In this document: piece by piece, positions 1-64,000 of the stretch
Position numbering within the stretch: the first letter of the stretch is position 1
Layout: each line of letters opens with the position of its first letter
Source: Bacteroidetes bacterium ADurb.Bin012
GTDB lineage: Bacteria; Bacteroidota; Bacteroidia; Bacteroidales; TTA-H9
Direction of reading: 5' to 3'
Assembly: GCA_002071415.1 (NCBI GenBank)
Contig: MWFC01000005.1
Coordinates: 1-64,000 of the forward strand
Length of the DNA stretch: 64,000 bases
Program-made: the position numbers and the translations under genes
The notes under the pieces: generated by a model
The model's database searches: none
What the model was told of the DNA's origin: nothing
The model's input: the letters and a program-made list of their open reading frames with translations, nothing else

Positions 1-688
1 AATGTATAACTAACTGAATAAGTTTTATATAAAAAATGTTTAGGAGCTTTTTAGAATTTTGTCGGTTAATAGTGATTAAAAATCTTATAAACTTTGATGG
101 GAAATGAATTGTAATAATTTGAATCATTACTTAATATATCTACAGGACGGAATGAACCCTTTTATGCCTTAGAATGAGTAGAAGCAGATAAAAGTATTTA
201 AAGAAAGGCGAATGCACTCTAAAATTAAGGAAAACATAAAATTCCATTTGCGCAGTGGCTTCTAATAGGGTTTCGCCTTGCTTAACCATTGCCTTCATTG
301 TTTTCGAATGGTCATTAAGGGCTTATGGAGACGACTACTTCTTTACAATAGTCTCGATATGAGCTTTGTAATGTTAAGCTCCCTTATCGCTCCGGTATTG
401 TAAGGTTTTAATGGATAAATTGTCGAATCAAGCTATTCTACTGTGGTTCTTTTTAAGGGTATCTCATTCGGTTTTTTGAAAAAATTACAGGAATATCGAA
501 ATTATTTCGAATGGCTTTTACTTCCCTTTTTGCCTTCGAGTCGATTTCAAAATAGCTCTCAGTATTTACTTTTACTTTGATGACAAAGCCATCTATTACT
601 ATTTCAAATTATTGGTTAGCAATTGATTATTATTTAATTGATGAGTTTTTAATATAATTGGGCGGGAAAATTTTAAAAACAGAGAAAT
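1..688. other. Gene-free 5' stretch, possibly decayed coding DNA
   Basis: No intact gene is visible between the window edge and the first promoter. Two minus-strand stretches still read like protein. At 453-608 about 51 codons run without a stop, rich in alternating Lys/Val and acidic residues, ending in TAA but lacking a plausible start. Around 245-325 another short open stretch includes MKAMVKQGETLLEA. Stops and frame changes separate the two. They may be relics of a gene, but I recognise no family and the open lengths are within what chance allows. Confidence 0.3.
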
Positions 689-719
689 TTTGCCGAAAGT
701 TTTTATTTTCGTATGTTTG
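689..719 (+). promoter_or_regulatory. Bacteroidetes-type promoter of the saccharopine operon
   Basis: TTTG at 689-692 and TATGTTTG at 712-719 are separated by 19 bp, an exact fit to the Bacteroidetes consensus (TTTG, about 19-21 bp, TAnnTTTG). Transcription would start near 726, about 40 nt before the ATG at 766. Confidence 0.7.
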
Positions 720-765
720 CAGACATAATGGAAGGAAATTATAAATTGATAACCTATTGAATGAT

Positions 766-2085
766 ATGACACAACTTAGAATTGGAATTCGCCACGAAGA
801 TAAATATGCGGCCGAAAGGAGAGCTCCTTTGGTTCCACGGCATGTGGCGGAATTAATCAGGAAACATGGATTGGAGGTTTATCTTCAGTCTTCTCCCAAA
901 CGAATATTCAGCGATAAGGAATATGAGCAAGCGGGTGCTAAGGTTGTAAGTAATTTAGAAGATACTCCCGTAATTTTCGGGATTAAAGAGATACCCGTGG
1001 AAGTTTTCGAATATGGGAAGACTTATATTTTTTTCTCACATGTTATTAAAGGGCAACCTTATAACATGGGAATGCTTCGCCGTATGATGGAATTGAAGTG
1101 TAATCTGATTGATTATGAACGTATTGTTGATGATTTTGGCAAGCGTTTGATTTTTTTTGGCCGCTATGCAGGACTTGCTGGTGCCATTAATACCTTGTGG
1201 ACCTTAGGTCTACGATTGAAATACTTTGGTTTCGATACACCTTTTCTAAAAATAAAACAGGCGTATCACTACAAGGATTTGAACGAAGCCTGCAAGGAGG
1301 TTTCCAATGTAGGACGTGAGATTTCGAGGAAAGGATTGCCAACCGAATTGCTCCCCTTTACCATTGGAGTTACTGGTTATGGCAATGTATCGAGTGGTGT
1401 TCAGGAAATATTATCGCTATTACCGGGGATAGAAATTTTGCCCGAAGATTTGCTCAAATTAAAGGATTCTGGTGAATTCCAGAATAATCTGATTTATAAA
1501 GTGACATTCAAGGAAGAACACATAAGTACTCCGAATGATCCTTATAAGGCTTTCGATCTGGATGAATATTATTCCTTGCCTGAAAATTATCATGGCGTTT
1601 TTGAACAGTATCTGCCTCATCTATCTGTTCTAATCAATGGAATATACTGGGATTCGCGTTATCCACGTTTAATTACCAGGCAATATCTAAAGGAGAACTT
1701 TTCAGGAGCGAAACAACCTAAACTTATCGTTGTTGGAGATATTACCTGTGACCCTGAAGGCTCCATCGAAGCTACACTAAAAGGCACTACCATCGAGGAC
1801 CCCATTTTTGTTTATCATCCGCAAACCCATAGCATGACCAGTGGTTACGAGGGGGAAGGTTTACAAATAATGGCGGTCGATATTCTGCCAAGTGAGTTAC
1901 CACGTGATTCCTCTTTGGGTTTTAGCAATGTTTTAAAAAATTATGTCTATGACATTGCTAAGGCCAATTATTCGGCCGCGAGCGCGGGTGAAATTCAATT
2001 GCCTGCGCCTATAAAACGTGCCTTGATCCTCCATAAAGGAGAGCTAACACCTGATTATAAATATATTCAAAAATACCTGGAATAA
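766..2085 (+). CDS. Lysine-ketoglutarate reductase-like (LKR) protein
   Basis: Likely the first enzyme of lysine catabolism through saccharopine, condensing L-lysine with 2-oxoglutarate using NADPH. The N-terminus has the alanine dehydrogenase/LKR-type signature around ERRAPLVP. The middle has an LKR-like stretch (DYERIVDD, then FGRYAGLAGA). The C-terminus has GDITCDPEGSIEATLKGTTI, the segment that distinguishes LKR domains from alanine dehydrogenases. An in-frame TTG lies at 757, but ATG at 766 (MTQLRIGIR) is the better start; it gives 439 residues, close to the LKR half of the eukaryotic bifunctional enzyme. The next gene starts 35 nt downstream and encodes the partner dehydrogenase, so the pair is an operon. 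Biosynthetic use in the reverse direction cannot be excluded, but the partner and promoter suggest catabolism. Confidence 0.82.
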   Translation: MTQLRIGIRHEDKYAAERRAPLVPRHVAELIRKHGLEVYLQSSPKRIFSDKEYEQAGAKVVSNLEDTPVIFGIKEIPVEVFEYGKTYIFFSHVIKGQPYNMGMLRRMMELKCNLIDYERIVDDFGKRLIFFGRYAGLAGAINTLWTLGLRLKYFGFDTPFLKIKQAYHYKDLNEACKEVSNVGREISRKGLPTELLPFTIGVTGYGNVSSGVQEILSLLPGIEILPEDLLKLKDSGEFQNNLIYKVTFKEEHISTPNDPYKAFDLDEYYSLPENYHGVFEQYLPHLSVLINGIYWDSRYPRLITRQYLKENFSGAKQPKLIVVGDITCDPEGSIEATLKGTTIEDPIFVYHPQTHSMTSGYEGEGLQIMAVDILPSELPRDSSLGFSNVLKNYVYDIAKANYSAASAGEIQLPAPIKRALILHKGELTPDYKYIQKYLE

Positions 2086-2120
2086 GAATTTTTCATTTTA
2101 TTACCAATAAATCGATTCAC

Positions 2121-3458
2121 ATGAAGAAAGTATTAATTCTTGGAGCCGGCTTAATAGCAAGACCTATTGTAAAGCATCTGTTGGAACAGGGCTATTTGGT
2201 TACAGTGGCTACACGTACAAAGTCGAAAGCCGATGAGATGATCAAGAAGCATCCTAATGGCACGGCCATCGCATGGACTGTCGAAAATGAAGATATGCTC
2301 GAGAGCATGGTTCACGAAAATGATCTTACCGTAAGCTTATTACCCTATGCTTATCATGTATTGGTTGCCAAAGCCTGTATCAAGGCCAAAAAACACATGG
2401 TAACCACCTCCTATGTCAAACCCGAAATGCAAGCGCTCGATGAACAGGTAAAAGAAGCTGGCATTATCATTCTCAACGAGATGGGCCTCGATCCAGGTAT
2501 CGATCACATGTCGGCAATGAGAATTATCGATCATATCCATCAAAAGGGAGGAAAAATAGAACAATTTTATAGTCTTTGCGGAGCTTTACCTGCACCTGAA
2601 GCAGCCGATAATTACTTCAGATATAAATTCTCATGGAGCCCTAAAGGAGTAGTTATGGCAGGAAATAATGATGCCTGTTTTTTGATGAATGGAAAAATTA
2701 TCGAAATTCCATCGAAAGATCTGTTTAAGAATTCAATGAAAGTATGTTTCCCCGAAGTTGGAATGCTTGAGGTTTATCCCAATCGCGACTCGATTTTGTA
2801 TAAAGAAATTTATGGAATCGAAGAGGCCAAGACTATGATGAGGGGAACTTTTAGATATCCAGGGTGGTGTGTAACCATTGATACCATGAAAGCATTGAAT
2901 TTGATTTCGTACGATAAATACAATTTCGCTGGAAAAACTTATGCTGAATTTGTTGGAATGATGATAGGAATCGAAGATGCTTCTGGCATTCGTCAAAAGG
3001 TGGCCGATTATCTGGGAATTGATGTAAATAATTATGCTTTGCAAGCCATGCAATGGCTTGGCCTGTTCGATGATAAACCTATGGGACGTGCAATCGATTC
3101 TCCTTTTGAAATTACTTCCGATCTGATGATTTCGAAGATGCAATTGGGCGATAATGAGCACGATATGGTGGTGATGCAACACAATTTTTTGGCGGTTTAT
3201 CCTGATGGAAAACGCGAAGTAATCCGCTCGCGCATGCTCGATTATGGAACACCGACAACCGATACGAGCATTGCCCGCACCGTAGCCTTACCTGCTGCTT
3301 TAGGCGTTAGAATGATTTTAGAAGGGAAAATAAACATTAAAGGCGTTTATCGACCTGTATTACCAGAAATTTATAATCCGGTTCTCGATGGATTAGAAGA
3401 ACTTGGAATCAAGATGAATGAAGAATATGGCCTCCCGGAAAGTGAGATTCTTCTTTAA
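2121..3458 (+). CDS. Saccharopine dehydrogenase (glutamate-forming type)
   Basis: Predicted to oxidise saccharopine to glutamate and 2-aminoadipate 6-semialdehyde. The protein opens with a Rossmann fold (VLILGAGLIARPIVKHL, residues about 4-20). It contains the family segment NEMGLDPGIDHMSAM (residues about 118-132) and a LYS9-like C-terminal substrate domain, and its 445 residues are the usual length. It starts with ATG 35 nt after the LKR gene. A strong hairpin follows the stop codon, so the unit contains only these two genes. The split arrangement matches bacterial LKR and SDH genes, unlike the fused animal and plant enzyme. A carboxynorspermidine dehydrogenase relative is a less likely alternative given the LKR neighbour. 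Confidence 0.88.
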   Translation: MKKVLILGAGLIARPIVKHLLEQGYLVTVATRTKSKADEMIKKHPNGTAIAWTVENEDMLESMVHENDLTVSLLPYAYHVLVAKACIKAKKHMVTTSYVKPEMQALDEQVKEAGIIILNEMGLDPGIDHMSAMRIIDHIHQKGGKIEQFYSLCGALPAPEAADNYFRYKFSWSPKGVVMAGNNDACFLMNGKIIEIPSKDLFKNSMKVCFPEVGMLEVYPNRDSILYKEIYGIEEAKTMMRGTFRYPGWCVTIDTMKALNLISYDKYNFAGKTYAEFVGMMIGIEDASGIRQKVADYLGIDVNNYALQAMQWLGLFDDKPMGRAIDSPFEITSDLMISKMQLGDNEHDMVVMQHNFLAVYPDGKREVIRSRMLDYGTPTTDTSIARTVALPAALGVRMILEGKINIKGVYRPVLPEIYNPVLDGLEELGIKMNEEYGLPESEILL

Positions 3459-3479
3459 AACCAATCGATGAAATTTGAG

Positions 3480-3514
3480 TTTTGGGCTGGCAAGACTTTT
3501 TTGCCAGCCCAAAA
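3480..3514 (+). terminator. Hairpin terminator after the saccharopine operon
   Basis: A perfect 14-bp inverted repeat (3480-3493 with 3501-3514, core GGGCTGGC/GCCAGCCC) encloses a 7-nt loop, 21 nt after the stop codon. The arms begin and end in T4/A4, so it could act on either strand. The remaining intergenic DNA to 3810 holds only the candidate -7 box of the next gene. Confidence 0.75.
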
Positions 3515-3725
3515 TGTATTCATACTTTTTTAAGTTTCTCTGAAAGCTCGCATTATCATCTTTTCATGTCCAAATTCCCGTATGACCAAACTGAAAAAAA
3601 CCTTCCTTGAGTTTTCGATTGGGGTTTTTAAGAGTCATAACGTTTCTTTTCAAGCCATTTGCTTAATATCATAGAAAATATCTTTGAAAATATAAGAATT
3701 GCCTCAATTTTTAGTGAGAATCTTT

Positions 3726-3733
3726 TACATTTG
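3726..3733 (+). promoter_or_regulatory. Candidate -7 element before the DUF362 gene
   Basis: TACATTTG matches TAnnTTTG and lies 77 nt before the ATG. There is no clear TTTG at the right upstream distance; ATTG at 3698-3701 is 24 bp away. It is a tentative call. Confidence 0.4.
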
Positions 3734-3810
3734 TAATAAAATTGTTGGTTTGTAGATAATTGATGAAATATCAATATAAGGAAAAATATTAAAAATCAGT
3801 CGATTAAATT

Positions 3811-4743
3811 ATGGAACGCAGGGAATTCATGAGAAAGCTTTGTTTAGGCGCAGTAGGTGGAACTTTGATGGTAAAGGGAATGAGAGCACAGAGTAAGGAC
3901 TTAGAATTATTAACTCCCTCTTTTATTCCTTCTTCCTCGGGATATGATTTGGTTGCCGTTAAAGGAGGCGAGCCAGAAGTGATGTTCGATAAAGCAATAG
4001 CTGCCATGGGGGGAATGACCCAATTTGTCAAAGCTGGACAGAAAGTTGTCGTGAAGCCAAATATAGGTTGGGATGTTGCTCCTGAAAGGGCAGGTAATAC
4101 CAATCCACAACTGGTAAGCCATATCATAAAGCGTTGTCTGGAAGCTGGTGCTGCTGAGGTTTGCATTTTCGACAATCCCTGTGATAATTGGGTAAAAACT
4201 TATAAAACCAGTGGAATTGAATACGCAGTAAAATTAGCTGGAGGTAAAATGTTTCCAGCCAATGAAGAAAGATTTTTTAAAAATGTCAATATCCAGGGGA
4301 AAGTATTAAAAACGGCTGCGGTTCATGAGCTCATCCTTAACAGCGATGTGTTCATCAATGTTCCTATCCTTAAAAACCATGGCTCTACCTTGTTTACTGG
4401 TTCTATGAAAAACTTAATGGGAGTTGTTTGGGACAGGCGTTTCTGGCATCGTAACAATCTTCATCAGTGTATAGCAGATTTTCCAAAATTTAAAAAACCT
4501 GATCTGAACGTAATAGATGCTTACCGAGTTATGTTTCGTAATGGTCCAAAAGGTTTATCTCAAGCCGATGTAAAACTAATGAAATCGATGATCATTTCTC
4601 GAGATATTGTGGCTGCCGACTCAGCTGCTTCCCGCTTGATTGGCCTTGACCCAAGCGAAATTACCCATATCGTTATGGCCAATAACAGCAAAATAGGAAC
4701 GATGGATTTGTCGAAACTCAGTATCCAACGTATCAATATCTGA
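3811..4743 (+). CDS. Tat-exported DUF362 domain protein
   Basis: A 310-residue protein that begins with a twin-arginine signal (RREFMRKLCLG followed by a short hydrophobic run, residues 3-25), so it should be exported folded. The body matches the DUF362 family: VKPNIGWD near residue 83, then AAEVCIFDNPCDNW and VPILKNHGSTLFTGSMKN. The biochemical role of DUF362 is not settled; the family often accompanies Fe-S proteins. Its TGA stop overlaps the ATG of the polyferredoxin gene (TGATG), implying translational coupling and a shared function at the outer face of the inner membrane. A tatA gene lies at 43004-43219. Cys occurs in the body (for example FDNPCDNW), but I see no classical four-Cys ferredoxin motif. 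Confidence 0.85.
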   Translation: MERREFMRKLCLGAVGGTLMVKGMRAQSKDLELLTPSFIPSSSGYDLVAVKGGEPEVMFDKAIAAMGGMTQFVKAGQKVVVKPNIGWDVAPERAGNTNPQLVSHIIKRCLEAGAAEVCIFDNPCDNWVKTYKTSGIEYAVKLAGGKMFPANEERFFKNVNIQGKVLKTAAVHELILNSDVFINVPILKNHGSTLFTGSMKNLMGVVWDRRFWHRNNLHQCIADFPKFKKPDLNVIDAYRVMFRNGPKGLSQADVKLMKSMIISRDIVAADSAASRLIGLDPSEITHIVMANNSKIGTMDLSKLSIQRINI

Positions 4744-6308
4744 TGAAAGTATCGCATAGATTGAGTATATTTCGCATTGTCGTAGCCATATTGTCGTTTA
4801 CACTGATTACTTTGGCCTTTTTCGACTATGTAAGCAAATTGTCGTTTCACCATTTTCGTACGATTCTTTTTCTGCAATTCGTTCCATCACTTTTACAATT
4901 TATCCAATCACCTTCGATTATTACCGCGGGTTTTATTCTGGTCATTCTTCTTACTTTACTGTTCGGGAGAGTGTATTGTTCATGGATTTGTCCATTGGGA
5001 ATACTTCAGGATGGATTATGCAAGCTAAAGCCACACAAAAGGAAAAGAAGGAACAGGTATCAGTATTATCAAACGAATAAATGGCTAAAATACAGCATAC
5101 TTATTTTGACTTTCGTGTCTATTCTGTTAGGTTCTACAATTTTATTGCGATTTATCGATCCTTATTCTCTTTATGGGAAAATGACCTATCAATTGGGGAG
5201 TCCTGTGGTGGTGGGCGTCAACAATTTGGCTTTCGATATCCTTCAACAAATGGGTAATTATTCGCTTAAACCATTGCCTTATCCTTCTTTCAATCTATCG
5301 GCCTTTGTTTTTTCAATAGGATTTTTAGGAATATTAATTTTTTTGGTTTTTTGGAGGGGCAGAGTGTATTGTACGGAATGGTGTCCTGTTGGAACTTTGT
5401 TGGGTTTGGTTTCGAAATTTTCGATTTTCAAACTCCGCGTTTCTGAATCCGACTGCACCGCATGTGGACTTTGTGCCCGAAATTGCAAAGCCGGATGTAT
5501 TGATACAAAATTAAAAACGATCGATTTCGAAAGATGCGTGGCATGCTTCAACTGTTTACGCACTTGTTCTGCTCATGCCATTATTTTTACGCATCACCAA
5601 TCAAAAATCGGTGAATCTAATTTATATCATCCTGATATACAGCGTAGAAGGATTTTGGGTATGATGATTACCGCCACTGCAGGTTTAGGACTGAAATCTG
5701 CCATGGCTCAGGCAAATATCGGTACAAAGGCAATGCTGCCAAATCCTAAACCCTATCCTGTTACTCCACCGGGTTCTCTCTCTCTCGAACATTTCAACAA
5801 AACCTGTACGGCCTGTCATTTATGTATAAATGCTTGTCCAACACAAGTTTTACAGCCTGCTATGCTGCAATTTGGATTAATCGGGCTTTTCCAGCCCTAT
5901 CTCGATTTTCATAAAAATTTTTGTAATTACGATTGTGTTCGTTGTGGAGAGGTTTGCCCTACTGGAGCTATCAAAAGATTAAATTCAGATGACAAAAAAC
6001 TGGTTCAGATAGGGCAAGCTCATTTTTTCAGAGAGAACTGTGTGGTTTATACCGAGGAAACTGCCTGTGGAGCTTGTTCAGAACATTGTCCCACAAAGGC
6101 TGTTCACATGGTGTCTTATAAGGCAGGCCTTACGATTCCCGAAGTAAATCAGAATATCTGCGTTGGTTGTGGTGCATGCGAATATGCCTGTCCCGCTTTG
6201 CCCAATAAAGCCATATATGTGGCTGCCAACCCCATACATTTTCAAGCTTTAGCTCCAGAAAAAAGCACTAAAATTCAAGAAGAAATACCCGAAGAATTTC
6301 CATTTTAA
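4743..6308 (+). CDS. Membrane polyferredoxin, NapH-NapG-like fusion
   Basis: A 521-residue electron-transfer protein. Residues 1-210 hold about four membrane helices and the paired NapH-type motifs VYCSWICPLG (about 77) and VYCTEWCPVG (about 208). A two-cluster ferredoxin segment follows (CTACGLCARNC and CVACFNCLRTC, about 236-278). Near residue 301 there is RRRILGMMITATAGLGLKSA, which looks like an internal Tat signal. After it come four more Cys clusters (CTACHLCINACP, CNYDCVRCGEVCP, CGACSEHCP, CVGCGACEYACP) as in NapG/MauM ferredoxins. I infer a fusion in which cytoplasmic clusters pass electrons through the membrane part to periplasmic ones. Start and stop overlap the upstream DUF362 gene. 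The redox partners are unknown; no nap reductase genes are nearby. Confidence 0.85.
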   Translation: MKVSHRLSIFRIVVAILSFTLITLAFFDYVSKLSFHHFRTILFLQFVPSLLQFIQSPSIITAGFILVILLTLLFGRVYCSWICPLGILQDGLCKLKPHKRKRRNRYQYYQTNKWLKYSILILTFVSILLGSTILLRFIDPYSLYGKMTYQLGSPVVVGVNNLAFDILQQMGNYSLKPLPYPSFNLSAFVFSIGFLGILIFLVFWRGRVYCTEWCPVGTLLGLVSKFSIFKLRVSESDCTACGLCARNCKAGCIDTKLKTIDFERCVACFNCLRTCSAHAIIFTHHQSKIGESNLYHPDIQRRRILGMMITATAGLGLKSAMAQANIGTKAMLPNPKPYPVTPPGSLSLEHFNKTCTACHLCINACPTQVLQPAMLQFGLIGLFQPYLDFHKNFCNYDCVRCGEVCPTGAIKRLNSDDKKLVQIGQAHFFRENCVVYTEETACGACSEHCPTKAVHMVSYKAGLTIPEVNQNICVGCGACEYACPALPNKAIYVAANPIHFQALAPEKSTKIQEEIPEEFPF

Positions 6309-6470
6309 TACTTCCTCGCTAAGACAGTATTAATAAAATCCCATGATTATTAAGAGATTCTATATTGTTTGTTTATAGTTGTTTATATATTAATTTTTTA
6401 AAAAATTCTGTGACTTTTTATTCAGTGAATAATATTTTATTGCTATTAGCATTTTGCTTCTCACGAAGGT

Positions 6471-7205
6471 TTATTCTTTAATATCAGATGCCGCTATAAA
6501 ATAATATTCCTTTCCAGAAATGTATAAATGTTCGAATTCCGACTGACTTATATTTCGTTTGCTTTTAAGGTATGCATCGAGAGTAAAAATTTTCAAACCG
6601 ATTTGCTCGGTCAAGTAACTAAATAAATCGGAAGGTTTTGTGCCATAATAATCGCTGGCGCCTTTTCCAAATTCAAATAATATAATAGGCTTATTTTTTT
6701 TCAGTAAATTTTTCCCTCCCTTCAATACGCAAAATTCCGCTCCTTCCACATCTATCTTAATAAAATCAATGATTTCGTTCTCGGGAATAATTTCATCTAG
6801 TGTTTTTAATTTGACGGTAATTTCTTCAATATCCGGATTACTAATATCGTAATGTCTTTTTTTGATTCCGCTATATGCAGGGGCATTCTTTACAAGCTGG
6901 AAAGACGATTTGCCACTGGTATCGGACAATGCAAAAGGATAAACAACTGCTTTGTTTTTATATTTTATTTGCAGTTCATCGAACAGGTAAGGAATGGGTT
7001 CAAAGGCATAATGCTTGCCGGCTGGTGCATATTGGATCATCACATCTAAAATTTGCCCCTTATGGCAGCCTATGTCAATGCAATTAGAATTATATTTTAG
7101 CGAATTTTTAATTATCCGTTTTGTAATCCTATCATATTTAAGGTTCTTTGTTAAATCGATGTGAAGGAAAATCAGCATTTCTCTGATAATGTCTCTTAAG
7201 TTCAT
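6471..7205 (-). CDS. FkbM family methyltransferase
   Basis: A 244-residue SAM-dependent methyltransferase of the FkbM family, which usually O-methylates sugars or other secreted molecules. Motif I is CIDIGCHKGQILD. Later come YAFEPIPYLFDEL and the family hallmark FIKIDVEGAEFCVLKG (residues about 150-165). The open frame extends 12 nt further up to a TTG, but ATG at 7205 (MNLRDII) is the natural start. The next minus-strand gene upstream is the ArnT-like glycosyltransferase, about 240 nt away across AT-rich DNA, so co-transcription is possible but not assured. The surrounding glycosyltransferases suggest the substrate is a cell-surface glycan; the exact acceptor cannot be read from sequence. 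Confidence 0.85.
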   Translation of the reverse strand: MNLRDIIREMLIFLHIDLTKNLKYDRITKRIIKNSLKYNSNCIDIGCHKGQILDVMIQYAPAGKHYAFEPIPYLFDELQIKYKNKAVVYPFALSDTSGKSSFQLVKNAPAYSGIKKRHYDISNPDIEEITVKLKTLDEIIPENEIIDFIKIDVEGAEFCVLKGGKNLLKKNKPIILFEFGKGASDYYGTKPSDLFSYLTEQIGLKIFTLDAYLKSKRNISQSEFEHLYISGKEYYFIAASDIKE

Positions 7206-7448
7206 GATGAAAATCAAATTAGTTATTATGTACTTTATTTATATAGAAAAATGAAAAATAACCATGTCAAACTGAAAATAAAAAATTTATTCAAATGCAA
7301 ATCTCATTAGAAATGAAAATTAACTAATTTCAAAATTTTATGTTTATTATAATAAAATAACAAAAAATATAAATTATATGTAACAAAATTTTTATTTTTA
7401 GTGACCGACACGATGACCTGTTTATTATTTATATTAATTTTGTTGATT

Positions 7449-9023
7449 TTATTCATGACAAATGAGTTCCTCCTTTATGAACATAATGGTTGGATCGTTT
7501 TTATAATAAGCTGGTATTTCTTTATTGTTAGAATTGAGTATTACAATTTGCTTTCCTTTTTTTGTAAGGTCATTGCATTGATCGGTTGAAGGCAGAAAAT
7601 TATAGGCAGGTAAACCCGTATAGAACATGGCATCGACATAATATCTGCCTTCGACATTGAATAATACGCTATTGGGAGGTAATTTCAAGGAAGTAAATAT
7701 TTTTTTGTTGTTGATCATCATTTTTGTATAATAATTGTTTCCTTTCCAAAGGGTATGTTTTTTTCTCAATGTGTTTATATCAAACTTCAAGGTGAATATC
7801 ATGAGAATAGAGGCAGCAAATATTAAATGATTAACCAAAGGATTTTTAATGAAATGGCTAATATAATTCAATATAAAATCAATGAGCGTAGCAAAAGCAA
7901 TAAAATTTATCATTACAACGATTATAGTGTATGATGGCATTTTAGTTGCAGCCAATGAAAAGAATACATAAACTATTATTACAATGCTGGATAATGAATA
8001 GAATAATTTTTTATCTTTACTTTTTATAAAAAAAGTGATAAAGGCAGGAATAATCAGATATTTTGACCATGAACCATAAATTCTTGTCATCATTTTGAAA
8101 TGATAAAACAAATCCCCTCCATGTCCTTCAAGAGCCGTCTTAAAATGCAGAGCATTATATTTGTAGGAAGCAATCGCCTCATTAGGAAATTTTAATAAAA
8201 TATAAATTTGCCAGGGTGCTGATATAATTATAGTTATTAGTAGTGAAAGTAAAATATCTTTGTTTTCGGTAACTTTAAATTTTTTTTCTACACCTCTTAA
8301 GATTATCCATCCAAGATATACCACAAGACCCACCAACCATTTACATAAAATCGCCATGCCCGAGAATAAACCAATAAGGTAAATCCATATTTTTTTATGT
8401 GTGAATTGATATTCAATAAGAGACCATATACTTAGTGAAATATAAACTAAAAAAGAAACGTCGTTATGATCGAGCTCTTCTCTACCAGCTATTAATTCAA
8501 TGATATAAAGTGTAGATAATGTCAATATGGCCGCAATATAACCCACTCTCTGATTGACGAGTAATTTGCCCGAACGGTAGGTAATAAGAACCAAAATAGT
8601 TCCTAAAATTACACTGGGCAATCTTAAAGCAAATTCAGAAATTCCGAATAATTTGAAACACAGGGCAATTTGCCACAGAAACAAAGGTTGTTTATGCAAC
8701 CAAATATGATATCTATCCCATTTATCATATTCCATTTGCACTATGGGATCATCATATAAAGTAGGCATTAGTGGATGTTTCATCAGATTTTTGCCTACAA
8801 GAGCATGAAAGCGTTCATCCCAGAGATTCAGGAACGGGTCTAACAGTGCTGCAAAACAAAAGATGCAGAAAGCACCCAATCCTAAAAATATCACAGAAAT
8901 CTTGAATTTATTTTTTAGCTGAAAGAAAAGACTGGTAAGCAAGAATGCACCCCCAAGTATGAAGAAAATAATTTGTGTTGTACTGAAATAAGAATTAAGG
9001 AAAATATTTTGTGAATGATTCAT
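7449..9023 (-). CDS. ArnT-like membrane glycosyltransferase (GT39/PMT family)
   Basis: A 524-residue polytopic membrane protein related to ArnT and protein mannosyltransferases. These use polyprenyl-phosphate sugars to modify lipid A, glycans or proteins on the periplasmic side. The first periplasmic loop carries the acidic motif LWDERFHALVGKNLMKHP (near residue 67), matching the catalytic Asp-Glu of the superfamily. At least ten hydrophobic segments follow. ATG at 9023 is the only plausible start. The gene diverges from the GT2 gene across 376 bp. The donor sugar and acceptor are unknown; 4-amino-arabinose is only one possibility. Confidence 0.8.
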   Translation of the reverse strand: MNHSQNIFLNSYFSTTQIIFFILGGAFLLTSLFFQLKNKFKISVIFLGLGAFCIFCFAALLDPFLNLWDERFHALVGKNLMKHPLMPTLYDDPIVQMEYDKWDRYHIWLHKQPLFLWQIALCFKLFGISEFALRLPSVILGTILVLITYRSGKLLVNQRVGYIAAILTLSTLYIIELIAGREELDHNDVSFLVYISLSIWSLIEYQFTHKKIWIYLIGLFSGMAILCKWLVGLVVYLGWIILRGVEKKFKVTENKDILLSLLITIIISAPWQIYILLKFPNEAIASYKYNALHFKTALEGHGGDLFYHFKMMTRIYGSWSKYLIIPAFITFFIKSKDKKLFYSLSSIVIIVYVFFSLAATKMPSYTIIVVMINFIAFATLIDFILNYISHFIKNPLVNHLIFAASILMIFTLKFDINTLRKKHTLWKGNNYYTKMMINNKKIFTSLKLPPNSVLFNVEGRYYVDAMFYTGLPAYNFLPSTDQCNDLTKKGKQIVILNSNNKEIPAYYKNDPTIMFIKEELICHE

Positions 9024-9399
9024 TGAACTCCTGTAAATATTTTATTCATTAAACTGGATCGTATAAACCATGTTCACTTCATTATAAGAGGCAAAGAAAT
9101 ATTTTGCCTAATGTATCGATTTTGATTGAATTCTTATCCCTTTCAAAATAGGGGATTGAAATATCTGATGAAGGCGCAAATATACAATTTTTAAACAGAT
9201 TTGAGTAAAAATGATGGATTCGAAAATCAGTTTCATGTATAGATGCGGAATTTAACGAAATGAAGATGTTTGGCAGAAGATTTATTTTTGATGAATGAAC
9301 TACTTTTTATGTGAGTTGTAAATTTATCGCAATATTTGTAAGAATTTTCTTTACGATTCATTTTTTTACAATTGTTTGTCTCAGAAATTGTTAAGACGA
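9024..9399. other. Divergent intergenic region
   Basis: AT-rich DNA between the minus-strand GT39 gene and the plus-strand GT2 gene must hold both promoters. I see no complete TTTG/TAnnTTTG pair, no RNA gene and no long inverted repeat. Confidence 0.4.
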
Positions 9400-10161
9400 A
9401 TGGAAGCCTTATCGGTTGTCATCATCACTTATAATGAAGAAAGGAATATCGAACGCTGTATACGGTCGGTAGTTGGAATTGCTGACGAGATAGTTGTTGT
9501 AGATTCATTTTCGACCGATCGAACCAGAGAAATTGCAGGTGAATTCGGCGCGAAGGTCATCAAGCATGAGTTCGAAGGTTATGTACAACAAAAGAACTAT
9601 GCACTTGCCCAAGCCACACATCGTTGGGTTCTTTCTCTCGATGCCGACGAAGCTCTTTCTGAAAAGCTAAGGAATAGTATAAAGGAAATTAAATTTAATC
9701 CTTCGGCCGATGGATATACCATGAATCGACTAACCAACTATTGTGGAAAATGGATTCGCCATAGTGGCTGGTATCCAGATAAAAAACTGAGGATGGTTTT
9801 GAAAAAAAAAGCCTACTGGACAGGCACCAATCCACACGACAAACTCGAACTTTTTGAAAGTAAAAATATTCGCCATATTCCAGGCGACATTCTGCACTAT
9901 TCCTATTATTCTTTAGAAGATCATCTTCAGCAAATTGATCGTTTTATGCAAATTCGGGCTTATGAGCTTTTTGAAAAACGAATCAAACCCAATGTTTGGC
10001 ATTTCTATCTCAAACCCTTACATAAATTTTTCAAACATTATTTCTTTCAACTCGGGTTTATGGATGGTTATGAAGGCTATCAAATTGCTCGATTATCGGC
10101 ATTTGGAATCTTTATTCGTTATGCTAAACTTCGTGAATTATGGCGGACAAACAACCCATAA
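9400..10161 (+). CDS. Glycosyltransferase family 2 (LPS core, WaaE/KdtX-like)
   Basis: A GT-A fold transferase of about 253 residues. The protein opens with LSVVIITYNEERNIERCI, carries VVDSFSTDRTREIA for nucleotide-sugar binding and the DxD-type motif SLDADEAL near residue 77. The C-terminal region (FMDGYEGYQIA) resembles the lipopolysaccharide core beta-glucosyltransferases of the WaaE/KdtX group. The open frame reaches a TTG at 9376, but ATG at 9400 (MEALSVVI) fits the family start exactly. Its end overlaps the next gene by 22 nt, so the two glycosyltransferases are translated from one message and probably act on the same surface glycan. Confidence 0.85.
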   Translation: MEALSVVIITYNEERNIERCIRSVVGIADEIVVVDSFSTDRTREIAGEFGAKVIKHEFEGYVQQKNYALAQATHRWVLSLDADEALSEKLRNSIKEIKFNPSADGYTMNRLTNYCGKWIRHSGWYPDKKLRMVLKKKAYWTGTNPHDKLELFESKNIRHIPGDILHYSYYSLEDHLQQIDRFMQIRAYELFEKRIKPNVWHFYLKPLHKFFKHYFFQLGFMDGYEGYQIARLSAFGIFIRYAKLRELWRTNNP

Positions 10162-11255
10162 AGGTTTTGCATGTTTCGACGCAAACAGGTTGGCGTGGAG
10201 GTGAACAACAAATCATGTATCTCGTCAGATTGGGCAAAGAAGTTAGGCATTACTTGTTTTGCCCTGAAGAAGCCGCTTTGAGAAAAGAAGCAAAAAAAGA
10301 AGAAATTACGATAAAAACTTTCGATTCTTCATCGAAATTTAGCTTCTTCTTGAAGGTTCCATTCCAGTTATGGCAATTTATCAGTGAAGTTCGGCCTCAT
10401 CTCATTCACGTTCACGATAGTGGAGCTCATACACTTGCCTATTTATTGGCCAGAAGAAAAGAACTGGCTTTACCTTTGATCGTGAGCCGTAGAGTCGATA
10501 TTCGTCGAGGAAAAAATATCTTCTCACGTAAAAAATATAATCAGCCCGAAATTGCCAAGATTTTCTGCGTCAGTAATTATGTGAAAACGATTATGGAATC
10601 GGTGGTGAAAGACAGAAATAAATTACTGACCATTTATAGTGGCATCGATTTACAGCGTTTTCTCTATCGGAGCCCTTATCCCAAATTACGCAATGAATTA
10701 GACATTCCCGACGATTATCTTATTGTTGGTAATATTGCCGCTTTAACGAAGCCTAAAGGATATCCGGTTTTTGTAAAAACTGCGGCAGAATTATTGAAAC
10801 ATCGGCAGAATTTTATATTTGTGATTGCTGGCGATGGTCCTATGCGAGCGAACATCGAAAAAATGATCCAAAACTTGGGATTGGAGAAAAATGTTATTCT
10901 GTTAGGATTTAGGGACGATATACCTGAGATTTTGCCTTCTCTGGATATTTTGCTCTTCCCATCCGAAAACGAGGGGCTGGGAACAACCATTCTGGACGCT
11001 ATGGCATGTGGGGTGAATGTAGTAGCTACATCGGCAGGTGGCATCCCCGAAATGATTACCCATCAAATGAATGGATTACTGGCACCTGTTGGTGATATAC
11101 AACAGCTGGCTTCTAATGTATTACGTCTGGCTTGCAATGCTGAATTGCGAAATATGCTCAAAGAAAATGCTTACATCACGGTGAAAAATTTCAGTGTCGA
11201 AAATATGGTGACTCAAACCATAAAGGCTTATCATGAAATACCTGGAACTATTTAG
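10140..11255 (+). CDS. Glycosyltransferase family 4
   Basis: A 371-residue GT-B fold glycosyltransferase. The N-terminal domain shows the glycine motif STQTGWRGGEQQ and a conserved His region (HVHDSGAH). The C-terminal domain has VGNIAALTKPKGYP and the family 4 donor-site motif LFPSENEGLGTTILDAMACG (residues about 276-295), where the acidic residues contact the nucleotide sugar. The ATG lies inside the end of the GT2 gene, so the two are coupled. The substrate is not evident; LPS or capsule assembly is the natural guess. Confidence 0.88.
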   Translation: MADKQPIKVLHVSTQTGWRGGEQQIMYLVRLGKEVRHYLFCPEEAALRKEAKKEEITIKTFDSSSKFSFFLKVPFQLWQFISEVRPHLIHVHDSGAHTLAYLLARRKELALPLIVSRRVDIRRGKNIFSRKKYNQPEIAKIFCVSNYVKTIMESVVKDRNKLLTIYSGIDLQRFLYRSPYPKLRNELDIPDDYLIVGNIAALTKPKGYPVFVKTAAELLKHRQNFIFVIAGDGPMRANIEKMIQNLGLEKNVILLGFRDDIPEILPSLDILLFPSENEGLGTTILDAMACGVNVVATSAGGIPEMITHQMNGLLAPVGDIQQLASNVLRLACNAELRNMLKENAYITVKNFSVENMVTQTIKAYHEIPGTI

Positions 11256-11457
11256 ATTTTATTTTATTCGAATGGGTATAGGATTTGGGTAAAAATGGTT
11301 TCCAACCTAAATCTTGCGAATTGCATCATGGGGAAATAACCATCTTATTTATTTGTAAATTTTTGATTTGTAATGTATGGGATTTATTTTTCAGTGCGTA
11401 TGACCATAAGTTTTGAATTTTATGTAGGATTTCTGAGCCCAATTAAGAATTCTGACG

Positions 11458-11465
11458 TAATTTTG
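11458..11465 (+). promoter_or_regulatory. Candidate -7 element of the tRNA-Ala gene
   Basis: TAATTTTG fits TAnnTTTG and ends 12 nt before the mature 5' end of the tRNA. The upstream element is poor (TTTC, 24 bp away). Confidence 0.45.
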
Positions 11466-11477
11466 CTGCAATCATTT

Positions 11478-11551
11478 GGGGTATTAGCTCAGTTGGCTAG
11501 AGCACCAGTATCGCACACTGGAGGTCATCGGTTCAAATCCGATATACTCCA
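11478..11551 (+). tRNA. tRNA-Ala (anticodon CGC)
   Basis: A 74-nt cloverleaf with all four stems paired: acceptor GGGGTAT/ATACTCC, D stem GCTC/GAGC, anticodon stem CCAGT/ACTGG and T stem ATCGG/CCGAT. The loop ATCGCAC places CGC at positions 34-36, reading the Ala codon GCG. The third acceptor pair is G3:U70, the alanine identity element, which confirms the assignment. CCA is not encoded. A CGC alanine tRNA is uncommon in an AT-rich genome. Confidence 0.92.
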
Positions 11552-11609
11552 CTCATATTATGGTTTGTTCTTTATTTAAATGAATAGAAGTTGAGAATTT
11601 TAACAAGCC

Positions 11610-11650
11610 AACTTTCGATCCTTAGAACCGAAAGTTTTGATATTTTTTTT
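11610..11650 (+). terminator. Possible terminator after tRNA-Ala
   Basis: The 8-bp inverted repeat AACTTTCG/CGAAAGTT (11610-11617 and 11629-11636) is followed within about 6 nt by a run of eight or more T residues. It would end the short tRNA transcript. The stem is AT-rich, so it is a modest call. Confidence 0.5.
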
Positions 11651-11762
11651 GCCACTATATTAAACATCAGGTGGGGGATGGATTAGAGTCAGAGTCATAT
11701 TTTGAAGCCAAGAAAGAGGGAATTCGTTCCTTGCATGAAGAGGTTTCATGAAGTTTGATCGA

Positions 11763-12986
11763 TTATTCCATTTCATTGCTAATAGGGCCACTGCCTATCA
11801 ATTCTTCTTCGTTATACCATGCGGCAAATTGCCCTGGAGTAATTCCTCTTTGCATTTTGTCGAAAATAATATAAAGCCCGTTGTTTTGCATAAAGAGGTG
11901 AGCAGTCTGTAGAGGTTGCCTGTATCTTATTCTAACCAGGTAGTCCCTTATTTCGCCTTCCTGCATTTTTAGATCAGGACGCAACCAGTGAACGTCTTCA
12001 ATTTTAATAAACAAGCCCCTTCGGTACAGGCCTGGATGATCCTGACCCTGTCCAACATAAACAACATTTTCTTTGATATCGATGGAAAGAACGAAGAGGG
12101 GTTCGGCTTTTCCGCCAACGTTCAAGCCCTTTCTCTGCCCAATGGTATAAAAATGAGCTCCATGGTGTAAACCCACTACTATGCCGTCTTCTGGATGATA
12201 GATATAATCTACTGACCAAAGTTTTAAATTATTTATATCACATATTTCTGAATTGAAAGCTCGTAATGATGGATAAGGAAAATTTTTATCGATTTCGATG
12301 ATCTTCCCTTCTTTCGGCTCGAGTTTTTGCTGAAGAAATACAGGAAGGTCCACTTTCCCTACAAAACATATACCCTGGGAATCTTTTCTATCGGCTGTCG
12401 GCATATTCAGTTTTCTGGCTATTTCTCTTACTTGGGGCTTGGTAAGTTCGCCAATAGGGAAAAGAGTCTGGCTGAGCTGTTCTTGATTTAGTTGGCAAAG
12501 AAAATAACTTTGATCTTTGTTTTTGTCTATCCCTGACAATAAACGGTAAACAGGTTCTCCATTCACTTCTATAATGTTTTTTCGGCAATAATGGCCCGTA
12601 GCTATGTAGTCAGCGCCAAGCTCACGGGCTTTATCGATAAATAAGTCGAATTTGATTTCACGATTGCACAAGATATCCGGGTTAGGTGTCAATCCTCGAC
12701 GGTATCCTTCGAACATATAATTTACGACTCTTTCGCGGTATTGTTCGCTAAAATCGATTACATGCAAGGGAATGTCCAAATGACGGGCTACAAGCTGAGT
12801 AATTATGAGATCATGTTCGGCAGGGCAATCTCCCTGAAGCAAACCAGCTTTATCATGCCAATTGATCATAAAAATTCCAAAAACATCATATCCCTCCTGC
12901 AATAGAAGCCATGCAGCAATGCTGGAATCAACTCCACCCGAAAGGCCAATGGCTACTTTCTTAGTTTTCGAACTTTTTTTTCCCAT
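11763..12986 (-). CDS. mnmA: tRNA-specific 2-thiouridylase MnmA
   Basis: Thiolates U34 of the tRNAs for Lys, Glu and Gln, activating the base with ATP and transferring sulfur from a persulfide carrier. The PP-loop GLSGGVDSSIAAWLL is at residues about 13-27. The first catalytic Cys is in TPNPDILCNREIKFD (near 107). The second is in KDSQGICFVGK (near 209). C-terminal beta-barrel domains follow. The 407 residues slightly exceed the usual 360-380, through C-terminal insertions. The ATG at 12986 is clear, and a -7 box (TAATTTTG, minus strand 13004-12997) lies 10 bp upstream. That is very close, so the leader would be only a few nucleotides long. The gene stands alone. Confidence 0.93.
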   Translation of the reverse strand: MGKKSSKTKKVAIGLSGGVDSSIAAWLLLQEGYDVFGIFMINWHDKAGLLQGDCPAEHDLIITQLVARHLDIPLHVIDFSEQYRERVVNYMFEGYRRGLTPNPDILCNREIKFDLFIDKARELGADYIATGHYCRKNIIEVNGEPVYRLLSGIDKNKDQSYFLCQLNQEQLSQTLFPIGELTKPQVREIARKLNMPTADRKDSQGICFVGKVDLPVFLQQKLEPKEGKIIEIDKNFPYPSLRAFNSEICDINNLKLWSVDYIYHPEDGIVVGLHHGAHFYTIGQRKGLNVGGKAEPLFVLSIDIKENVVYVGQGQDHPGLYRRGLFIKIEDVHWLRPDLKMQEGEIRDYLVRIRYRQPLQTAHLFMQNNGLYIIFDKMQRGITPGQFAAWYNEEELIGSGPISNEME

Positions 12987-13141
12987 AAAACAGCTGCAAA
13001 ATTACTCTGATTTTCAGTAGACTTATTCATTGAACAAATTGTTTAGCTGTATTTTTGAAAATATTTTATCAACTTCAGAACTTTTGACTTTATAATTGCC
13101 GATCAATATTTTATAAAAGCACAGTCTTAGAAATGCAAAGA

Positions 13142-13261
13142 ACGCTACAAAGAATAAGCAGTCTATTCTTTGGCGTCCTTTTCGACTCTGCGTGCATAAA
13201 TTTTTCGCTAAGACGCAAAGATCGCGAAGAATAATCATTTCGAATCCTTAGCCTGCTTTGC
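13142..13261. repeat. Intergenic palindromic repeat of the CGCAAAGA type
   Basis: In the 517-bp gap between mnmA and the formate-THF ligase gene lies a dense patch of inverted units. ACGC-ta-CAAAGAATA (13142-13156) pairs with TATTCTTTG-GCGT (13164-13176). TTCGC/GCGAA (13204-13208 and 13224-13228) and GCAAAG/CTTTGC (13215-13220 and 13256-13261) follow. The words GACGCAAAGATCGCG and CTCTGCGTGC resemble a family of short intergenic repeats seen in many bacterial genomes, often mis-annotated as small proteins. A 71-codon minus-strand frame across it is spurious for that reason. Copy number elsewhere in the genome is unknown. Confidence 0.55.
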
Positions 13262-13503
13262 ACCTCTTCGTGCAACAATTTTTTTGCCTGGTTGTAAAGA
13301 ACCTTTCAGATACAAACATCAAGAAAGGAATTTAAGAAAGGAATTAGCGGTTGCTGATAATGAGATTATATTCAAGAGGGTGATAAGAGTGATTATTTAG
13401 AGTAAGTAATACTATAATGCAATCATCAAAATCACGACAACCTGATTAAAATCGAATCAGGGGTTCTGAATAATAACATTTAGTGTTTGCAAATGGGTCA
13501 AGT

Positions 13504-15171
13504 TTAGAGACCTATTATCCTACCGTTTTCGTCGATATCTATTCTTTCTGCGGCGGGTTCATCAGGCAGGCCTGGCATACGCATGATTTGACCTGTAATT
13601 GGAATGATAAATCCTGCCCCTGAAGCAATTTCCACCTCCCTCACGGTAATCACGAAATCTTTAGGTCGGCCAAGCAACTCAGGGTTATCGGAAAGTGATT
13701 TCTGGGTTTTTGCAACGCAGACAGGCAGCTTGTCCAGCCCGAGAGAATAGACCTTTTCCATGTCCGATTTTGCTTGTGCAGTATAGTCCACTGCATTCGC
13801 CCCATAAATTTTTTTGGCTATGGTTTCGATTTTTTGTTCGGGTGTCCAGTTCCAATCATATAAAGTATTATGGTGATTGGGGCATTTAGTAGCAACATGT
13901 TCAACGATAGTCGCTAAATTCAGAGCCCCTTCTCCTCCTTTTCCCCAAACATCTACTACAGCTACTTCCACTTTCAGATTTTTGCATACCTGAACGATAT
14001 AATCCAATTCTTCCTGAGTGTCGCTTATAAAGCGGTTAAGAGCTATAATAGGATGGATGCCGAACAGTTTCATGTTTTCGATGTGTTTCTCGAGATTTCC
14101 GATGCCTTTTTTCAGCGCTTCAATGTCGGGTTGGGAAAGGTCTTTCAATGGTTTCCCACCATGATATTTCAGTGCTCTCACCGTAGCCACGAGAACAACC
14201 GAGCATGGGAACAAGCCGGCATATTGACATTTGATGTCGATAAATTTTTCCGCACCCAAGTCAAAACCGAAACCAGCCTCTGTAACGACAAAATCACTTA
14301 AGGATAGTCCCATTTTGGTAGCTACTACTGTGTTGGTTCCTTGGGCAATATTGGCAAATGGTCCTCCATGAATAATGGCTGGAGTGCCTTCGAGAGTTTG
14401 CACGAGGTTAGGCATAAAGGCATCTTTCAGTAAGGCTGTCATTGCGCCATTTGCATTTAAGTCGCGAGCAAAGATGGGTTTTTTATCGTATGTGTAACCA
14501 ATGAAAATGTTGCCGAGTCTATTTTTCAGTTCCTGGAGATTTTCGGCCAGGCAAAGGATGGCCATTACTTCGGAGGCTGCAGTAATATCGAAGCCCGTTT
14601 CACGAGGTACCCCATTCGTGGTCCCACCCAAGCCCACAATGATACGTCGCAGCGAACGGTCGTTCATATCCATTACTCTTTTCCATTTCACTGTGCGTGG
14701 ATCTATTCCCAGCGAGCGCTTTTTACTTTGGATGTTATTATCAATTAAAGCTGCAAGAAGATTGTGTGCTCTTTCGATTGCAGCAAAATCCCCCGTAAAA
14801 TGCAGATTGATATCTTCCATGGGAAGGACCTGTGAATACCCCCCACCTGTAGCTCCTCCTTTCACACCAAATACTGGACCTAATGAAGGCTCACGCAATA
14901 CTGCAGTGGTCTTTTTGCCAATACGGTTCAAGGCTTGAGCCAGCCCAATCGAGACGGTAGTTTTCCCTTCGCCTGCAGGCGTGGGCGAAATGGCAGATAC
15001 CAGAACCAGCTTGTTTCCCTTTATTTTATCATAGTTGATATAATTTAATGGGATTTTTGCTTTGTATTTACCGTAGAGAACCAGATCTTCGGGATTGATT
15101 CCTAGCATTCCTGCAATTTCATTGATGTGTTTCAACTTTACTTCATGAGCAATTTCAATATCTGTTTTCAT
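13504..15171 (-). CDS. fhs: Formate-tetrahydrofolate ligase
   Basis: Makes 10-formyl-THF from formate, THF and ATP in the cytoplasm, feeding purine and one-carbon metabolism. The 555 residues match the family. The ATP loop is ISPTPAGEGKTTVSIGL (residues about 61-77). The substrate segment PSLGPVFGVKGGATGGGYSQ (about 95-114) and the C-terminal GRPKDFVITVREVEIASGAG are typical. The start ATG at 15171 is unambiguous. A possible -7 box (TACTTTTG on the minus strand, 15283-15276) lies about 105 nt upstream. A 5-formyl-THF cyclo-ligase gene elsewhere in the window belongs to the same pathway. Confidence 0.95.
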   Translation of the reverse strand: MKTDIEIAHEVKLKHINEIAGMLGINPEDLVLYGKYKAKIPLNYINYDKIKGNKLVLVSAISPTPAGEGKTTVSIGLAQALNRIGKKTTAVLREPSLGPVFGVKGGATGGGYSQVLPMEDINLHFTGDFAAIERAHNLLAALIDNNIQSKKRSLGIDPRTVKWKRVMDMNDRSLRRIIVGLGGTTNGVPRETGFDITAASEVMAILCLAENLQELKNRLGNIFIGYTYDKKPIFARDLNANGAMTALLKDAFMPNLVQTLEGTPAIIHGGPFANIAQGTNTVVATKMGLSLSDFVVTEAGFGFDLGAEKFIDIKCQYAGLFPCSVVLVATVRALKYHGGKPLKDLSQPDIEALKKGIGNLEKHIENMKLFGIHPIIALNRFISDTQEELDYIVQVCKNLKVEVAVVDVWGKGGEGALNLATIVEHVATKCPNHHNTLYDWNWTPEQKIETIAKKIYGANAVDYTAQAKSDMEKVYSLGLDKLPVCVAKTQKSLSDNPELLGRPKDFVITVREVEIASGAGFIIPITGQIMRMPGLPDEPAAERIDIDENGRIIGL

Positions 15172-15482
15172 ATGGATAGAGTTTTAATATTATTTATTTA
15201 TTAATACTTTCCCCTCAGTTTCGGAATTATTTGCATTTTAATTATCAATGTATAGATATCCTTATCTTAGAGAGGCAAAAGTACTCTTATTTTTGGCTCA
15301 AAACGAGAAAGATTTTTTTTAGTTTTATAAGATTTATGGAATCAGAAGAAGAGTATTCATTCAGACGGTCCTGATGATAGCTTTTATCTTAATTCACAAT
15401 TTGTGAGGCAAAGTCGAGTTGATTTGTTTTATCATAAGTATATTTACTTGGGTAATTGATAAAAGATTTGTTAAAAACTCTG

Positions 15483-15490
15483 TATCTTTG
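15483..15490 (+). promoter_or_regulatory. Candidate -7 element of the tRNA-Arg gene
   Basis: TATCTTTG matches TAnnTTTG and ends 12 nt before the tRNA, the same spacing as for tRNA-Ala. TTTG at 15467-15470 is only 12 bp away, too close for a normal upstream element. The rest of the 330-bp gap before it holds nothing I recognise. Confidence 0.45.
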
Positions 15491-15502
15491 CCGCCCACTT
15501 TG

Positions 15503-15574
15503 GGCCCCATAGTTCAACGGATAGAACGGAAGTTTCCTAAACTTTAAATCCAGGTTCGATTCCTGGTGGGGCTA
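15503..15574 (+). tRNA. tRNA-Arg (anticodon CCT)
   Basis: A 72-nt cloverleaf: acceptor GGCCCCA/TGGGGCT with a terminal G:U pair, D stem GTTC/GAAC, anticodon stem GAAGT/ACTTT, T stem CCAGG/CCTGG. The loop TTCCTAA gives anticodon CCT, reading AGG. CCA is not encoded. No integrase gene or duplicated 3' end is nearby, so it does not look like a used attachment site. Confidence 0.92.
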
Positions 15575-16053
15575 CAAACATCGTCAACTCCTTAACCTTC
15601 CATATATTTATTAATAAATAGAGTTTTTCGCTGAAGATTAAATTTTCCAAAAAATTCTTTCTTTTATTTGCCGAAAAGGGAAAGGTTGTATTATATTTTA
15701 TTCTCAGGTGAAAATTATTTTTTAGATATTCAAAAAATTACAGATAAGGAATAATATTTTTGAAAAAGTCTTTGAGAAGCAACTCGTCGATAGAAGTTTT
15801 TATCGAAATTTATTTCCTTAATGTTTTCTTTGTTGGATTCAAACTTTTTGTAGTATTTTTAAAGTAGGCATGTTTACTTGTTCTCCTTAGAGAGGAGGAA
15901 TAGCCATCATTGTTATTTTCGTGAGCTTGTTGAGAATGTTGAAATTTTTATTAACAATTAGCAATTAAAAATTGGATAATAGATTGAAAGCCTCAAGAAT
16001 CTATAATAACGAAAACATCATTAGCAATACGGGGAGAAGAGACATCAAAGTTT
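15575..16053. other. Intergenic region downstream of the giant gene
   Basis: About 480 bp of AT-rich DNA between tRNA-Arg and the 3' end of the minus-strand giant gene. A weak CTCC...GGAG inverted repeat near 15880-15900 is the only structure I noticed. I see no gene or convincing terminator. Confidence 0.4.
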
Positions 16054-19000
16054 CTATCTTACAAGAATGAAGCTCCCTTTTAGGGTTTTGGTCACTCCTG
16101 GCGAATGTGTCCCATTGCCACGATATTCGATCAGATAAACGTAAACGTCGGCTGGAGCCATTTCTCCATCAATTTTACCATCCCAACCTTTTTCGATATC
16201 ATCTGTCTGAAATACCAATTGACCATGGCGATTATAGATATAAATGTGGAAATGAATCGTAGGATCGGTGGTAATTACCTTAAACATATCGTTCAAACCG
16301 TCATTATTTGGTGTAAAGGCGTCGGGCACATAAATAAAACCCTCACAGAGCTGTACTTTTATGGTGTCTACAACTGCACAGCCTTCATTGAATACACGTA
16401 CCCAATATGTTCCATTTCCATACACTTTTAAGGTGCGCTTAGTAGAACCGTCCTGCCATTCATAAAAATCACTCCCATCTCCTCCGCCTGCATCCAAAAT
16501 AATAGGATCGCATGAGAATAGATAGAGGTCTTCTCCCAGATTCAGATATGGCGCAGGTTTTACGGTAACATGAATAGTGAGTGTATCACGACAGCCTGAA
16601 TGATTCATCCCAATCAGAGAATAATCCATATCATGCTTCGGTGAAATCTTGACAAGAGAGCCATAAGTTGTATCAATGTCCTGGTTTGGCGTCCATTTGA
16701 ACGTCTCGGACCCCGAAGCACTCAAAATCAGTACAGAATCTCGGCAAAGGGCTGGTGAAGGCGGAGTCAGAACCAGTTCAGGTTTGGGATTGATGGTAAG
16801 TTTCAAACTGTCCTTTACCATTCCACATGGATAATTTCCAAAAACATTCACCTTCAGATAAACCACGGTTGGATTTATAATATCGTGATTTCCATATGAA
16901 TAAACTGGAGATTTCTGCGTTGGATGGTCAAGATTACCAATGCCATCCACTGTCCATTTTAAATGGTGGAAGTTTGATATAAGATCACCCATAACATGAT
17001 AGCGGCTTCCTTCGCAGATGGAATCGTTGGATATAATATTTACGATGGGTGCAGGTACTGTTCGTATATGTGTTTTAGTACCTTTACTTTCGCCGCATGC
17101 TGTTACAAATGTTGCCATCAAGTAGGAGGTACCAGTGGGAGGTGAAAGACTAAGAGTGTCTCCACTGTATAGAAATACTGGATTTTGTCCAGAGGCATCG
17201 GTGGAATACCATTTGACGGTATCGCCCCATCCACCAATCGTCCATAAATGAATATATCCAGGATAATTGGAACAAACCAGACTGTCTAAATCACTAACAA
17301 TCAGTTTGGGAGGTTGGGGGAGGTTTACGACGATATCGAAAGGAAACCATTTCGAAATGCCACAATAATTCTTCATACGAACCAGATAGCGCGTGGTAGT
17401 ATTAGGAGCTGCTACACGAAATGGATTTGTCGAACCTGCGGCTATGGTATCATTCCCATATATTTTTGCCCATAAAATTTGGTCACCTACTCCTCCCCAT
17501 GCCATTAACGAAACACTGTCCACAGTGCCAGGGCAGAAGTAATTCGTATCGGCAATTACGGAATCAGGTGGTCGAGGAGTATATACGATTAAATTGAAAG
17601 AATCACAAATAGAAACTCCACAGGCATTTTCCCAGCGAGCAAAAAACCAAGTTGAAGCCACAGGCGCAGGAATTGTGATATTTTTTCCCGTACCTATTGT
17701 AGCTCCTCCACAGGACTTGACAAACCAGCGCAATGTTTCACCCCAGGGCGAAAGAGTGTCGCCATAACCTCCAAAAGCCGTAAGTGTGATATAATCCACA
17801 TCCCCTATACAATAGTAGTTGGTATCGGAAAGAATTTGAGCAGGAGGGGAGGGAATTTCGACTACATTCACTGGAATGCTCACGCAAGGCGATTCTCCAC
17901 AGTAATTTTCCCATCGGGCATAAAAAAATGTAGTTGTATCGGGATATGAAATAGTGATCGAATCGCCATGGCCAATTGGCACACCACCACATGAATCGGC
18001 ATACCATGAAATGATTTCGCCATTGCCTCCGAATGATTTCAATGTTACCTGTCCGGTGTCTGAAACGCATTTGAATAAAGGATTTGCAGTAAGCAGTACA
18101 GGAGGTTCAGGAGTATTGACTATTACTTGAATCGAGCGGCATATCGATTCTCCGCATGAATTGTTGTTGTTGGCATAATAGGTTGTGCTAACGTCAGGTG
18201 CAGCAATGGTAAGTGAATTACCTGAACCAATGAAATTTTGGCCGCAACCTCCTTCATACCATCGAACCGTATCCCCGTATTCGTATATTCCATAAGCTGA
18301 TAGCTGGATGTTTTCATTATAAGAGATGCAGAAGTAGTTTGTATCTACAGATAATGAATCGAGAGGACGGGGTTGTGGTCTAACATTGATGATGATAGAA
18401 TCACATTCGGATTGCCCACAAAGATTAGTCCATCTCGAATAATATATCGTGGTGTCGCCTGGAGCGCTAATCAACAATGGAGAACCTGTTCCAATATAAA
18501 TTCCGCCGCAATTTCCTTTGAACCACTGAAGAGTGTCTCCAGAACCTCCACTTGCCGAAAGTTGTATTACTCCAACTTCTTCTGCACAAAAATCGTTTTC
18601 ATTTGTACTCAGGCTAAATGGCCGAACTGGCGGCTGCAACACTTCGACTTCAATCGAGAGGCAATTGCTCAGGTTGCATTTGTTCCCCCAGCGAGCATGA
18701 TAGATTGCAGAAGAATCGGGGGCTGAAATAGTCAAAGGAGTTCCATATCCTATCGGATTCCCTCCGCATTCATCCTTAAACCAATATAAGGTATCCCCAG
18801 CTCCTCCTGTAGCTGTAAGGTTGATCTGGTTTATGGTTCCAGTACAGAAAAAATTAGTATCTACTTGTAGGGCAGAAGGTGATAAAGGCTGAGGGGTTAC
18901 ATTTATCTGGAGACTATCACAGGTAGAGATTCCGCATTGATTTTCGTAAGTAGCCCAATATGTGGTGGTATCGTTGGGAGCCGTAATAATTAAAGGCTGA

Positions 19001-22000
19001 CCAATACCAACCAAGGTGCCTCCACACGAATCTTTCCACCATTTCAAAGTAGAACCTATGCCACCGCCAGCACTAAGAGTAATTATATTAACCGTACCAG
19101 CACAGTAATTATTAGTATCCACACCTAAAGAATCGGGGGGCAATGGAAAAGGAATGACATTGATTACAATGGAATCGCATTCTGAGTTTCCACAGGCATT
19201 CACCCACCGAGCATAATAAGTTGTGGTATCGGTTGGAGCCGTAACCGTCAAGAGCGAAGGCGGTTCGAACATTCCTGCAAGCACTCCACCACAGTTCTCT
19301 GTATAAACTTCCACAGTATCCCCGTTTCCTCCAATCACCCCAAGATTTATCTGAGTGACCCATCCTGTGCAAAAATTATTGAGTGTACTTGTCACAGCAA
19401 TGGGTTTTTCTGGGAAAGGAATCACCTTTGTGGTTTTGGTAGTATCATTGTAACATCCATTATTATCGGTAAATATATAATTGACTTGTTTGAATCCGGG
19501 ACCTGCCGCTAAAGGATCGAAAATGGCGGTTCCATTTCCTTGATCGAAGATTCCAGGGCCGGAAAAGCTGCCGTAGGGCAAATGATTTCCCGACAATAAC
19601 ACCGGGACATCATCGATGCAATAGGAAGCCGAAAATGGATTAAAGTCGACGGAAGGCTTGGGCAGCACGGTAATCTGGTAAGTTGTATCGCCAGTGCACC
19701 CATTGAAATCGGTATAAGAATATATAATATCGTAAGGGCCGCCAACGCCTGCAGCATCAGGATCAAAAATTGCCTTTCCAATATTCAGATCGATGATGCC
19801 AGGACCACTAAAAGAACCCAACGGATAAAAATTCCCTGTAATGGTATCGGGGGATGCATTTACGCAATATTGAGATAATATATTGGTAATAGAAGGTTGA
19901 GGAAGAGCATTCACGATCACTTCTTTGAACATGGTATCAGTACAGAAATTTCCGTCAGTAAAATAATAATATATGGAGTGTATACCCACGCCGGCCAGGG
20001 CTGGATTGAACATGGCAGTACCATTTCCATAATCGGTTATTCCAGGGCCTTCGAAGTGACCTTGAGGAGCTTGATTACCGGTAAGTGTTGCTGGGGTTGA
20101 GTTAAGGCAATAAGAGGTTACAAGTCCACTAAAACTAACCACAGGGAGAGCATTCACCGTAGTTTGTTTAGTCATGTGGTTTATACAACCATTCAATGCC
20201 TGATAAGTATAGGTAATATTGTAAGGACCACCTGCACCTGCTGTAGCGGCTGAGAAAATGGCAGTTCCATTCAGATTGTCGGTAATACCAGGCCCCAAGA
20301 ATGATCCGAAAGGAGCAAAATTACCAGTGAGTAAGGCAATGGGAGAATTCAGGCAATGATTGGGATCGAGGCCTGAAAAATCGACTGCGGGTGCTGGCAA
20401 AACTGTTGTTTTTTGTGAATAAGTATTTGTACAGCCATTGGGATCGGTAAAAGAATAGGTAATAGTATGCAAACCTGACCCGGCTATACTTGGATTGAAA
20501 GTGGCTGTACCATTAGGATTAGAGGTAATTCCAGGGCCCGAAAATGTACCTTGTGGAGCCATATTGCCAATTAATAATACGGGTTCGTCATTACTGCAAT
20601 AGGTAGCCAATAAGCCCGTAAAATTTACTTCAGGCAGGGAATAGACAGTTGTAGGCTGACTTACAGAATTGGTACATCCATTGGGATCGGTATAGGTATA
20701 GGTTATCACGTAGGGACCTCCTATTCCTGCAATACCAGGATCGAAAATTGCCTGCCCGAATCCGATATTAATAATGCCGGCTCCAGTGAAGAAGCCATCT
20801 GGTGCATAATTGCCGGTAAGTGTCGTTGGTCCTGCATTTAAACAATAGGCTGATTGTAGGCCGGTAAAACTTAATGTTGGAAGCGCCGTAACGGATGTAG
20901 TTTTGATTATACTATTAGAACAACCGTAAATATCAGTATAGGAATAAGTAATGGGATAAGGTCCTCCCGCACCTGCTATGGATGGATTGAAGGTGCCTAC
21001 TCCATTATTGCTCGCCATAATTCCAGGGCCGTTGAATACTCCATAAGGTGCCATATTTCCAACAAGCGTAGCAGGACTGGCATTTACACAATAAGAGGGA
21101 TCGAGCCCGGCGTAATTCACATAAGGCAAAGCCCTTACCGTTACGAACTGAATGTCATCATCAAAACAACCATTTATATCTGTATAAGAATAAGTAATAG
21201 TATAAGTACCTCCGGCACCGGCTGCAGCAGGATTGAAAATAGCCGTTCCATCTCCGTTGTCTGTAATGCCTGGCCCCCAAAATGTTCCATAAGGCATGTG
21301 ATTGCCCCAAAGTGTATCGGGTGCATCATTCTCACAATAAATATTCGATAAGCCCGTAAACGAAACCTCAGGTACAGGATAGACGGTAACATAAGTTCCG
21401 ATGCAGGCCGAAAATCCACAAGCAGTTTCCCAACGTGCATAATAAACCGTATTTACGTAAGGAGCCGGAATGGTTAAAGGGTTTCCCGTTCCTACAACTT
21501 GCTGACTTCCGCAATAATCTTTGAACCATATAACCTCCTCGCCTGAACCTCCTATCGCGATGAGAGTCAAGCTATTAATACTTCCATAGCAATAAGCAGA
21601 ATCGCTCAATAGGATACCAGTAGGAGCAACAGGTGGTTCGGAAACAAAAATGGTAATCGAATCGCACACCGATGGACCACATGAATTTTCCCACCAAACG
21701 TAATATGTAGTGGTAATGTTAGGCGCATCTAATATCACCGGATTGCCTTGATTGATTGGAGTTCCATGACAGGATAATCCCCATTTGAGAACGTCGCCCG
21801 AACCACCAAAAGCGGTCAGTCGAATATTACCCGGATAATTATAGCATAAATGATTCGTATCGGTGGTAACTGCTGTAACCGGCTTTGCAAGTGCTAAAAC
21901 CGTGACGCTACCTGAAAGGCAAATGGAAACCCCACAAGTAGTTTCCCAACGTCCGAAATAAGTAGTAGAAACCGAAGGAGCAGGAATAACTGCTGGGTTT

Positions 22001-25000
22001 CCGGTAGCTATAAGAGGTCCATTACATGAACCCTCATACCAACGGAATACCTCACCACTTCCGCCGGTGGCTGTAAGGATTACCGAACCTGCGCCTTCAC
22101 AAGCCGTAGAAGGAATAATTTGAATACTGTTGGGTGGTGTTGGTAAAGGAAGAACATTTACCACAATATTGGCACAAGTGGTGACACCGCAAGGATTTTC
22201 CCAGCGAGCGAAGTAAACTGTGGTGGTATCCGGCGAAGGAATGGTAATGGATGTTCCTGTTCCTATAGAATCACCTCCGCATTCACCTGTAAACCAAACG
22301 AGATTGTTGCCGCTTCCTCCTATTGCAGTAAGAGTAATGTTGCCAGGATCATCGGCACAAAAGCCTTGCCTGTTCACAATAGCTGAAACCGGGGCTTGTG
22401 GTAAAGTAAATTGGGATGAAACCACAAAAGAGGTGTCTTTGGTGCATCCCTTTGTATCACTAATAGAAAGTGAATAATCTCCTTCGGGTATCTCGTTGAT
22501 ATTTTGAGTTGTTGCACCATTCGACCATTGAAAGGTATAATCGGGTGTACCACCGGCAATGTATACCTCGATAGATCCATCATTACCACTTTCACAAGTA
22601 ACGGGAATTATGGTTGGTGCTCGATAAAAGGTTGACTCTTTCAATCCTGCAAATATCATATCGCTCTGGCCAGAACTGATGAGAGTTGTGCCCGCCAATA
22701 ATAGGCTGTTAGTAAAATTCCCGATAAAGATGGGATTATATTGCTTGTCAAGAGTCAAATCATAGGATACATCATCCCCAATATTGCCAGTGCTTTTTAC
22801 CATGCGAAAAACGCCAGCAGAGTCAAGGCGGCATATAAAAATGTCTGACCCTCCTGAACTAACCAGGTCGAAAGAATCCCATTGAGACGAACCGCTAAAT
22901 TTTCCTGTAATGTATATCTGTCCTGAGGGAGTATAAACAAGTCCATAGGCAATATCTTCTCCGCTTCCACCGGCACGTTTTGCAAAAATTGCGTTTCCCG
23001 AAGGATTTAGTTTTACCACAAAAACATCTTTGCTCCCGGCACATGTAAGATTTACTCCTCCAAATGTTGCCGTAGCTCCAAAATATCCAGAAATGAAAAT
23101 GTTGTTTTGTTCATCGGCATCCAGGCCAAAGGGTTGATCGTCGGCAATTCCGCCGGAGCTTTGCAATGAAAGCAGATTGCCATAGCGGTCGTAGCGAGCA
23201 ATGAAAATATCATTATCGCCGGCACTAGTCACCGAAGAATTACCAAATGTGGCATTACCTTGGAATATACCTGTTACAACCACTTCATCGGCTATGGTGT
23301 AAATCACGGCATGGCCTCTGTCGGGTGATAGACCCCCCCCCTGCTGGATCCAGTCCAATACTCCGGCACCGTTGTATCTTGCAATAAAAACATCTTCACC
23401 GCCACTACTTATAAGGTTGTGGCCCTGAAAATCGGCATTACCCTGAAAATATCCCGTAACGAAACAACTTCCGTCGGAAACGACATATAAAGCCAAAGCC
23501 TTGTCTTCAAAATTACCCCCTCCTGTTTGTACCCATTTTAAAATGCCCGTTGGACTATATTTTGCCAGGAAAGCATCACTTTCGCCTTGTGCAAAGTATT
23601 GGTTGCCTCCAAAAAGGGCCATCACGCGGAAAGAGCCCGAAAGGAAAATATTACCTATACTATCTAAACCTATACCTGTAACTTCGTCATCGAGGCTTCC
23701 ACCAATTTGCTGTATCCATTGTAAATTTCCCAGATGATTATATTTGGCTAAAAAAATATCCTTTCCGCCTGTGCTGGTAAGCGATGTGCTCCCAAAAACC
23801 GCATTTCCGCCAAAAGTTCCTGCCAGAAATATATTTCCCGCCTCATCGGCAACGATGCAGCGCCCCTCATCATGGGCTGCTCCACCTCCTTTACGGGGTA
23901 AAAACCATTGTGAAGTGTCTTTACCAAAAATTAAGGCCGGAGGTTGAGTTATAGTGAAACGTTTTATCAGTTTACAATTTTCCTCATCGCGAACTGTTAC
24001 CTGATAAGTATTTGGAAGCAATCCAGAGATATGGGAAGTATTATCTCCAGAATTCCAGGTAAATATTAATGGTTCTATGCCACCGGTTGTCGTAAGATGA
24101 ATAGACCCGTCGGCCTCTCCAAAGCACGAAACATTTTTTTTAGTAGCCGTAACACTCAAAGTACAATGATCATCCTGCCATTTCCACAAATCCCTGAAAT
24201 ACCCTGTGGCATTATCTCCTCCACACGAAATATAGGCAGCATCAGAATAAGCAAAAGATACGGAGTTCTCACGCGGTAATGCTGGAAAATCGCTTTTACG
24301 TGACCATAGATTGGCATTCACATCGTATTCCCATAAGTCATTCAATAGATTGGTGCCGTCATCTCCTAAAGCAATATATCCTTTTTGATTGAGAGCAAAC
24401 CCAACTGCTCCACTTCTTCCATGGCTTAAAGCGTTTATGGGAGACCATGTATTGGATACTCTGTCATAAACATAAAAATCCGAAAGATAAGAGCCATTAT
24501 AACCTAAGCCCACATAAGCCTTGGTTCCAATGCTAAAGGCAGATGCATAAATTCTGCCTTGTCCTCCAAAATTATTCCTTGCAGTCCAAGAATTACTTAC
24601 TGGATCGAATTCGTAAAAATCCTTCCTGTAAGCGCCATCGTATCCGAGCCCCACATAAGCCTTGTCGCCAATTACGGTAGAGATGCATCCCTGACGAGCC
24701 CCACCAGGAAAATTTATACCTGCCGACCATGTATGATTCGTTGTGTTATACACCCAAGTGTCCAATAAAAATCCGCCATTGTATCCTGTTGTGATGTAAA
24801 TTTTGTTTCCCAAGGCAAAACAAGCAGCATATGCTCTGGCCTGTCCTGGCATGTCGGTAAGCTGGATCCATGAATCTATAGCAGGATCGTATTCCCAAAA
24901 ATCTTTATGGTAAATTCCGTCGAACCCCATGCCAATATAAGACTTATCGCCAATGGTACAAGCAACAGCTCCTTTTCTGCCACTACCTGCAAAATCACTC

Positions 25001-25095
25001 TTTCTAATCCAAGTATCCTGGCCTAAGACCACGTTCTGAAGAAAAAGCATCAATAAGAAACAGAATGCAATGGTAATCTTGCTAAAACTATTCAT
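16054..25095 (-). CDS. Giant secreted multi-repeat protein with T9SS type B (CHU_C) sorting domain
   Basis: A 3013-residue predicted extracellular protein, likely exported by Sec then T9SS and involved in adhesion or surface structure. Order by eye: signal peptide 1-25; six Kelch blades about 27-305; a SprB-like repeat about 312-390; a second propeller of seven or so SBBP-like repeats about 395-820; a second SprB-like repeat about 825-893; four type A repeats about 896-1236; eight type B repeats about 1237-1895; nine more type A repeats about 1897-2677; three PKD/Ig-like units to about 2915; and a CHU_C/gliding-motility C-terminal domain (VPDAFTPNNDGLNDMF through GSFILVR). Type A (about 85 residues) has GGSGD...W...CGG...GTG...TTTYYARWEN.CG. 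Type B (about 80) has FTGL...YC.N...L.GN..P.G.F.GPGI...YTD.NGC. Each type A unit has about four Cys, each B unit two. Repeats are diverged. No promoter was found close upstream; a possible TAAATTTG lies about 400 nt away. Confidence 0.85.
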   Translation of the reverse strand: MNSFSKITIAFCFLLMLFLQNVVLGQDTWIRKSDFAGSGRKGAVACTIGDKSYIGMGFDGIYHKDFWEYDPAIDSWIQLTDMPGQARAYAACFALGNKIYITTGYNGGFLLDTWVYNTTNHTWSAGINFPGGARQGCISTVIGDKAYVGLGYDGAYRKDFYEFDPVSNSWTARNNFGGQGRIYASAFSIGTKAYVGLGYNGSYLSDFYVYDRVSNTWSPINALSHGRSGAVGFALNQKGYIALGDDGTNLLNDLWEYDVNANLWSRKSDFPALPRENSVSFAYSDAAYISCGGDNATGYFRDLWKWQDDHCTLSVTATKKNVSCFGEADGSIHLTTTGGIEPLIFTWNSGDNTSHISGLLPNTYQVTVRDEENCKLIKRFTITQPPALIFGKDTSQWFLPRKGGGAAHDEGRCIVADEAGNIFLAGTFGGNAVFGSTSLTSTGGKDIFLAKYNHLGNLQWIQQIGGSLDDEVTGIGLDSIGNIFLSGSFRVMALFGGNQYFAQGESDAFLAKYSPTGILKWVQTGGGNFEDKALALYVVSDGSCFVTGYFQGNADFQGHNLISSGGEDVFIARYNGAGVLDWIQQGGGLSPDRGHAVIYTIADEVVVTGIFQGNATFGNSSVTSAGDNDIFIARYDRYGNLLSLQSSGGIADDQPFGLDADEQNNIFISGYFGATATFGGVNLTCAGSKDVFVVKLNPSGNAIFAKRAGGSGEDIAYGLVYTPSGQIYITGKFSGSSQWDSFDLVSSGGSDIFICRLDSAGVFRMVKSTGNIGDDVSYDLTLDKQYNPIFIGNFTNSLLLAGTTLISSGQSDMIFAGLKESTFYRAPTIIPVTCESGNDGSIEVYIAGGTPDYTFQWSNGATTQNINEIPEGDYSLSISDTKGCTKDTSFVVSSQFTLPQAPVSAIVNRQGFCADDPGNITLTAIGGSGNNLVWFTGECGGDSIGTGTSITIPSPDTTTVYFARWENPCGVTTCANIVVNVLPLPTPPNSIQIIPSTACEGAGSVILTATGGSGEVFRWYEGSCNGPLIATGNPAVIPAPSVSTTYFGRWETTCGVSICLSGSVTVLALAKPVTAVTTDTNHLCYNYPGNIRLTAFGGSGDVLKWGLSCHGTPINQGNPVILDAPNITTTYYVWWENSCGPSVCDSITIFVSEPPVAPTGILLSDSAYCYGSINSLTLIAIGGSGEEVIWFKDYCGSQQVVGTGNPLTIPAPYVNTVYYARWETACGFSACIGTYVTVYPVPEVSFTGLSNIYCENDAPDTLWGNHMPYGTFWGPGITDNGDGTAIFNPAAAGAGGTYTITYSYTDINGCFDDDIQFVTVRALPYVNYAGLDPSYCVNASPATLVGNMAPYGVFNGPGIMASNNGVGTFNPSIAGAGGPYPITYSYTDIYGCSNSIIKTTSVTALPTLSFTGLQSAYCLNAGPTTLTGNYAPDGFFTGAGIINIGFGQAIFDPGIAGIGGPYVITYTYTDPNGCTNSVSQPTTVYSLPEVNFTGLLATYCSNDEPVLLIGNMAPQGTFSGPGITSNPNGTATFNPSIAGSGLHTITYSFTDPNGCTNTYSQKTTVLPAPAVDFSGLDPNHCLNSPIALLTGNFAPFGSFLGPGITDNLNGTAIFSAATAGAGGPYNITYTYQALNGCINHMTKQTTVNALPVVSFSGLVTSYCLNSTPATLTGNQAPQGHFEGPGITDYGNGTAMFNPALAGVGIHSIYYYFTDGNFCTDTMFKEVIVNALPQPSITNILSQYCVNASPDTITGNFYPLGSFSGPGIIDLNIGKAIFDPDAAGVGGPYDIIYSYTDFNGCTGDTTYQITVLPKPSVDFNPFSASYCIDDVPVLLSGNHLPYGSFSGPGIFDQGNGTAIFDPLAAGPGFKQVNYIFTDNNGCYNDTTKTTKVIPFPEKPIAVTSTLNNFCTGWVTQINLGVIGGNGDTVEVYTENCGGVLAGMFEPPSLLTVTAPTDTTTYYARWVNACGNSECDSIVINVIPFPLPPDSLGVDTNNYCAGTVNIITLSAGGGIGSTLKWWKDSCGGTLVGIGQPLIITAPNDTTTYWATYENQCGISTCDSLQINVTPQPLSPSALQVDTNFFCTGTINQINLTATGGAGDTLYWFKDECGGNPIGYGTPLTISAPDSSAIYHARWGNKCNLSNCLSIEVEVLQPPVRPFSLSTNENDFCAEEVGVIQLSASGGSGDTLQWFKGNCGGIYIGTGSPLLISAPGDTTIYYSRWTNLCGQSECDSIIINVRPQPRPLDSLSVDTNYFCISYNENIQLSAYGIYEYGDTVRWYEGGCGQNFIGSGNSLTIAAPDVSTTYYANNNNSCGESICRSIQVIVNTPEPPVLLTANPLFKCVSDTGQVTLKSFGGNGEIISWYADSCGGVPIGHGDSITISYPDTTTFFYARWENYCGESPCVSIPVNVVEIPSPPAQILSDTNYYCIGDVDYITLTAFGGYGDTLSPWGETLRWFVKSCGGATIGTGKNITIPAPVASTWFFARWENACGVSICDSFNLIVYTPRPPDSVIADTNYFCPGTVDSVSLMAWGGVGDQILWAKIYGNDTIAAGSTNPFRVAAPNTTTRYLVRMKNYCGISKWFPFDIVVNLPQPPKLIVSDLDSLVCSNYPGYIHLWTIGGWGDTVKWYSTDASGQNPVFLYSGDTLSLSPPTGTSYLMATFVTACGESKGTKTHIRTVPAPIVNIISNDSICEGSRYHVMGDLISNFHHLKWTVDGIGNLDHPTQKSPVYSYGNHDIINPTVVYLKVNVFGNYPCGMVKDSLKLTINPKPELVLTPPSPALCRDSVLILSASGSETFKWTPNQDIDTTYGSLVKISPKHDMDYSLIGMNHSGCRDTLTIHVTVKPAPYLNLGEDLYLFSCDPIILDAGGGDGSDFYEWQDGSTKRTLKVYGNGTYWVRVFNEGCAVVDTIKVQLCEGFIYVPDAFTPNNDGLNDMFKVITTDPTIHFHIYIYNRHGQLVFQTDDIEKGWDGKIDGEMAPADVYVYLIEYRGNGTHSPGVTKTLKGSFILVR

Positions 25096-25361
25096 GGGTC
25101 AATCAATTAAAAACTTGGGGTTTAGGTTAACTTTCATTCTTCGAGAGCCCTGAACAAGATTCTCTACTTTAAAAGCAACTTTGTCGAGTAGTAGATTATA
25201 AATTTCTAATAGAGTAATTTTTATGGCATTTACTGTCACATTAATAGGAATATAGGATTCTAATGATGAAATAATTGGTTGAGAGTTGGTCTTATGGTTC
25301 TGTCTCCATAGCTCGAAACTTTTTCCCTTTTTGTAAATCGAGTTTTGGCAAATAATCGATT

Positions 25362-25404
25362 GGTGGTGAAATGATAGAGCCCTTTCACCACCTCTGGTAC
25401 CAGA
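25362..25404. repeat. Adjacent inverted repeats upstream of the giant gene
   Basis: GGTGGTGAAA (25362-25371) and TTTCACCACC (25383-25392) form a perfect 10-bp stem with an 11-nt loop. It is followed directly by the 12-bp palindrome TCTGGTACCAGA (25393-25404). They sit between the YD-repeat gene (ends 25634) and the giant gene (starts 25095), both on the minus strand. They could be a terminator for the former, a structured leader or an operator for the latter. A 118-codon frame spans this 538-bp gap but looks non-coding. Confidence 0.5.
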
Positions 25405-25633
25405 AGAATGAAAAATTAATGGGAAGGGCTTCATCATAGCTAAATCATTCATCATTTATAAGCTAATTGCACATCTTTTCGTATTAGTAAACAAAGTTCA
25501 AATTTATGAATAAAATTTTGCAATGGGCTGAAACATCCTCAAGATATTTTATATGAAAGAGACAATCAGCGATCGATTCTTGTTGTATTGATGTCATATT
25601 TCAGGAGATTCAGCTAAATAGGTACAATGATCA

Positions 25634-26530
25634 TCATTGATTCAGGGGAAGGTAAAAATTACGGTATTCTTCAAATTGTGATGGGCGCATACCTGAGCCA
25701 TGAATGATAATTCTTTGTCTATCGAGCAATCCGTCAGGCCGGTAAAGACGTTCGACTTCAAGCATGATTTCTCCGTTTTCATTGGTAACTTGACGTGAAA
25801 GTTCTCTGTTGTTCTCATCATAATTCACATGATATCTCGAGCGGCCAAATCTGTTGGTTTCCCAATATTCTTCTATATAAGGGTTGGGATTGTAAATTCT
25901 TTCCCAAGTTTCGAACAGATTTCCGTTCTTGCCATATACCTTTCGGAGAATGAGGCGGCCTTCATCATCATAAACAGATTCGCTTAAAATGTATTGATCC
26001 TCTGTTTCATTTTCAAATTTTACTTCGCGTCCAAGATCATCGTAACTCCATTTCTTAGAACTGGTGAATTGCACTGAATCATCGTAAGTATTTTCCTCGA
26101 TCAGCTTATCATTATTATATCTTTTTTCGGTAATCTGTTCTCTTTCGCCGTCGTAATTGATAAATTCAACTTTATCAAGCAGATTGTTTGAATTGTAATG
26201 ATAAATTTCTCTGTCGAATGATTCATCTACATAAAAAATATCTTTTTCTATCAATCTCGACATAGAATCATATTGAAATGTTAGTTTTTGAGCAAATTCA
26301 CCACTGGAGTCAATTTCAGATTGTTCGATCAAATTTCCAGAGTCGTCATACTGAAAAGACATAGTAGCCTCCAAATTACCCTCGTTATCATAGCGTCTTT
26401 CCATTACTAATCGGTTGTTTTGGTCGTATTCTTGCTCAAGGTTCATGATGATGCCAACGATATCATCCTCAGTAAAATTTTCCGACTTAAAAATGATACG
26501 CTTCGTTTCCCTTCTGTAATTTCCTGTCAT
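25634..26530 (-). CDS. YD-repeat-like protein without signal peptide
   Basis: A 298-residue protein built almost entirely of about eleven short repeats of the form Y(D/N)xxGxLxE followed by 10-18 residues, for example YDNEGNLEA, YDDSGNLIEQ, YDDLGREVKF and YDDEGRLILRK. The pattern resembles the YD repeats of Rhs/teneurin shells but is looser and more acidic. No signal peptide, membrane segment, Rhs core motif or C-terminal toxin is visible, so it is predicted to be cytosolic. The first 25 residues are basic and non-repetitive. It lies upstream of, and in the same direction as, the giant secreted protein, with a 538-bp gap. I do not recognise a function. Confidence 0.6.
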   Translation of the reverse strand: MTGNYRRETKRIIFKSENFTEDDIVGIIMNLEQEYDQNNRLVMERRYDNEGNLEATMSFQYDDSGNLIEQSEIDSSGEFAQKLTFQYDSMSRLIEKDIFYVDESFDREIYHYNSNNLLDKVEFINYDGEREQITEKRYNNDKLIEENTYDDSVQFTSSKKWSYDDLGREVKFENETEDQYILSESVYDDEGRLILRKVYGKNGNLFETWERIYNPNPYIEEYWETNRFGRSRYHVNYDENNRELSRQVTNENGEIMLEVERLYRPDGLLDRQRIIIHGSGMRPSQFEEYRNFYLPLNQ

Positions 26531-26826
26531 AGCTGATTAAATGATTTAATTGGCCGTAAAAATAGAAATTTCCGGCTTAAAGCGATTCATATTAGGTGCT
26601 TCATAAAAAAGATGAATAGGTATGGGGTCGAGAGTAGGAGCCATAACAGGAATGATTCGCAAGGATATTGGGTGTGTGGGCTAAGGAGGTATTGTTTGCA
26701 CATATATTTTTTCCCTGCGGATTTTTGTTCACGGTTTTATTATTTGCCATTTGCAGAAATAGCAAGAGAATCCAAATGTTTATCTTTGCCTCACTTTCAT
26801 TAACTATTCTTTAAATATCTTGTTAT

Positions 26827-28959
26827 ATGAAGATAGAATTCAAGAAAATCATGCCTGTGTTGTGTCTGAGCATAGTGGTAGGTTTTTCGTCCTGCACACG
26901 AACCGAAAAAATCACTTATCCCGAAACCAAAAGAGTAGATTCGGTGGATGAGTATTTTGGACAAAAAATTCTCGATCCTTACCGCTGGCTCGAGAATGAC
27001 ACTTCTGCCGAAACATCCGAATGGGTGAAGGCTCAAAATGAAATTACCAATGCTTATCTCGAAAAAATTCCTTTTCGGAAATCCTTGAAGGAAAGATTTA
27101 CACAAATTTGGGATTATCCTAAATATGGGATTCCCTTCAGCAAGGGGAATCTTTATTTCTATTTCAAGAATGATGGAATGCAAAATCAAAGTGTACTCTA
27201 CGTTCAGGAAGGTCTTGAAGGAGAACCGCGGGTTTTACTCGATCCCAATCGTTTATCCGAAGATGGAACTGTTGCCATTGCTTCATTTTCGGTTTCGAAC
27301 GACGCTCGATTCCTGGCTTATTCCATAGCCAAAGCCGGTTCCGACTGGAACGAAATTTATGTGATGGATATAAATACCCGACAGAACCTTCCCGATCATA
27401 TTACTTGGATAAAATTTTCGGGTATGTCGTGGAAAGGGGATGGATTTTATTATAGCCGCTACGAAGCCCCTAAGCCAGGTGAGGAACTTTCGATAAAGAA
27501 TCAGAATCAGAGAGTATTTTATCACAAGTTAGGAAGTGATCCTACCAAGGATGAATTAATTTGGGAAGACCCCCAACATCCTCTGCGAACCTTTGGTGCC
27601 AGCGTTACCGAAGATGAAAGATTCCTTATTATCTCTGAAAGCGAATCAACCTATGGCAACAAATTACATATTAAAGACTTGCAAAAACCCGCTTCATCTT
27701 ACATTCATATCGGCGACTCTTTCGACTGGGAATTTTGGGTAGTTGACAATTTAAATGATGACTTGATTGTTGTCACCAATTATTTAGCTCCTCGCAGTCA
27801 GGCCGTGTCCATCAATTTTTCGCATCCCGAGATTTCTTCGTGGCAAACCCTTATCCCCGAAAAAGAAGAAGTCCTCGAAGGAATTTATCTGGCAAATGGT
27901 AAGATTATTTCTCAATATCTGAAGGATGCTTGTAATCATTTATATTCCCATAATCTCGATGGGCAGCTGATAGACGAAATTCCGCTTCCAGGCATTGGTA
28001 CCATCGGAGGTTTTAGTTCTGAAAAAGAGAAAAATATTGCCTTTTTTGCTTTCACCTCATTTACATATCCCACTACCATCTTTAAATTTGATGTAGAAAA
28101 AAATCAAACCGAGGTTTTTCGTAAACCTGATATTAAGTTTAATTCAGAGGATTATACTACTGAACAGGTATTTTATACAAGTAAGGATGGGACAAAAGTT
28201 CCAATGTTTATAGTGCATAAAAAGAATTTTTTGAAAAATGGTAAGAATCCTACGCTCCTATATGGCTATGGTGGGTTTAATATAAGCCTCACACCTTCAT
28301 TTAGTATCAGTTTGATTCCTTTTCTCGAAAATGGTGGAGTTTATGCAGAAGCTAACATTAGAGGAGGAGGTGAATACGGAGAAGAATGGCATCAGGCGGG
28401 TACTAAGATGAAAAAACAAAATGTTTTCGATGATTTCATTGCTGCGGCCGAATATCTTATTTCGAATAAATACACATCGCCCAAGAAGCTGGCTATCAAT
28501 GGAGGTAGTAATGGCGGCCTCCTCATTGGTGCTGTGTTGAATCAGAGGCCAGACCTGTTTGCGGTGGCAGTACCCGAAGTGGGTGTGATGGATATGTTGC
28601 GCTATCATAAATTTACTATAGGATGGGCTTGGGCTTATGATTATGGTACAGCCGAAGATAGTGAGGAAATGTTCCATTATCTGTTGAGCTATTCGCCTTT
28701 GCATAATATCAAGCTTGGTACGAAATATCCAGCAGTCATGGCAATGACTGCCGATCATGATGATCGGGTTGTACCGGCTCATTCGTTTAAATATACCGCC
28801 ACGCTTCAGGCCGCACAAGCAGGTGATGCTCCCATACTTATCCGTATTGAATCGAAAGCCGGGCATGGGGCCGGAAGACCCACCTCCAAGATTATCGACA
28901 ATGTTACCGATAAATTTTCTTTCATTATGTATAACCTTGGAATGAGTCCCAAATTTTAA
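26827..28959 (+). CDS. Prolyl oligopeptidase family serine peptidase, lipoprotein
   Basis: A 710-residue S9A peptidase that should cut short peptides after proline. A beta-propeller (about 60-420) gates the alpha/beta-hydrolase domain. The nucleophile is in GGSNGG (Ser about 561), the Asp in DHDDRVVP (about 645) and the His in KAGHGAGRP (about 680). RGGGEYGEEWHQAG precedes the nucleophile as usual. The N-terminus MKIEFKKIMPVLCLSI ends in GFSSC, a lipobox, so the enzyme is probably a periplasmic or surface lipoprotein. A -7 box TATCTTTG (26781-26788) lies 38 nt before the ATG without a clear upstream element. A strong terminator follows. Confidence 0.92.
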   Translation: MKIEFKKIMPVLCLSIVVGFSSCTRTEKITYPETKRVDSVDEYFGQKILDPYRWLENDTSAETSEWVKAQNEITNAYLEKIPFRKSLKERFTQIWDYPKYGIPFSKGNLYFYFKNDGMQNQSVLYVQEGLEGEPRVLLDPNRLSEDGTVAIASFSVSNDARFLAYSIAKAGSDWNEIYVMDINTRQNLPDHITWIKFSGMSWKGDGFYYSRYEAPKPGEELSIKNQNQRVFYHKLGSDPTKDELIWEDPQHPLRTFGASVTEDERFLIISESESTYGNKLHIKDLQKPASSYIHIGDSFDWEFWVVDNLNDDLIVVTNYLAPRSQAVSINFSHPEISSWQTLIPEKEEVLEGIYLANGKIISQYLKDACNHLYSHNLDGQLIDEIPLPGIGTIGGFSSEKEKNIAFFAFTSFTYPTTIFKFDVEKNQTEVFRKPDIKFNSEDYTTEQVFYTSKDGTKVPMFIVHKKNFLKNGKNPTLLYGYGGFNISLTPSFSISLIPFLENGGVYAEANIRGGGEYGEEWHQAGTKMKKQNVFDDFIAAAEYLISNKYTSPKKLAINGGSNGGLLIGAVLNQRPDLFAVAVPEVGVMDMLRYHKFTIGWAWAYDYGTAEDSEEMFHYLLSYSPLHNIKLGTKYPAVMAMTADHDDRVVPAHSFKYTATLQAAQAGDAPILIRIESKAGHGAGRPTSKIIDNVTDKFSFIMYNLGMSPKF

Positions 28960-28998
28960 GATAGAATTCCATCATTTAATTGATTGTTATATAACTGA

Positions 28999-29030
28999 GA
29001 AACCCGGGTTTTAATTCCCGGGTTTCTTTT
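28999..29030 (+). terminator. Rho-independent terminator after the prolyl oligopeptidase
   Basis: GAAACCCGGG (28999-29008) and CCCGGGTTTC (29017-29026) form a perfect 10-bp stem with an 8-nt loop, followed by TTTT. It lies 40 nt after the stop codon. Its T tract runs into the TTTG of the next promoter. Confidence 0.85.
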
Positions 29031-29057
29031 GTAAACAAGTTACAATTGGTAATTTTG
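29028..29057 (+). promoter_or_regulatory. Promoter of the DUF2027-Smr gene
   Basis: TTTG (29028-29031) and TAATTTTG (29050-29057) are 18 bp apart. The predicted transcript starts near 29064, downstream of the TTG at 29046 that opens the longest frame, which supports a start at 29079. The upstream element shares bases with the T tract of the preceding terminator. Confidence 0.55.
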
Positions 29058-29078
29058 TACGATGATATGTGCCCTGCT

Positions 29079-30206
29079 ATGACGATAAAACCAGGAGATA
29101 AAGTACGATTTCTCAGCTCGAGCGGCGGAGGAATAGTAACACGAGTCATTCGGCCCGGTATAGTTGCAGTAGAAATTGAAGACGGATTTGAGATACCAAC
29201 AGCTATCAACGATTTGGTTAAAATTGAAGAAACTTCTCCTGCAGCTCGATTTTTTGCCGATAATGACCCCTTTCTTTCTCAAAAAGACAATGAATCAAAA
29301 ACCGAACCCGCCGTCTCTCCGCCCTTCAAGTCAGAGCAAAATGCTTCTCCTTTAAATGAAAGTTATATCGAGAAACTACCCGCATCACGAAAATCAACCA
29401 TCAATCCTGAAGGAATATACCTTGCTTTCGAGCCTCACGACCAAAATTTATTCATCATTGGGTATCTCGATTTATGTATTGTAAACTTCAGCAGTTACGA
29501 CGTTTTATATACCTTTTCCCATAAGAGCCCCAAAGGAGGTTACGTAGGAAGAGATTATGGTTCTATACCTCCTTATTCGAAGGTAATCATCGATATCATT
29601 CAGCGGGAAGAATTGGAATATGTAGCCAATGGAATCATTCAGTTATTGTTTACAAAAGATATAATGCCCTCGCTATGGTTTCCCGTAACTGGTAGTTTCC
29701 GTATCAAACCTGTCAGATTTACCAAAGAAGACAATTACAAATCATACGGTTTTTTACAGCGCAGGGCATTCGTACATTTGATTACCGATCTCAAAGGGCT
29801 CAAGCCGGTGGGGAGTTTAGAAGAATTGCAAAAGTATGAAGAGGATGCACCTATGATAATAACCAGTAAGGCTGCTGAATCGGAGTCGTTTATAACCCCT
29901 CATAAGGTAGCTCATGGCGAGGCAATTGTTGATCTACACATCGAAGCCATTGCCGAAGATTATAAAACTTTACTACCCGATCAAATACTCGACATACAAC
30001 TGGCTTATTTTACCCGTTGTATGGAAACTGCCATTTTGGATAAATATTTTAAGGTGACTTTTATTCATGGCGTAGGGAATGGGGTATTGAAAAATGCCTT
30101 AAGGGAGAAGCTGAAGGATTATTCCAATGTATATTTTCAGCCTGCTCCATTTGCACGTTTTGGAATGGGGGCCATAGAAGTAATGATTATGCATACTCGG
30201 GAATAG
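29079..30206 (+). CDS. DUF2027 and Smr domain protein
   Basis: A protein of about 375 residues. The N-terminal segment GDKVRFLSSSGGGIVTRV (residues about 5-22) is a KOW/Tudor-like beta domain typical of DUF2027. A linker of about 60 polar residues follows, then a beta-rich middle domain. The C-terminus is an Smr domain with DLHIEAI (DLH motif) and FIHGVGNGVLKNAL (HGxG motif), as in MutS2, where it acts on branched DNA or cleaves RNA at stalled ribosomes. The exact role of this Bacteroidetes family is unknown. The longest frame begins with TTG at 29046; ATG at 29079 (MTIKPGDKV) fits both family and promoter. The stop codon is followed directly by the rnpB promoter. Confidence 0.85.
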   Translation: MTIKPGDKVRFLSSSGGGIVTRVIRPGIVAVEIEDGFEIPTAINDLVKIEETSPAARFFADNDPFLSQKDNESKTEPAVSPPFKSEQNASPLNESYIEKLPASRKSTINPEGIYLAFEPHDQNLFIIGYLDLCIVNFSSYDVLYTFSHKSPKGGYVGRDYGSIPPYSKVIIDIIQREELEYVANGIIQLLFTKDIMPSLWFPVTGSFRIKPVRFTKEDNYKSYGFLQRRAFVHLITDLKGLKPVGSLEELQKYEEDAPMIITSKAAESESFITPHKVAHGEAIVDLHIEAIAEDYKTLLPDQILDIQLAYFTRCMETAILDKYFKVTFIHGVGNGVLKNALREKLKDYSNVYFQPAPFARFGMGAIEVMIMHTRE

Positions 30207-30208
30207 TT

Positions 30209-30242
30209 TTTGATTAAGTAGATAAAATCATAATTATCTTTG
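30209..30242 (+). promoter_or_regulatory. Promoter of the RNase P RNA gene
   Basis: TTTG (30209-30212) begins two nucleotides after the stop codon of the DUF2027-Smr gene. TATCTTTG lies at 30235-30242, a 22-bp spacing. Transcription would start near 30249, just before the P1 helix of rnpB. Confidence 0.55.
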
Positions 30243-30256
30243 TTCTGGCAAATTGA

Positions 30257-30656
30257 ATGATGGCAGTCCATTCTATCGCCTTGGATTTCACCATCCAAGG
30301 AGGAAAGTCGGGACAACACAGAGTAGCCTGCTTCCTAACAGGAAGGTATCGCATAGAGCGATAACAGATAGTGCCACAGAAAAGAACCGTCGAAGGGTTG
30401 GTTCAGCCAACAATCGACAAGGGTGAAAACGTGAGGTAAGAGCTCACGCTGCAGGATGGCGACATCTTGTGGGGGTAAACCTCAGGCGTTGAAAGGCCAA
30501 ATAAACCAGGGATGCTCTATGGTTCATAGAGTGAGAGGGTTACTCGCCCAATCCTGGAGGGTAGGCCGATAGAGGTAACAGGTGACTGTTATCCCAGATA
30601 AATGATAGAAATCCTGAATTGAGGATACAGAATCCCGCTTATAGGGCTGCCATCTT
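30257..30656 (+). ncRNA. rnpB: RNase P RNA (bacterial type A)
   Basis: The catalytic RNA that matures tRNA 5' ends. The P1 helix is formed by GATGGCAG (30259-30266) and CTGCCATC (30647-30654). Conserved core blocks are present near the 5' side (GGAGGAAAGTCGGGAC, then CACAGAG), in the middle (GTGCCACAGAAAAGAACCG and GGGTGAAAACGTGAGGTAAG) and near the 3' end (GAATCCCGCTTATAGGGCTG). Length is about 400 nt, normal for type A. Exact ends are taken from P1 pairing. Confidence 0.95.
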
Positions 30657-30699
30657 TTCATTTGCCTTTATTGATTAGAAAACCTAACTAATTTGCAAT

Positions 30700-31032
30700 A
30701 TGCGGTTTTTCCTTAAATGGATAGCCTCTGCAATGGCCATAGCCATTATTGGTTGGATACTCCCGGGTATAAAAGTAGAAAGTTTTTTAACTGCTTTTAT
30801 TGTGGCTGGCATCATTGCCTTTCTGAATCTTGTTCTTAAACCCATCCTACTGTTTCTTAGTATTCCTATTACTATTTTTACCATGGGATTATTTATTCTT
30901 GTAATCAATGCTATTATAGTGATAATTGCATCTTTACTTGTTCCTGGCTTTATCGTTAATAGCTTTGGGTGGGCGCTGCTCTTCGGCCTTTTAAATTCCA
31001 TCATTCATTTTTTTCTTGATAATGCTGATTAA
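30700..31032 (+). CDS. Small membrane protein, phage-holin-like family (four helices)
   Basis: A 110-residue hydrophobic protein with four membrane segments. Typical stretches are IGWILPGIKVESFLTAFIVA, AFLNLVLKPILLFLSIPIT and GWALLFGLLNSI. It matches the widespread PF04020-type family called 'phage holin family 4', whose name reflects weak similarity only. No phage genes are near, and the family is common on bacterial chromosomes, so a housekeeping envelope role is more likely. ATG at 30700 lies 44 nt after rnpB. The next gene starts 9 nt beyond its stop, so the two probably form an operon. Confidence 0.85.
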   Translation: MRFFLKWIASAMAIAIIGWILPGIKVESFLTAFIVAGIIAFLNLVLKPILLFLSIPITIFTMGLFILVINAIIVIIASLLVPGFIVNSFGWALLFGLLNSIIHFFLDNAD

Positions 31033-31041
31033 ATTCAAAAT

Positions 31042-31503
31042 ATGAAACATCGTAATATTACCGATCTGGAGGAGATCAACCAGATACTTCAGGCTGCCGA
31101 TTGCTGTTATATGGGAATGGCGAACGTGGATGGAAGTCCTTATGTGGTTCCCATGAATTTTGGATTCGATAACCAGTATATTTACTTGCATTCAGCAAGA
31201 ACTGGTAAAAAAATCGATATTTTACGAACCAATCCCAGAGTTTGTCTGGCTTTTAGCGCATTTCACCAATTGAGGTATCAGAGCGAAAAAGTAGCCTGTT
31301 CATGGAGTATGAAGTATAAAAGTGTTTTGGTTTTCGGTGAAGTGGAATTTATCGAGCAAAAAGAAGAAAAAGTGAAGATGTTGAATTGCTTGATGAAGAA
31401 ATATGCTGGCAGGGAATTTACTTATAATGTTCCTGCCTTGAAAGAAGTACTCACTTACAAAGTTTCATTGAAGAAAGTCGAAGCTCGGGCTTACAGGTAT
31501 TAG
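31042..31503 (+). CDS. Pyridoxamine 5'-phosphate oxidase-like flavin protein
   Basis: A 153-residue split-barrel protein of the pyridoxamine 5'-phosphate oxidase superfamily, near the NimA group that binds FMN or F420. The N-terminus has ADCCYMGMANVDGSPYVVPM (residues about 19-38), then FDNQYIYLHSARTGKKID, the flavin-binding strand and loop. The C-terminal part keeps the barrel strand VLVFGEVEFIE. The substrate is unknown. NimA homologues can reduce nitroimidazoles, but most relatives are of unknown function. It lies 9 nt after the holin-like gene. Two tRNA genes converge on it from the minus strand. Confidence 0.82.
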   Translation: MKHRNITDLEEINQILQAADCCYMGMANVDGSPYVVPMNFGFDNQYIYLHSARTGKKIDILRTNPRVCLAFSAFHQLRYQSEKVACSWSMKYKSVLVFGEVEFIEQKEEKVKMLNCLMKKYAGREFTYNVPALKEVLTYKVSLKKVEARAYRY

Positions 31504-31560
31504 AAACAACTCATCACAAAAAACCTGGTTAACATCATGCAAGGTTAAGGCTTTTACCAG

Positions 31561-31645
31561 TACCCGGGGCGGGACTTGAACCCGCACGACCTCAACGGTC
31601 AAAGGATTTTAAGTCCTTCGTGTCTACCTCTTCCACCACCCGGGC
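31561..31645 (-). tRNA. tRNA-Leu (anticodon TAA)
   Basis: On the minus strand, an 85-nt class II tRNA with acceptor GCCCGGG/CCCGGGT (terminal G:U pair), anticodon stem AAGGA/TCCTT around a loop with TAA, a long variable arm and T arm GCGGG-TTCAAGT-CCCGC. Discriminator A, no encoded CCA. It lies 43 nt downstream of tRNA-Gly on the same strand, so both are probably processed from one transcript. Confidence 0.95.
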
Positions 31646-31688
31646 CGATAGGAAAACCCGAATCTGCCTGGGCAGCACCCGGGCTTTG

Positions 31689-31761
31689 AGCGGAAAACGG
31701 GACTCGGACCCGCGACCCCAACCTTGGCAAGGTTGTGCTCTACCAGCTGAGCTATTTCCGC
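31689..31761 (-). tRNA. tRNA-Gly (anticodon GCC)
   Basis: On the minus strand, a 73-nt cloverleaf with acceptor GCGGAAA/TTTCCGC (terminal G-C), anticodon stem CAACC/GGTTG, loop TTGCCAA (anticodon GCC) and discriminator U, as expected for bacterial glycine tRNAs. CCA is not encoded. The mutS stop codon is 55 nt upstream on the same strand. Confidence 0.95.
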
Positions 31762-31816
31762 TTTTCAATTTTATGTCTGCAAAATTAATAGTATTTTCTG
31801 TTTCCTTCCAAATTCT

Positions 31817-34435
31817 TTATTTCTCTCCCAATAATTTTTTTAGTTGATGCAACTTCATCAAGGCTTCTACTGGAGTTATTGTATTGATATCGATGCGATG
31901 AATTTCGTCCTTTAATTTTAACAATAGAGGATCATCCAATTGAAAGAAACTCAATTGAACACCTTCGAGTGAGGATTGTTTCGACGATTTTTCGGCTGAA
32001 GAAGCCAAAGAATTACTGTTACGCGAATTTTCGAGCGTTTCAAGCAGTTCTGTAGCCCTTTCGATTACTTTTAAAGGCATACCTGCCATACGTGCCACAT
32101 GTATTCCGAAACTATGTTCACTTCCTCCAGGCATCAGTTTTCTCAGAAAAACAACCTGATTCCCAACTTCCCTTACTGCAATGTGATAATTCTTTATACG
32201 GGGAAATATTCTGGCCATTTCGTTCAGTTCGTGGTAATGTGTGGCAAAGAGAATTTTCGGTTTGAATAAAGGATGATTGTGGAGATATTCTACTATGCTC
32301 CATGCAATAGAAATACCATCATAAGTACTGGTTCCTCGTCCAATTTCATCGAGAATGATCAAGCTACGGTCGGAAATGTTGTTCAAAATGCTTGCTGTTT
32401 CGTTCATTTCGACCATAAAGGTAGATTCACCAAGGGAAATATTATCGGAGGCTCCGACGCGCGTAAAAATCTTATCGACAATTCCTATGGTAGCTTTTTG
32501 GGCAGGGACAAAACATCCAATCTGAGCCATCAATACGATGAGAGCGGTTTGGCGAAGAAAGGCCGATTTTCCTGCCATGTTAGGACCGGTAAGAATAATA
32601 ATCTGCTGATTATTTGGATTCAGTACTACATCATTAGGGATATACTGTTCTCCTGCAGGAAGTTGCTTTTCGATCACTGGATGGCGGCCTGCGCGGATAT
32701 CGATGTTCAATCCATCATTTAGCACAGGTCGGGTATAATTTGAACTTGCCGAAAGTTGTGCAAACGACAGGAAAACATCTAAACGCGCTAGTAATCCAGC
32801 ATTCAATTGCAAAGGTTCCACATATTCGGCTACCGAGCTAAGTAACTCATTAAAAATTCTGTTTTCGAGTTCTACAATTTTTTCTTCGGCGCTGAGAATC
32901 TTTTGTTCGTATTCCTTTAGTTCTTCGGTAATATATCTTTCGGCGTTCACTAATGTTTGCTTGCGATGCCAAGTGGATGGTACTTTATTTTTATGTGCAT
33001 TGGTTACTTCTATATAATAGCCAAAGATATTATTGAATCCAATTTTGAGGGATGAAATTCCGGTAGTTTGGATCTCTCTTTGCTGGATTTTAGCAAGCAC
33101 ATCTTTGCCCTGATAGAGAATTTCACGTAAATGGTCCAATTCTTCATCGACTCTTTCGGCAATGATATTTCCCTTGATCAATACTGGTGGGCAATCTTCC
33201 TTGAGTGTTTTAAATATGCGATCTCTGATGAGTTTGCAGGGGTTCAGTTGTTCGCATAATTGCATCAATACAGGATGATGTGTAAGAAGACAGCGCGAAG
33301 CAATTCGTTCGATGGCTTCGAGCCCCCGGGCAATATAAAGAACTTCACGTGGATTGGCTTTTCCTATGCTTACTTTTGAAATCAGGCGTTCCAAATCGCC
33401 AACAGTTTTGAGATGGGTAGCCAGAAATTCGGCCAGTTCATGGTCAGAAATAAGAAGTTCTACCAGGTCGAGACGTTCTTCAAGTACTTTACGTTCCTTT
33501 ATAGGCATGGTGATCCACCGCCGGAGCAGGCGGGCTCCCATCGGACTGATGGTTTGATCGAGAATTTGAAGAAGTGAGCGGGCATTTTCGTTGAAGGTCT
33601 GAACGATTTCGAGATTTCGAATCGTAAATCTGTCCAGCCAAACGTATTTTTCTTCTTCGATACGGGCAATACGAGTGATGTGGCTCAAACGATCATGCTG
33701 AGTTTCGGCAAGATAATGCATAGCAGCTCCAGCGGCTATGATAGCTAACGGAAATATTTCTATCCCGAATCCTTTGAGGGAAACAACCTGAAAATGCCTC
33801 AGCAAAGTTTCACGCGCAAAATCTTCGGTAAATACCCAATCATCAAAGGTATTTATGTAATATTTATCTCCGAAAATCTCGATAAACCGATGCAATTTAT
33901 TCTTTTGAAGAATGATTTCGCTGGGTTTGAAATTTTGCAGAAGCTTGTCGATATATTCATTATTACCCTGAGCTACGAGGAATTCACCTGTGGAGATATC
34001 CAAAAAACTTATGCCCGAAAGGTTTTCGCCCAGCTGAATGCTGGCAAGAAAATTATTTTCCTTCTGATCGAGAATTCTATCATCGGTGCTCACACCAGGA
34101 GTAACCAATTCAGTAATTCCTCTTTTGACTATGGTTTTTGCCAGTTTGGGGTCTTCCAGTTGATCGCAAATAGCCACTCTATAGCCAGCCTTGACCAGTT
34201 TTGGTAAGTAATTATCGAGAGCATGATAGGGAAATCCTGCTAAATCAACCATGGCAGCGGCACCATTCGATCTTTTAGTAAGGACAATGCCAAGGATTTG
34301 AGAGGCTTTTATGGCATCTTCGCCAAAGGTTTCATAAAAATCACCCACTCTGAATAAAAGTAGTGCGTCAGGATATTTTGCCTTAATCCTGTTATATTGC
34401 CGCATTAATGGCGTATCTGACGAATTGGATTTCAA
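31817..34435 (-). CDS. mutS: DNA mismatch repair protein MutS
   Basis: Recognises base mismatches and small loops and recruits MutL. The mismatch-wedge motif is in GDFYETFG (Phe about 33, Glu about 35). Walker A is GPNMAGKSAFLRQ (about 615), Walker B is SLIILDEIGRGTSTYDGISI, and ATHYHEL follows. The frame is open to an ATG at 34507, but I choose the TTG at 34435 (MKSNSSDTPLMRQYN) for two reasons. Family members start just before DTPLM. A minus-strand promoter (34460-34490) also lies between the two. This gives 872 residues, the usual size. It diverges from trmH. Confidence 0.95.
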   Translation of the reverse strand: MKSNSSDTPLMRQYNRIKAKYPDALLLFRVGDFYETFGEDAIKASQILGIVLTKRSNGAAAMVDLAGFPYHALDNYLPKLVKAGYRVAICDQLEDPKLAKTIVKRGITELVTPGVSTDDRILDQKENNFLASIQLGENLSGISFLDISTGEFLVAQGNNEYIDKLLQNFKPSEIILQKNKLHRFIEIFGDKYYINTFDDWVFTEDFARETLLRHFQVVSLKGFGIEIFPLAIIAAGAAMHYLAETQHDRLSHITRIARIEEEKYVWLDRFTIRNLEIVQTFNENARSLLQILDQTISPMGARLLRRWITMPIKERKVLEERLDLVELLISDHELAEFLATHLKTVGDLERLISKVSIGKANPREVLYIARGLEAIERIASRCLLTHHPVLMQLCEQLNPCKLIRDRIFKTLKEDCPPVLIKGNIIAERVDEELDHLREILYQGKDVLAKIQQREIQTTGISSLKIGFNNIFGYYIEVTNAHKNKVPSTWHRKQTLVNAERYITEELKEYEQKILSAEEKIVELENRIFNELLSSVAEYVEPLQLNAGLLARLDVFLSFAQLSASSNYTRPVLNDGLNIDIRAGRHPVIEKQLPAGEQYIPNDVVLNPNNQQIIILTGPNMAGKSAFLRQTALIVLMAQIGCFVPAQKATIGIVDKIFTRVGASDNISLGESTFMVEMNETASILNNISDRSLIILDEIGRGTSTYDGISIAWSIVEYLHNHPLFKPKILFATHYHELNEMARIFPRIKNYHIAVREVGNQVVFLRKLMPGGSEHSFGIHVARMAGMPLKVIERATELLETLENSRNSNSLASSAEKSSKQSSLEGVQLSFFQLDDPLLLKLKDEIHRIDINTITPVEALMKLHQLKKLLGEK

Positions 34436-34459
34436 GAGAAAAATAATTTTCGGTTTCAG

Positions 34460-34490
34460 CAAAATTAATGTGAATCTGACAAGCCGGCAA
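34460..34490 (-). promoter_or_regulatory. mutS promoter (minus strand)
   Basis: On the minus strand TTG (34490-34488) and TAATTTTG (34467-34460) are separated by 20 bp. Transcription would begin near 34453, giving an 18-nt leader before the TTG start of mutS at 34435. Confidence 0.55.
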
Positions 34491-34508
34491 TCTAATCTAT
34501 CTGTCAAT

Positions 34509-34540
34509 TTTGCAGTTTACACTGCCAGTGCCTATTTTTG
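34509..34540 (+). promoter_or_regulatory. trmH-family gene promoter (plus strand)
   Basis: TTTG (34509-34512) and TATTTTTG (34533-34540) are 20 bp apart, an exact consensus fit. The predicted transcript starts near 34547, about 10 nt before the TTG start at 34557. It is back to back with the mutS promoter. Confidence 0.65.
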
Positions 34541-34556
34541 CAAAAAACATCGCACT

Positions 34557-35084
34557 TTGATAAAGAAAACAACTTCAGAGTTAAATAGAATTTCACCTTC
34601 TGAATTCAAAAGAAGTGCCAATGACAGAATAACTGTTGTACTTGACAATATCAGAAGTAAGCAAAACATAGGCTCTATATTTCGAATTTGCGATGCATTT
34701 GGCATTGGTAAAATTTTTCTTTGTGGGATATCGGCCTGTCCGCCCGACAGGGAAATTGAGCGAACTGCTTTAGGAGCCACACTTTCGGTGAGGTGGAAAT
34801 ATTTTTCGAGTACGTCCAGTTGTATTCATCAGCTCAAGGAATGTGGTCATCAAATTATCAGTATCGAACAAACTCATAACAGCCTTTTACTCAACGAATT
34901 CGTATTTCCTCAAGACAAGATAGCATTGGTTTTTGGGAACGAGGTAGAAGGTATTAACGAAGAAGTATTGAAAATTTCTCATTTTTGCATCGAGATTCCT
35001 CAAAGAGGGACCAAACATTCTTTAAATGTAGCGGTAAGTGCCGGAATTGTCTTATGGGAGGTCATCCACAAAGGTTTAAAATAA
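34557..35084 (+). CDS. SpoU/TrmH family RNA 2'-O-methyltransferase
   Basis: A SPOUT-fold methyltransferase of about 175 residues that 2'-O-methylates tRNA or rRNA ribose using SAM. Motif 1 is VVLDNIRSKQNIGSIFRICD. Motif 2 is KIALVFGNEVEGI. Motif 3 is IEIPQRGTKHSLNVAVSAGI, containing the knotted SAM site. The frame runs upstream to 34425, but that extension overlaps mutS, precedes the promoter and has no family similarity. The TTG at 34557 (MIKKTTSELNRISPSEFKRS) matches the usual beginning of Bacteroidetes homologues. The specific RNA target is not evident. Confidence 0.88.
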   Translation: MIKKTTSELNRISPSEFKRSANDRITVVLDNIRSKQNIGSIFRICDAFGIGKIFLCGISACPPDREIERTALGATLSVRWKYFSSTSSCIHQLKECGHQIISIEQTHNSLLLNEFVFPQDKIALVFGNEVEGINEEVLKISHFCIEIPQRGTKHSLNVAVSAGIVLWEVIHKGLK

Positions 35085-35204
35085 GGCGTTTGGCATAATT
35101 TTTAGGAGAAAAACTCTTAAAATGAAACCTTTTTTTGAGTTTATCAGTTATAAAATAAAAAGATTGATGATTTTGAAAGAAATGAACTTCAAATTTTTTA
35201 TAAA

Positions 35205-35236
35205 TTTGCCTACTTTTAATAAAAATATTATTTTTG
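35205..35236 (+). promoter_or_regulatory. Promoter of the OmpA-TPR gene
   Basis: TTTG (35205-35208) and TATTTTTG (35229-35236) are separated by 20 bp. Transcription would start near 35243, 27 nt before the ATG. This is among the best consensus matches in the window. Confidence 0.65.
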
Positions 35237-35269
35237 TAAAATATCGTAAACCATAAACCTTACCAAACT

Positions 35270-37756
35270 ATGAAAAAGATGTATAGATTCATCCAAAAAG
35301 CTGCAATTCTGGCCTTTATAGGCATATTACCCATAGCCTTATTAGGGCAGAAAGAGAATAAGAAAAGCAGTTATACTCCGTTGGAGGCTCCTCATTGGTA
35401 CGTAGGTGTTCAAGGTGGTATAAGCCAATTTTATGGTGATATAACAAAGTACAGGATATTACCAGACAAAGACAATTGGAACTTTGGATTTGGAGGATTG
35501 CTTGGCCGCCAATTTACACCATTCTTCGGGCTTAGAGGTACACTTGCCTATGGAAATTATAGTGGGCAGGAAGACCGTGCCAGTCATAGCTATTTACCCT
35601 CTTACGACCTAAAGGTTGAAGGGAGTTATATAGATTATTCTCTTCAAATGACATTTGATCTCGATCGCCTTATTTTTGGGTATAACCCTGATCGTAAGTT
35701 TGGAGTTTATGGGCTGGCAGGTATCGGAAATTCGCATTATAGGGTTAGACAGTACAGAATTTCAACGGGAGAATTAATTGGAAGTCGTGGAGTAAACACT
35801 GAAAGTGGTGGAGGCGATGGGAAAGGCATCGATAACCGTGATTTTATTGGAATGATACCTGCGGGTTTAGGAATTAATTATTCCGTTTCCGAAAGATTCG
35901 ATCTTACCCTCGAAAGTGTGCTTCGCTTTACCGACAGTGAAGGAATGGATATGATCTCGGGCGGAGCTAAAGAAATCAAAAACGATTTCTATAACACAAC
36001 TACTTTAGGCCTCGTATACAAATTTGGGCCAAGTACTAACCTGGATAAAATGCAAAAAGAATTCGGGAAAATTACTTTTGAAACCACCCCTGCAGTGCTC
36101 GAAACACATGGCGATTCTATTGATGTTACTATTCGGGGCACATTCCCCCCTAACTATTTCAACAAAAAAGCTGCCATATGTTTTCAGCCCGTATTGAAAT
36201 ATGCCACGGGTGAAACCGAATTGAAGTGCATGGTTTTGAGAGGAGAAAATGTTCAGGGTGATGCTCCCGTTATTTCTTACAAAAATGGTGGCACTTTTAC
36301 CTATAAAACAACTATTCCTTACTCTCCCGAAATGAATGTTTCGGAATTGGTCGTTAGCCCGGTAGCATTTATTGCTGAAGGTCCAGTTGGTAAAAGTACC
36401 AAATGTGAAGATTGTGCCAAGGCTAAGAAATCATTGGTACTGGGCGAGCGTAAATTGGCCGATGGCGTTATTCATACCTGCAAACGCATCGCTGCCACGC
36501 CTAAACAACTTATCGCTCCCCATGGTTACGTAAGAGATATTACGGTTACGCGTGAAGCTAAAATATACTATCCAAAGAATTTATATTCGGTAAACTTCAA
36601 CTTTGGATTGAATAAGGAAGAGGCTTCGAAAAAGGTATGGGCTAATTTATATGATCACATCAAAGCAGGTTACAAGGTCAAAGATATTACCATCAACGGA
36701 TGGGCATCACCCGAAGGTGAAGAAACCTTCAACGAAAACCTTTCGGGCAATCGTGCCCAGGCGGCTAAAAATGTACTGAATACCGATTTTGATAAGATGA
36801 GAAAAGATAAGAAAAATCCTGTTGCCGTACCTACCGACTTAAAAATTACTACGCAAGGGAATGGTCCGGATTGGGATGGATTCATGAAACTAGTTGAAGC
36901 CAGCGACCTGAAAGAAAAGGGAACAATCCTGAATATCGTTAATATGGCCGATCCAAAGAAAAAAGAACAGGAAATCCGCAATATGATCCTGATTTATCCT
37001 CAACTCGAAAAAGATCTTTTGCCTCCTTTGAGAAGAGCCGAAATCGTAATTACAGCATTCGAACCTTCGAAGACAGATGCCGAAATCCTGAGCTCGGCTA
37101 CTACTGAACCCGAAAAACTTACCGAAAAGGAACTTCTTTATGCTGCTACACTCACTCAAGACCTTAAAACCCAGCAAAAGATATATCGTTCGGCTACACA
37201 ATTGCATCCCAATAGCTGGATAGCCTTCAACAATGCTGGGGTAGTCGAAATTAAACTCGGTAACATCAATGAAGCCGGAGCAGACATTGAAAAGGCCAAT
37301 AGCTTAGCTCCTGATCAGGCTGAAGTTATCAACAATTTAGGGGCATTAGCCATGCTGAAGGGCGATAATGCAAAAGCCAAACAGATGTTCGAAAAAGCGA
37401 AAAAATTAGGAGCCAATGAAAACTATAACCTTGGTGTGTTGATGATTCCCGAAGGGAAATACAGTGAAGCCGTGGCTTCGATGAAAGGTGAAAAGTGCGA
37501 TTACAATCTTGCACTCGCCCTTATGCTTTCGGGAAATAATGGTGAAGCAGTGAAAGCTTTAGAATGTGCCGAAAAGAATGCTCAGGTTTATTATCTTACT
37601 GCTGTTTTAGGTGCTCGCACAGGTAATATTACCTTAATGCTCGATAATTTGGGAATGGCTATTAAGGCTGATGGTAAAATGAAACAAGAAGCCAAGAATG
37701 ATAGAGAATTCCTTAAGTTTGCCAATACTCCCGAATTCAAAAAATTAGTCGAATAG
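35270..37756 (+). CDS. Outer-membrane protein: beta-barrel, OmpA-like domain and TPRs
   Basis: An 828-residue cell-envelope protein. A signal peptide of about 25 residues ends near LLGQ. Residues about 45-260 form an outer-membrane beta-barrel (WYVGVQGGISQFYGD at its start; LTLESVLRF and TTLGLVYKFG near its end). A beta-rich middle domain follows (about 275-420). An OmpA-like peptidoglycan-binding region contains DITINGWASPEGEETFNENLSGNRAQA (split here as INGWASPEG and GNRAQA; about 475-505), with a long insertion. At least three TPR units lie at about 620-760 (AFNNAGVVEIKLGNINEA, NNLGALAMLKGDNAKA). It probably anchors the outer membrane to the cell wall. It is a single-gene unit with its own promoter and a strong hairpin behind. 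I do not assign it to a named T9SS component. Confidence 0.82.
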   Translation: MKKMYRFIQKAAILAFIGILPIALLGQKENKKSSYTPLEAPHWYVGVQGGISQFYGDITKYRILPDKDNWNFGFGGLLGRQFTPFFGLRGTLAYGNYSGQEDRASHSYLPSYDLKVEGSYIDYSLQMTFDLDRLIFGYNPDRKFGVYGLAGIGNSHYRVRQYRISTGELIGSRGVNTESGGGDGKGIDNRDFIGMIPAGLGINYSVSERFDLTLESVLRFTDSEGMDMISGGAKEIKNDFYNTTTLGLVYKFGPSTNLDKMQKEFGKITFETTPAVLETHGDSIDVTIRGTFPPNYFNKKAAICFQPVLKYATGETELKCMVLRGENVQGDAPVISYKNGGTFTYKTTIPYSPEMNVSELVVSPVAFIAEGPVGKSTKCEDCAKAKKSLVLGERKLADGVIHTCKRIAATPKQLIAPHGYVRDITVTREAKIYYPKNLYSVNFNFGLNKEEASKKVWANLYDHIKAGYKVKDITINGWASPEGEETFNENLSGNRAQAAKNVLNTDFDKMRKDKKNPVAVPTDLKITTQGNGPDWDGFMKLVEASDLKEKGTILNIVNMADPKKKEQEIRNMILIYPQLEKDLLPPLRRAEIVITAFEPSKTDAEILSSATTEPEKLTEKELLYAATLTQDLKTQQKIYRSATQLHPNSWIAFNNAGVVEIKLGNINEAGADIEKANSLAPDQAEVINNLGALAMLKGDNAKAKQMFEKAKKLGANENYNLGVLMIPEGKYSEAVASMKGEKCDYNLALALMLSGNNGEAVKALECAEKNAQVYYLTAVLGARTGNITLMLDNLGMAIKADGKMKQEAKNDREFLKFANTPEFKKLVE

Positions 37757-37784
37757 AGATATTTTAGGATGAGGTTTTATATTG

Positions 37785-37811
37785 CGGGCTCGCCTCTTTG
37801 AGGCGAGCCCG
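37785..37811 (+). terminator. Hairpin terminator between the OmpA-TPR and kinase genes
   Basis: CGGGCTCGCCTC (37785-37796) and GAGGCGAGCCCG (37800-37811) form a perfect 12-bp GC-rich stem with a 3-nt loop, 28 nt after the stop codon. No T tract follows on the plus strand; the structure is symmetric and also faces the 3' end of the convergent minus-strand kinase gene. Confidence 0.75.
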
Positions 37812-37901
37812 TATCTTTAGTATCTCTCTCATTCCCCTCACAATAAATCACTCCTACTAATAAAATGATGATAGTATCACCCTGAATGACCTCAAAATAG
37901 A

Positions 37902-38543
37902 TTAGGGCTGAATCCGTGTAATCCCTATGGGATAATTGTTGTTGATCAAATCTCTTATCATTTCATAATCATCCTTTTTGGCCACAAAATCCAGACGATT
38001 TGTATCAATTATTAAAATCCTCAAATTTTTTTGCTGTTTCATGAATTCAAAATAACTCTCCTGTATGGTTCGAAGATAATCCGTAGTTATTCTCTGCTCA
38101 TATTGTCGCCCACGCTTTCGAATGTTCAACATTAAATGCTGTATGTCGAGATAGAGATATACCATCAATTCTGGTGAGGGCAGCTGGCTAACCATTAAGT
38201 GAAAGAGTTTCGAAAAGAGCTGAAACTCATCCGGCTGCAAGGTTTTCCGTGCAAAAATGAGCGATTTCTGAATGTGATAATCTGAAATGATATAAGGGTG
38301 AAAAACATCCAGGGTTACGGCATGAACCTTCATTTGCTGAAATCTATCGGCGAGAAATGAAAGTTCGAGAGGAAAAGCATATCGCAAAGGATCAGAATAG
38401 AATTTTGGCAGAAATGAATTTTCTTCGAACTGTTCAAGAATCAATTTGGCATTATACTCATCAGCCAGTGACTGGGTCAATGAAGTTTTGCCTGCTCCTA
38501 TACATCCTTCTATGGTTATATAATTATAAACCAAAGTTTTCAT
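37902..38543 (-). CDS. Deoxynucleoside kinase family protein
   Basis: Phosphorylates deoxynucleosides for nucleotide salvage. The P-loop is IEGCIGAGKTSLTQ (residues about 10-23). FEENSFLPKFYSDP follows, and the lid and substrate segments FLADRFQQM and RKRGRQYEQRI are in place. About 213 residues is normal. The frame also offers ATG at 38558 and 38555 (MMATTMKTL); I chose the third Met because homologues begin a few residues before the first strand. It lies 47 nt downstream of folK in the same direction, a pairing frequent in Bacteroidetes. Base specificity (dA/dG versus dC) cannot be told. Confidence 0.88.
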   Translation of the reverse strand: MKTLVYNYITIEGCIGAGKTSLTQSLADEYNAKLILEQFEENSFLPKFYSDPLRYAFPLELSFLADRFQQMKVHAVTLDVFHPYIISDYHIQKSLIFARKTLQPDEFQLFSKLFHLMVSQLPSPELMVYLYLDIQHLMLNIRKRGRQYEQRITTDYLRTIQESYFEFMKQQKNLRILIIDTNRLDFVAKKDDYEMIRDLINNNYPIGITRIQP

Positions 38544-38590
38544 TGTTGTAGCCATCACTTATAAATGAAAAACTGAAAATTAAGAATTTT

Positions 38591-39103
38591 TTAGAATAAA
38601 TCGACAGACGGAGCAAAAAATTCAACTTTTCCCTTATCGATGCATAATTCAAGCAGCTTATGAACCGGCATCTGCAATTTTGGATGTATGAACTGGGGTA
38701 ATATTTCATCTAAAGGTACCAACACAAATTTTCTTTTTTCGATATAAGGATGAGGCACAACCAACCCTTCATTTTCGATGATTTTATCTCCATAAAAAAG
38801 AATATCGATATCAATACTACGGGATGAATATCCCTCCCCTTTTCTTTCTCTACCAAGCATCCATTCGATTTTCTGATGCCTTTCGAGGATTTTTTCGGCT
38901 GGTAAGTTCGTATGAAGAGAAATTACACAATTCAAGAAAAGCCCATTGGACTGAAAACCCCAGGCTGATGTTTGGTACACTGACGAAGCCAATAGCGGAA
39001 ATTTCGTGTCGTATTCCAAAAACGAAATGGCTTTCTTTAAATAGGCCATCCTATCGCCCTGATTGCTTCCCAGTGATAATACAACTTGTTCCATAGATTT
39101 CAA
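38591..39103 (-). CDS. folK: 2-amino-4-hydroxy-6-hydroxymethyldihydropteridine diphosphokinase
   Basis: HPPK transfers pyrophosphate from ATP to the pterin in folate synthesis. The N-terminus VVLSLGSNQGDRMAYLKKAI, the pterin-side segment SSVYQTSAWGFQ and the signature SRSIDIDILFYGDKII (residues about 92-107) are all present. The 170 residues match the family. ATG at 39103 (MKSMEQVVLSL) or the Met three residues on may be used. The deoxynucleoside kinase gene follows 47 nt downstream. The gene diverges from sppA, with about 80 bp between them. Together with folE it supplies two steps of folate synthesis in this window. Confidence 0.93.
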   Translation of the reverse strand: MKSMEQVVLSLGSNQGDRMAYLKKAISFLEYDTKFPLLASSVYQTSAWGFQSNGLFLNCVISLHTNLPAEKILERHQKIEWMLGRERKGEGYSSRSIDIDILFYGDKIIENEGLVVPHPYIEKRKFVLVPLDEILPQFIHPKLQMPVHKLLELCIDKGKVEFFAPSVDLF

Positions 39104-39185
39104 TTATGTTCCCACAATATTATTCATTTCTACATTCACGAGAAAATTTAACTTTGTGCGATAAAATCTTAAAAAATTCTTACCC

Positions 39186-40961
39186 ATGAAACCATTTTGG
39201 AAATTCTTTTTTGCTTCGGTTTTAGGCACATTCGTGACTCTTTTTATCATTTTCCTGATTTTTTTCGCATACATCATGAGTTCAATTTCAGCAGCCACAA
39301 CCAAACCAAGCATAGAAGTCAAGGACAATACTGTTTTGAAGTTTAAGATCGATCGAGATATCCTTGATCGTAAACCTACCAATCTTTTCGCATTTTTCAA
39401 CTGGACGGAAATGGAACCCGTTGTCCCTTATGGCTTGAATGAGCTACTCGTCAATTTGAAGAAAGCTTCACAAGATCCAAAAATAAAGGGTATTTTACTC
39501 GAGATTTCGACAGCACCTTCGGGTATGGCTATCACTGAAGAGCTACGCATTGCGCTGAACGAATTCAGATCTTCGGGGAAATTCGTCGTAAGTTACGGGA
39601 ATGTTTATCCACAGAAGAGCTATTATTTGGCCTCGCTGGCTGATCAAATCTGGTTGAATCCTGAAGGAAGCATAGAGTTAAAAGGATTAATGGTGGACGC
39701 AGTGTTTCTGAAAAAAATGCTGGAAAAGCTTGATATCGAAGCACAAATCATACGTCACGGAAAATACAAGAGTGCCGTAGAACCGTTTATGCTCGATAAA
39801 ATGAGCCCTGAGAACAGAGAACAAACCTTTCAGTATGTAAGTACCATCTGGAAAAATATCGCCTCCGAAATTGCCGAGGGTCGAAATCTTTCTGTAGAGA
39901 AGCTCGATAAAATTACCGACAGTCTTTTGGCTATAAACCCGCAAAAAGCCTTAGAACTTGGCATTGTTGACCGTTTGGTCTATAAAGATGAAATCGAAGA
40001 TCTTTTATTGTCGCAACAGAACATAGATACTACTTCCAAAATCAATTATTTAGACTTTAAAGATTATTTCAGTGCTCCTGAACCCGTAAAGAAAACCATA
40101 GATCGTTCCAAAAGAATTGCTGTAATTTATGCCTTAGGCGATGTAATTGATGCAAAAGGTGATGAGCAGAGTATTGGTACTAAAAACATACCCGAAGCCA
40201 TTCAGAAGGCACGAGAAGATAGTAAGGTAAAGGCAGTGGTGCTACGAGTGAACAGTCCCGGTGGAAGTGCCCTCACGGCCGATCTCATCTGGCGCGAAAT
40301 TGAACTCACGAAAGTCATCAAACCTGTTGTGGCTTCATTTGGCGATGTAGCTGCCTCAGGAGGATATTATATTGCCTGCAATGCCACTAAGATCATTGCT
40401 TCACCCAATACTATTACAGGCTCAATTGGAGTTTTTGGCGTGATTCCCAATGCACAGAAATTCTTCAATAATCGCTTGGGCCTCACTTTCGATGCAGTAA
40501 AAACCAATGAAAATTCCGATTTCGCCGGTATTAACCGCCCCTTGACTGCTTATCAAAAACAAGTTATTCTTGATGAAATTGAAGAGATTTACTCGACTTT
40601 TGTGTCTCATGTTTCCGATGGCCGTGGAATGAATGAAGTTACAGTGGATAGCCTCGGACAAGGAAGAGTATGGAGTGGAGTAGATGCCAAAAACATTGGA
40701 TTGATCGATGATTATGGAGGTCTTCAATATGCCATAGATGAAGCCGCCCGTATGGCAGGTATCGAAAACTACAAAGTGATAGAATATCCTGAGACCAAAC
40801 ATCCTTTAACACAAATTATGGAATCATTTGGCAAAAGCAAAATGCAGAAAGCCATGAAAAATCAAGTAGGTCCTTACTTCAATCATTTTATTACATGGCA
40901 AAATTTAACTCAAATAAAAGGCCCTATTGCTCGTTTACCTTATGATATTTATTTCGAATGA
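39186..40961 (+). CDS. sppA: Signal peptide peptidase SppA, 67K type
   Basis: A membrane-bound serine protease (family S49) that degrades leftover signal peptides. One N-terminal membrane helix (FFASVLGTFVTLFIIFLIFF, residues about 8-27) is followed by two tandem S49 domains, as in the long E. coli form. The catalytic Lys is in the first domain (about residue 195, near IIRHGKYKSAVEPF). The Ser is in GDVAASGGYYIACNA (about 400). LRVNSPGGSALTADLI precedes it. The 591 residues are normal. A -7 box TAACTTTG (39149-39156) lies 29 nt before the ATG, with TTTC 18 bp further up. Confidence 0.92.
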   Translation: MKPFWKFFFASVLGTFVTLFIIFLIFFAYIMSSISAATTKPSIEVKDNTVLKFKIDRDILDRKPTNLFAFFNWTEMEPVVPYGLNELLVNLKKASQDPKIKGILLEISTAPSGMAITEELRIALNEFRSSGKFVVSYGNVYPQKSYYLASLADQIWLNPEGSIELKGLMVDAVFLKKMLEKLDIEAQIIRHGKYKSAVEPFMLDKMSPENREQTFQYVSTIWKNIASEIAEGRNLSVEKLDKITDSLLAINPQKALELGIVDRLVYKDEIEDLLLSQQNIDTTSKINYLDFKDYFSAPEPVKKTIDRSKRIAVIYALGDVIDAKGDEQSIGTKNIPEAIQKAREDSKVKAVVLRVNSPGGSALTADLIWREIELTKVIKPVVASFGDVAASGGYYIACNATKIIASPNTITGSIGVFGVIPNAQKFFNNRLGLTFDAVKTNENSDFAGINRPLTAYQKQVILDEIEEIYSTFVSHVSDGRGMNEVTVDSLGQGRVWSGVDAKNIGLIDDYGGLQYAIDEAARMAGIENYKVIEYPETKHPLTQIMESFGKSKMQKAMKNQVGPYFNHFITWQNLTQIKGPIARLPYDIYFE

Positions 40962-41045
40962 TCATCGACAAAAATTATATTGACCAACAACCATACGAAA
41001 TAATAAATCCTTAATTCCTCATAGTTTCGTCTTTTAAAAAGATTT

Positions 41046-41591
41046 ATGAATGCACTCGAAGAAGAAAAACAACAGATAAGAAAATTCATTAAAGCCTGTA
41101 AGGCAAAATTAACCATAGAAGAAATCCGACTTTGCAGTCAACTTATTTTAAAAAATATTGAGTCATTGCCTGCATTCCAAAAAGCTGAAACATTGATGGC
41201 ATATTGGGCTCTGCCCGATGAAGTGCAAAACCATGATTTTATTCTTCGATGGTATCAGCACAAAAAAATCATTCTACCTGCAGTAGATGGTTCTCATCTG
41301 AGGCTAAAAGTATTTAGCGGAATAAACAATTTAGCTCAAGGTCAATGCTTTGGCATTGAAGAACCCATTGGCGAAGACTTTGCACATCCCGAAAAAATCG
41401 AGCTTGTCATCGTTCCAGGAATAGCGTTCGATATCTCAAACAATCGCCTTGGACGTGGGAAGGCTTATTATGACAAATTTCTTCGATCTTTGCAAACTCT
41501 TAAGATTGGCATTTGCTTTCCTTTTCAATTATTGCCTCGAATTCCGGTAGGACCTGATGATATTAAGATGGATATGGTAATTTCATGCTGA
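41046..41591 (+). CDS. 5-formyltetrahydrofolate cyclo-ligase
   Basis: Converts 5-formyl-THF to 5,10-methenyl-THF with ATP, recycling a storage folate. The 181-residue protein has the expected N-terminal helices with basic residues, YWALPDEVQ near residue 57 and the ATP/substrate motif LGRGKAYYDKFLRSL (about 138-152). It starts 84 nt after sppA and ends 46 nt before mrp, all in one direction. In pathway terms it pairs with the formate-THF ligase gene at 13504-15171. Confidence 0.92.
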   Translation: MNALEEEKQQIRKFIKACKAKLTIEEIRLCSQLILKNIESLPAFQKAETLMAYWALPDEVQNHDFILRWYQHKKIILPAVDGSHLRLKVFSGINNLAQGQCFGIEEPIGEDFAHPEKIELVIVPGIAFDISNNRLGRGKAYYDKFLRSLQTLKIGICFPFQLLPRIPVGPDDIKMDMVISC

Positions 41592-41637
41592 ATTCAGCCT
41601 AAATCTGATTAAGAATGATTAAATCAAATAAAGTTTT

Positions 41638-42738
41638 ATGTATTCAAAAGAACAAATTCTCACCGCCTTACGTCAGGTAATTGATCCTGATCTTAAAAAT
41701 GATATTGTAACCCTCGGAATGGTTGAAAACCTCCGAATTGAAGAAAATAAAGTTGGATTTCAACTGGTTTTGACAACTCCAGCCTGTCCATTGAAAGGGA
41801 AATTTCAGAAAGAATGTATCGAAGCAATTCATCAAAAGGTAGATCCCAATTTGATAGTTGAAGTCGAGATGATTTCGAGGGTAACGAGTACGCGTAAAAA
41901 AGCCGTAGAATCTTTGTCGGGTGTAAAGAATATCATAGCCATTGCATCAGGGAAAGGTGGTGTGGGCAAAAGTACGATAGCAGCCAATCTGGCAGTAGCT
42001 CTGGCTCGTACAGGAGCAAGCACCGGTCTTCTTGATGCCGACATTTATGGCCCTTCACAAGTGATGATGTTTGGATTGAATAATATAAGACCTGGTGTTA
42101 CACAGCTCAATGGACGTGATTTGATCGAGCCTGTCGAAAAATACGACGTTAAAATTCTTTCCATTGGTTTTTTTGTTGACCCCGATAAGGCATTGATCTG
42201 GAGAGGACCTATGGCCTCGGGAGCCCTTACGCAGTTATTCACTGATGCAAATTGGGGCGTACTTGATTATCTGGTTATTGATATGCCCCCTGGAACTGGC
42301 GATATCCATTTAACCCTCGTACAGCAATTGGCTATAACGGGGGTAGCTGTGGTTACTACTCCTCAGGAAGTTGCCCTGGCCGATGCCCGAAAAGCCCTCG
42401 ATATGTACACCCAAGAAAAGATCAATGTCCCCATTTTGGGAATTATCGAAAATATGTCGTATTTTACACCAGCCGAACTACCCAATAATAAATACTACAT
42501 TTTTGGAAAAGAGGGTGGACGAAGGTTCTCTGAACGTTATAAGGTACCCCTCTTGGGTAAAATTCCCTTAGTTCAATCCATTTGTGAATCGAGCGACAAA
42601 GGCAATCCGATTGCATTAGATGTGGATTCACCCGAAGGGAAAGCCTTTGACCTGCTCGCTGCCAATATAGCAAGGGCCGTGGCTATCCGAAACGATCATC
42701 TTCCGCCTACACATATCGTCGAAATATTTGGTGATTAA
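41638..42738 (+). CDS. Mrp/ApbC-type Fe-S cluster carrier ATPase
   Basis: A P-loop ATPase that assembles or delivers Fe-S clusters. Residues about 1-85 form a DUF59/MIP18-like domain (EQILTALRQVIDPDL, with TTPACPLKGKFQ). The deviant Walker A is ASGKGGVGKSTIAANLAVAL (about 104-123), followed by LLDADIYGPSQ. Switch II is IDMPPGTGDIHLT, and IGIIENMSYFT-like residues follow as IIENMSYFTPAEL. The usual CxxC of many ApbC proteins is not present after the ENM motif; here PAELPNNKYYIFG occupies that position, as in other Bacteroidetes homologues I recall. The 366 residues are typical. Confidence 0.92.
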   Translation: MYSKEQILTALRQVIDPDLKNDIVTLGMVENLRIEENKVGFQLVLTTPACPLKGKFQKECIEAIHQKVDPNLIVEVEMISRVTSTRKKAVESLSGVKNIIAIASGKGGVGKSTIAANLAVALARTGASTGLLDADIYGPSQVMMFGLNNIRPGVTQLNGRDLIEPVEKYDVKILSIGFFVDPDKALIWRGPMASGALTQLFTDANWGVLDYLVIDMPPGTGDIHLTLVQQLAITGVAVVTTPQEVALADARKALDMYTQEKINVPILGIIENMSYFTPAELPNNKYYIFGKEGGRRFSERYKVPLLGKIPLVQSICESSDKGNPIALDVDSPEGKAFDLLAANIARAVAIRNDHLPPTHIVEIFGD

Positions 42739-43003
42739 TAGTTGTTGAATGAAAAGTGTTATGCAATGCGTATTGTGTGATACACTTTGCAGCGCAGGAG
42801 CCGTGCGGCGTGAGAAGAGCTTGGAACTAAGTTTCGAGAAGAATTTTAGGGTTTGATATGGGGAGACTGGGAGACAAAGAGGATGTGATAATGGGGAAAA
42901 ATCAGGACCAGCAAATGAAAGACCCCGCCAAAACGTCTATCTCTGGCAGATTAGACTAATAGAAATTTTATTCAGAGGAAGGGGGAATAGTTGCCCGAAG
43001 AAA

Positions 43004-43219
43004 TCAGGATTTCTCGGGTTTATCGCCTTTATTCCCTGGATTAGAAATCTCTTCGTCTTCTTTTCCGGACATACCATCTTTGAAACTTCTAACCCCTTTG
43101 CCCAATCCTCGCATCAATTCAGGAATCTTTTTACCTCCAAAAAGAAGCAATATGACGGCAATGATGATAATGAGCTCGGTTTGTCCGATGGCACCCGCAA
43201 AAATAACCCCTATGCTCAT
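43004..43219 (-). CDS. tatA: Sec-independent protein translocase TatA/E
   Basis: A 71-residue pore-forming component of the Tat system. One N-terminal helix ([21 protein letters not shown]) is followed by the amphipathic helix [18 protein letters not shown] and a charged tail, the exact TatA plan including the FGGKKIPEL hinge. The frame is open to 43273, but ATG at 43219 is right: a -7 box (TACCTTTG, minus strand 43252-43245) sits between the two. tatC is not in the window. Tat substrates here include the DUF362 protein and possibly the polyferredoxin. Confidence 0.93.
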
Positions 43220-43269
43220 GATATTGATTTTTATTTCGTTAATGCAAAGGTATAGGAATTTTGCTTTAA

Positions 43270-44523
43270 TCATACTGCTATTCCATTAAGTTGCACATTG
43301 TTTTTGAAAAATAGACAGGCATCTCCATAACTCAAGAAACGGAACTGGTGGTCGAGCGCATAATTATAGGCCTTTCTCCATGAATTTCCACAAAATGCAG
43401 CTACCAACATTAAAAGGGTACTACGCGGCTGATGAAAATTTGTTATCAAGATATCGGTGAATTTGAATTGATATCCGGGAACAATCATCAAGGAAGTGGT
43501 TCCACGAAATGCATCTTGACCTTCCTTATCGAGAGCATCAAGAATCGCCTCTAAAGCCATAGAAGTTTCGGGCAAATTACCTTCGTATGGATCCCATTGA
43601 TTTGTATGTACCGCTCGATGCAAGGGGATTCCTTGTAAGAGTTTTTTGCCTGTTTGATAAAGGCTTTCCAATGTTCTAACGCCTGTGGTTCCCACGACTA
43701 TCCGGAGCTTTTCTGGTGAAATTAGCAGCCTTTCGATGGTTTCGCACTTCACGATAATTTCCTCGGTGTGCATCACATGTTGTCGTACATCATCCTGATC
43801 AACTGGTTTAAAAGTGCCTGCTCCTATATGCAGAATCAAATTCAGAGGCTGAATATCTTTTTTGGGGAGATGTTGAAGGATTTCTTCCGTAAAATGCAAA
43901 CCAGCAGTTGGTGCCGCCACCGATCCATCACAACGTGCATAAACGGTTTGATATCTTATATCATCAGCGGGTATAGCTTTGCGACGAATGTATGGTGGGA
44001 GGGGAATCTTGCCTGCTGCTTCTAAAACTTCCGAAAAAGTTAACTCCTCAGGCTCCCATGAAAACTCAAGGAAAAAGATGCCCTCTTTTCTTCCTACTTG
44101 CCTAACCTGAAAGATGCCTCTGTGTTGATTTCCATATTCGAAATCCATTTTCAATACTCCCGATTTCCAGCGTTTTGCATTGCCAACATACGCCTTCCAT
44201 ATCACTGGCGAAGTTTGTTGAAAAGCAGTCTCGATTTCTGAGGAAGGACTTACTGGATTCAGACATAATACTTCGATTTGCCCACCCGTTGGTTTTCGAA
44301 AGATCATCCTGGCATGTACTACACGAGTCTCGTTAAAAATTAGCAAACTATCGTGTGGGAGATATTCTATAACGTTTTCGAAAATATCTTCGGCAAGAAA
44401 GTCATTGTTGGGATTATATACCAGCAGACGTGAACTATCGCGGGGTTCGGCAGGAAACATTGCTATCTTCTGCTGTGGTAAATCATATATGAAATCGCTG
44501 AGATGTATTTCTGTAATCGACAT
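43270..44523 (-). CDS. queA: S-adenosylmethionine:tRNA ribosyltransferase-isomerase QueA
   Basis: Adds the epoxycyclopentane part to preQ1 in tRNA, the penultimate step of queuosine synthesis. Recognisable parts are [24 protein letters not shown] at the N-terminus (shown as [11 protein letters not shown] and PRDSSRLL), [19 protein letters not shown], the core [20 protein letters not shown] and [11 protein letters not shown], and the C-terminal [18 protein letters not shown]. At 417 residues it exceeds the 340-356 of the enterobacterial enzyme, mainly through an enlarged segment between about residues 85 and 175. A start at ATG 44523 ([11 protein letters not shown]) fits. FolE, the QueD-family protein and QueE are encoded at the far end of the window. 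Confidence 0.93.
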
Positions 44524-45485
44524 TCATTTATTCCATTTAGACTATATAAAAAGCTTTATAAAGGACTTCAACAACTTTGCGACCAATAATGTATTTCAAA
44601 ATCATATCAGATTGGAACAATTACATACATATAGCTTCGATTCTCTTGAGCCGAGAAATAAACCTGACTTTCATTGATTCGATTATCCTTTGATTTCGTA
44701 GCTGTGGTTTATAGCTTCTCCAGCACAAATAAAAATTTTGTGCAAAAATACATTCTACACTCGAATCTCCATTCGGCTTATTGTCGTAACTTTTCTCTAC
44801 GGCTATATTTCGGATTTTTGATTCTTAATTTTAAATCCGATTCAATTCGCGTAAGTTCAAATCCCTGTGACAAATTAATCTTCAATTCTTAATTTGTTTA
44901 CGTAAGCCCTCATAAAAAAATACAGTTTACTGTGAGAATTTAACCCATAACCGTTTCAAAGGTGCTATAAGGGAGATTGTCTCTTGGAAGGGATATCAGT
45001 TTTTCAAATTTCTCTCAACGTCAGGGATTTTACGTGAAAAAATAGTAAGTCGGAGTGAAGTCAAACGTGATGCAGATTGAGATGAATTTTTCGAGCCGGG
45101 GAAAATGTTTTATTCTTACAAGGCTGCAGTATGGTTTTACTTTGATGTGTTTATGCTACTAAAAACTCTGGGTTTGGAAAGGTGAGAGGATCTCGGGAAC
45201 CAGGTAATGAGAAGTAAAATTCGTATAATAGTTGATGAGCTTTTCTTTTTTATGATTCAGCCCATGCTTTGAAACAGACTCATATTTTCATAGCCTTGGG
45301 ATTTTCGATGTTTGTTACGAATTATATTATTTCGATTCCAACATAATACTTTTTTGAATTCGAAGAATGCTTCCTTACGAAGCAGATTATGAATAGGATG
45401 AGAATAGCTTGCCTCATATCGAATTCATAGAATGACGCAGCAAATTATTTGAAACCTCAGTACTTTTGCCACATTATTTTAATTT
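44524..45485. other. Long intergenic region with no recognisable gene
   Basis: Nearly 960 bp lie between the divergent queA and pssA genes. Short frames occur (for example 44674-44892, plus) but have no start context, no family resemblance and a composition like random AT-rich DNA. A -7 box TACTTTTG (45461-45468) lies 17 bp before pssA. I found no tRNA, no long inverted repeat and no CRISPR-like periodicity. Confidence 0.45.
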
Positions 45486-46202
45486 ATGGCAAGTATTCGG
45501 AAGAACATACCCAATTTGCTCACTAGTTTCAATCTTTTATCAGGGGTGATAGGATTGGCTTTGTTAATAAGGGGGAACTTACCTTTTGCTTCGATGATGG
45601 TCCTAATTGCCGGCATCTTTGATTTTTTGGATGGAATGGTGGCGCGCTTATTGAGTGTGAAATCCCTGTTAGGCAAAGAGCTAGATTCCTTGGCCGATGT
45701 AGTTTCATTTGGCGTGCTTCCGGGATTTATTCTGTACCATATAGTAATTTCACAAAATCTACTTTGGCCGCTGATAGCCTTTCCCCCTTTGTTAATTCCC
45801 GTATTTGCGGCTTTAAGATTAGCCAAATTCAACATCGATAGAAGGCAGGAAGAAGAATTCAGAGGTTTGCCTACGCCTGCAATGGCAATTTTTATCGCTT
45901 CCTTAGAAGCTCCTTATGGATTTTCGACTTTATTTCTCAACTCAATCCTCTCCGCCTTTCTTTTCCATCCCTTGACCTTGTCGCTGCTGGCTTTGTTACT
46001 TTGCTTCATGATGATTTCGGAAATCCCCTTGTTCAGTCTTAAGATGAAAAGTTTTTCTTTTAAGGAGTATCCTTATCCGATGGTTTTCCTTTGCGTTTCC
46101 TTGATGCTTGTTCTTATCTTTAAGACTGCTGGATTGGGTTTTTCCATTTTGACCTATGTTTTCCTTTCACTGGTAAAGCTCTTGTTTCGGAAGAGGGAAT
46201 AG
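45486..46202 (+). CDS. pssA: CDP-diacylglycerol-serine O-phosphatidyltransferase
   Basis: Makes phosphatidylserine from CDP-diacylglycerol and serine, the route to phosphatidylethanolamine. The CDP-alcohol phosphotransferase signature D-x2-DG-x2-AR-x8-G-x3-D-x3-D is present as DFLDGMVARLLSVKSLLGKE followed by LDSLADVVSFG (residues about 40-70). About eight hydrophobic helices span the 238 residues. An in-frame ATG begins at 45486 (MASIRKNIPNLLTSFNLLSG), the standard start for the family. The -7 box at 45461-45468 gives a leader of about 10 nt. It converges with lptB. Confidence 0.92.
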   Translation: MASIRKNIPNLLTSFNLLSGVIGLALLIRGNLPFASMMVLIAGIFDFLDGMVARLLSVKSLLGKELDSLADVVSFGVLPGFILYHIVISQNLLWPLIAFPPLLIPVFAALRLAKFNIDRRQEEEFRGLPTPAMAIFIASLEAPYGFSTLFLNSILSAFLFHPLTLSLLALLLCFMMISEIPLFSLKMKSFSFKEYPYPMVFLCVSLMLVLIFKTAGLGFSILTYVFLSLVKLLFRKRE

Positions 46203-46208
46203 AAGATT

Positions 46209-46934
46209 CTATCGCCGTAATTCGAAATTCTGTCCCAGATAAACCCTTCTCACCTGTTCGTCATTGGCAAGTTCTTCTGATGTTCCCGATTTCATGACAC
46301 TTCCTTCGTAAAGCAGATAGGCGCGGTCGGTTATGCTGAGGGTTTCATGAACATTGTGGTCGGTAATTAGTACGCCAATATTTTTATCCTTTAGGTGAGC
46401 CACAATATTTTGAAGGTCTTCGACAGCGATAGGGTCGATACCAGCGAAGGGTTCGTCTAAAAGAATAAACTTGGGGTCGACTGCCAAAGCACGAGCAATC
46501 TCGGTTCTTCGGCGTTCACCTCCTGATAATTGAATACCCTTGCTTTTGCGAATATGATTGAGCCCGAACTCGGTAAGCAATTCTTCCAAGCGTTTTTTTT
46601 GTTCATTTTTGCTAAAATGACTGAATTCCAACACAGCCTTTATATTATCTTCTACACTCAAGTTACGAAATACCGATGCTTCCTGAGCCAGATACCCAAC
46701 TCCAAGCTGAGCTCGTTTATACATAGGGAATGATGTAATCTCCTGATCATCGATGAATACTTTGCCTGCAAAGGGTTTTATTAAACCCACAATGATGTAG
46801 AAAGTCGTCGTTTTCCCTGCCCCATTGGGCCCAAGCAATCCCACTATCTCTTTCTGGTTCACTTCAACCGACACATCTTTCACAACCATACGATTGCGAT
46901 ACTTTTTGTATAAACCCTGAGTGTGCAGTTTCAT
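46209..46934 (-). CDS. lptB: LPS export ABC transporter ATPase LptB
   Basis: Powers extraction of lipopolysaccharide from the inner membrane toward the Lpt bridge. Walker A is [17 protein letters not shown] (residues about 32-48), the Q-loop follows in [20 protein letters not shown], the signature is [15 protein letters not shown] (about 137-151), and Walker B plus D-loop are [15 protein letters not shown]. The stretch around [10 protein letters not shown] separates LptB from generic ABC ATPases. The 241 residues are typical. Its ATG overlaps the stop of the upstream AhpD-like gene (ATGA), and kdsD lies before that, forming one LPS-related operon. Confidence 0.94.
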
Positions 46935-47287
46935 AAATGATTCTGAGGGTTAAGTTCTTCCCAAAATTCGAAGGCTCTTCGTGTATGTGGTATAACGATG
47001 GTGCCTCCTATTAAATTGACGATGCCGAAGAGTTCGAGTAATTCTTCGGTTGTAACCCCGAGTTGATGGCATTGGATGAGATGGTAGCGAATGCAATCGT
47101 CACATCGAAGCACCATACTTGTAGCTAAGCCCAGCATTTCTTTGGTCTTTGCATTCAATGCCCCATCCTTATAAGCCATGGCATCGACGCTGTAAATTCG
47201 TTTTAAAACTATATTATTGGGTGCAGCCAGAATCTTTTCATTCATTCTCTGGCGATATTCCTTGAAATCATCCACGTTATCTTTCAT
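46931..47287 (-). CDS. Carboxymuconolactone decarboxylase family (AhpD-like) protein
   Basis: A small all-helical protein of 118 residues with the AhpD-type redox motif C-x2-C-x3-H in [15 protein letters not shown] (residues about 56-70). Such proteins act as thiol peroxidases or disulfide partners, although the true substrate of most is unknown. The frame is open to 47296, but ATG at 47287 ([11 protein letters not shown]) is the plain start. It lies 21 nt after kdsD and overlaps lptB by 4 nt. Its place inside an LPS operon is common in Bacteroidetes, but I infer no LPS function from that. Confidence 0.85.
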
Positions 47288-47308
47288 TTTTAGCAAATAA
47301 TCAATACA

Positions 47309-48271
47309 TTAAACCACCCCTTCTTTCAAAATATCATGTAAGTGAATTACGCCAAGATAAATACCATTTTCGGTAACCAGCAATTGAGTAATGTTATTGG
47401 AGCGCATCACATCCAGGGCATCAGCCACCAGACTCGAGGGTAGGATTGTTTTAGGCGAAGTGGTCATAACATCAGATGCCACAATATTTTTCAGTTCTAT
47501 ATTTTTTTGAAGCATTCGCCTAAGGTCGCCATCGGTAATTATGCCTATCAATCGATCTTGGTCAAGAACTGCGGTACAGCCGAGGCGTTTGGAAGAGATT
47601 TCGAAAATTACTTGAGTAATGGGCGTATGAGTTTCAACCTGAGGTTTTTCGTTCCTTAGATAGAGATCAGAAACCCTCAGGTATAATTTTTTCCCTAATG
47701 CACCTCCAGGATGTAGTCGAGCAAAATCCTCGATAGTAAATCCTCTGGCAGTCAGCAATGCTACTGCCAATGCATCGCACATGGCCAGCTGAGCCGCAGT
47801 ACTGGCTGTAGGAACGAGGTTGTTCGGACAGGCTTCATGCTCAACATGTACATTGAGAACGATGTCGGATTGGAGACCTAAATAGGATTGAGGATTTCCT
47901 ACGATTCCGATCAAAGTATTTCCATTGGCCTTAATTAGTGGCAATAAGACTTTTATTTCGGGAGTATCGCCACTTTTCGAGAGGCAAACTACTATATCGT
48001 CTGGGCGAACCATTCCAAGATCACCATGAATGGCATCGGCAGCATGAAGAAAAAATGCAGGGGTACCCGTCGAATTCAAGGTGGCTGTGAATTTCCGACC
48101 TATATCTGAGCTTTTCCCTATCCCGGTTATTATAACTCTACCACTTGCTTCCAGAATCACCTCTATAGCATGAACAAATTCATCATCAATGTGTTGCTTT
48201 AAACCCTGAATGGCTAGCGCTTCTTCATGCAAGGTCTGCTCAGCTATTTTCCTGATGTTCTCTTTTTCCAC
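47309..48271 (-). CDS. kdsD: D-arabinose 5-phosphate isomerase (KpsF/GutQ type)
   Basis: Interconverts ribulose 5-phosphate and arabinose 5-phosphate, the first step of Kdo synthesis for lipid A-core. The SIS domain occupies residues about 35-175 (VIITGIGKSSDIGRKFTATL, FLHAADAIHGDLGM, VCLSKSGDTPEI). Two CBS domains fill residues about 205-320 (LGCTAVLDQDRLIGIITDGDLRRML, shown as LIGIITDGDLRRML). The 320 residues match KdsD. A -7 box TATCTTTG (minus strand 48301-48294) lies 22 bp before the ATG. It heads the operon with the AhpD-like gene and lptB. Confidence 0.94.
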   Translation of the reverse strand: MEKENIRKIAEQTLHEEALAIQGLKQHIDDEFVHAIEVILEASGRVIITGIGKSSDIGRKFTATLNSTGTPAFFLHAADAIHGDLGMVRPDDIVVCLSKSGDTPEIKVLLPLIKANGNTLIGIVGNPQSYLGLQSDIVLNVHVEHEACPNNLVPTASTAAQLAMCDALAVALLTARGFTIEDFARLHPGGALGKKLYLRVSDLYLRNEKPQVETHTPITQVIFEISSKRLGCTAVLDQDRLIGIITDGDLRRMLQKNIELKNIVASDVMTTSPKTILPSSLVADALDVMRSNNITQLLVTENGIYLGVIHLHDILKEGVV

Positions 48272-48745
48272 CCTTTAGCAATTTTTAATGTTGCAAAGAT
48301 AAGAATATACCTTACTTCTCCGTTCTAATCGAGAGATGATGATCCAATAAACCGCTTAGGAAATGAGGATCCAACGCATATTATAGAATATCATACTTAC
48401 CTCAAAGTCATTGCAAACCCTTCACTTTCTTCATCACCCCCTGAAGTTAAGTTGCAGAAAAAATTATTTTAATAGATTGAATTTCAATGTATTGTAATAC
48501 GTCGAGTGAAATAAACGTCGGAAGAAAACCTTATTGACCTCTTGTCAGAATGAAAAATGGAAAAATTTTTACATGAAAATTTAAAAGTTTCAGATTTTTA
48601 TATTATTTTTACAATACAGAATGAAGATGCATTTTTGTCGTTGGAAAGAAATAAAATGTATCCCCAAAAGGGGAATGGAGCGTTGGATATGTTAGAAATA
48701 TTATATTTGCATTTCCTTTTTATAAACATAAATATTTGATTATCA

Positions 48746-48832
48746 ATGTTTAAATTGAATATTCATCATTATGAGTCCATTACTGGTCGGTTGGCCAGAA
48801 TGGATAAATATAAAAAATTGTTAAAGGAGTAG
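48746..48832 (+). CDS. Candidate 28-residue upstream ORF coupled to recQ
   Basis: ATG at 48746 opens 28 codons (beginning MFKLNIHHYE, ending MDKYKKLLKE) closed by TAG at 48830-48832, one nucleotide before the recQ ATG. The last codons contain AAGGAG, which is also the Shine-Dalgarno site of recQ. An in-frame TGA just upstream bounds the frame. A -7 box TATATTTG (48702-48709) would put the whole ORF in the recQ message. The peptide is basic and matches nothing I know. It may be a leader that couples translation, or chance. The rest of the 560-bp gap before it, including a 60-codon frame at 48557-48739, looks non-coding. Confidence 0.4.
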   Translation: MFKLNIHHYESITGRLARMDKYKKLLKE

Positions 48833-48833
48833 A

Positions 48834-51053
48834 ATGAAAGTCGAGTTAAGGGAAAAAGTTGTAGTAAAAGATCCACTTTACAGAGCCTTGAAGGAAGTAT
48901 TTGGCTTTGAGAGTTTTAAGGGTTCACAAGAAGTCATCATACGTAATTTAATGGCTGGCAAAGATACTTTTGTGATTATGCCGACGGGCAGCGGGAAATC
49001 ATTATGTTATCAGCTTCCTGCGATCATATCGGAAGGTACGGCCATTGTTGTATCTCCCTTGATAGCTTTGATGAAGAATCAGGTTGATGCAATACGGAAT
49101 TTTGGGATGGAGATTGGGCTGGCGCATTATTTAAACAGTAGCCTGTCGCGTCAGGAACTGGCACAAGTGAAGGACGATTTGGCAGCAGGAAGGACCAAGC
49201 TTCTGTATGTTGCTCCCGAATCGCTCACCAAGGATGACAACATTGAACTTTTTAAATCCATCAAGTTATCGTTTTATGCGATTGATGAAGCGCACTGCAT
49301 AAGTGAATGGGGGCATGATTTCAGGCCAGAATACAGGAGGATAAGACCGATGATTGAAGCCATTGGGCAGCAAGTCCCCGTAATGGCTTTAACGGCTACT
49401 GCTACACCCAAGGTGCAGCAGGATATACAAAAGAACCTGGCCATGATGAACGCCACTCTATTCAAAACTTCTTTCAACCGGCCCAATCTGTATTATGAAG
49501 TTAGGCCCAAAACCGAGAATGTAATCAAGGATATCATCAAATATATCAAGAGCCAACCTGGAAAGTCGGGCATAGTATATTGCCTGAGTCGGAAGAAGGT
49601 AGAAGAAGTAGCCGAAACGCTGCAAGTGAACGGGATCAGGGCTATTCCTTATCATGCAGGGCTCGATCCTCAAACCAGGCGTGAAAATCAAGATAGTTTT
49701 CTAATGGAAGACGCTGATGTGGTAGTAGCTACCATTGCCTTTGGAATGGGGATCGACAAACCGGATATACGTTACGTTATCCATCACGACATTCCCAAGA
49801 GCCTGGAGGGTTACTATCAGGAAACAGGCCGGGCCGGACGGGATGGTGGTGAAGGTAATTGCTTAGCCTTTTACAGTTATGACGACATCTTGAAACTCGA
49901 AAAGTTCCTGAAAAATAAACATGTAGCCGAGCAGGAAATCACTAAACTCCTGCTTAGTGAAACCGTGGCTTATGCAGAAACCACGATCTGCCGACGAAAA
50001 GTACTTCTTCATTACTTTGGAGAACAATACACACAAGATAACTGTGGCAACTGCGACAATTGTCTGCATCCTAAAACACGTTACGACGGAAAAGAAGCCG
50101 TTCTAACCGTGTTGGATGCTATAACACAAACCAAACAACAATGCAAATCGAAACATCTGGTGCATGTAATTATAGGAAAACTTACTGCAAATGTCAAAGC
50201 AGCCAAACATCACAAACTCGAGGTTTTCGGTAGAGGTGAAGAATATGATGAACCTTACTGGCATAGCGTTGTAAGACAAATGCTGGTAGAAAACCTCATC
50301 GAGAAAGACATAGAAAATTATGGCATTCTTAGAATTACAAATGAAGGCAAAAAGTTTCTCAAAAAACCAAAAACGATTATGCTTACTCAGGACCGCGAAT
50401 ACGACAACAACGAAGACGACGAACTAATCGATCAAAATACAGGCGCTAAACCTGGCACAGCAGATGCAACACTCTTTGCCCTCTTAAAAGATTTGCGCAA
50501 AGAAATATCGAGAAAAGAAAACCTGCCTCCTTTCGTCATCTTTCAAGACCCTAGCCTGGAAGAAATGGCTATTCAATATCCTATTACTCTGGATGAACTG
50601 AAACAAATTACCGGAGTAGGAACCGGCAAAGCCTCGAAATTTGGAAAACCCTTCATCGATCTGATTAAAAACTATGTCGAAGAAAACGAAATTATCCGCC
50701 CTAACGATATGGTTATCAAATCAGTAATCAATAAATCGGGTTTGAAAATTTATATCATTCAGAGCATCGACCGTAAAGTCCCCTTAGAAGACATTGCTTT
50801 AGCCAAAAATCTTTCTTTCGACGAGCTGCTTACCGAAATCGAACACATTGTTGCTTCGGGAACCAAGATAGACATAAGTTATTATATCAACGAATATATC
50901 GATGAATACCATCAAGAAGAGGTTTTTGAATATTTCCGCACAGCCGAAACCGATTCTATCGAAAAGGCACGCGAAGAACTTGGAGAAGAAGAATTTTCGG
51001 AAGAAGAAATTCGCCTAATGCGTATCAAATTTATGTCGGAAATGGGGAATTAA
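48834..51053 (+). CDS. recQ: ATP-dependent DNA helicase RecQ
   Basis: A 3'-5' helicase acting in recombination and fork repair. Motif 0 is FGFESFKGSQEVII (about 23-36), Walker A is MPTGSGKSLCYQLP (about 49-62), DEAH box is YAIDEAHCISEWGHDFRPEYR (shown as IDEAHCISEWGHDF, about 148), and motif VI is YQETGRAGRDGG. The zinc site is CRRKVLLHYFG with NCGNCDNC (about 385-407). A winged-helix region and an HRDC domain (about 550-610) follow, then about 100 residues of acidic C-terminal extension common in Bacteroidetes RecQ. It has 739 residues. Unusually for the phylum the start has a strong Shine-Dalgarno site (AAAGGAG, 4 nt before ATG). Confidence 0.95.
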   Translation: MKVELREKVVVKDPLYRALKEVFGFESFKGSQEVIIRNLMAGKDTFVIMPTGSGKSLCYQLPAIISEGTAIVVSPLIALMKNQVDAIRNFGMEIGLAHYLNSSLSRQELAQVKDDLAAGRTKLLYVAPESLTKDDNIELFKSIKLSFYAIDEAHCISEWGHDFRPEYRRIRPMIEAIGQQVPVMALTATATPKVQQDIQKNLAMMNATLFKTSFNRPNLYYEVRPKTENVIKDIIKYIKSQPGKSGIVYCLSRKKVEEVAETLQVNGIRAIPYHAGLDPQTRRENQDSFLMEDADVVVATIAFGMGIDKPDIRYVIHHDIPKSLEGYYQETGRAGRDGGEGNCLAFYSYDDILKLEKFLKNKHVAEQEITKLLLSETVAYAETTICRRKVLLHYFGEQYTQDNCGNCDNCLHPKTRYDGKEAVLTVLDAITQTKQQCKSKHLVHVIIGKLTANVKAAKHHKLEVFGRGEEYDEPYWHSVVRQMLVENLIEKDIENYGILRITNEGKKFLKKPKTIMLTQDREYDNNEDDELIDQNTGAKPGTADATLFALLKDLRKEISRKENLPPFVIFQDPSLEEMAIQYPITLDELKQITGVGTGKASKFGKPFIDLIKNYVEENEIIRPNDMVIKSVINKSGLKIYIIQSIDRKVPLEDIALAKNLSFDELLTEIEHIVASGTKIDISYYINEYIDEYHQEEVFEYFRTAETDSIEKAREELGEEEFSEEEIRLMRIKFMSEMGN

Positions 51054-51244
51054 ACGATATTCATTTCGAAAATGCAAGGGTTGCTTTATGATTAACTTTG
51101 GCCAATCTCATAGCAAACCCAGCTGTGTTTATTTGTTCGATCAATCACTCTTCATAAAATTTCTGTCCCCTATATGAACTTCAACATCAATAATACGAGC
51201 ATTCTTTAACTTTGCTAGTCAAACCTTTCTTTATTCTTATAATT

Positions 51245-51865
51245 ATGAAGAACAAATTCAATCTTAGCCTTATTCTCAGCCTTTTATCGCTATTTGGCGT
51301 AATTGTCCTGTTTATTCTCTATTTTACACATCGGCCATTGGGTAGAGAAGGCATACCAAAAGCTGCCGAAACGGGAGGCCATCGCATTGCTTTTTTCCGA
51401 ACCGATTCCATTCTCCATCATTATGATTTCGTAAAGGAAAGAGCTGAAGAACTTGCGCAAAAATCACGAAAATATGGGGAAGACCTTCATCGAAGACAAT
51501 CGGAATTCGAAAATGAAGCCGCTTATTTTCAAGAAAGTGTCAGAAAAAATGCCCTTTCCGAAAAAAGTGCTCAGGAAATTTATCAAGAACTAATGCAAAA
51601 GCAGCAGAGCATAATCGATCTGAAAGATCGCTATGATATGGAGCTGGCTGGCGAAGAAGCACAAATCAACCTCATCTTGTTCGACTCGGTAACCAATTTG
51701 CTGAAACGTTTCAACAAAAGCTATGGTTATGATTATATCCTTGGCTACAATAAAAATGGAAATGTTTTCTACACCAACGACACATTCGATATTACTCAGA
51801 TGGTTATTAAAGATTTGAACAGAGAATACAGGGCCGTTAAGGGTAAAACATCTGGGTCTAAATAA
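51245..51865 (+). CDS. OmpH/Skp-like periplasmic coiled-coil protein
   Basis: A 206-residue protein. One N-terminal hydrophobic segment (residues about 5-27, LSLILSLLSLFGVIVLFILYF) is followed by a Skp-like body: strand IAFFRTDSILHHYDFVKE, long charged coiled-coil helices (about 65-150), and the C-terminal strand pair ending in NKNGNVFYTNDTFDITQMVI. Skp/OmpH proteins hold unfolded outer-membrane proteins in the periplasm. The anchor is longer than a cleaved signal, so it may stay membrane-bound. A -7 box TAACTTTG (51207-51214) sets the start at 51245, not the TTG at 51212. The DUF4296 gene follows after 14 nt. Confidence 0.8.
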   Translation: MKNKFNLSLILSLLSLFGVIVLFILYFTHRPLGREGIPKAAETGGHRIAFFRTDSILHHYDFVKERAEELAQKSRKYGEDLHRRQSEFENEAAYFQESVRKNALSEKSAQEIYQELMQKQQSIIDLKDRYDMELAGEEAQINLILFDSVTNLLKRFNKSYGYDYILGYNKNGNVFYTNDTFDITQMVIKDLNREYRAVKGKTSGSK

Positions 51866-51879
51866 GAATAAAGCATTTT

Positions 51880-52245
51880 ATGAAAAAAGATAAATGCTTA
51901 TTTCTAATGATAACGGTTTTATTGTTCATTGGCTGCATTCAGCCCAAAGAGAAAAAACCTGGTGCTCTCATCACGCCCCGAAAGATGGCTGAGATTCTCA
52001 CCGATTTGCAGATTGCAGATGCCTGGATTGCCATAAAACAAAACGAGGGTCAGGATATTAAATTGCTTTCTACTCAAATCGAAGATTCGCTTTTTAAGAA
52101 ACACCATATTACCCGGGCTCAGTTCGATACGAGTATGGTTTGGTATTCGGCACATGCAGAAGAGCTCGACAAAATTTACGACCAGGTAATCCAGCAGCTT
52201 GAATTGTTGAAAGAGCAGAACAAGACATCAAAAAAACAAAATTAG
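51880..52245 (+). CDS. DUF4296 domain lipoprotein
   Basis: A 121-residue protein with a lipoprotein signal (FLMITVLLFIGC, Cys at about 19) and the DUF4296 pattern: a basic-proline stretch then MAEILTDLQIADAWIA, KKHHITRAQFDTSMVWYSAHAEELDKIY (shown as KKHHITRAQFD and SMVWYSAHAEEL). The family is nearly confined to Bacteroidetes and has no known role. It lies 14 nt after the Skp-like gene, so both may serve envelope assembly. The stop codon overlaps the end of the convergent lipoprotein gene by 4 nt. Confidence 0.85.
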   Translation: MKKDKCLFLMITVLLFIGCIQPKEKKPGALITPRKMAEILTDLQIADAWIAIKQNEGQDIKLLSTQIEDSLFKKHHITRAQFDTSMVWYSAHAEELDKIYDQVIQQLELLKEQNKTSKKQN

Positions 52246-52685
52246 AGCCGCCGAAAAGTTGCTTTGAAGCTTAGTTCATTGGCTTTGTAAGAGCTCCATT
52301 CGATGACGTTGTTTTTCATTATCCCAAATCCTGAAACTGTCCAGCTTCCCCCTGCCACTTGCTGTTGAGGAACAGTAATAGTGGATGACGTAACAATAGC
52401 AAATGGAGCAACATCGTCCCCTAACTGGAAATAATTATACAACTTAACTTGTGCCGAATTGTCAGGGTCAATCATTATTCTTACGATATATGCGTTTTGG
52501 GTGGCCTTGTTGGGAGATTCTGTGCATATCCATTGACCCAGCCAAGGCGTGCGCTCGTCGTCACCATCGGGTGAGATTTCGATATCCTCGCAAGCTTGAA
52601 GAACAAACATCAGGCTAAAAATCACTATCCAAACAAATTCTATATTTTTTAATCTAAATTGCCCTAACAGAGAATGGCTTTTCAT
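52242..52685 (-). CDS. Hypothetical lipoprotein
   Basis: A 147-residue protein that I do not recognise. A signal sequence (IEFVWIVIFSLMFVLQAC) ends in a lipobox-like LQAC, Cys at about 31, so it is likely a lipoprotein. The mature part starts with an acidic linker (EDIEISPDGDDERT) and then beta-rich residues with WLGQWICTE and a Ser/Thr-rich middle, reminiscent of lipocalin-like small lipoproteins. The gene starts 6 nt after the membrane protein gene above it and overlaps the DUF4296 gene by 4 nt at its 3' end. Confidence 0.65.
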   Translation of the reverse strand: MKSHSLLGQFRLKNIEFVWIVIFSLMFVLQACEDIEISPDGDDERTPWLGQWICTESPNKATQNAYIVRIMIDPDNSAQVKLYNYFQLGDDVAPFAIVTSSTITVPQQQVAGGSWTVSGFGIMKNNVIEWSSYKANELSFKATFRRL

Positions 52686-52691
52686 GGTTAT

Positions 52692-53225
52692 TTACTTTTT
52701 TATTTTTCGCTGGTAAAACAAAGTAACATAAAAACTCAGCAAGATGGTCATCACAGCTTGAATCCACAAAGGGGTGGACAGGAGTTCTCCCTCTATCCAT
52801 CCAAATTGATGACTTGCAAATTTCATACTATAGTAAATAGATTTGCTGATGATTATGCTCACCAATACTACCCATAACAATTTCCATTTTTTCTCGAGGT
52901 AATATAGAAGTGAAACATTGATTAACAATTCGGTAGACAGAAGCAAGGTTTTTACGATATGAGGATGTCCACCAGCCAAATGCGAAAGAAGTGGCAAGCC
53001 TAAGGCTAAAATGAAGGTATTGGGTTTATTGGTAAAAACAAGAGCCGTGAGAACCCATATACGCATAGGGTCGATCAAGTAAAAGGGGATGCCTGTTATT
53101 TTGACCATACGGGGCATGAAACAGATAAAGGCTATGGCCGCAAAATCTACCAATAATATTGGAAAGACTGAAGACGTTGAATTGTTTAGATGGGTTGTTG
53201 CTGCAAAATTTCGATCCCTATCCAT
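52692..53225 (-). CDS. Hypothetical integral membrane protein
   Basis: A 177-residue protein with about five or six hydrophobic helices (VFPILLVDFAAIAFICFMP, WVLTALVFTNKPNTFILALG, LLLSTELLINVSLLYYL, LLWVVLVSIIISKSIYY, AVMTILLSFYVTLFY). The architecture recalls small substrate-binding (S) components of ECF transporters, but no diagnostic motif is visible and no ATPase partner is nearby. It begins 8 nt after deoC, so it may share its transcript. That would suggest a nucleoside- or deoxyribose-linked role, which is speculative. Confidence 0.6.
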   Translation of the reverse strand: MDRDRNFAATTHLNNSTSSVFPILLVDFAAIAFICFMPRMVKITGIPFYLIDPMRIWVLTALVFTNKPNTFILALGLPLLSHLAGGHPHIVKTLLLSTELLINVSLLYYLEKKWKLLWVVLVSIIISKSIYYSMKFASHQFGWIEGELLSTPLWIQAVMTILLSFYVTLFYQRKIKK

Positions 53226-53233
53226 AAATGTTT

Positions 53234-54058
53234 TTATATGTTGGATTCGATAAGTGCTTTAACAAGGTGGCTTGCACCTATTCTGAATAGCTGGGGTTTT
53301 AGCCATTCAGGGCCGAGAACCTGTTCTACTAAGGTATAATATAAAATTGCCTGACTGGGTGTTTGAATTCCCCCCGCTGGTTTAAACCCAATTTTTTTAC
53401 CTGTAGAATGATAGAATTCGAGGATAGTATCGCACATTACTAAGGCTGCTTCAGGGGTTGCTGCAGGCGTGATTTTTCCTGTGCTTGTCTTCAAAAATGC
53501 GGCTCCTGCTTCCATAGCTAGCAAGCCAGCTTTTCGTATGTTCCTCGTGCTTTCGAGTTCACCCGTCTCGAGGATTACTTTTACGGGGATTTCTTTTGCT
53601 ACATCGACTATGGCTTTTATTTCGTCGAATACTTCCTTGGTTTTCCCCTCTAAAAATTTTCCGCGATTGATGACGATGTCGATTTCATTGGCCCCTTCCT
53701 GGAGAGTCCATTCCACTTCGGCCAAGCGGATCGAAAAGGGGCTCTGCCCTGAAGGAAATGCGCCTGCTACGGCAACTGTGCGAATGCCAGAATCTTTTAA
53801 TAAGGATTTTACAAATCGGGTAAATACAGGATAAACACAAACAGCAGCTACTTTATTAGACAATAAAAGAGCTAAAAGGCAAAGGTTACCTATACTTTGC
53901 CTATTGTCCTTTCCACCTAAAGAGGTTAGGTCGATAAACGAATAAAGTTGCTTTAAGAGGTGTGCATCTTTTTCTTTTGTACTCGCTATTGTTTTTATCT
54001 CTTCGATTCTTTCTTTGTTTTCTTCTTCAGAAAAGGGGTATATATTCAATGGTTTCAT
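53234..54058 (-). CDS. deoC: Deoxyribose-phosphate aldolase
   Basis: Splits 2-deoxyribose 5-phosphate to glyceraldehyde 3-phosphate and acetaldehyde, ending deoxynucleoside salvage. The TIM-barrel residues are visible: VCVYPVFTRFVKSLL, EIDIVINRGKFLEG, the Schiff-base Lys in AAFLKTSTGKITPAATPE (about 190) and the second Lys in KKIGFKPAGGIQ (about 220). At 274 residues it is longer than E. coli DeoC, with an N-terminal helical extension typical of this group. It starts at ATG 54058, 62 nt downstream of rseP, and the hypothetical membrane gene follows 8 nt later. Confidence 0.93.
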   Translation of the reverse strand: MKPLNIYPFSEEENKERIEEIKTIASTKEKDAHLLKQLYSFIDLTSLGGKDNRQSIGNLCLLALLLSNKVAAVCVYPVFTRFVKSLLKDSGIRTVAVAGAFPSGQSPFSIRLAEVEWTLQEGANEIDIVINRGKFLEGKTKEVFDEIKAIVDVAKEIPVKVILETGELESTRNIRKAGLLAMEAGAAFLKTSTGKITPAATPEAALVMCDTILEFYHSTGKKIGFKPAGGIQTPSQAILYYTLVEQVLGPEWLKPQLFRIGASHLVKALIESNI

Positions 54059-54120
54059 TTTTCGAGGTTTTTAGTAATTTCAATTTCCAACTTTAAGAAA
54101 TGTCATCGATTGGAATCAGA

Positions 54121-55434
54121 TTATCTAAGGATTCTCATGATGTCGTTACCTATAGCAAATACCATAATCCCCAAAAGAATAATCATACCAGCGATTTGAG
54201 CATATTCGAGGACTTTTTCGCTGGGTTTGCGGCGAGTTACTATTTCGATGAGCAAGAAAAGTACATGTCCGCCATCGAGAGCGGGGATAGGGAGGATATT
54301 CATGAAGGCGAGGATAAGCGAAAGCAGGCCTGTAATGTACCAAAATTTTGCCCAGATCCATTGAGAGCCATAGATTTGGGCTATGCCAATAGGCCCTTGA
54401 AGGCTGTCGCTGGCTTTTTCCTCACCGCTGATGATTTTCCCAAGGCCCTTGATATTGGCCGAAAGCATATCCATAGCGTCCTTATAGCCATAAGAAAGGG
54501 CTTTCCCAAAACTATAAGGTGCCTGTGCATAAGGTATGGAAGCCAAAATACCAATAATACCCGATGAATCGACTGTGAGTTGCATGTTCAGAGTGTCGTT
54601 TCCTCTTAGTGTTTGAATTGCTACCAGACGACCTGCAGAATTAGTGATCAGTTCCTTGAATTGCCCGTAAGATTTTATTTCTATAGAGTCGATTTTGAGA
54701 ATCTTGTCAGACTTTGTTAAACCTGCATTTGCCGCAGGCAATCCGGGGAAAACGCTATCTATACGAAACGGAAAGTTGAGAGGTTCGATGAATCTTACGC
54801 CACGGCTACTGGCTTCACGACGGTAGAAATCTTCCGGGATCTCGATGGTAATAATTTTACCGTTTCGTTCTACTTCGAAAGTGCTGCCGAAGAGCAAGTC
54901 GACTGAATGTACATCTTTGAAGCGCTCAACGGGTTTGCCATTGATGCGTAGGATTTTGTCGCCGGCCTCGAAACCAATTTCTTTGCCTTTTGCCGAGGCA
55001 TATATCCCATCTTTATTTATTTCATTCAAAGGGAGATATGATTTTTCATAATGTAAAAGTGTGAAGCCAAATATGAGGATACCCAAGATAAGATTGACGA
55101 AAACACCTGCGAGCATTACAATGAGGCGCTGCCAGGCAGGTTTTGAACGAAATTCCCAGGGTTGTGGAGGAGATTTCAGTTGTTCCTTATCCATTGATTC
55201 GTCGATCATGCCGGCAATCTTTACATAGCCACCCAAAGGAAGCCATCCCACACCATACTCGGTTTCCCCTTTCTTGAAACTGAATAATTTGAAGTTTCCG
55301 GCGTCAAAAAACAAATAAAATTTTTCTACTCTGATTTTGAAAGCGCGGGCCGCAAGAAAATGACCTAACTCATGAAGGATCACTAAAATACTGAGACCTA
55401 AAATGAGCTGACCGGTCATGATAAGAATATTCAT
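54121..55434 (-). CDS. rseP: RIP metalloprotease RseP
   Basis: A site-2 zinc protease in the inner membrane that cleaves anti-sigma factors and leftover signal peptides. HELGH is at residues 21-25 in the first helix. The third-helix motif is LPIPALDGGHVLFLL (about 375-389). PDZ-like regions with GDKILRINGKPVERFKDV and GLTKSDKILKIDSIEIKS lie in the periplasmic middle. The 437 residues are typical. It lies 63 nt after dxr, the usual neighbour in many bacteria. Confidence 0.94.
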   Translation of the reverse strand: MNILIMTGQLILGLSILVILHELGHFLAARAFKIRVEKFYLFFDAGNFKLFSFKKGETEYGVGWLPLGGYVKIAGMIDESMDKEQLKSPPQPWEFRSKPAWQRLIVMLAGVFVNLILGILIFGFTLLHYEKSYLPLNEINKDGIYASAKGKEIGFEAGDKILRINGKPVERFKDVHSVDLLFGSTFEVERNGKIITIEIPEDFYRREASSRGVRFIEPLNFPFRIDSVFPGLPAANAGLTKSDKILKIDSIEIKSYGQFKELITNSAGRLVAIQTLRGNDTLNMQLTVDSSGIIGILASIPYAQAPYSFGKALSYGYKDAMDMLSANIKGLGKIISGEEKASDSLQGPIGIAQIYGSQWIWAKFWYITGLLSLILAFMNILPIPALDGGHVLFLLIEIVTRRKPSEKVLEYAQIAGMIILLGIMVFAIGNDIMRILR

Positions 55435-55497
55435 AAAATTTTGTGGTATTGATTTTTAATTTATTACATTCAATTAACAAACATCGAGCCTAATGGT

Positions 55498-56649
55498 TTA
55501 TAAAAATCCTTGAGCTACTTCTCTGGTTATTCTGTCCGTTTCGATGAGTTGCGAAAGATCGGGCGACGAAATAAAATCTATCATGTTCATACATTTTTCG
55601 ATGATTACTGGCATTCGCAGAAAAGGGATGCGATGTTGAAGGAAAGCTTCAACGGCTATTTCGTTGGCAGCATTGAGAATGCAAGGCATATTTCCTCCCT
55701 GATGCAAGGCTTCGAAGGCGAGTATTAGATTTCTGAAAACATGGGTATTGGGTGCTTCGAAAGTGAGTGGAGAATTTCTGATAAAGTCGAAACGCTGAAA
55801 TGACGAGGGTAGCCGTTCAGGGTAGGATAGAGCGTACTGAATGGGCAAACGCATATCGGGTATGCTCATCTGAGCCTTTATTGAACCATCCACAAATTGT
55901 ACCATAGAATGGATTACGCTTTGGGGATGAATGATTACTTCGATTTGGTTTGGATTCAGATGAAACAGCCATCTGGCTTCGATTACTTCAAGGCCTTTAT
56001 TCATCAATGTAGCCGAATCGACCGAAATTTTAGGACCCATGTTCCATGTGGGATGGTGTAAGGCATCTTCGGGTTTCACATTTTGCAACCTTTCGAGACT
56101 CATCCCTCTGAATGGGCCACCAGAACCCGTAAGGATGATTTTTTCAACCTTATTCGGTTTTTCGCCCTCGAGACATTGAAAAATAGCCGAATGTTCAGAA
56201 TCGATAGGGAGAAGATCTACCTGGAGAGATTTTAGGCGGTTCATAACCCATTCGCCTGCCACCACAAGCGTTTCCTTATTGGCCAAGGCAATATGTTTTT
56301 TTGCTTCTATGGCTGCTATCACCGACCGAAGGCCTGCAAAACCGACGATAGCTGATACTACCATGTCAATTTCGGGCATTGCAACAACTTCTGCCAGCGC
56401 ATTTTCACCGGCAGCCACATCGATGTGATCCTGTTCGAAGGCCTGTCGCAGCACTTCAAAATCACTTGATTTGGCAACAGCAACCACTTTGGGTCTGAAT
56501 TCCTTTGCCTGCGATACCAGAGCCTTCGAAAATCCTTGAGCAGCCAATATTTCCACCACAAAACTCTGAGGATGTTCCCGAACTACATCGAGGCATTGAC
56601 GACCAATGCTTCCTGTACAACCAAGTATAGCCAAGTGTTTGGGATTCAT
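55498..56649 (-). CDS. dxr: 1-deoxy-D-xylulose 5-phosphate reductoisomerase
   Basis: Makes 2-C-methyl-D-erythritol 4-phosphate with NADPH, the committed step of the MEP isoprenoid pathway. The NADPH loop is ILGCTGSIGRQCLDVV (residues about 7-22), followed by ANKETLVVAGE, LPIDSEHSAIFQCL, GSGGPFRG, TWNMGPKISVDSATLMNKGLE (shown as MGPKISVDSATL) and EVIIHPQSVIHSMV. The 383 residues match the family. The ATG shares its A with the TAA stop of the M23 gene, giving tight coupling, and rseP follows. Confidence 0.95.
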   Translation of the reverse strand: MNPKHLAILGCTGSIGRQCLDVVREHPQSFVVEILAAQGFSKALVSQAKEFRPKVVAVAKSSDFEVLRQAFEQDHIDVAAGENALAEVVAMPEIDMVVSAIVGFAGLRSVIAAIEAKKHIALANKETLVVAGEWVMNRLKSLQVDLLPIDSEHSAIFQCLEGEKPNKVEKIILTGSGGPFRGMSLERLQNVKPEDALHHPTWNMGPKISVDSATLMNKGLEVIEARWLFHLNPNQIEVIIHPQSVIHSMVQFVDGSIKAQMSIPDMRLPIQYALSYPERLPSSFQRFDFIRNSPLTFEAPNTHVFRNLILAFEALHQGGNMPCILNAANEIAVEAFLQHRIPFLRMPVIIEKCMNMIDFISSPDLSQLIETDRITREVAQGFL

Positions 56650-57530
56650 TAGAATGCTATGTAATTTTTAGGGTCAATTGCCGTACCATTATACCAGAGC
56701 TCGAAATGAAGATGTGTCCCCGTGCTGAGTACACCTGTAGAACCCGCAATTGCAATGGGCTCACCCGCCTTGACAATATCACCTTGCTTGCGCAGTAAAG
56801 ATGAATTGTGCATATAAATAGAAACTACATTCGATATATGTTGTATAGTAATGGTATATCCAGTCTCTATATTCCATCCTGCCTGAATGACTGTGCCATC
56901 GAGTATAGCTTTTACTGTTTCACCCTCGGCAGTTGCAATATCTACACCAAAATGCCCATGCCCCGGATCAAAATGTGAAGTTAGATAACCATTTACAGGT
57001 CTGAAAAAATTGAACGACGAAATATATGAACTCTTTATTATAGATGTTGAATATCCAGGCTTCAACCCATACTTGTCCTGATTTTCCACCTCCTTGCGCA
57101 ATATTGAATCCTCAGGTATTCTGGTATCGTCTATCTTCGAATAATCGTGCTTTTGAATAGTGCTGTCGGCAGCCTTACGTAAAGGAACATTACCCGTAAG
57201 CACTCTTTGAATATTTTCCAGGTAAGTTGCTCTTTGATCGAGTAAAAGTTCGAGTGAATCAGCCCGTAAAGTAAGTTCGTAAACCTGACGACTAAGATCG
57301 GGATTGCTGTATCCAGGAATATATTCTTTGAGAGAAGTAAAGGCAATTAGATAGGTGGTGAGAAAAATAAGACCAATGATAAGAATACCCAAAGTAATAA
57401 ACACATTGAGGCGCGATAGCTTGAAGCTGAATTTCTCCTCGAAGGTTTCGGCATCCTGAATAACTAATCTATACTTTGATTTAATATTCCGGAAAAGAAC
57501 AGTCCTTATGTTTTTAACATTGATATGCAT
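56649..57530 (-). CDS. M23 family (LytM-like) metallopeptidase
   Basis: A 293-residue inner-membrane-anchored protein. One helix (VFITLGILIIGLIFLTTYLIA, residues about 44-64) is followed by a short coiled coil and linker, and then a C-terminal LytM domain (about 175-290). Zinc-binding motifs are HFGVDIA (H-x3-D) and HLHFELW (HxH). It cuts peptidoglycan cross-bridges or, if inactive, activates amidases; the metal ligands look intact here. It heads the M23-dxr-rseP cluster. A candidate -7 box (TAAATTTG, minus strand 57657-57650) lies about 120 nt upstream. Confidence 0.9.
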   Translation of the reverse strand: MHINVKNIRTVLFRNIKSKYRLVIQDAETFEEKFSFKLSRLNVFITLGILIIGLIFLTTYLIAFTSLKEYIPGYSNPDLSRQVYELTLRADSLELLLDQRATYLENIQRVLTGNVPLRKAADSTIQKHDYSKIDDTRIPEDSILRKEVENQDKYGLKPGYSTSIIKSSYISSFNFFRPVNGYLTSHFDPGHGHFGVDIATAEGETVKAILDGTVIQAGWNIETGYTITIQHISNVVSIYMHNSSLLRKQGDIVKAGEPIAIAGSTGVLSTGTHLHFELWYNGTAIDPKNYIAF

Positions 57531-58048
57531 AATTCAATCTGCTACCAGGAATATTCCCTGAATCCTCAAAGCCATCAGTTTTAAAGCAATGAATAACTTA
57601 ATTCTATCTGTAAATACTTGTATGAGAATGCAAGTGATTTAATTGGCCGCAAATTTAATGATAAACACTCTACGTTCCATTTTGTGATTTATCAGCATGA
57701 ATTCCCCCAATCGACACGGAAGGCAAACTGGAATTCTGAAGCATTGAATTTCTTATCGATGATGTTATTATTGGTGATAACCTACTTCTGTTATGTACAA
57801 TGTTTTTTATCAATCAGATAACATTGTAATTCGTCCAGAAAACTAGCAAGCTAATTCTCATTGCCGATAATTTAGCCTTCAACGATGGTTTATCGATCTT
57901 TCGGTAGATATCACGGATGGTTTTTACTGTTTTAACAGTCGACTTTGAGGGTTTTCCCTTTTGGTTAGTAAAGAGAGGTAGCGGTTTTACAATAAAGAAT
58001 CACCATTTATCGGCCAAGGAGGTAAAATTGAGAGTTAAAGTGGCAATG
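57531..58048. other. Divergent intergenic region before the SprE/PorW gene
   Basis: About 520 bp with no convincing gene. It contains the candidate upstream promoter of the M23 gene and a TTAAC/GTTAA-rich patch (57920-57950). A short frame at 57618-57821 has no coding signature. Confidence 0.4.
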
Positions 58049-58080
58049 TTTCACCAAACCAAGGAAATGAAATAATTTTG
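58049..58080 (+). promoter_or_regulatory. Candidate promoter of the SprE/PorW gene
   Basis: TTTC (58049-58052) and TAATTTTG (58073-58080) are 20 bp apart. The -7 element is perfect and the upstream one has one mismatch. The leader would be about 44 nt. Confidence 0.45.
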
Positions 58081-58130
58081 CATCTTCGAAGTTATTCAAT
58101 ATACGTTAATTTCCAGAAAAACCGATTATT

Positions 58131-60803
58131 TTGAAAAGTAAAAACTTCATACCCAAAGGTATAATCATTTTTCTTTGGATTGTTACAATTATTATTCCTA
58201 CGGGCTGTTCGAATAAGAAAAACACGTTTAGCCGCAGAGTTTATCACAATCTTACGGCTCATTACAATACGTGGTGGAATGGGAATGAGAGTTTGAAAGA
58301 AGCCATCAAGGATCTGGAAAAGAATGCAAAGGATAATTATACCGAGGTGCTTCCCGTTTATAAGTTGGGATCAAAGAAGGAGGCAACTGCTATTAATTCG
58401 AAAGCCGATCGAGCCATCGAAAAGGCTTCAAAGGTTATACAGAATAACAGCATGTATTTCAATAAAAAAGAATATAACCGATGGATAGACGACAGTTATA
58501 TGATGATAGGGAAGGCATATTTTTACAAGCAGGATTATGCCTCAGCTCGAAGGACTTTCGAATTTATCCTCACCCGTTATAAAGATTCTCCTCTGATTCC
58601 AGAAATTTATCTTTGGTTAGGATTAACCAACAATCAAATGGAGCAATTTTCGCGCTCTGAAGCTGAATTGGAGAAATTTCGTATGCTTTCGGCTCGAAAA
58701 ACCATGCCACGCAGTATGATGTTATTCTACAACAAAGTTTTAGCCGATTTCTACCTAAAACAGAATAGAACAGAGGAGGCCATCAAAACCCTTCATATTG
58801 CCACGGATTTAAGCCGAAAAAAATCTGACAAGACACGTCTTCATTTCATTTTGGGACAGTTGTATATGGGAAAGAACGATCTTATCAAGGCCTTTCAAAT
58901 GTTTCAGGAAGTCATTAAACGGACTCCTCCTTACGACATGCAGTTTGCGGCACAGCTCAATCTTGCCCGCTGTTTCGATGTAGCTTCGGGTGAAGCCGAA
59001 AAGCTCGAAAAGATGCTTCAAAACATGTTGAAGGAAGAGAAAAATAAATTTTATCAAGACCAAATTTATTATGCTCTGGCTGAGATAGCCTTAAAAAAGG
59101 GAGACCGTACTGCAGCAATCGAAAATCTTCGCCTTTCGGTAGCTAAGAGTAAAGATAATGATTTTCAAAGGGTTCAATCCTCATTGACTTTAGCCGACCT
59201 GTATTTCGAGAAGCCTGATTATTTTTGCTCACAAGCTTATTATGACACTGCTTTGCAGGCCTTGCCCAAAGATCATCCCACTTATGAGGCTTTGCAAAAG
59301 AAATCTCAGGTTCTTACCGAATTAGTAAGCAACCTTACAGTAGTACAAACCGAAGATAGCCTCCAGCGTTTGGCTCAAATACCCGAAAATGAACGTTTGA
59401 AAATCATCGATGGCATTATTGCAAAGTATGCCGAAGAAGAAAAGAAAAAACAAGAAGAAGAAATGCTTCGCCAGAGCGACCTTACCATGCTGGGGCAAGG
59501 CAATATTCAGCGCCAGATGGACCCTTCGGGCGCCTGGTATTTTTATAACCCTTCGGCTATAAGCCTCGGTTTTACTGAATTCAAAAGGAAATGGGGCAAC
59601 CGAAAGCTCGAAGACCTTTGGAGACTCAGCAACAAACAAATAACCACTGCGTGGGAAGAAGAACAAACTATGGCCTTTTCCGATTCAGTGGCTAATGACA
59701 GCCTGTTGGTAAAGATTTCTACCGATCCCTTGAAGCGCCAAACTTATTTGCAAAACCTTCCATTAACACCCGAAAAACTTCGTCAAAGCAACCAGAATAT
59801 TATCGAAGCGCTTTTCAACGCAGCCTTCATTTATCGCGAAGGATTGCTCGATATGGTAAATGCCGAAAAAACCTTCGAGGAATTGGTAGAACGTTTCCCT
59901 GATACCAGTTTAAACAAACATTATTTGCTTGGTTGTTACCAATTGGTAGTGATTAACGAAAAGCTTGAGAATCAGTCAAAAGCCGATCATTACCGTAATA
60001 TTCTGATTACGAACTATCCTACTACCGATTATGCCAGAATTTTAGGCGACCCGGGTTATGCTCATGAGATTGAAAGGAAAAATAATATCGTCAACGAATT
60101 TTATTCGAATACTTATCAAGCTTATCGATCGGGCCAATATTATCTGGTAGTAATGAATTGCGATGAGGCAGCCAGCAGGTTTCTCAATCATCCTCTTTTG
60201 CCGAAATTCGAATTTTTAAAGTCATTAGCTATTGGAAAAATTGACGTAATCGATTCGTTGGCGGTCAATCTGCAACGTTTTATCATGCATTATCCTAAAC
60301 ACGAACTTGCTGCTCATGCTCGCAACATTCTCGATAAACTCTCCAAATTGGACCCTTCGATTACCTCAAGAATTCAACTATCCGGTGATAGTATATCTCT
60401 GGGTACATCTGCCGAACCTCCAAAAACGCCTTATCTGGTCGAAACACAAAGCGATCATTTTGTACTGCTTATGGTTAATCCTCTACAAACCGATATCAAT
60501 GCATTGAAAATCAGGATTGCCGATTTTAACGAACGAGCCTTTCGCCTCGAAAATTTTTATACTTCAGATATTTTGCTTAACGACACTTTGCAGATCATCA
60601 GCATTGGTGTCTTTAAGAATGCTTCGAAGGCCATGGATTATTATCACCACATTCTGGATAATGAGTATGTTTTCTCGATGTTGAAAGAGAAATTCCACGA
60701 AACATTCGTTATTTCCACGAAAAACTATCAAACCTTTTATCAGGATAGAGATATTTCAAAATATAAGTCTTTCTTTAATAAGGAATATCTGAAGAAAAAT
60801 TAA
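58131..60803 (+). CDS. T9SS/gliding lipoprotein SprE (PorW) family
   Basis: An 890-residue TPR lipoprotein of the type IX secretion system; SprE in Flavobacterium and PorW in Porphyromonas are required for secretion. The lipobox is TIIIPTGCSNKK (Cys about 26). The family start is seen directly after it: NTFSRRVYHNLTAHYNTWWN (about 31-50), then GNESLKEAI. Many TPR-like helix pairs follow (SYMMIGKAYFYKQDYASARR, LYMGKNDLIKAFQMFQE, YALAEIALKKGDRTAAIENL). The C-terminal 100 residues form a separate domain. It begins with TTG at 58131; no ATG gives a signal peptide. The bactofilin gene is 51 nt downstream. Confidence 0.85.
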   Translation: MKSKNFIPKGIIIFLWIVTIIIPTGCSNKKNTFSRRVYHNLTAHYNTWWNGNESLKEAIKDLEKNAKDNYTEVLPVYKLGSKKEATAINSKADRAIEKASKVIQNNSMYFNKKEYNRWIDDSYMMIGKAYFYKQDYASARRTFEFILTRYKDSPLIPEIYLWLGLTNNQMEQFSRSEAELEKFRMLSARKTMPRSMMLFYNKVLADFYLKQNRTEEAIKTLHIATDLSRKKSDKTRLHFILGQLYMGKNDLIKAFQMFQEVIKRTPPYDMQFAAQLNLARCFDVASGEAEKLEKMLQNMLKEEKNKFYQDQIYYALAEIALKKGDRTAAIENLRLSVAKSKDNDFQRVQSSLTLADLYFEKPDYFCSQAYYDTALQALPKDHPTYEALQKKSQVLTELVSNLTVVQTEDSLQRLAQIPENERLKIIDGIIAKYAEEEKKKQEEEMLRQSDLTMLGQGNIQRQMDPSGAWYFYNPSAISLGFTEFKRKWGNRKLEDLWRLSNKQITTAWEEEQTMAFSDSVANDSLLVKISTDPLKRQTYLQNLPLTPEKLRQSNQNIIEALFNAAFIYREGLLDMVNAEKTFEELVERFPDTSLNKHYLLGCYQLVVINEKLENQSKADHYRNILITNYPTTDYARILGDPGYAHEIERKNNIVNEFYSNTYQAYRSGQYYLVVMNCDEAASRFLNHPLLPKFEFLKSLAIGKIDVIDSLAVNLQRFIMHYPKHELAAHARNILDKLSKLDPSITSRIQLSGDSISLGTSAEPPKTPYLVETQSDHFVLLMVNPLQTDINALKIRIADFNERAFRLENFYTSDILLNDTLQIISIGVFKNASKAMDYYHHILDNEYVFSMLKEKFHETFVISTKNYQTFYQDRDISKYKSFFNKEYLKKN

Positions 60804-60854
60804 GGATTTCGATAAAATCAGTGATTTTTAGTGTAAATTTGAAAAAAATATACT

Positions 60855-61235
60855 ATGGCTAAAAATACTATTATAGAGAGCCCCATTGTGAATATCATCG
60901 GTTCGATGACATCTATCGAAGGCGATGTGAGCTGTGGAGGCGATATTCGTATCGAAGGTCAATTAAAGGGCAAACTCGAATGCAAAGGCAAAGTCGTGAT
61001 TGGGGAATCGGGAGTCGTAGAAGGGGAGATATATTGCCGCAATGGTGATTTTGCCGGGAAAATCAAAGGAAGCGTCAATACTTCCGAACTCTTAACCTTA
61101 AAATCAACCGTTGTGCTTCAAGGAGATATTACTTGTAGTAAATTGGCTATAGAACCTGGTGCGCGTTTTAGTGGGAAATGCACCATGGAGCTTCCCGAAA
61201 ACGTTCAAGCCGCTGGCCAAAATGAAAAAGAATGA
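60855..61235 (+). CDS. Bactofilin family protein
   Basis: A 126-residue protein that should polymerise into cytoskeletal filaments near the membrane. The beta-helix core (residues about 10-105) shows the regular glycine-turn pattern, with MTSIEGDVSCGGDIRIEGQL (shown as IEGDVSCGGDIRIEG), LKGKLECKGKVVIGESGVVEGEIY in short form, and GDFAGKIKGSVN. The ends are short and polar. A -7 box TAAATTTG (60834-60841) lies 13 nt before the ATG. The atpZ-like gene begins inside its last 14 nt. Confidence 0.9.
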   Translation: MAKNTIIESPIVNIIGSMTSIEGDVSCGGDIRIEGQLKGKLECKGKVVIGESGVVEGEIYCRNGDFAGKIKGSVNTSELLTLKSTVVLQGDITCSKLAIEPGARFSGKCTMELPENVQAAGQNEKE

Positions 61236-61476
61236 TATTAAACCCTCACTGTTCAACTACGCCAAATACTCTTCACTTGCTTTTCAAATGCTTGTGGTCA
61301 TCCTTATTGGTGTTTTGGGTGGAATAAAACTCGATCAATATCTGCAATTGAAGTTCCCGGTCTTTACTATCCTGTTTTCGATTGCAGCAGTGTTCATAGC
61401 TACTTATTTAGGCATGAAGGACTTCATAAAACGACCTCCCAAACCTTCTCAAAAAATTGATCATAATGACGAATGA
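61222..61476 (+). CDS. AtpZ/AtpI family membrane protein
   Basis: An 84-residue protein with two helices (YSSLAFQMLVVILIGVLGGIKL and VFTILFSIAAVFIATYLGM, residues about 14-35 and 43-61). It is typical of AtpZ, a small accessory protein usually encoded just before the F1Fo ATP synthase genes. GGIKLDQYLQLKFPVFTI carries the family signature G-x-x-x-D. The frame begins at 61159 but ATG at 61222 (MKKNDIKPSLFNYAKYSS) is right; it overlaps the bactofilin stop. No atpB or other synthase gene follows. Confidence 0.85.
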   Translation: MKKNDIKPSLFNYAKYSSLAFQMLVVILIGVLGGIKLDQYLQLKFPVFTILFSIAAVFIATYLGMKDFIKRPPKPSQKIDHNDE

Positions 61477-61855
61477 GTTCAAACATTATTTGCGCAAATT
61501 AATAATCCTTTCTGTATTTCTGGCTATACTTGGTACTATATTGAAGTTTGTACTTCCCAAAGGCATTATTACACCGGCCATGCCTTTTATCCTTATCTTT
61601 TTTATGGCTCATACGCTGGTTTATAATAATATGGCAGTGAAAATGATTCATCAAAACCCTAAAAAATTTGTCAATTTTTATATGCTTTCTACTGTCGGCC
61701 GGTTGATTTTATTCGTGTTGCTACTTGTCCTCTATGCCTTTCTTGTCCCAAAGGATTTCAAGGCCTTCACCGTATGCTTCTTCATTTTTTACTTGATTTA
61801 CACTTTTTTTGAACTTTCTACCCTTTTGCCTCAGCTTCGCAAGAAAAAACCATAA
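61466..61855 (+). CDS. Hypothetical membrane protein, AtpI-like position
   Basis: A 129-residue protein with four hydrophobic helices (IILSVFLAILGTILKFVLP, ITPAMPFILIFFMAHTLVYN, GRLILFVLLLVLYAFLVP, FTVCFFIFYLIYTFFEL). It has no clear family motif. It overlaps the end of the AtpZ gene by 11 nt and stands where Bacteroidetes genomes usually have a small 'ATP synthase I-like' gene before atpB. The frame opens at 61457 with TTG; ATG at 61466 (MTNEFKHYLRK) is better. The stop lies 11 nt before the PTPS gene. Confidence 0.75.
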   Translation: MTNEFKHYLRKLIILSVFLAILGTILKFVLPKGIITPAMPFILIFFMAHTLVYNNMAVKMIHQNPKKFVNFYMLSTVGRLILFVLLLVLYAFLVPKDFKAFTVCFFIFYLIYTFFELSTLLPQLRKKKP

Positions 61856-61866
61856 GTATTGTCGCG

Positions 61867-62280
61867 ATGATCTACCTTACTCGCCGTGAAACTTTCAATG
61901 CAGCTCACAGGCTTTTCAGGCCCGAATATAGCGATAAAAAAAACCTCGAAATTTTTGGAAAGTGCAGCAATCCAAACTGGCACGGGCATAATTATACCTT
62001 GTATATTACTGTGAAAGGAATACCCAATTCCGAAACTGGCATGGCCATCAACTTGAAAGAATTAAGCCAGATTATTCAAAAATATATCATCGAAAAAGTG
62101 GATCATAAAAACCTCAATACGGAAGTAGATTTCATGTATGGCAGGATGACTTCGATTGAAATGATCGCTATTGCTTTTTGGGAACAACTAAAGCAACCTA
62201 TTTTAGCCATAGGAGCTCAACTTTACAAAATTCGACTTGAAGAAACCGAAAATAACTTTGTTGAATATTTTGGACAGTAA
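61867..62280 (+). CDS. 6-pyruvoyl-tetrahydropterin synthase / QueD family protein
   Basis: Converts 7,8-dihydroneopterin triphosphate to 6-pyruvoyl- or 6-carboxy-tetrahydropterin. Zinc His residues are in FNAAHRLF (about 12) and HGHNY (about 40 and 42). The catalytic Cys is in FGKCSNPNWHGHNYTLYI. The Cys lies five residues before HGH, as in the biopterin-type (PTPS-II) enzymes. Classical QueD proteins have CxxxHGH. The rest (FMYGRMTSIEMIA, VRLEET-like IRLEETENN) is standard. It has 137 residues. folE is 61 nt downstream and supplies its substrate; queE is further on. Queuosine or a reduced pterin cofactor could be the product. Confidence 0.85.
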   Translation: MIYLTRRETFNAAHRLFRPEYSDKKNLEIFGKCSNPNWHGHNYTLYITVKGIPNSETGMAINLKELSQIIQKYIIEKVDHKNLNTEVDFMYGRMTSIEMIAIAFWEQLKQPILAIGAQLYKIRLEETENNFVEYFGQ

Positions 62281-62341
62281 ATCAAACATTCCTGATCAAG
62301 AAATGTTACATCACCAATAACCCTTAGCATTTACCAACAAT

Positions 62342-62989
62342 ATGAACAAGTCCGACAAGATTATTCACGATATGATAGATGAAAATTCGTTGGGTGGATA
62401 TGAAAAAATCGACAAATATAATTATGAAACACTCGAGAAGCTATCATTTCATTATTATGAGATTTTAAAACTGATAGGAGAAGATGCCGATCGTGAGGGT
62501 TTGCTCGATACCCCCATGCGGGTAGCCAAAGCCATGCAGTTTCTTACACACGGCTATGATCTCGAGCCCAAGGAAATTTTGCTCTCGGCTCGTTTTAAGG
62601 AAGATTATAGGCAAATGGTGATCGTAAAAGACATCGAAATTTACAGCCTGTGCGAGCACCACATGATTCCGTTTATCGGGAAAGCTCATGTGGCTTATAT
62701 ACCTAATGGATACATCACGGGTTTGAGCAAGATTGCCCGAGTGGTCGATGCTTATGCTCGTCGCCTGCAGGTTCAGGAAAGGCTAACTACCCAAATCAAG
62801 GAATGCATACAAGAAGCTTTGAATCCCCTAGGTGTAGCTGTAGTTATCGAAGCTAAACACTTATGCATGGCCATGCGTGGTGTACAAAAACAGAATTCCG
62901 TAACCACCACTTCCGATTTTACAGGTGCTTTTACACGGAAAGAAACACGTGAAGAATTTATCCACCTCATTGGTTCTGAGTTATCATGA
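62342..62989 (+). CDS. folE: GTP cyclohydrolase I
   Basis: Opens GTP to 7,8-dihydroneopterin triphosphate, the entry to folate, biopterin and queuosine. The zinc and catalytic segments are [21 protein letters not shown] (shown as [14 protein letters not shown], residues about 103-116), [22 protein letters not shown] (split as [10 protein letters not shown] and [10 protein letters not shown]) and [11 protein letters not shown] with the second Cys (about 176). The 215 residues match the type IA enzyme with an N-terminal extension of about 30 residues. It lies 61 nt after the PTPS/QueD gene. The first in-frame ATG at 62342 is used. Confidence 0.95.
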
Positions 62990-63247
62990 GTTTTGAACGT
63001 AATTTGTTGAGGGATACCCCTTACCTGTGATAAAGTGCGAGGTGAGAGGGATTTTTGATAAATGGCGAAAACCATAGAGGTGGGTGATTGGAAAGCATGA
63101 ATTGTTGATAAGTTGGAATTAGTAAGATGCAGGGTCATAAATTCGAGTTGCAACGCTGGCGTAGTGAATCTAAATAGAATTCGAATTCTTAGAATGTTAT
63201 TTTTGTGTTTAATAGGGCGATATATGATAGCTTCTTTGCACTCTTTT

Positions 63248-63469
63248 TCAAGATTTGAAAAACCGAAATAAATTAATGATGACGGTAATAACAAGGCTTA
63301 TGACAATCATTGAAGTAAGAGGGAAATAAATTCGAGTATTTCCCTTTTCGATGCGAATATCGCCTGGAAGATGTCCAAACCATCGAAATAATGACGGTAA
63401 GAAGTATAACATCAATCCGATGATAATCAACACAAGTCCTATAATAATGAACCATTTGCCTGCTTTCAT
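63248..63469 (-). CDS. DUF2905 family small membrane protein
   Basis: A 73-residue protein with two membrane helices (WFIIIGLVLIIIGLMLYFLP and FPLTSMIVISLVITVIINLF) flanking a conserved loop, FGHLPGDIRIEKGNTRIYFP, which is the DUF2905 hallmark. The function is unknown. The frame opens with TTG at 63481; ATG at 63469 (MKAGKWFIII) is the natural start. The 258-bp gap before folE's stop has only AT-rich DNA. It stands alone between folE and queE. Confidence 0.85.
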   Translation of the reverse strand: MKAGKWFIIIGLVLIIIGLMLYFLPSLFRWFGHLPGDIRIEKGNTRIYFPLTSMIVISLVITVIINLFRFFKS

Positions 63470-63598
63470 ATTTTCAACCAATTCGCTGCGATGATAATTA
63501 TTTTAATTTACGTGATAAAAAAATGAAATAATATTTTTTAATGAGTTTTTTATTGAAACATTGCATCAGATTTTTGAACTTGTCTAACCTTGATGCTA

Positions 63599-64000
63599 TT
63601 ATGGAATTTTGAGGAATTTATGGACTTGAAGGCTGAGTCGCCATTGCGGAAATTTCTTGATATAATCGATAATGGCAGGAGTTATTTGTTGTTGTCGGCT
63701 CCATTCGGGTTGAAGCAGCAAATAACAATCGGTTTTGACTTTCGAAGCGATTTCTTCAGCCCAAGCAAAGTCTGTTGAGTTTTGAATAATGACTTTCAAT
63801 TCATTGGCTTTATCAAGGATATGTTGGAGGGGGGAAGTAATTTTTTTAGGTGAAACACAGATCCAGTTCCATACGCCTGAAAGTGGCTGCGAACCAGAGG
63901 TTTCGAGAAAAGTTAGAATATTATTTTCTTTTAATTTCTGGCAGAGATAATCGAGATTCCAGTTCAAGGGTTCTCCTCCCGTAACCACAACCGATTGAGC
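63599..64000 (-). CDS. queE: 7-carboxy-7-deazaguanine synthase QueE, C-terminal part (cut by window edge)
   Basis: The 3' end of a minus-strand gene that runs off the window; about 134 residues are visible. They begin with SVVVTGGEPLNWNLDYLC, the SAM-binding GGEP strand of the radical SAM enzyme, followed by FLETSGSQPLSGVWNWICVSPKK (shown as FLETSGSQPLSG and NWICVSPKK) and LQPEWSRQ-type C-terminal residues with LSLQVHKFLKIP. The Cys-x3-Cys-x2-Cys cluster motif lies beyond position 64000. QueE converts 6-carboxy-tetrahydropterin to 7-carboxy-7-deazaguanine, so it acts after the PTPS/QueD-type gene and FolE. Confidence 0.88.
   Translation of the reverse strand, partial: AQSVVVTGGEPLNWNLDYLCQKLKENNILTFLETSGSQPLSGVWNWICVSPKKITSPLQHILDKANELKVIIQNSTDFAWAEEIASKVKTDCYLLLQPEWSRQQQITPAIIDYIKKFPQWRLSLQVHKFLKIP

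Follow-up and report, generated by a model that had tools for sequence, protein, structure and literature searches.

The closest solved structure to the protein described here is that of the Aureispira sp. CCB-QB1 grappling hook protein A, GhpA (PDB 9flp and others), a T9SS type B (CHU_C) substrate of 5,898 aa that consists of a string of Ig/PKD-like domains. Each GhpA monomer runs the length of the filament in a heptameric assembly, and a 180-nm filament with 49 domains gives about 3.7 nm per domain (PMC13319060). A second point of reference is SprB of Flavobacterium johnsoniae (6,497 aa, with sprF adjacent), which, along with other type B adhesins, has a signal peptide, SprB units and a type B CTD, and forms a long repetitive fibre. 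The CHU_C-associated Ig_7 (PF19081) giants of Bacteroidales use the same A and B bricks as the present protein, but in varying counts and orders, and no A4-B8-A9 array was found among them.

The window, a stretch of 64,000 nucleotides, carries on its minus strand an ORF of 3013 aa (25095..16054, with the N-terminus at 25095), which is best read as a giant surface-fibre gene of an uncultured Bacteroidales bacterium. The product shares the type B tail and the Ig/PKD-like domain string with GhpA, and the signal peptide, SprB units, type B CTD and long repetitive layout with SprB. However, it is much shorter than GhpA (3,013 aa), and it differs from SprB in its two propellers, its constant Ig_7/B array and its status as an orphan substrate. 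Since bricks and tail are common to GhpA but size and layout are not, it has not been filed as a grappling hook, although it does link ordinary type B adhesins to a system whose assembly is known. On balance, the protein is probably a T9SS-exported fibre of fixed length, anchored by a PorP/SprF-type protein and presenting a binding head.

Gene and Domain Architecture

From the N- to the C-terminus, the protein comprises a signal peptide, a 6-bladed Kelch propeller, a SprB unit, a 7-repeat SBBP propeller, a second SprB unit, the A4-B8-A9 array, units P1-P3 and a CHU_C domain. This order had been proposed in the initial annotation, and was borne out by Pfam, NCBIfam, unit HMMs and a model of the head; every named domain type was supported by Pfam and NCBIfam. 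The signal peptide (25021..25095, residues 1-25) was read from the sequence as a hydrophobic stretch followed by QDTW, a motif that starts the mature part in 9/9 orthologues, and by the same reading a Sec signal peptide is present in all orthologues. The Kelch head (24163..25020, residues 26-311) was recognized by Pfam, AF2 and Foldseek, with Kelch families matching residues 44-306 at E values down to 4e-26. Next come SprB unit 1 (23929..24162, residues 312-389; PF13573), which has two invariant cysteines, the SBBP propeller (22627..23928, residues 390-823; PF06739, 7e-9), in which seven repeats of about 61 aa were counted from the sequence, and SprB unit 2 (22417..22626, residues 824-893; Pfam and unit HMMs), the two SprB matches reaching 1e-15 in Pfam.

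The remainder of the protein would form the repetitive shaft and the anchor. Four Ig_7 (PF19081) units, A1-A4 (21379..22416, residues 894-1239), are followed by eight beta-sandwich units of 81-83 residues with two invariant cysteines each, B1-B8 (19414..21378, residues 1240-1894), and by nine Ig_7-type units, A5-A13 (17059..19413, residues 1895-2679). The A units were delimited by Pfam (Ig_7 at 1e-76 in 12 stretches), the cysteine map and unit HMMs; A12 has just two cysteines, in every species. Three PKD-like units, P1-P3 (16342..17058, residues 2680-2918), were defined by unit HMMs and precede the CHU_C/T9SS type B sorting domain (16057..16341, residues 2919-3013). The last was foreseen in the initial annotation and is well supported, PF13585 scoring 62 bits over residues 2922-2995 (cut-off 27) and the NCBIfam model TIGR04131 66.1 bits (cut-off 35). 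The repeat counts given at the outset also proved exact, as the cysteine map and the unit HMMs agree on A4-B8-A9 plus three PKD-like units, and the cysteines are almost invariant across orthologues. The 82-residue B unit lies above the cut-off of no Pfam model, yet it is widespread in Bacteroidales, and other families of the order also make frequent use of A and B bricks, arranged differently.

Conservation within the Family

Orthologues were sought with the N-terminal 898 residues in nine genomes, mostly MAGs, sampled from the GTDB family, and each of the nine yielded one, a single copy being truncated at the edge of its contig. The other eight are complete, with 2,980-2,992 mature residues counted from QDTW and about 40-85% identity (44-86% when the shaft is compared with that of the window protein). 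Every unit is present in all eight at near-constant length, with none gained or lost, and a tree amounting to 4.55 substitutions per site showed no change in unit number. An assembly artefact or chance can be ruled out, as the architecture recurs in eight independent assemblies and comparison with the nearest species gives a whole-length dN/dS of 0.09. In the Kelch head the value was 0.07 (two nearest species), and the head is therefore conserved rather than diversifying.

The units also keep their individual identity. Identity between the same unit in different species exceeds that between different units within one protein, and 8/13 A units and 4/8 B units are monophyletic by position across species, which rules out concerted evolution among units that cluster in this way; for A1, A5, A6, A8, A10, B2, B5, B6 and B8, clustering by position was not cleanly resolved.

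The search for full-length homologues that had been suggested with the initial annotation recovered the same domain order in the orthologues of the family; outside it, none of the proteins in 198 genomes of the order or 395 genomes of the phylum matched the array in full. A scan of the contigs of named genomes gave full-length homologues only in UBA5762 and E21_metabat.bin.19, and the other relatives inspected had a Kelch domain but neither the SBBP propeller nor the array. No literature was found on the source organisms.

A Paralogue with an Equal Shaft

A second giant protein, a paralogue of the first, was present in six of the nine genomes (G000, G001, G002, G003, G004 and G006) and seemingly missing from three, two of which are incomplete. 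In the five copies whose C-terminus was read, it carries the cassette SprB-SBBP-SprB-A4-B8-A9-P1-P2-P3-CHU_C in identical layout (2,694-2,731 aa). Where the window protein has its Kelch propeller, the paralogue has an Ig-like array of about 1,070-1,500 aa, of the Ig_3/I-set type in the one copy scanned, and this head varies in size, unlike the shaft. The SprB-SBBP-SprB segment occurs in the paralogue without Kelch, and so belongs to the shaft, with Kelch as an exchangeable head. This shows that shaft plus anchor form a cassette with exchangeable heads, one fixed shaft having two of them. Orthologues and paralogues divide into matching groups of species, and the tree built from the shaft fits a duplication that predates the family split; such an ancient event would have given rise to a second fibre of equal shaft length but with an Ig-domain head.

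The constancy of the repeat number across the family and the paralogue, like the minus-strand orientation, are points additional to the initial annotation. Surface adhesins usually gain some units in their repeat arrays and lose others, and the control giants examined here, from just two protein families, likewise change in repeat number or length. A type B protein with a SprB array has nine SprB units (ten in one case) in four species and seven in the other four (G002, G005, G006 and G008), while a third giant, compared in three relatives, measures 4090, 4313 and 5855 aa. That 21 units of two block types have kept their exact number and order family-wide, and through a duplication in which the heads were swapped, suggests that length or register, and not the tip alone, matters for function. 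The constancy could partly reflect divergence among the units (about 35-50% mutual identity) lowering recombination, and given this effect and the small sample, selection on length or register is something that we infer. With its constant array and swapped heads, the family offers a natural test of functional length or register in a T9SS fibre.

Two observations on the control proteins may be added. The SprB-array protein of genome G000 (L057, G000:C9:40767-46391) is 1875 aa long and has nine SprB units. The third CHU_C giant (L058, G000:C68; L085, G001:C97; L086, G003:C74) carries P1-type/PKD arrays and is apparently missing from some relatives; the C68 copy was considered as a GhpA homologue and rejected, its PDB matches being mainly to PKD domains of collagenases and of a surface-layer protein rather than to GhpA.

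Structure Models and Solved Relatives

Structure prediction, also called for initially, was run on the A4-B1-B2 segment and on the head. The AlphaFold2 model of A4-B1-B2 (pLDDT 95) is all-beta with three domains, and its first eight Foldseek ranks were all GhpA fragments (VIA Z 8.6-10.9 over 227-243 residues), the three-domain arrangement being similar at a VIA Z of 10-11. At the sequence level, a P1-CHU_C profile matched GhpA with an E value of 3.5e-116, both along residues 1151-4750 and at the GhpA CHU_C domain (5804-5884). These similarities, together with a register kept in orthologue and paralogue alike, could indicate a grappling-hook-like assembly in which several chains lie side by side along a filament, the constant unit number keeps neighbouring chains in register, and the paralogues might co-assemble. 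We regard this as rather unlikely. A resemblance between Ig-like beads is no proof of assembly, and size, head and layout differ from those of GhpA, in which no counterpart of the Kelch or SBBP head was seen and whose shaft matches mainly P-type units, whereas the shaft of the window protein is mainly A and B units. The A units match GhpA weakly by sequence (E 1e-4), and the A4-B1-B2 profile gave no match at E<=1. Unit-specific invariant residues number 0-5 per unit, leaving no clear lateral interface, and the seeming absence of the paralogue from three genomes means that co-assembly is not obligatory. A stronger version, in which the A4-B8-A9-P3-CHU_C shaft would be a register-locked, multi-chain filament combining Kelch- and Ig-headed paralogues as a modular grappling-hook relative, appears improbable. 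Outside the GhpA comparison, B1-B2 (20884-21384) showed a sequence match (E 1e-16) to All3314 (PDB 7b5h, 1476 aa), which is the same brick as the B units but found outside Bacteroidota-type adhesins.

The 868-residue AlphaFold2 model of the head (pLDDT 90) contains the Kelch and a CylK-like propeller, although with a pTM of 0.58 the relative placement of the head domains is not reliable. The Kelch propeller superimposed on the Kelch domains of KLHL/Keap1 proteins, which have the same 6-bladed fold, with an rmsd of 1.4-1.8 over about 245 residues (AF2 and Foldseek); these are eukaryotic adaptors, and the common fold does not tell the ligand. For the SBBP propeller, the nearest solved relative is CylK, an alkylating enzyme (profile E 1e-45). 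The two propellers thus belong to different families, one KLHL/Keap1-type and the other nearest to CylK, and this, with the Kelch-less paralogue, speaks against the earlier proposal that a propeller-SprB module had been duplicated. The picture of a fibre with an N-terminal head fared better, being supported by both the domain order and the head model, and the tip may bind a ligand, as had been supposed.

The relationship to CylK counts against the reading as a fixed fibre, and raises the alternative that one propeller is catalytic and the shaft merely holds a displayed enzyme out from the cell. As the CylK match covers the propeller only, such a role seems very improbable. Moreover, most propellers of the SBBP and Kelch types serve in binding. 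In the preferred reading, a fibre of fixed length, the shaft would consist of about 24 beta-sandwich units (A4-B8-A9-P3), in each of which cysteine pairs are conserved, and would extend for roughly 90 nm if the 3.7 nm per domain of the 180-nm filament applies (PMC13319060). It would carry SprB-SBBP-SprB and, outermost, the Kelch propeller, which would bind a putative conserved ligand, either glycan or protein.

Predicted Export and Anchoring, and Genome Context

Three features of T9SS type B substrates were found, namely a sorting domain over the cut-offs, a signal peptide by sequence, and a T9SS in the genome. The same genome encodes a SprA homologue (2677 bits), a PorP-K-L-M-N operon, read at contig C20, and a full-length GldJ (508 bits, cut-off 458). 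The Sec signal peptide would lead to export via a SprA-type T9SS translocon, and a PorP/SprF-like barrel whose gene lies elsewhere would hold the C-terminal type B domain at the outer membrane, making the protein an 'orphan' substrate. PorP-like barrels are thought to hold type B proteins (PMC9143113), and orphan type B substrates of F. johnsoniae use one common shuttle (PMC12618676). No porP/sprF gene adjoins the fibre gene, the PorP_SprF genes being on contigs C20, C4, C23 and C40 and none on C5, which counts against this anchoring, but an adjacent porP/sprF is common rather than universal among type B substrates and its absence is not decisive.

The type B CTD and SprB units, and a full-length GldJ encoded beside a PorP/SprF-like gene, would also fit a SprB-like gliding adhesin carried along the cell by a GldJ/GldK track. 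Besides the lack of an adjacent sprF, this is opposed by the tails of the PorP-like proteins. Gliding in F. johnsoniae requires the twin-cysteine tail of SprF (PMC12635249), but a Cys-X-Cys tail is missing from both strong PorP-like proteins (C4 and C20), one having no cysteine at its tail and the C4 protein a single one (...MPCPSF); the C23 and C40 homologues are weaker. The missing tail makes SprB-like movement less likely without excluding it, and type B proteins that stay static are known (PMC12618676). A gliding role is of low probability. The GldJ gene, which adjoins the second PorP/SprF-like gene, is at G000:C4:58978-61708 (L087).

Directly upstream of the giant gene is a YD/RHS-repeat gene (25634..26530, minus strand; 298 aa), whose product is without an evident signal peptide. 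A homologue adjoins the orthologue in G001, G004, G003, G002 and G008, with a weaker match in opposite orientation in G006, and the YD/RHS-repeat protein is a possible partner of the fibre. Elsewhere, the window encodes an 828-aa protein (35270-37756, plus strand) with an outer-membrane barrel-like N-terminus, a weak OmpA match and a TPR region, as well as a class A RNase P RNA (30260-30657, plus strand) and four tRNAs.
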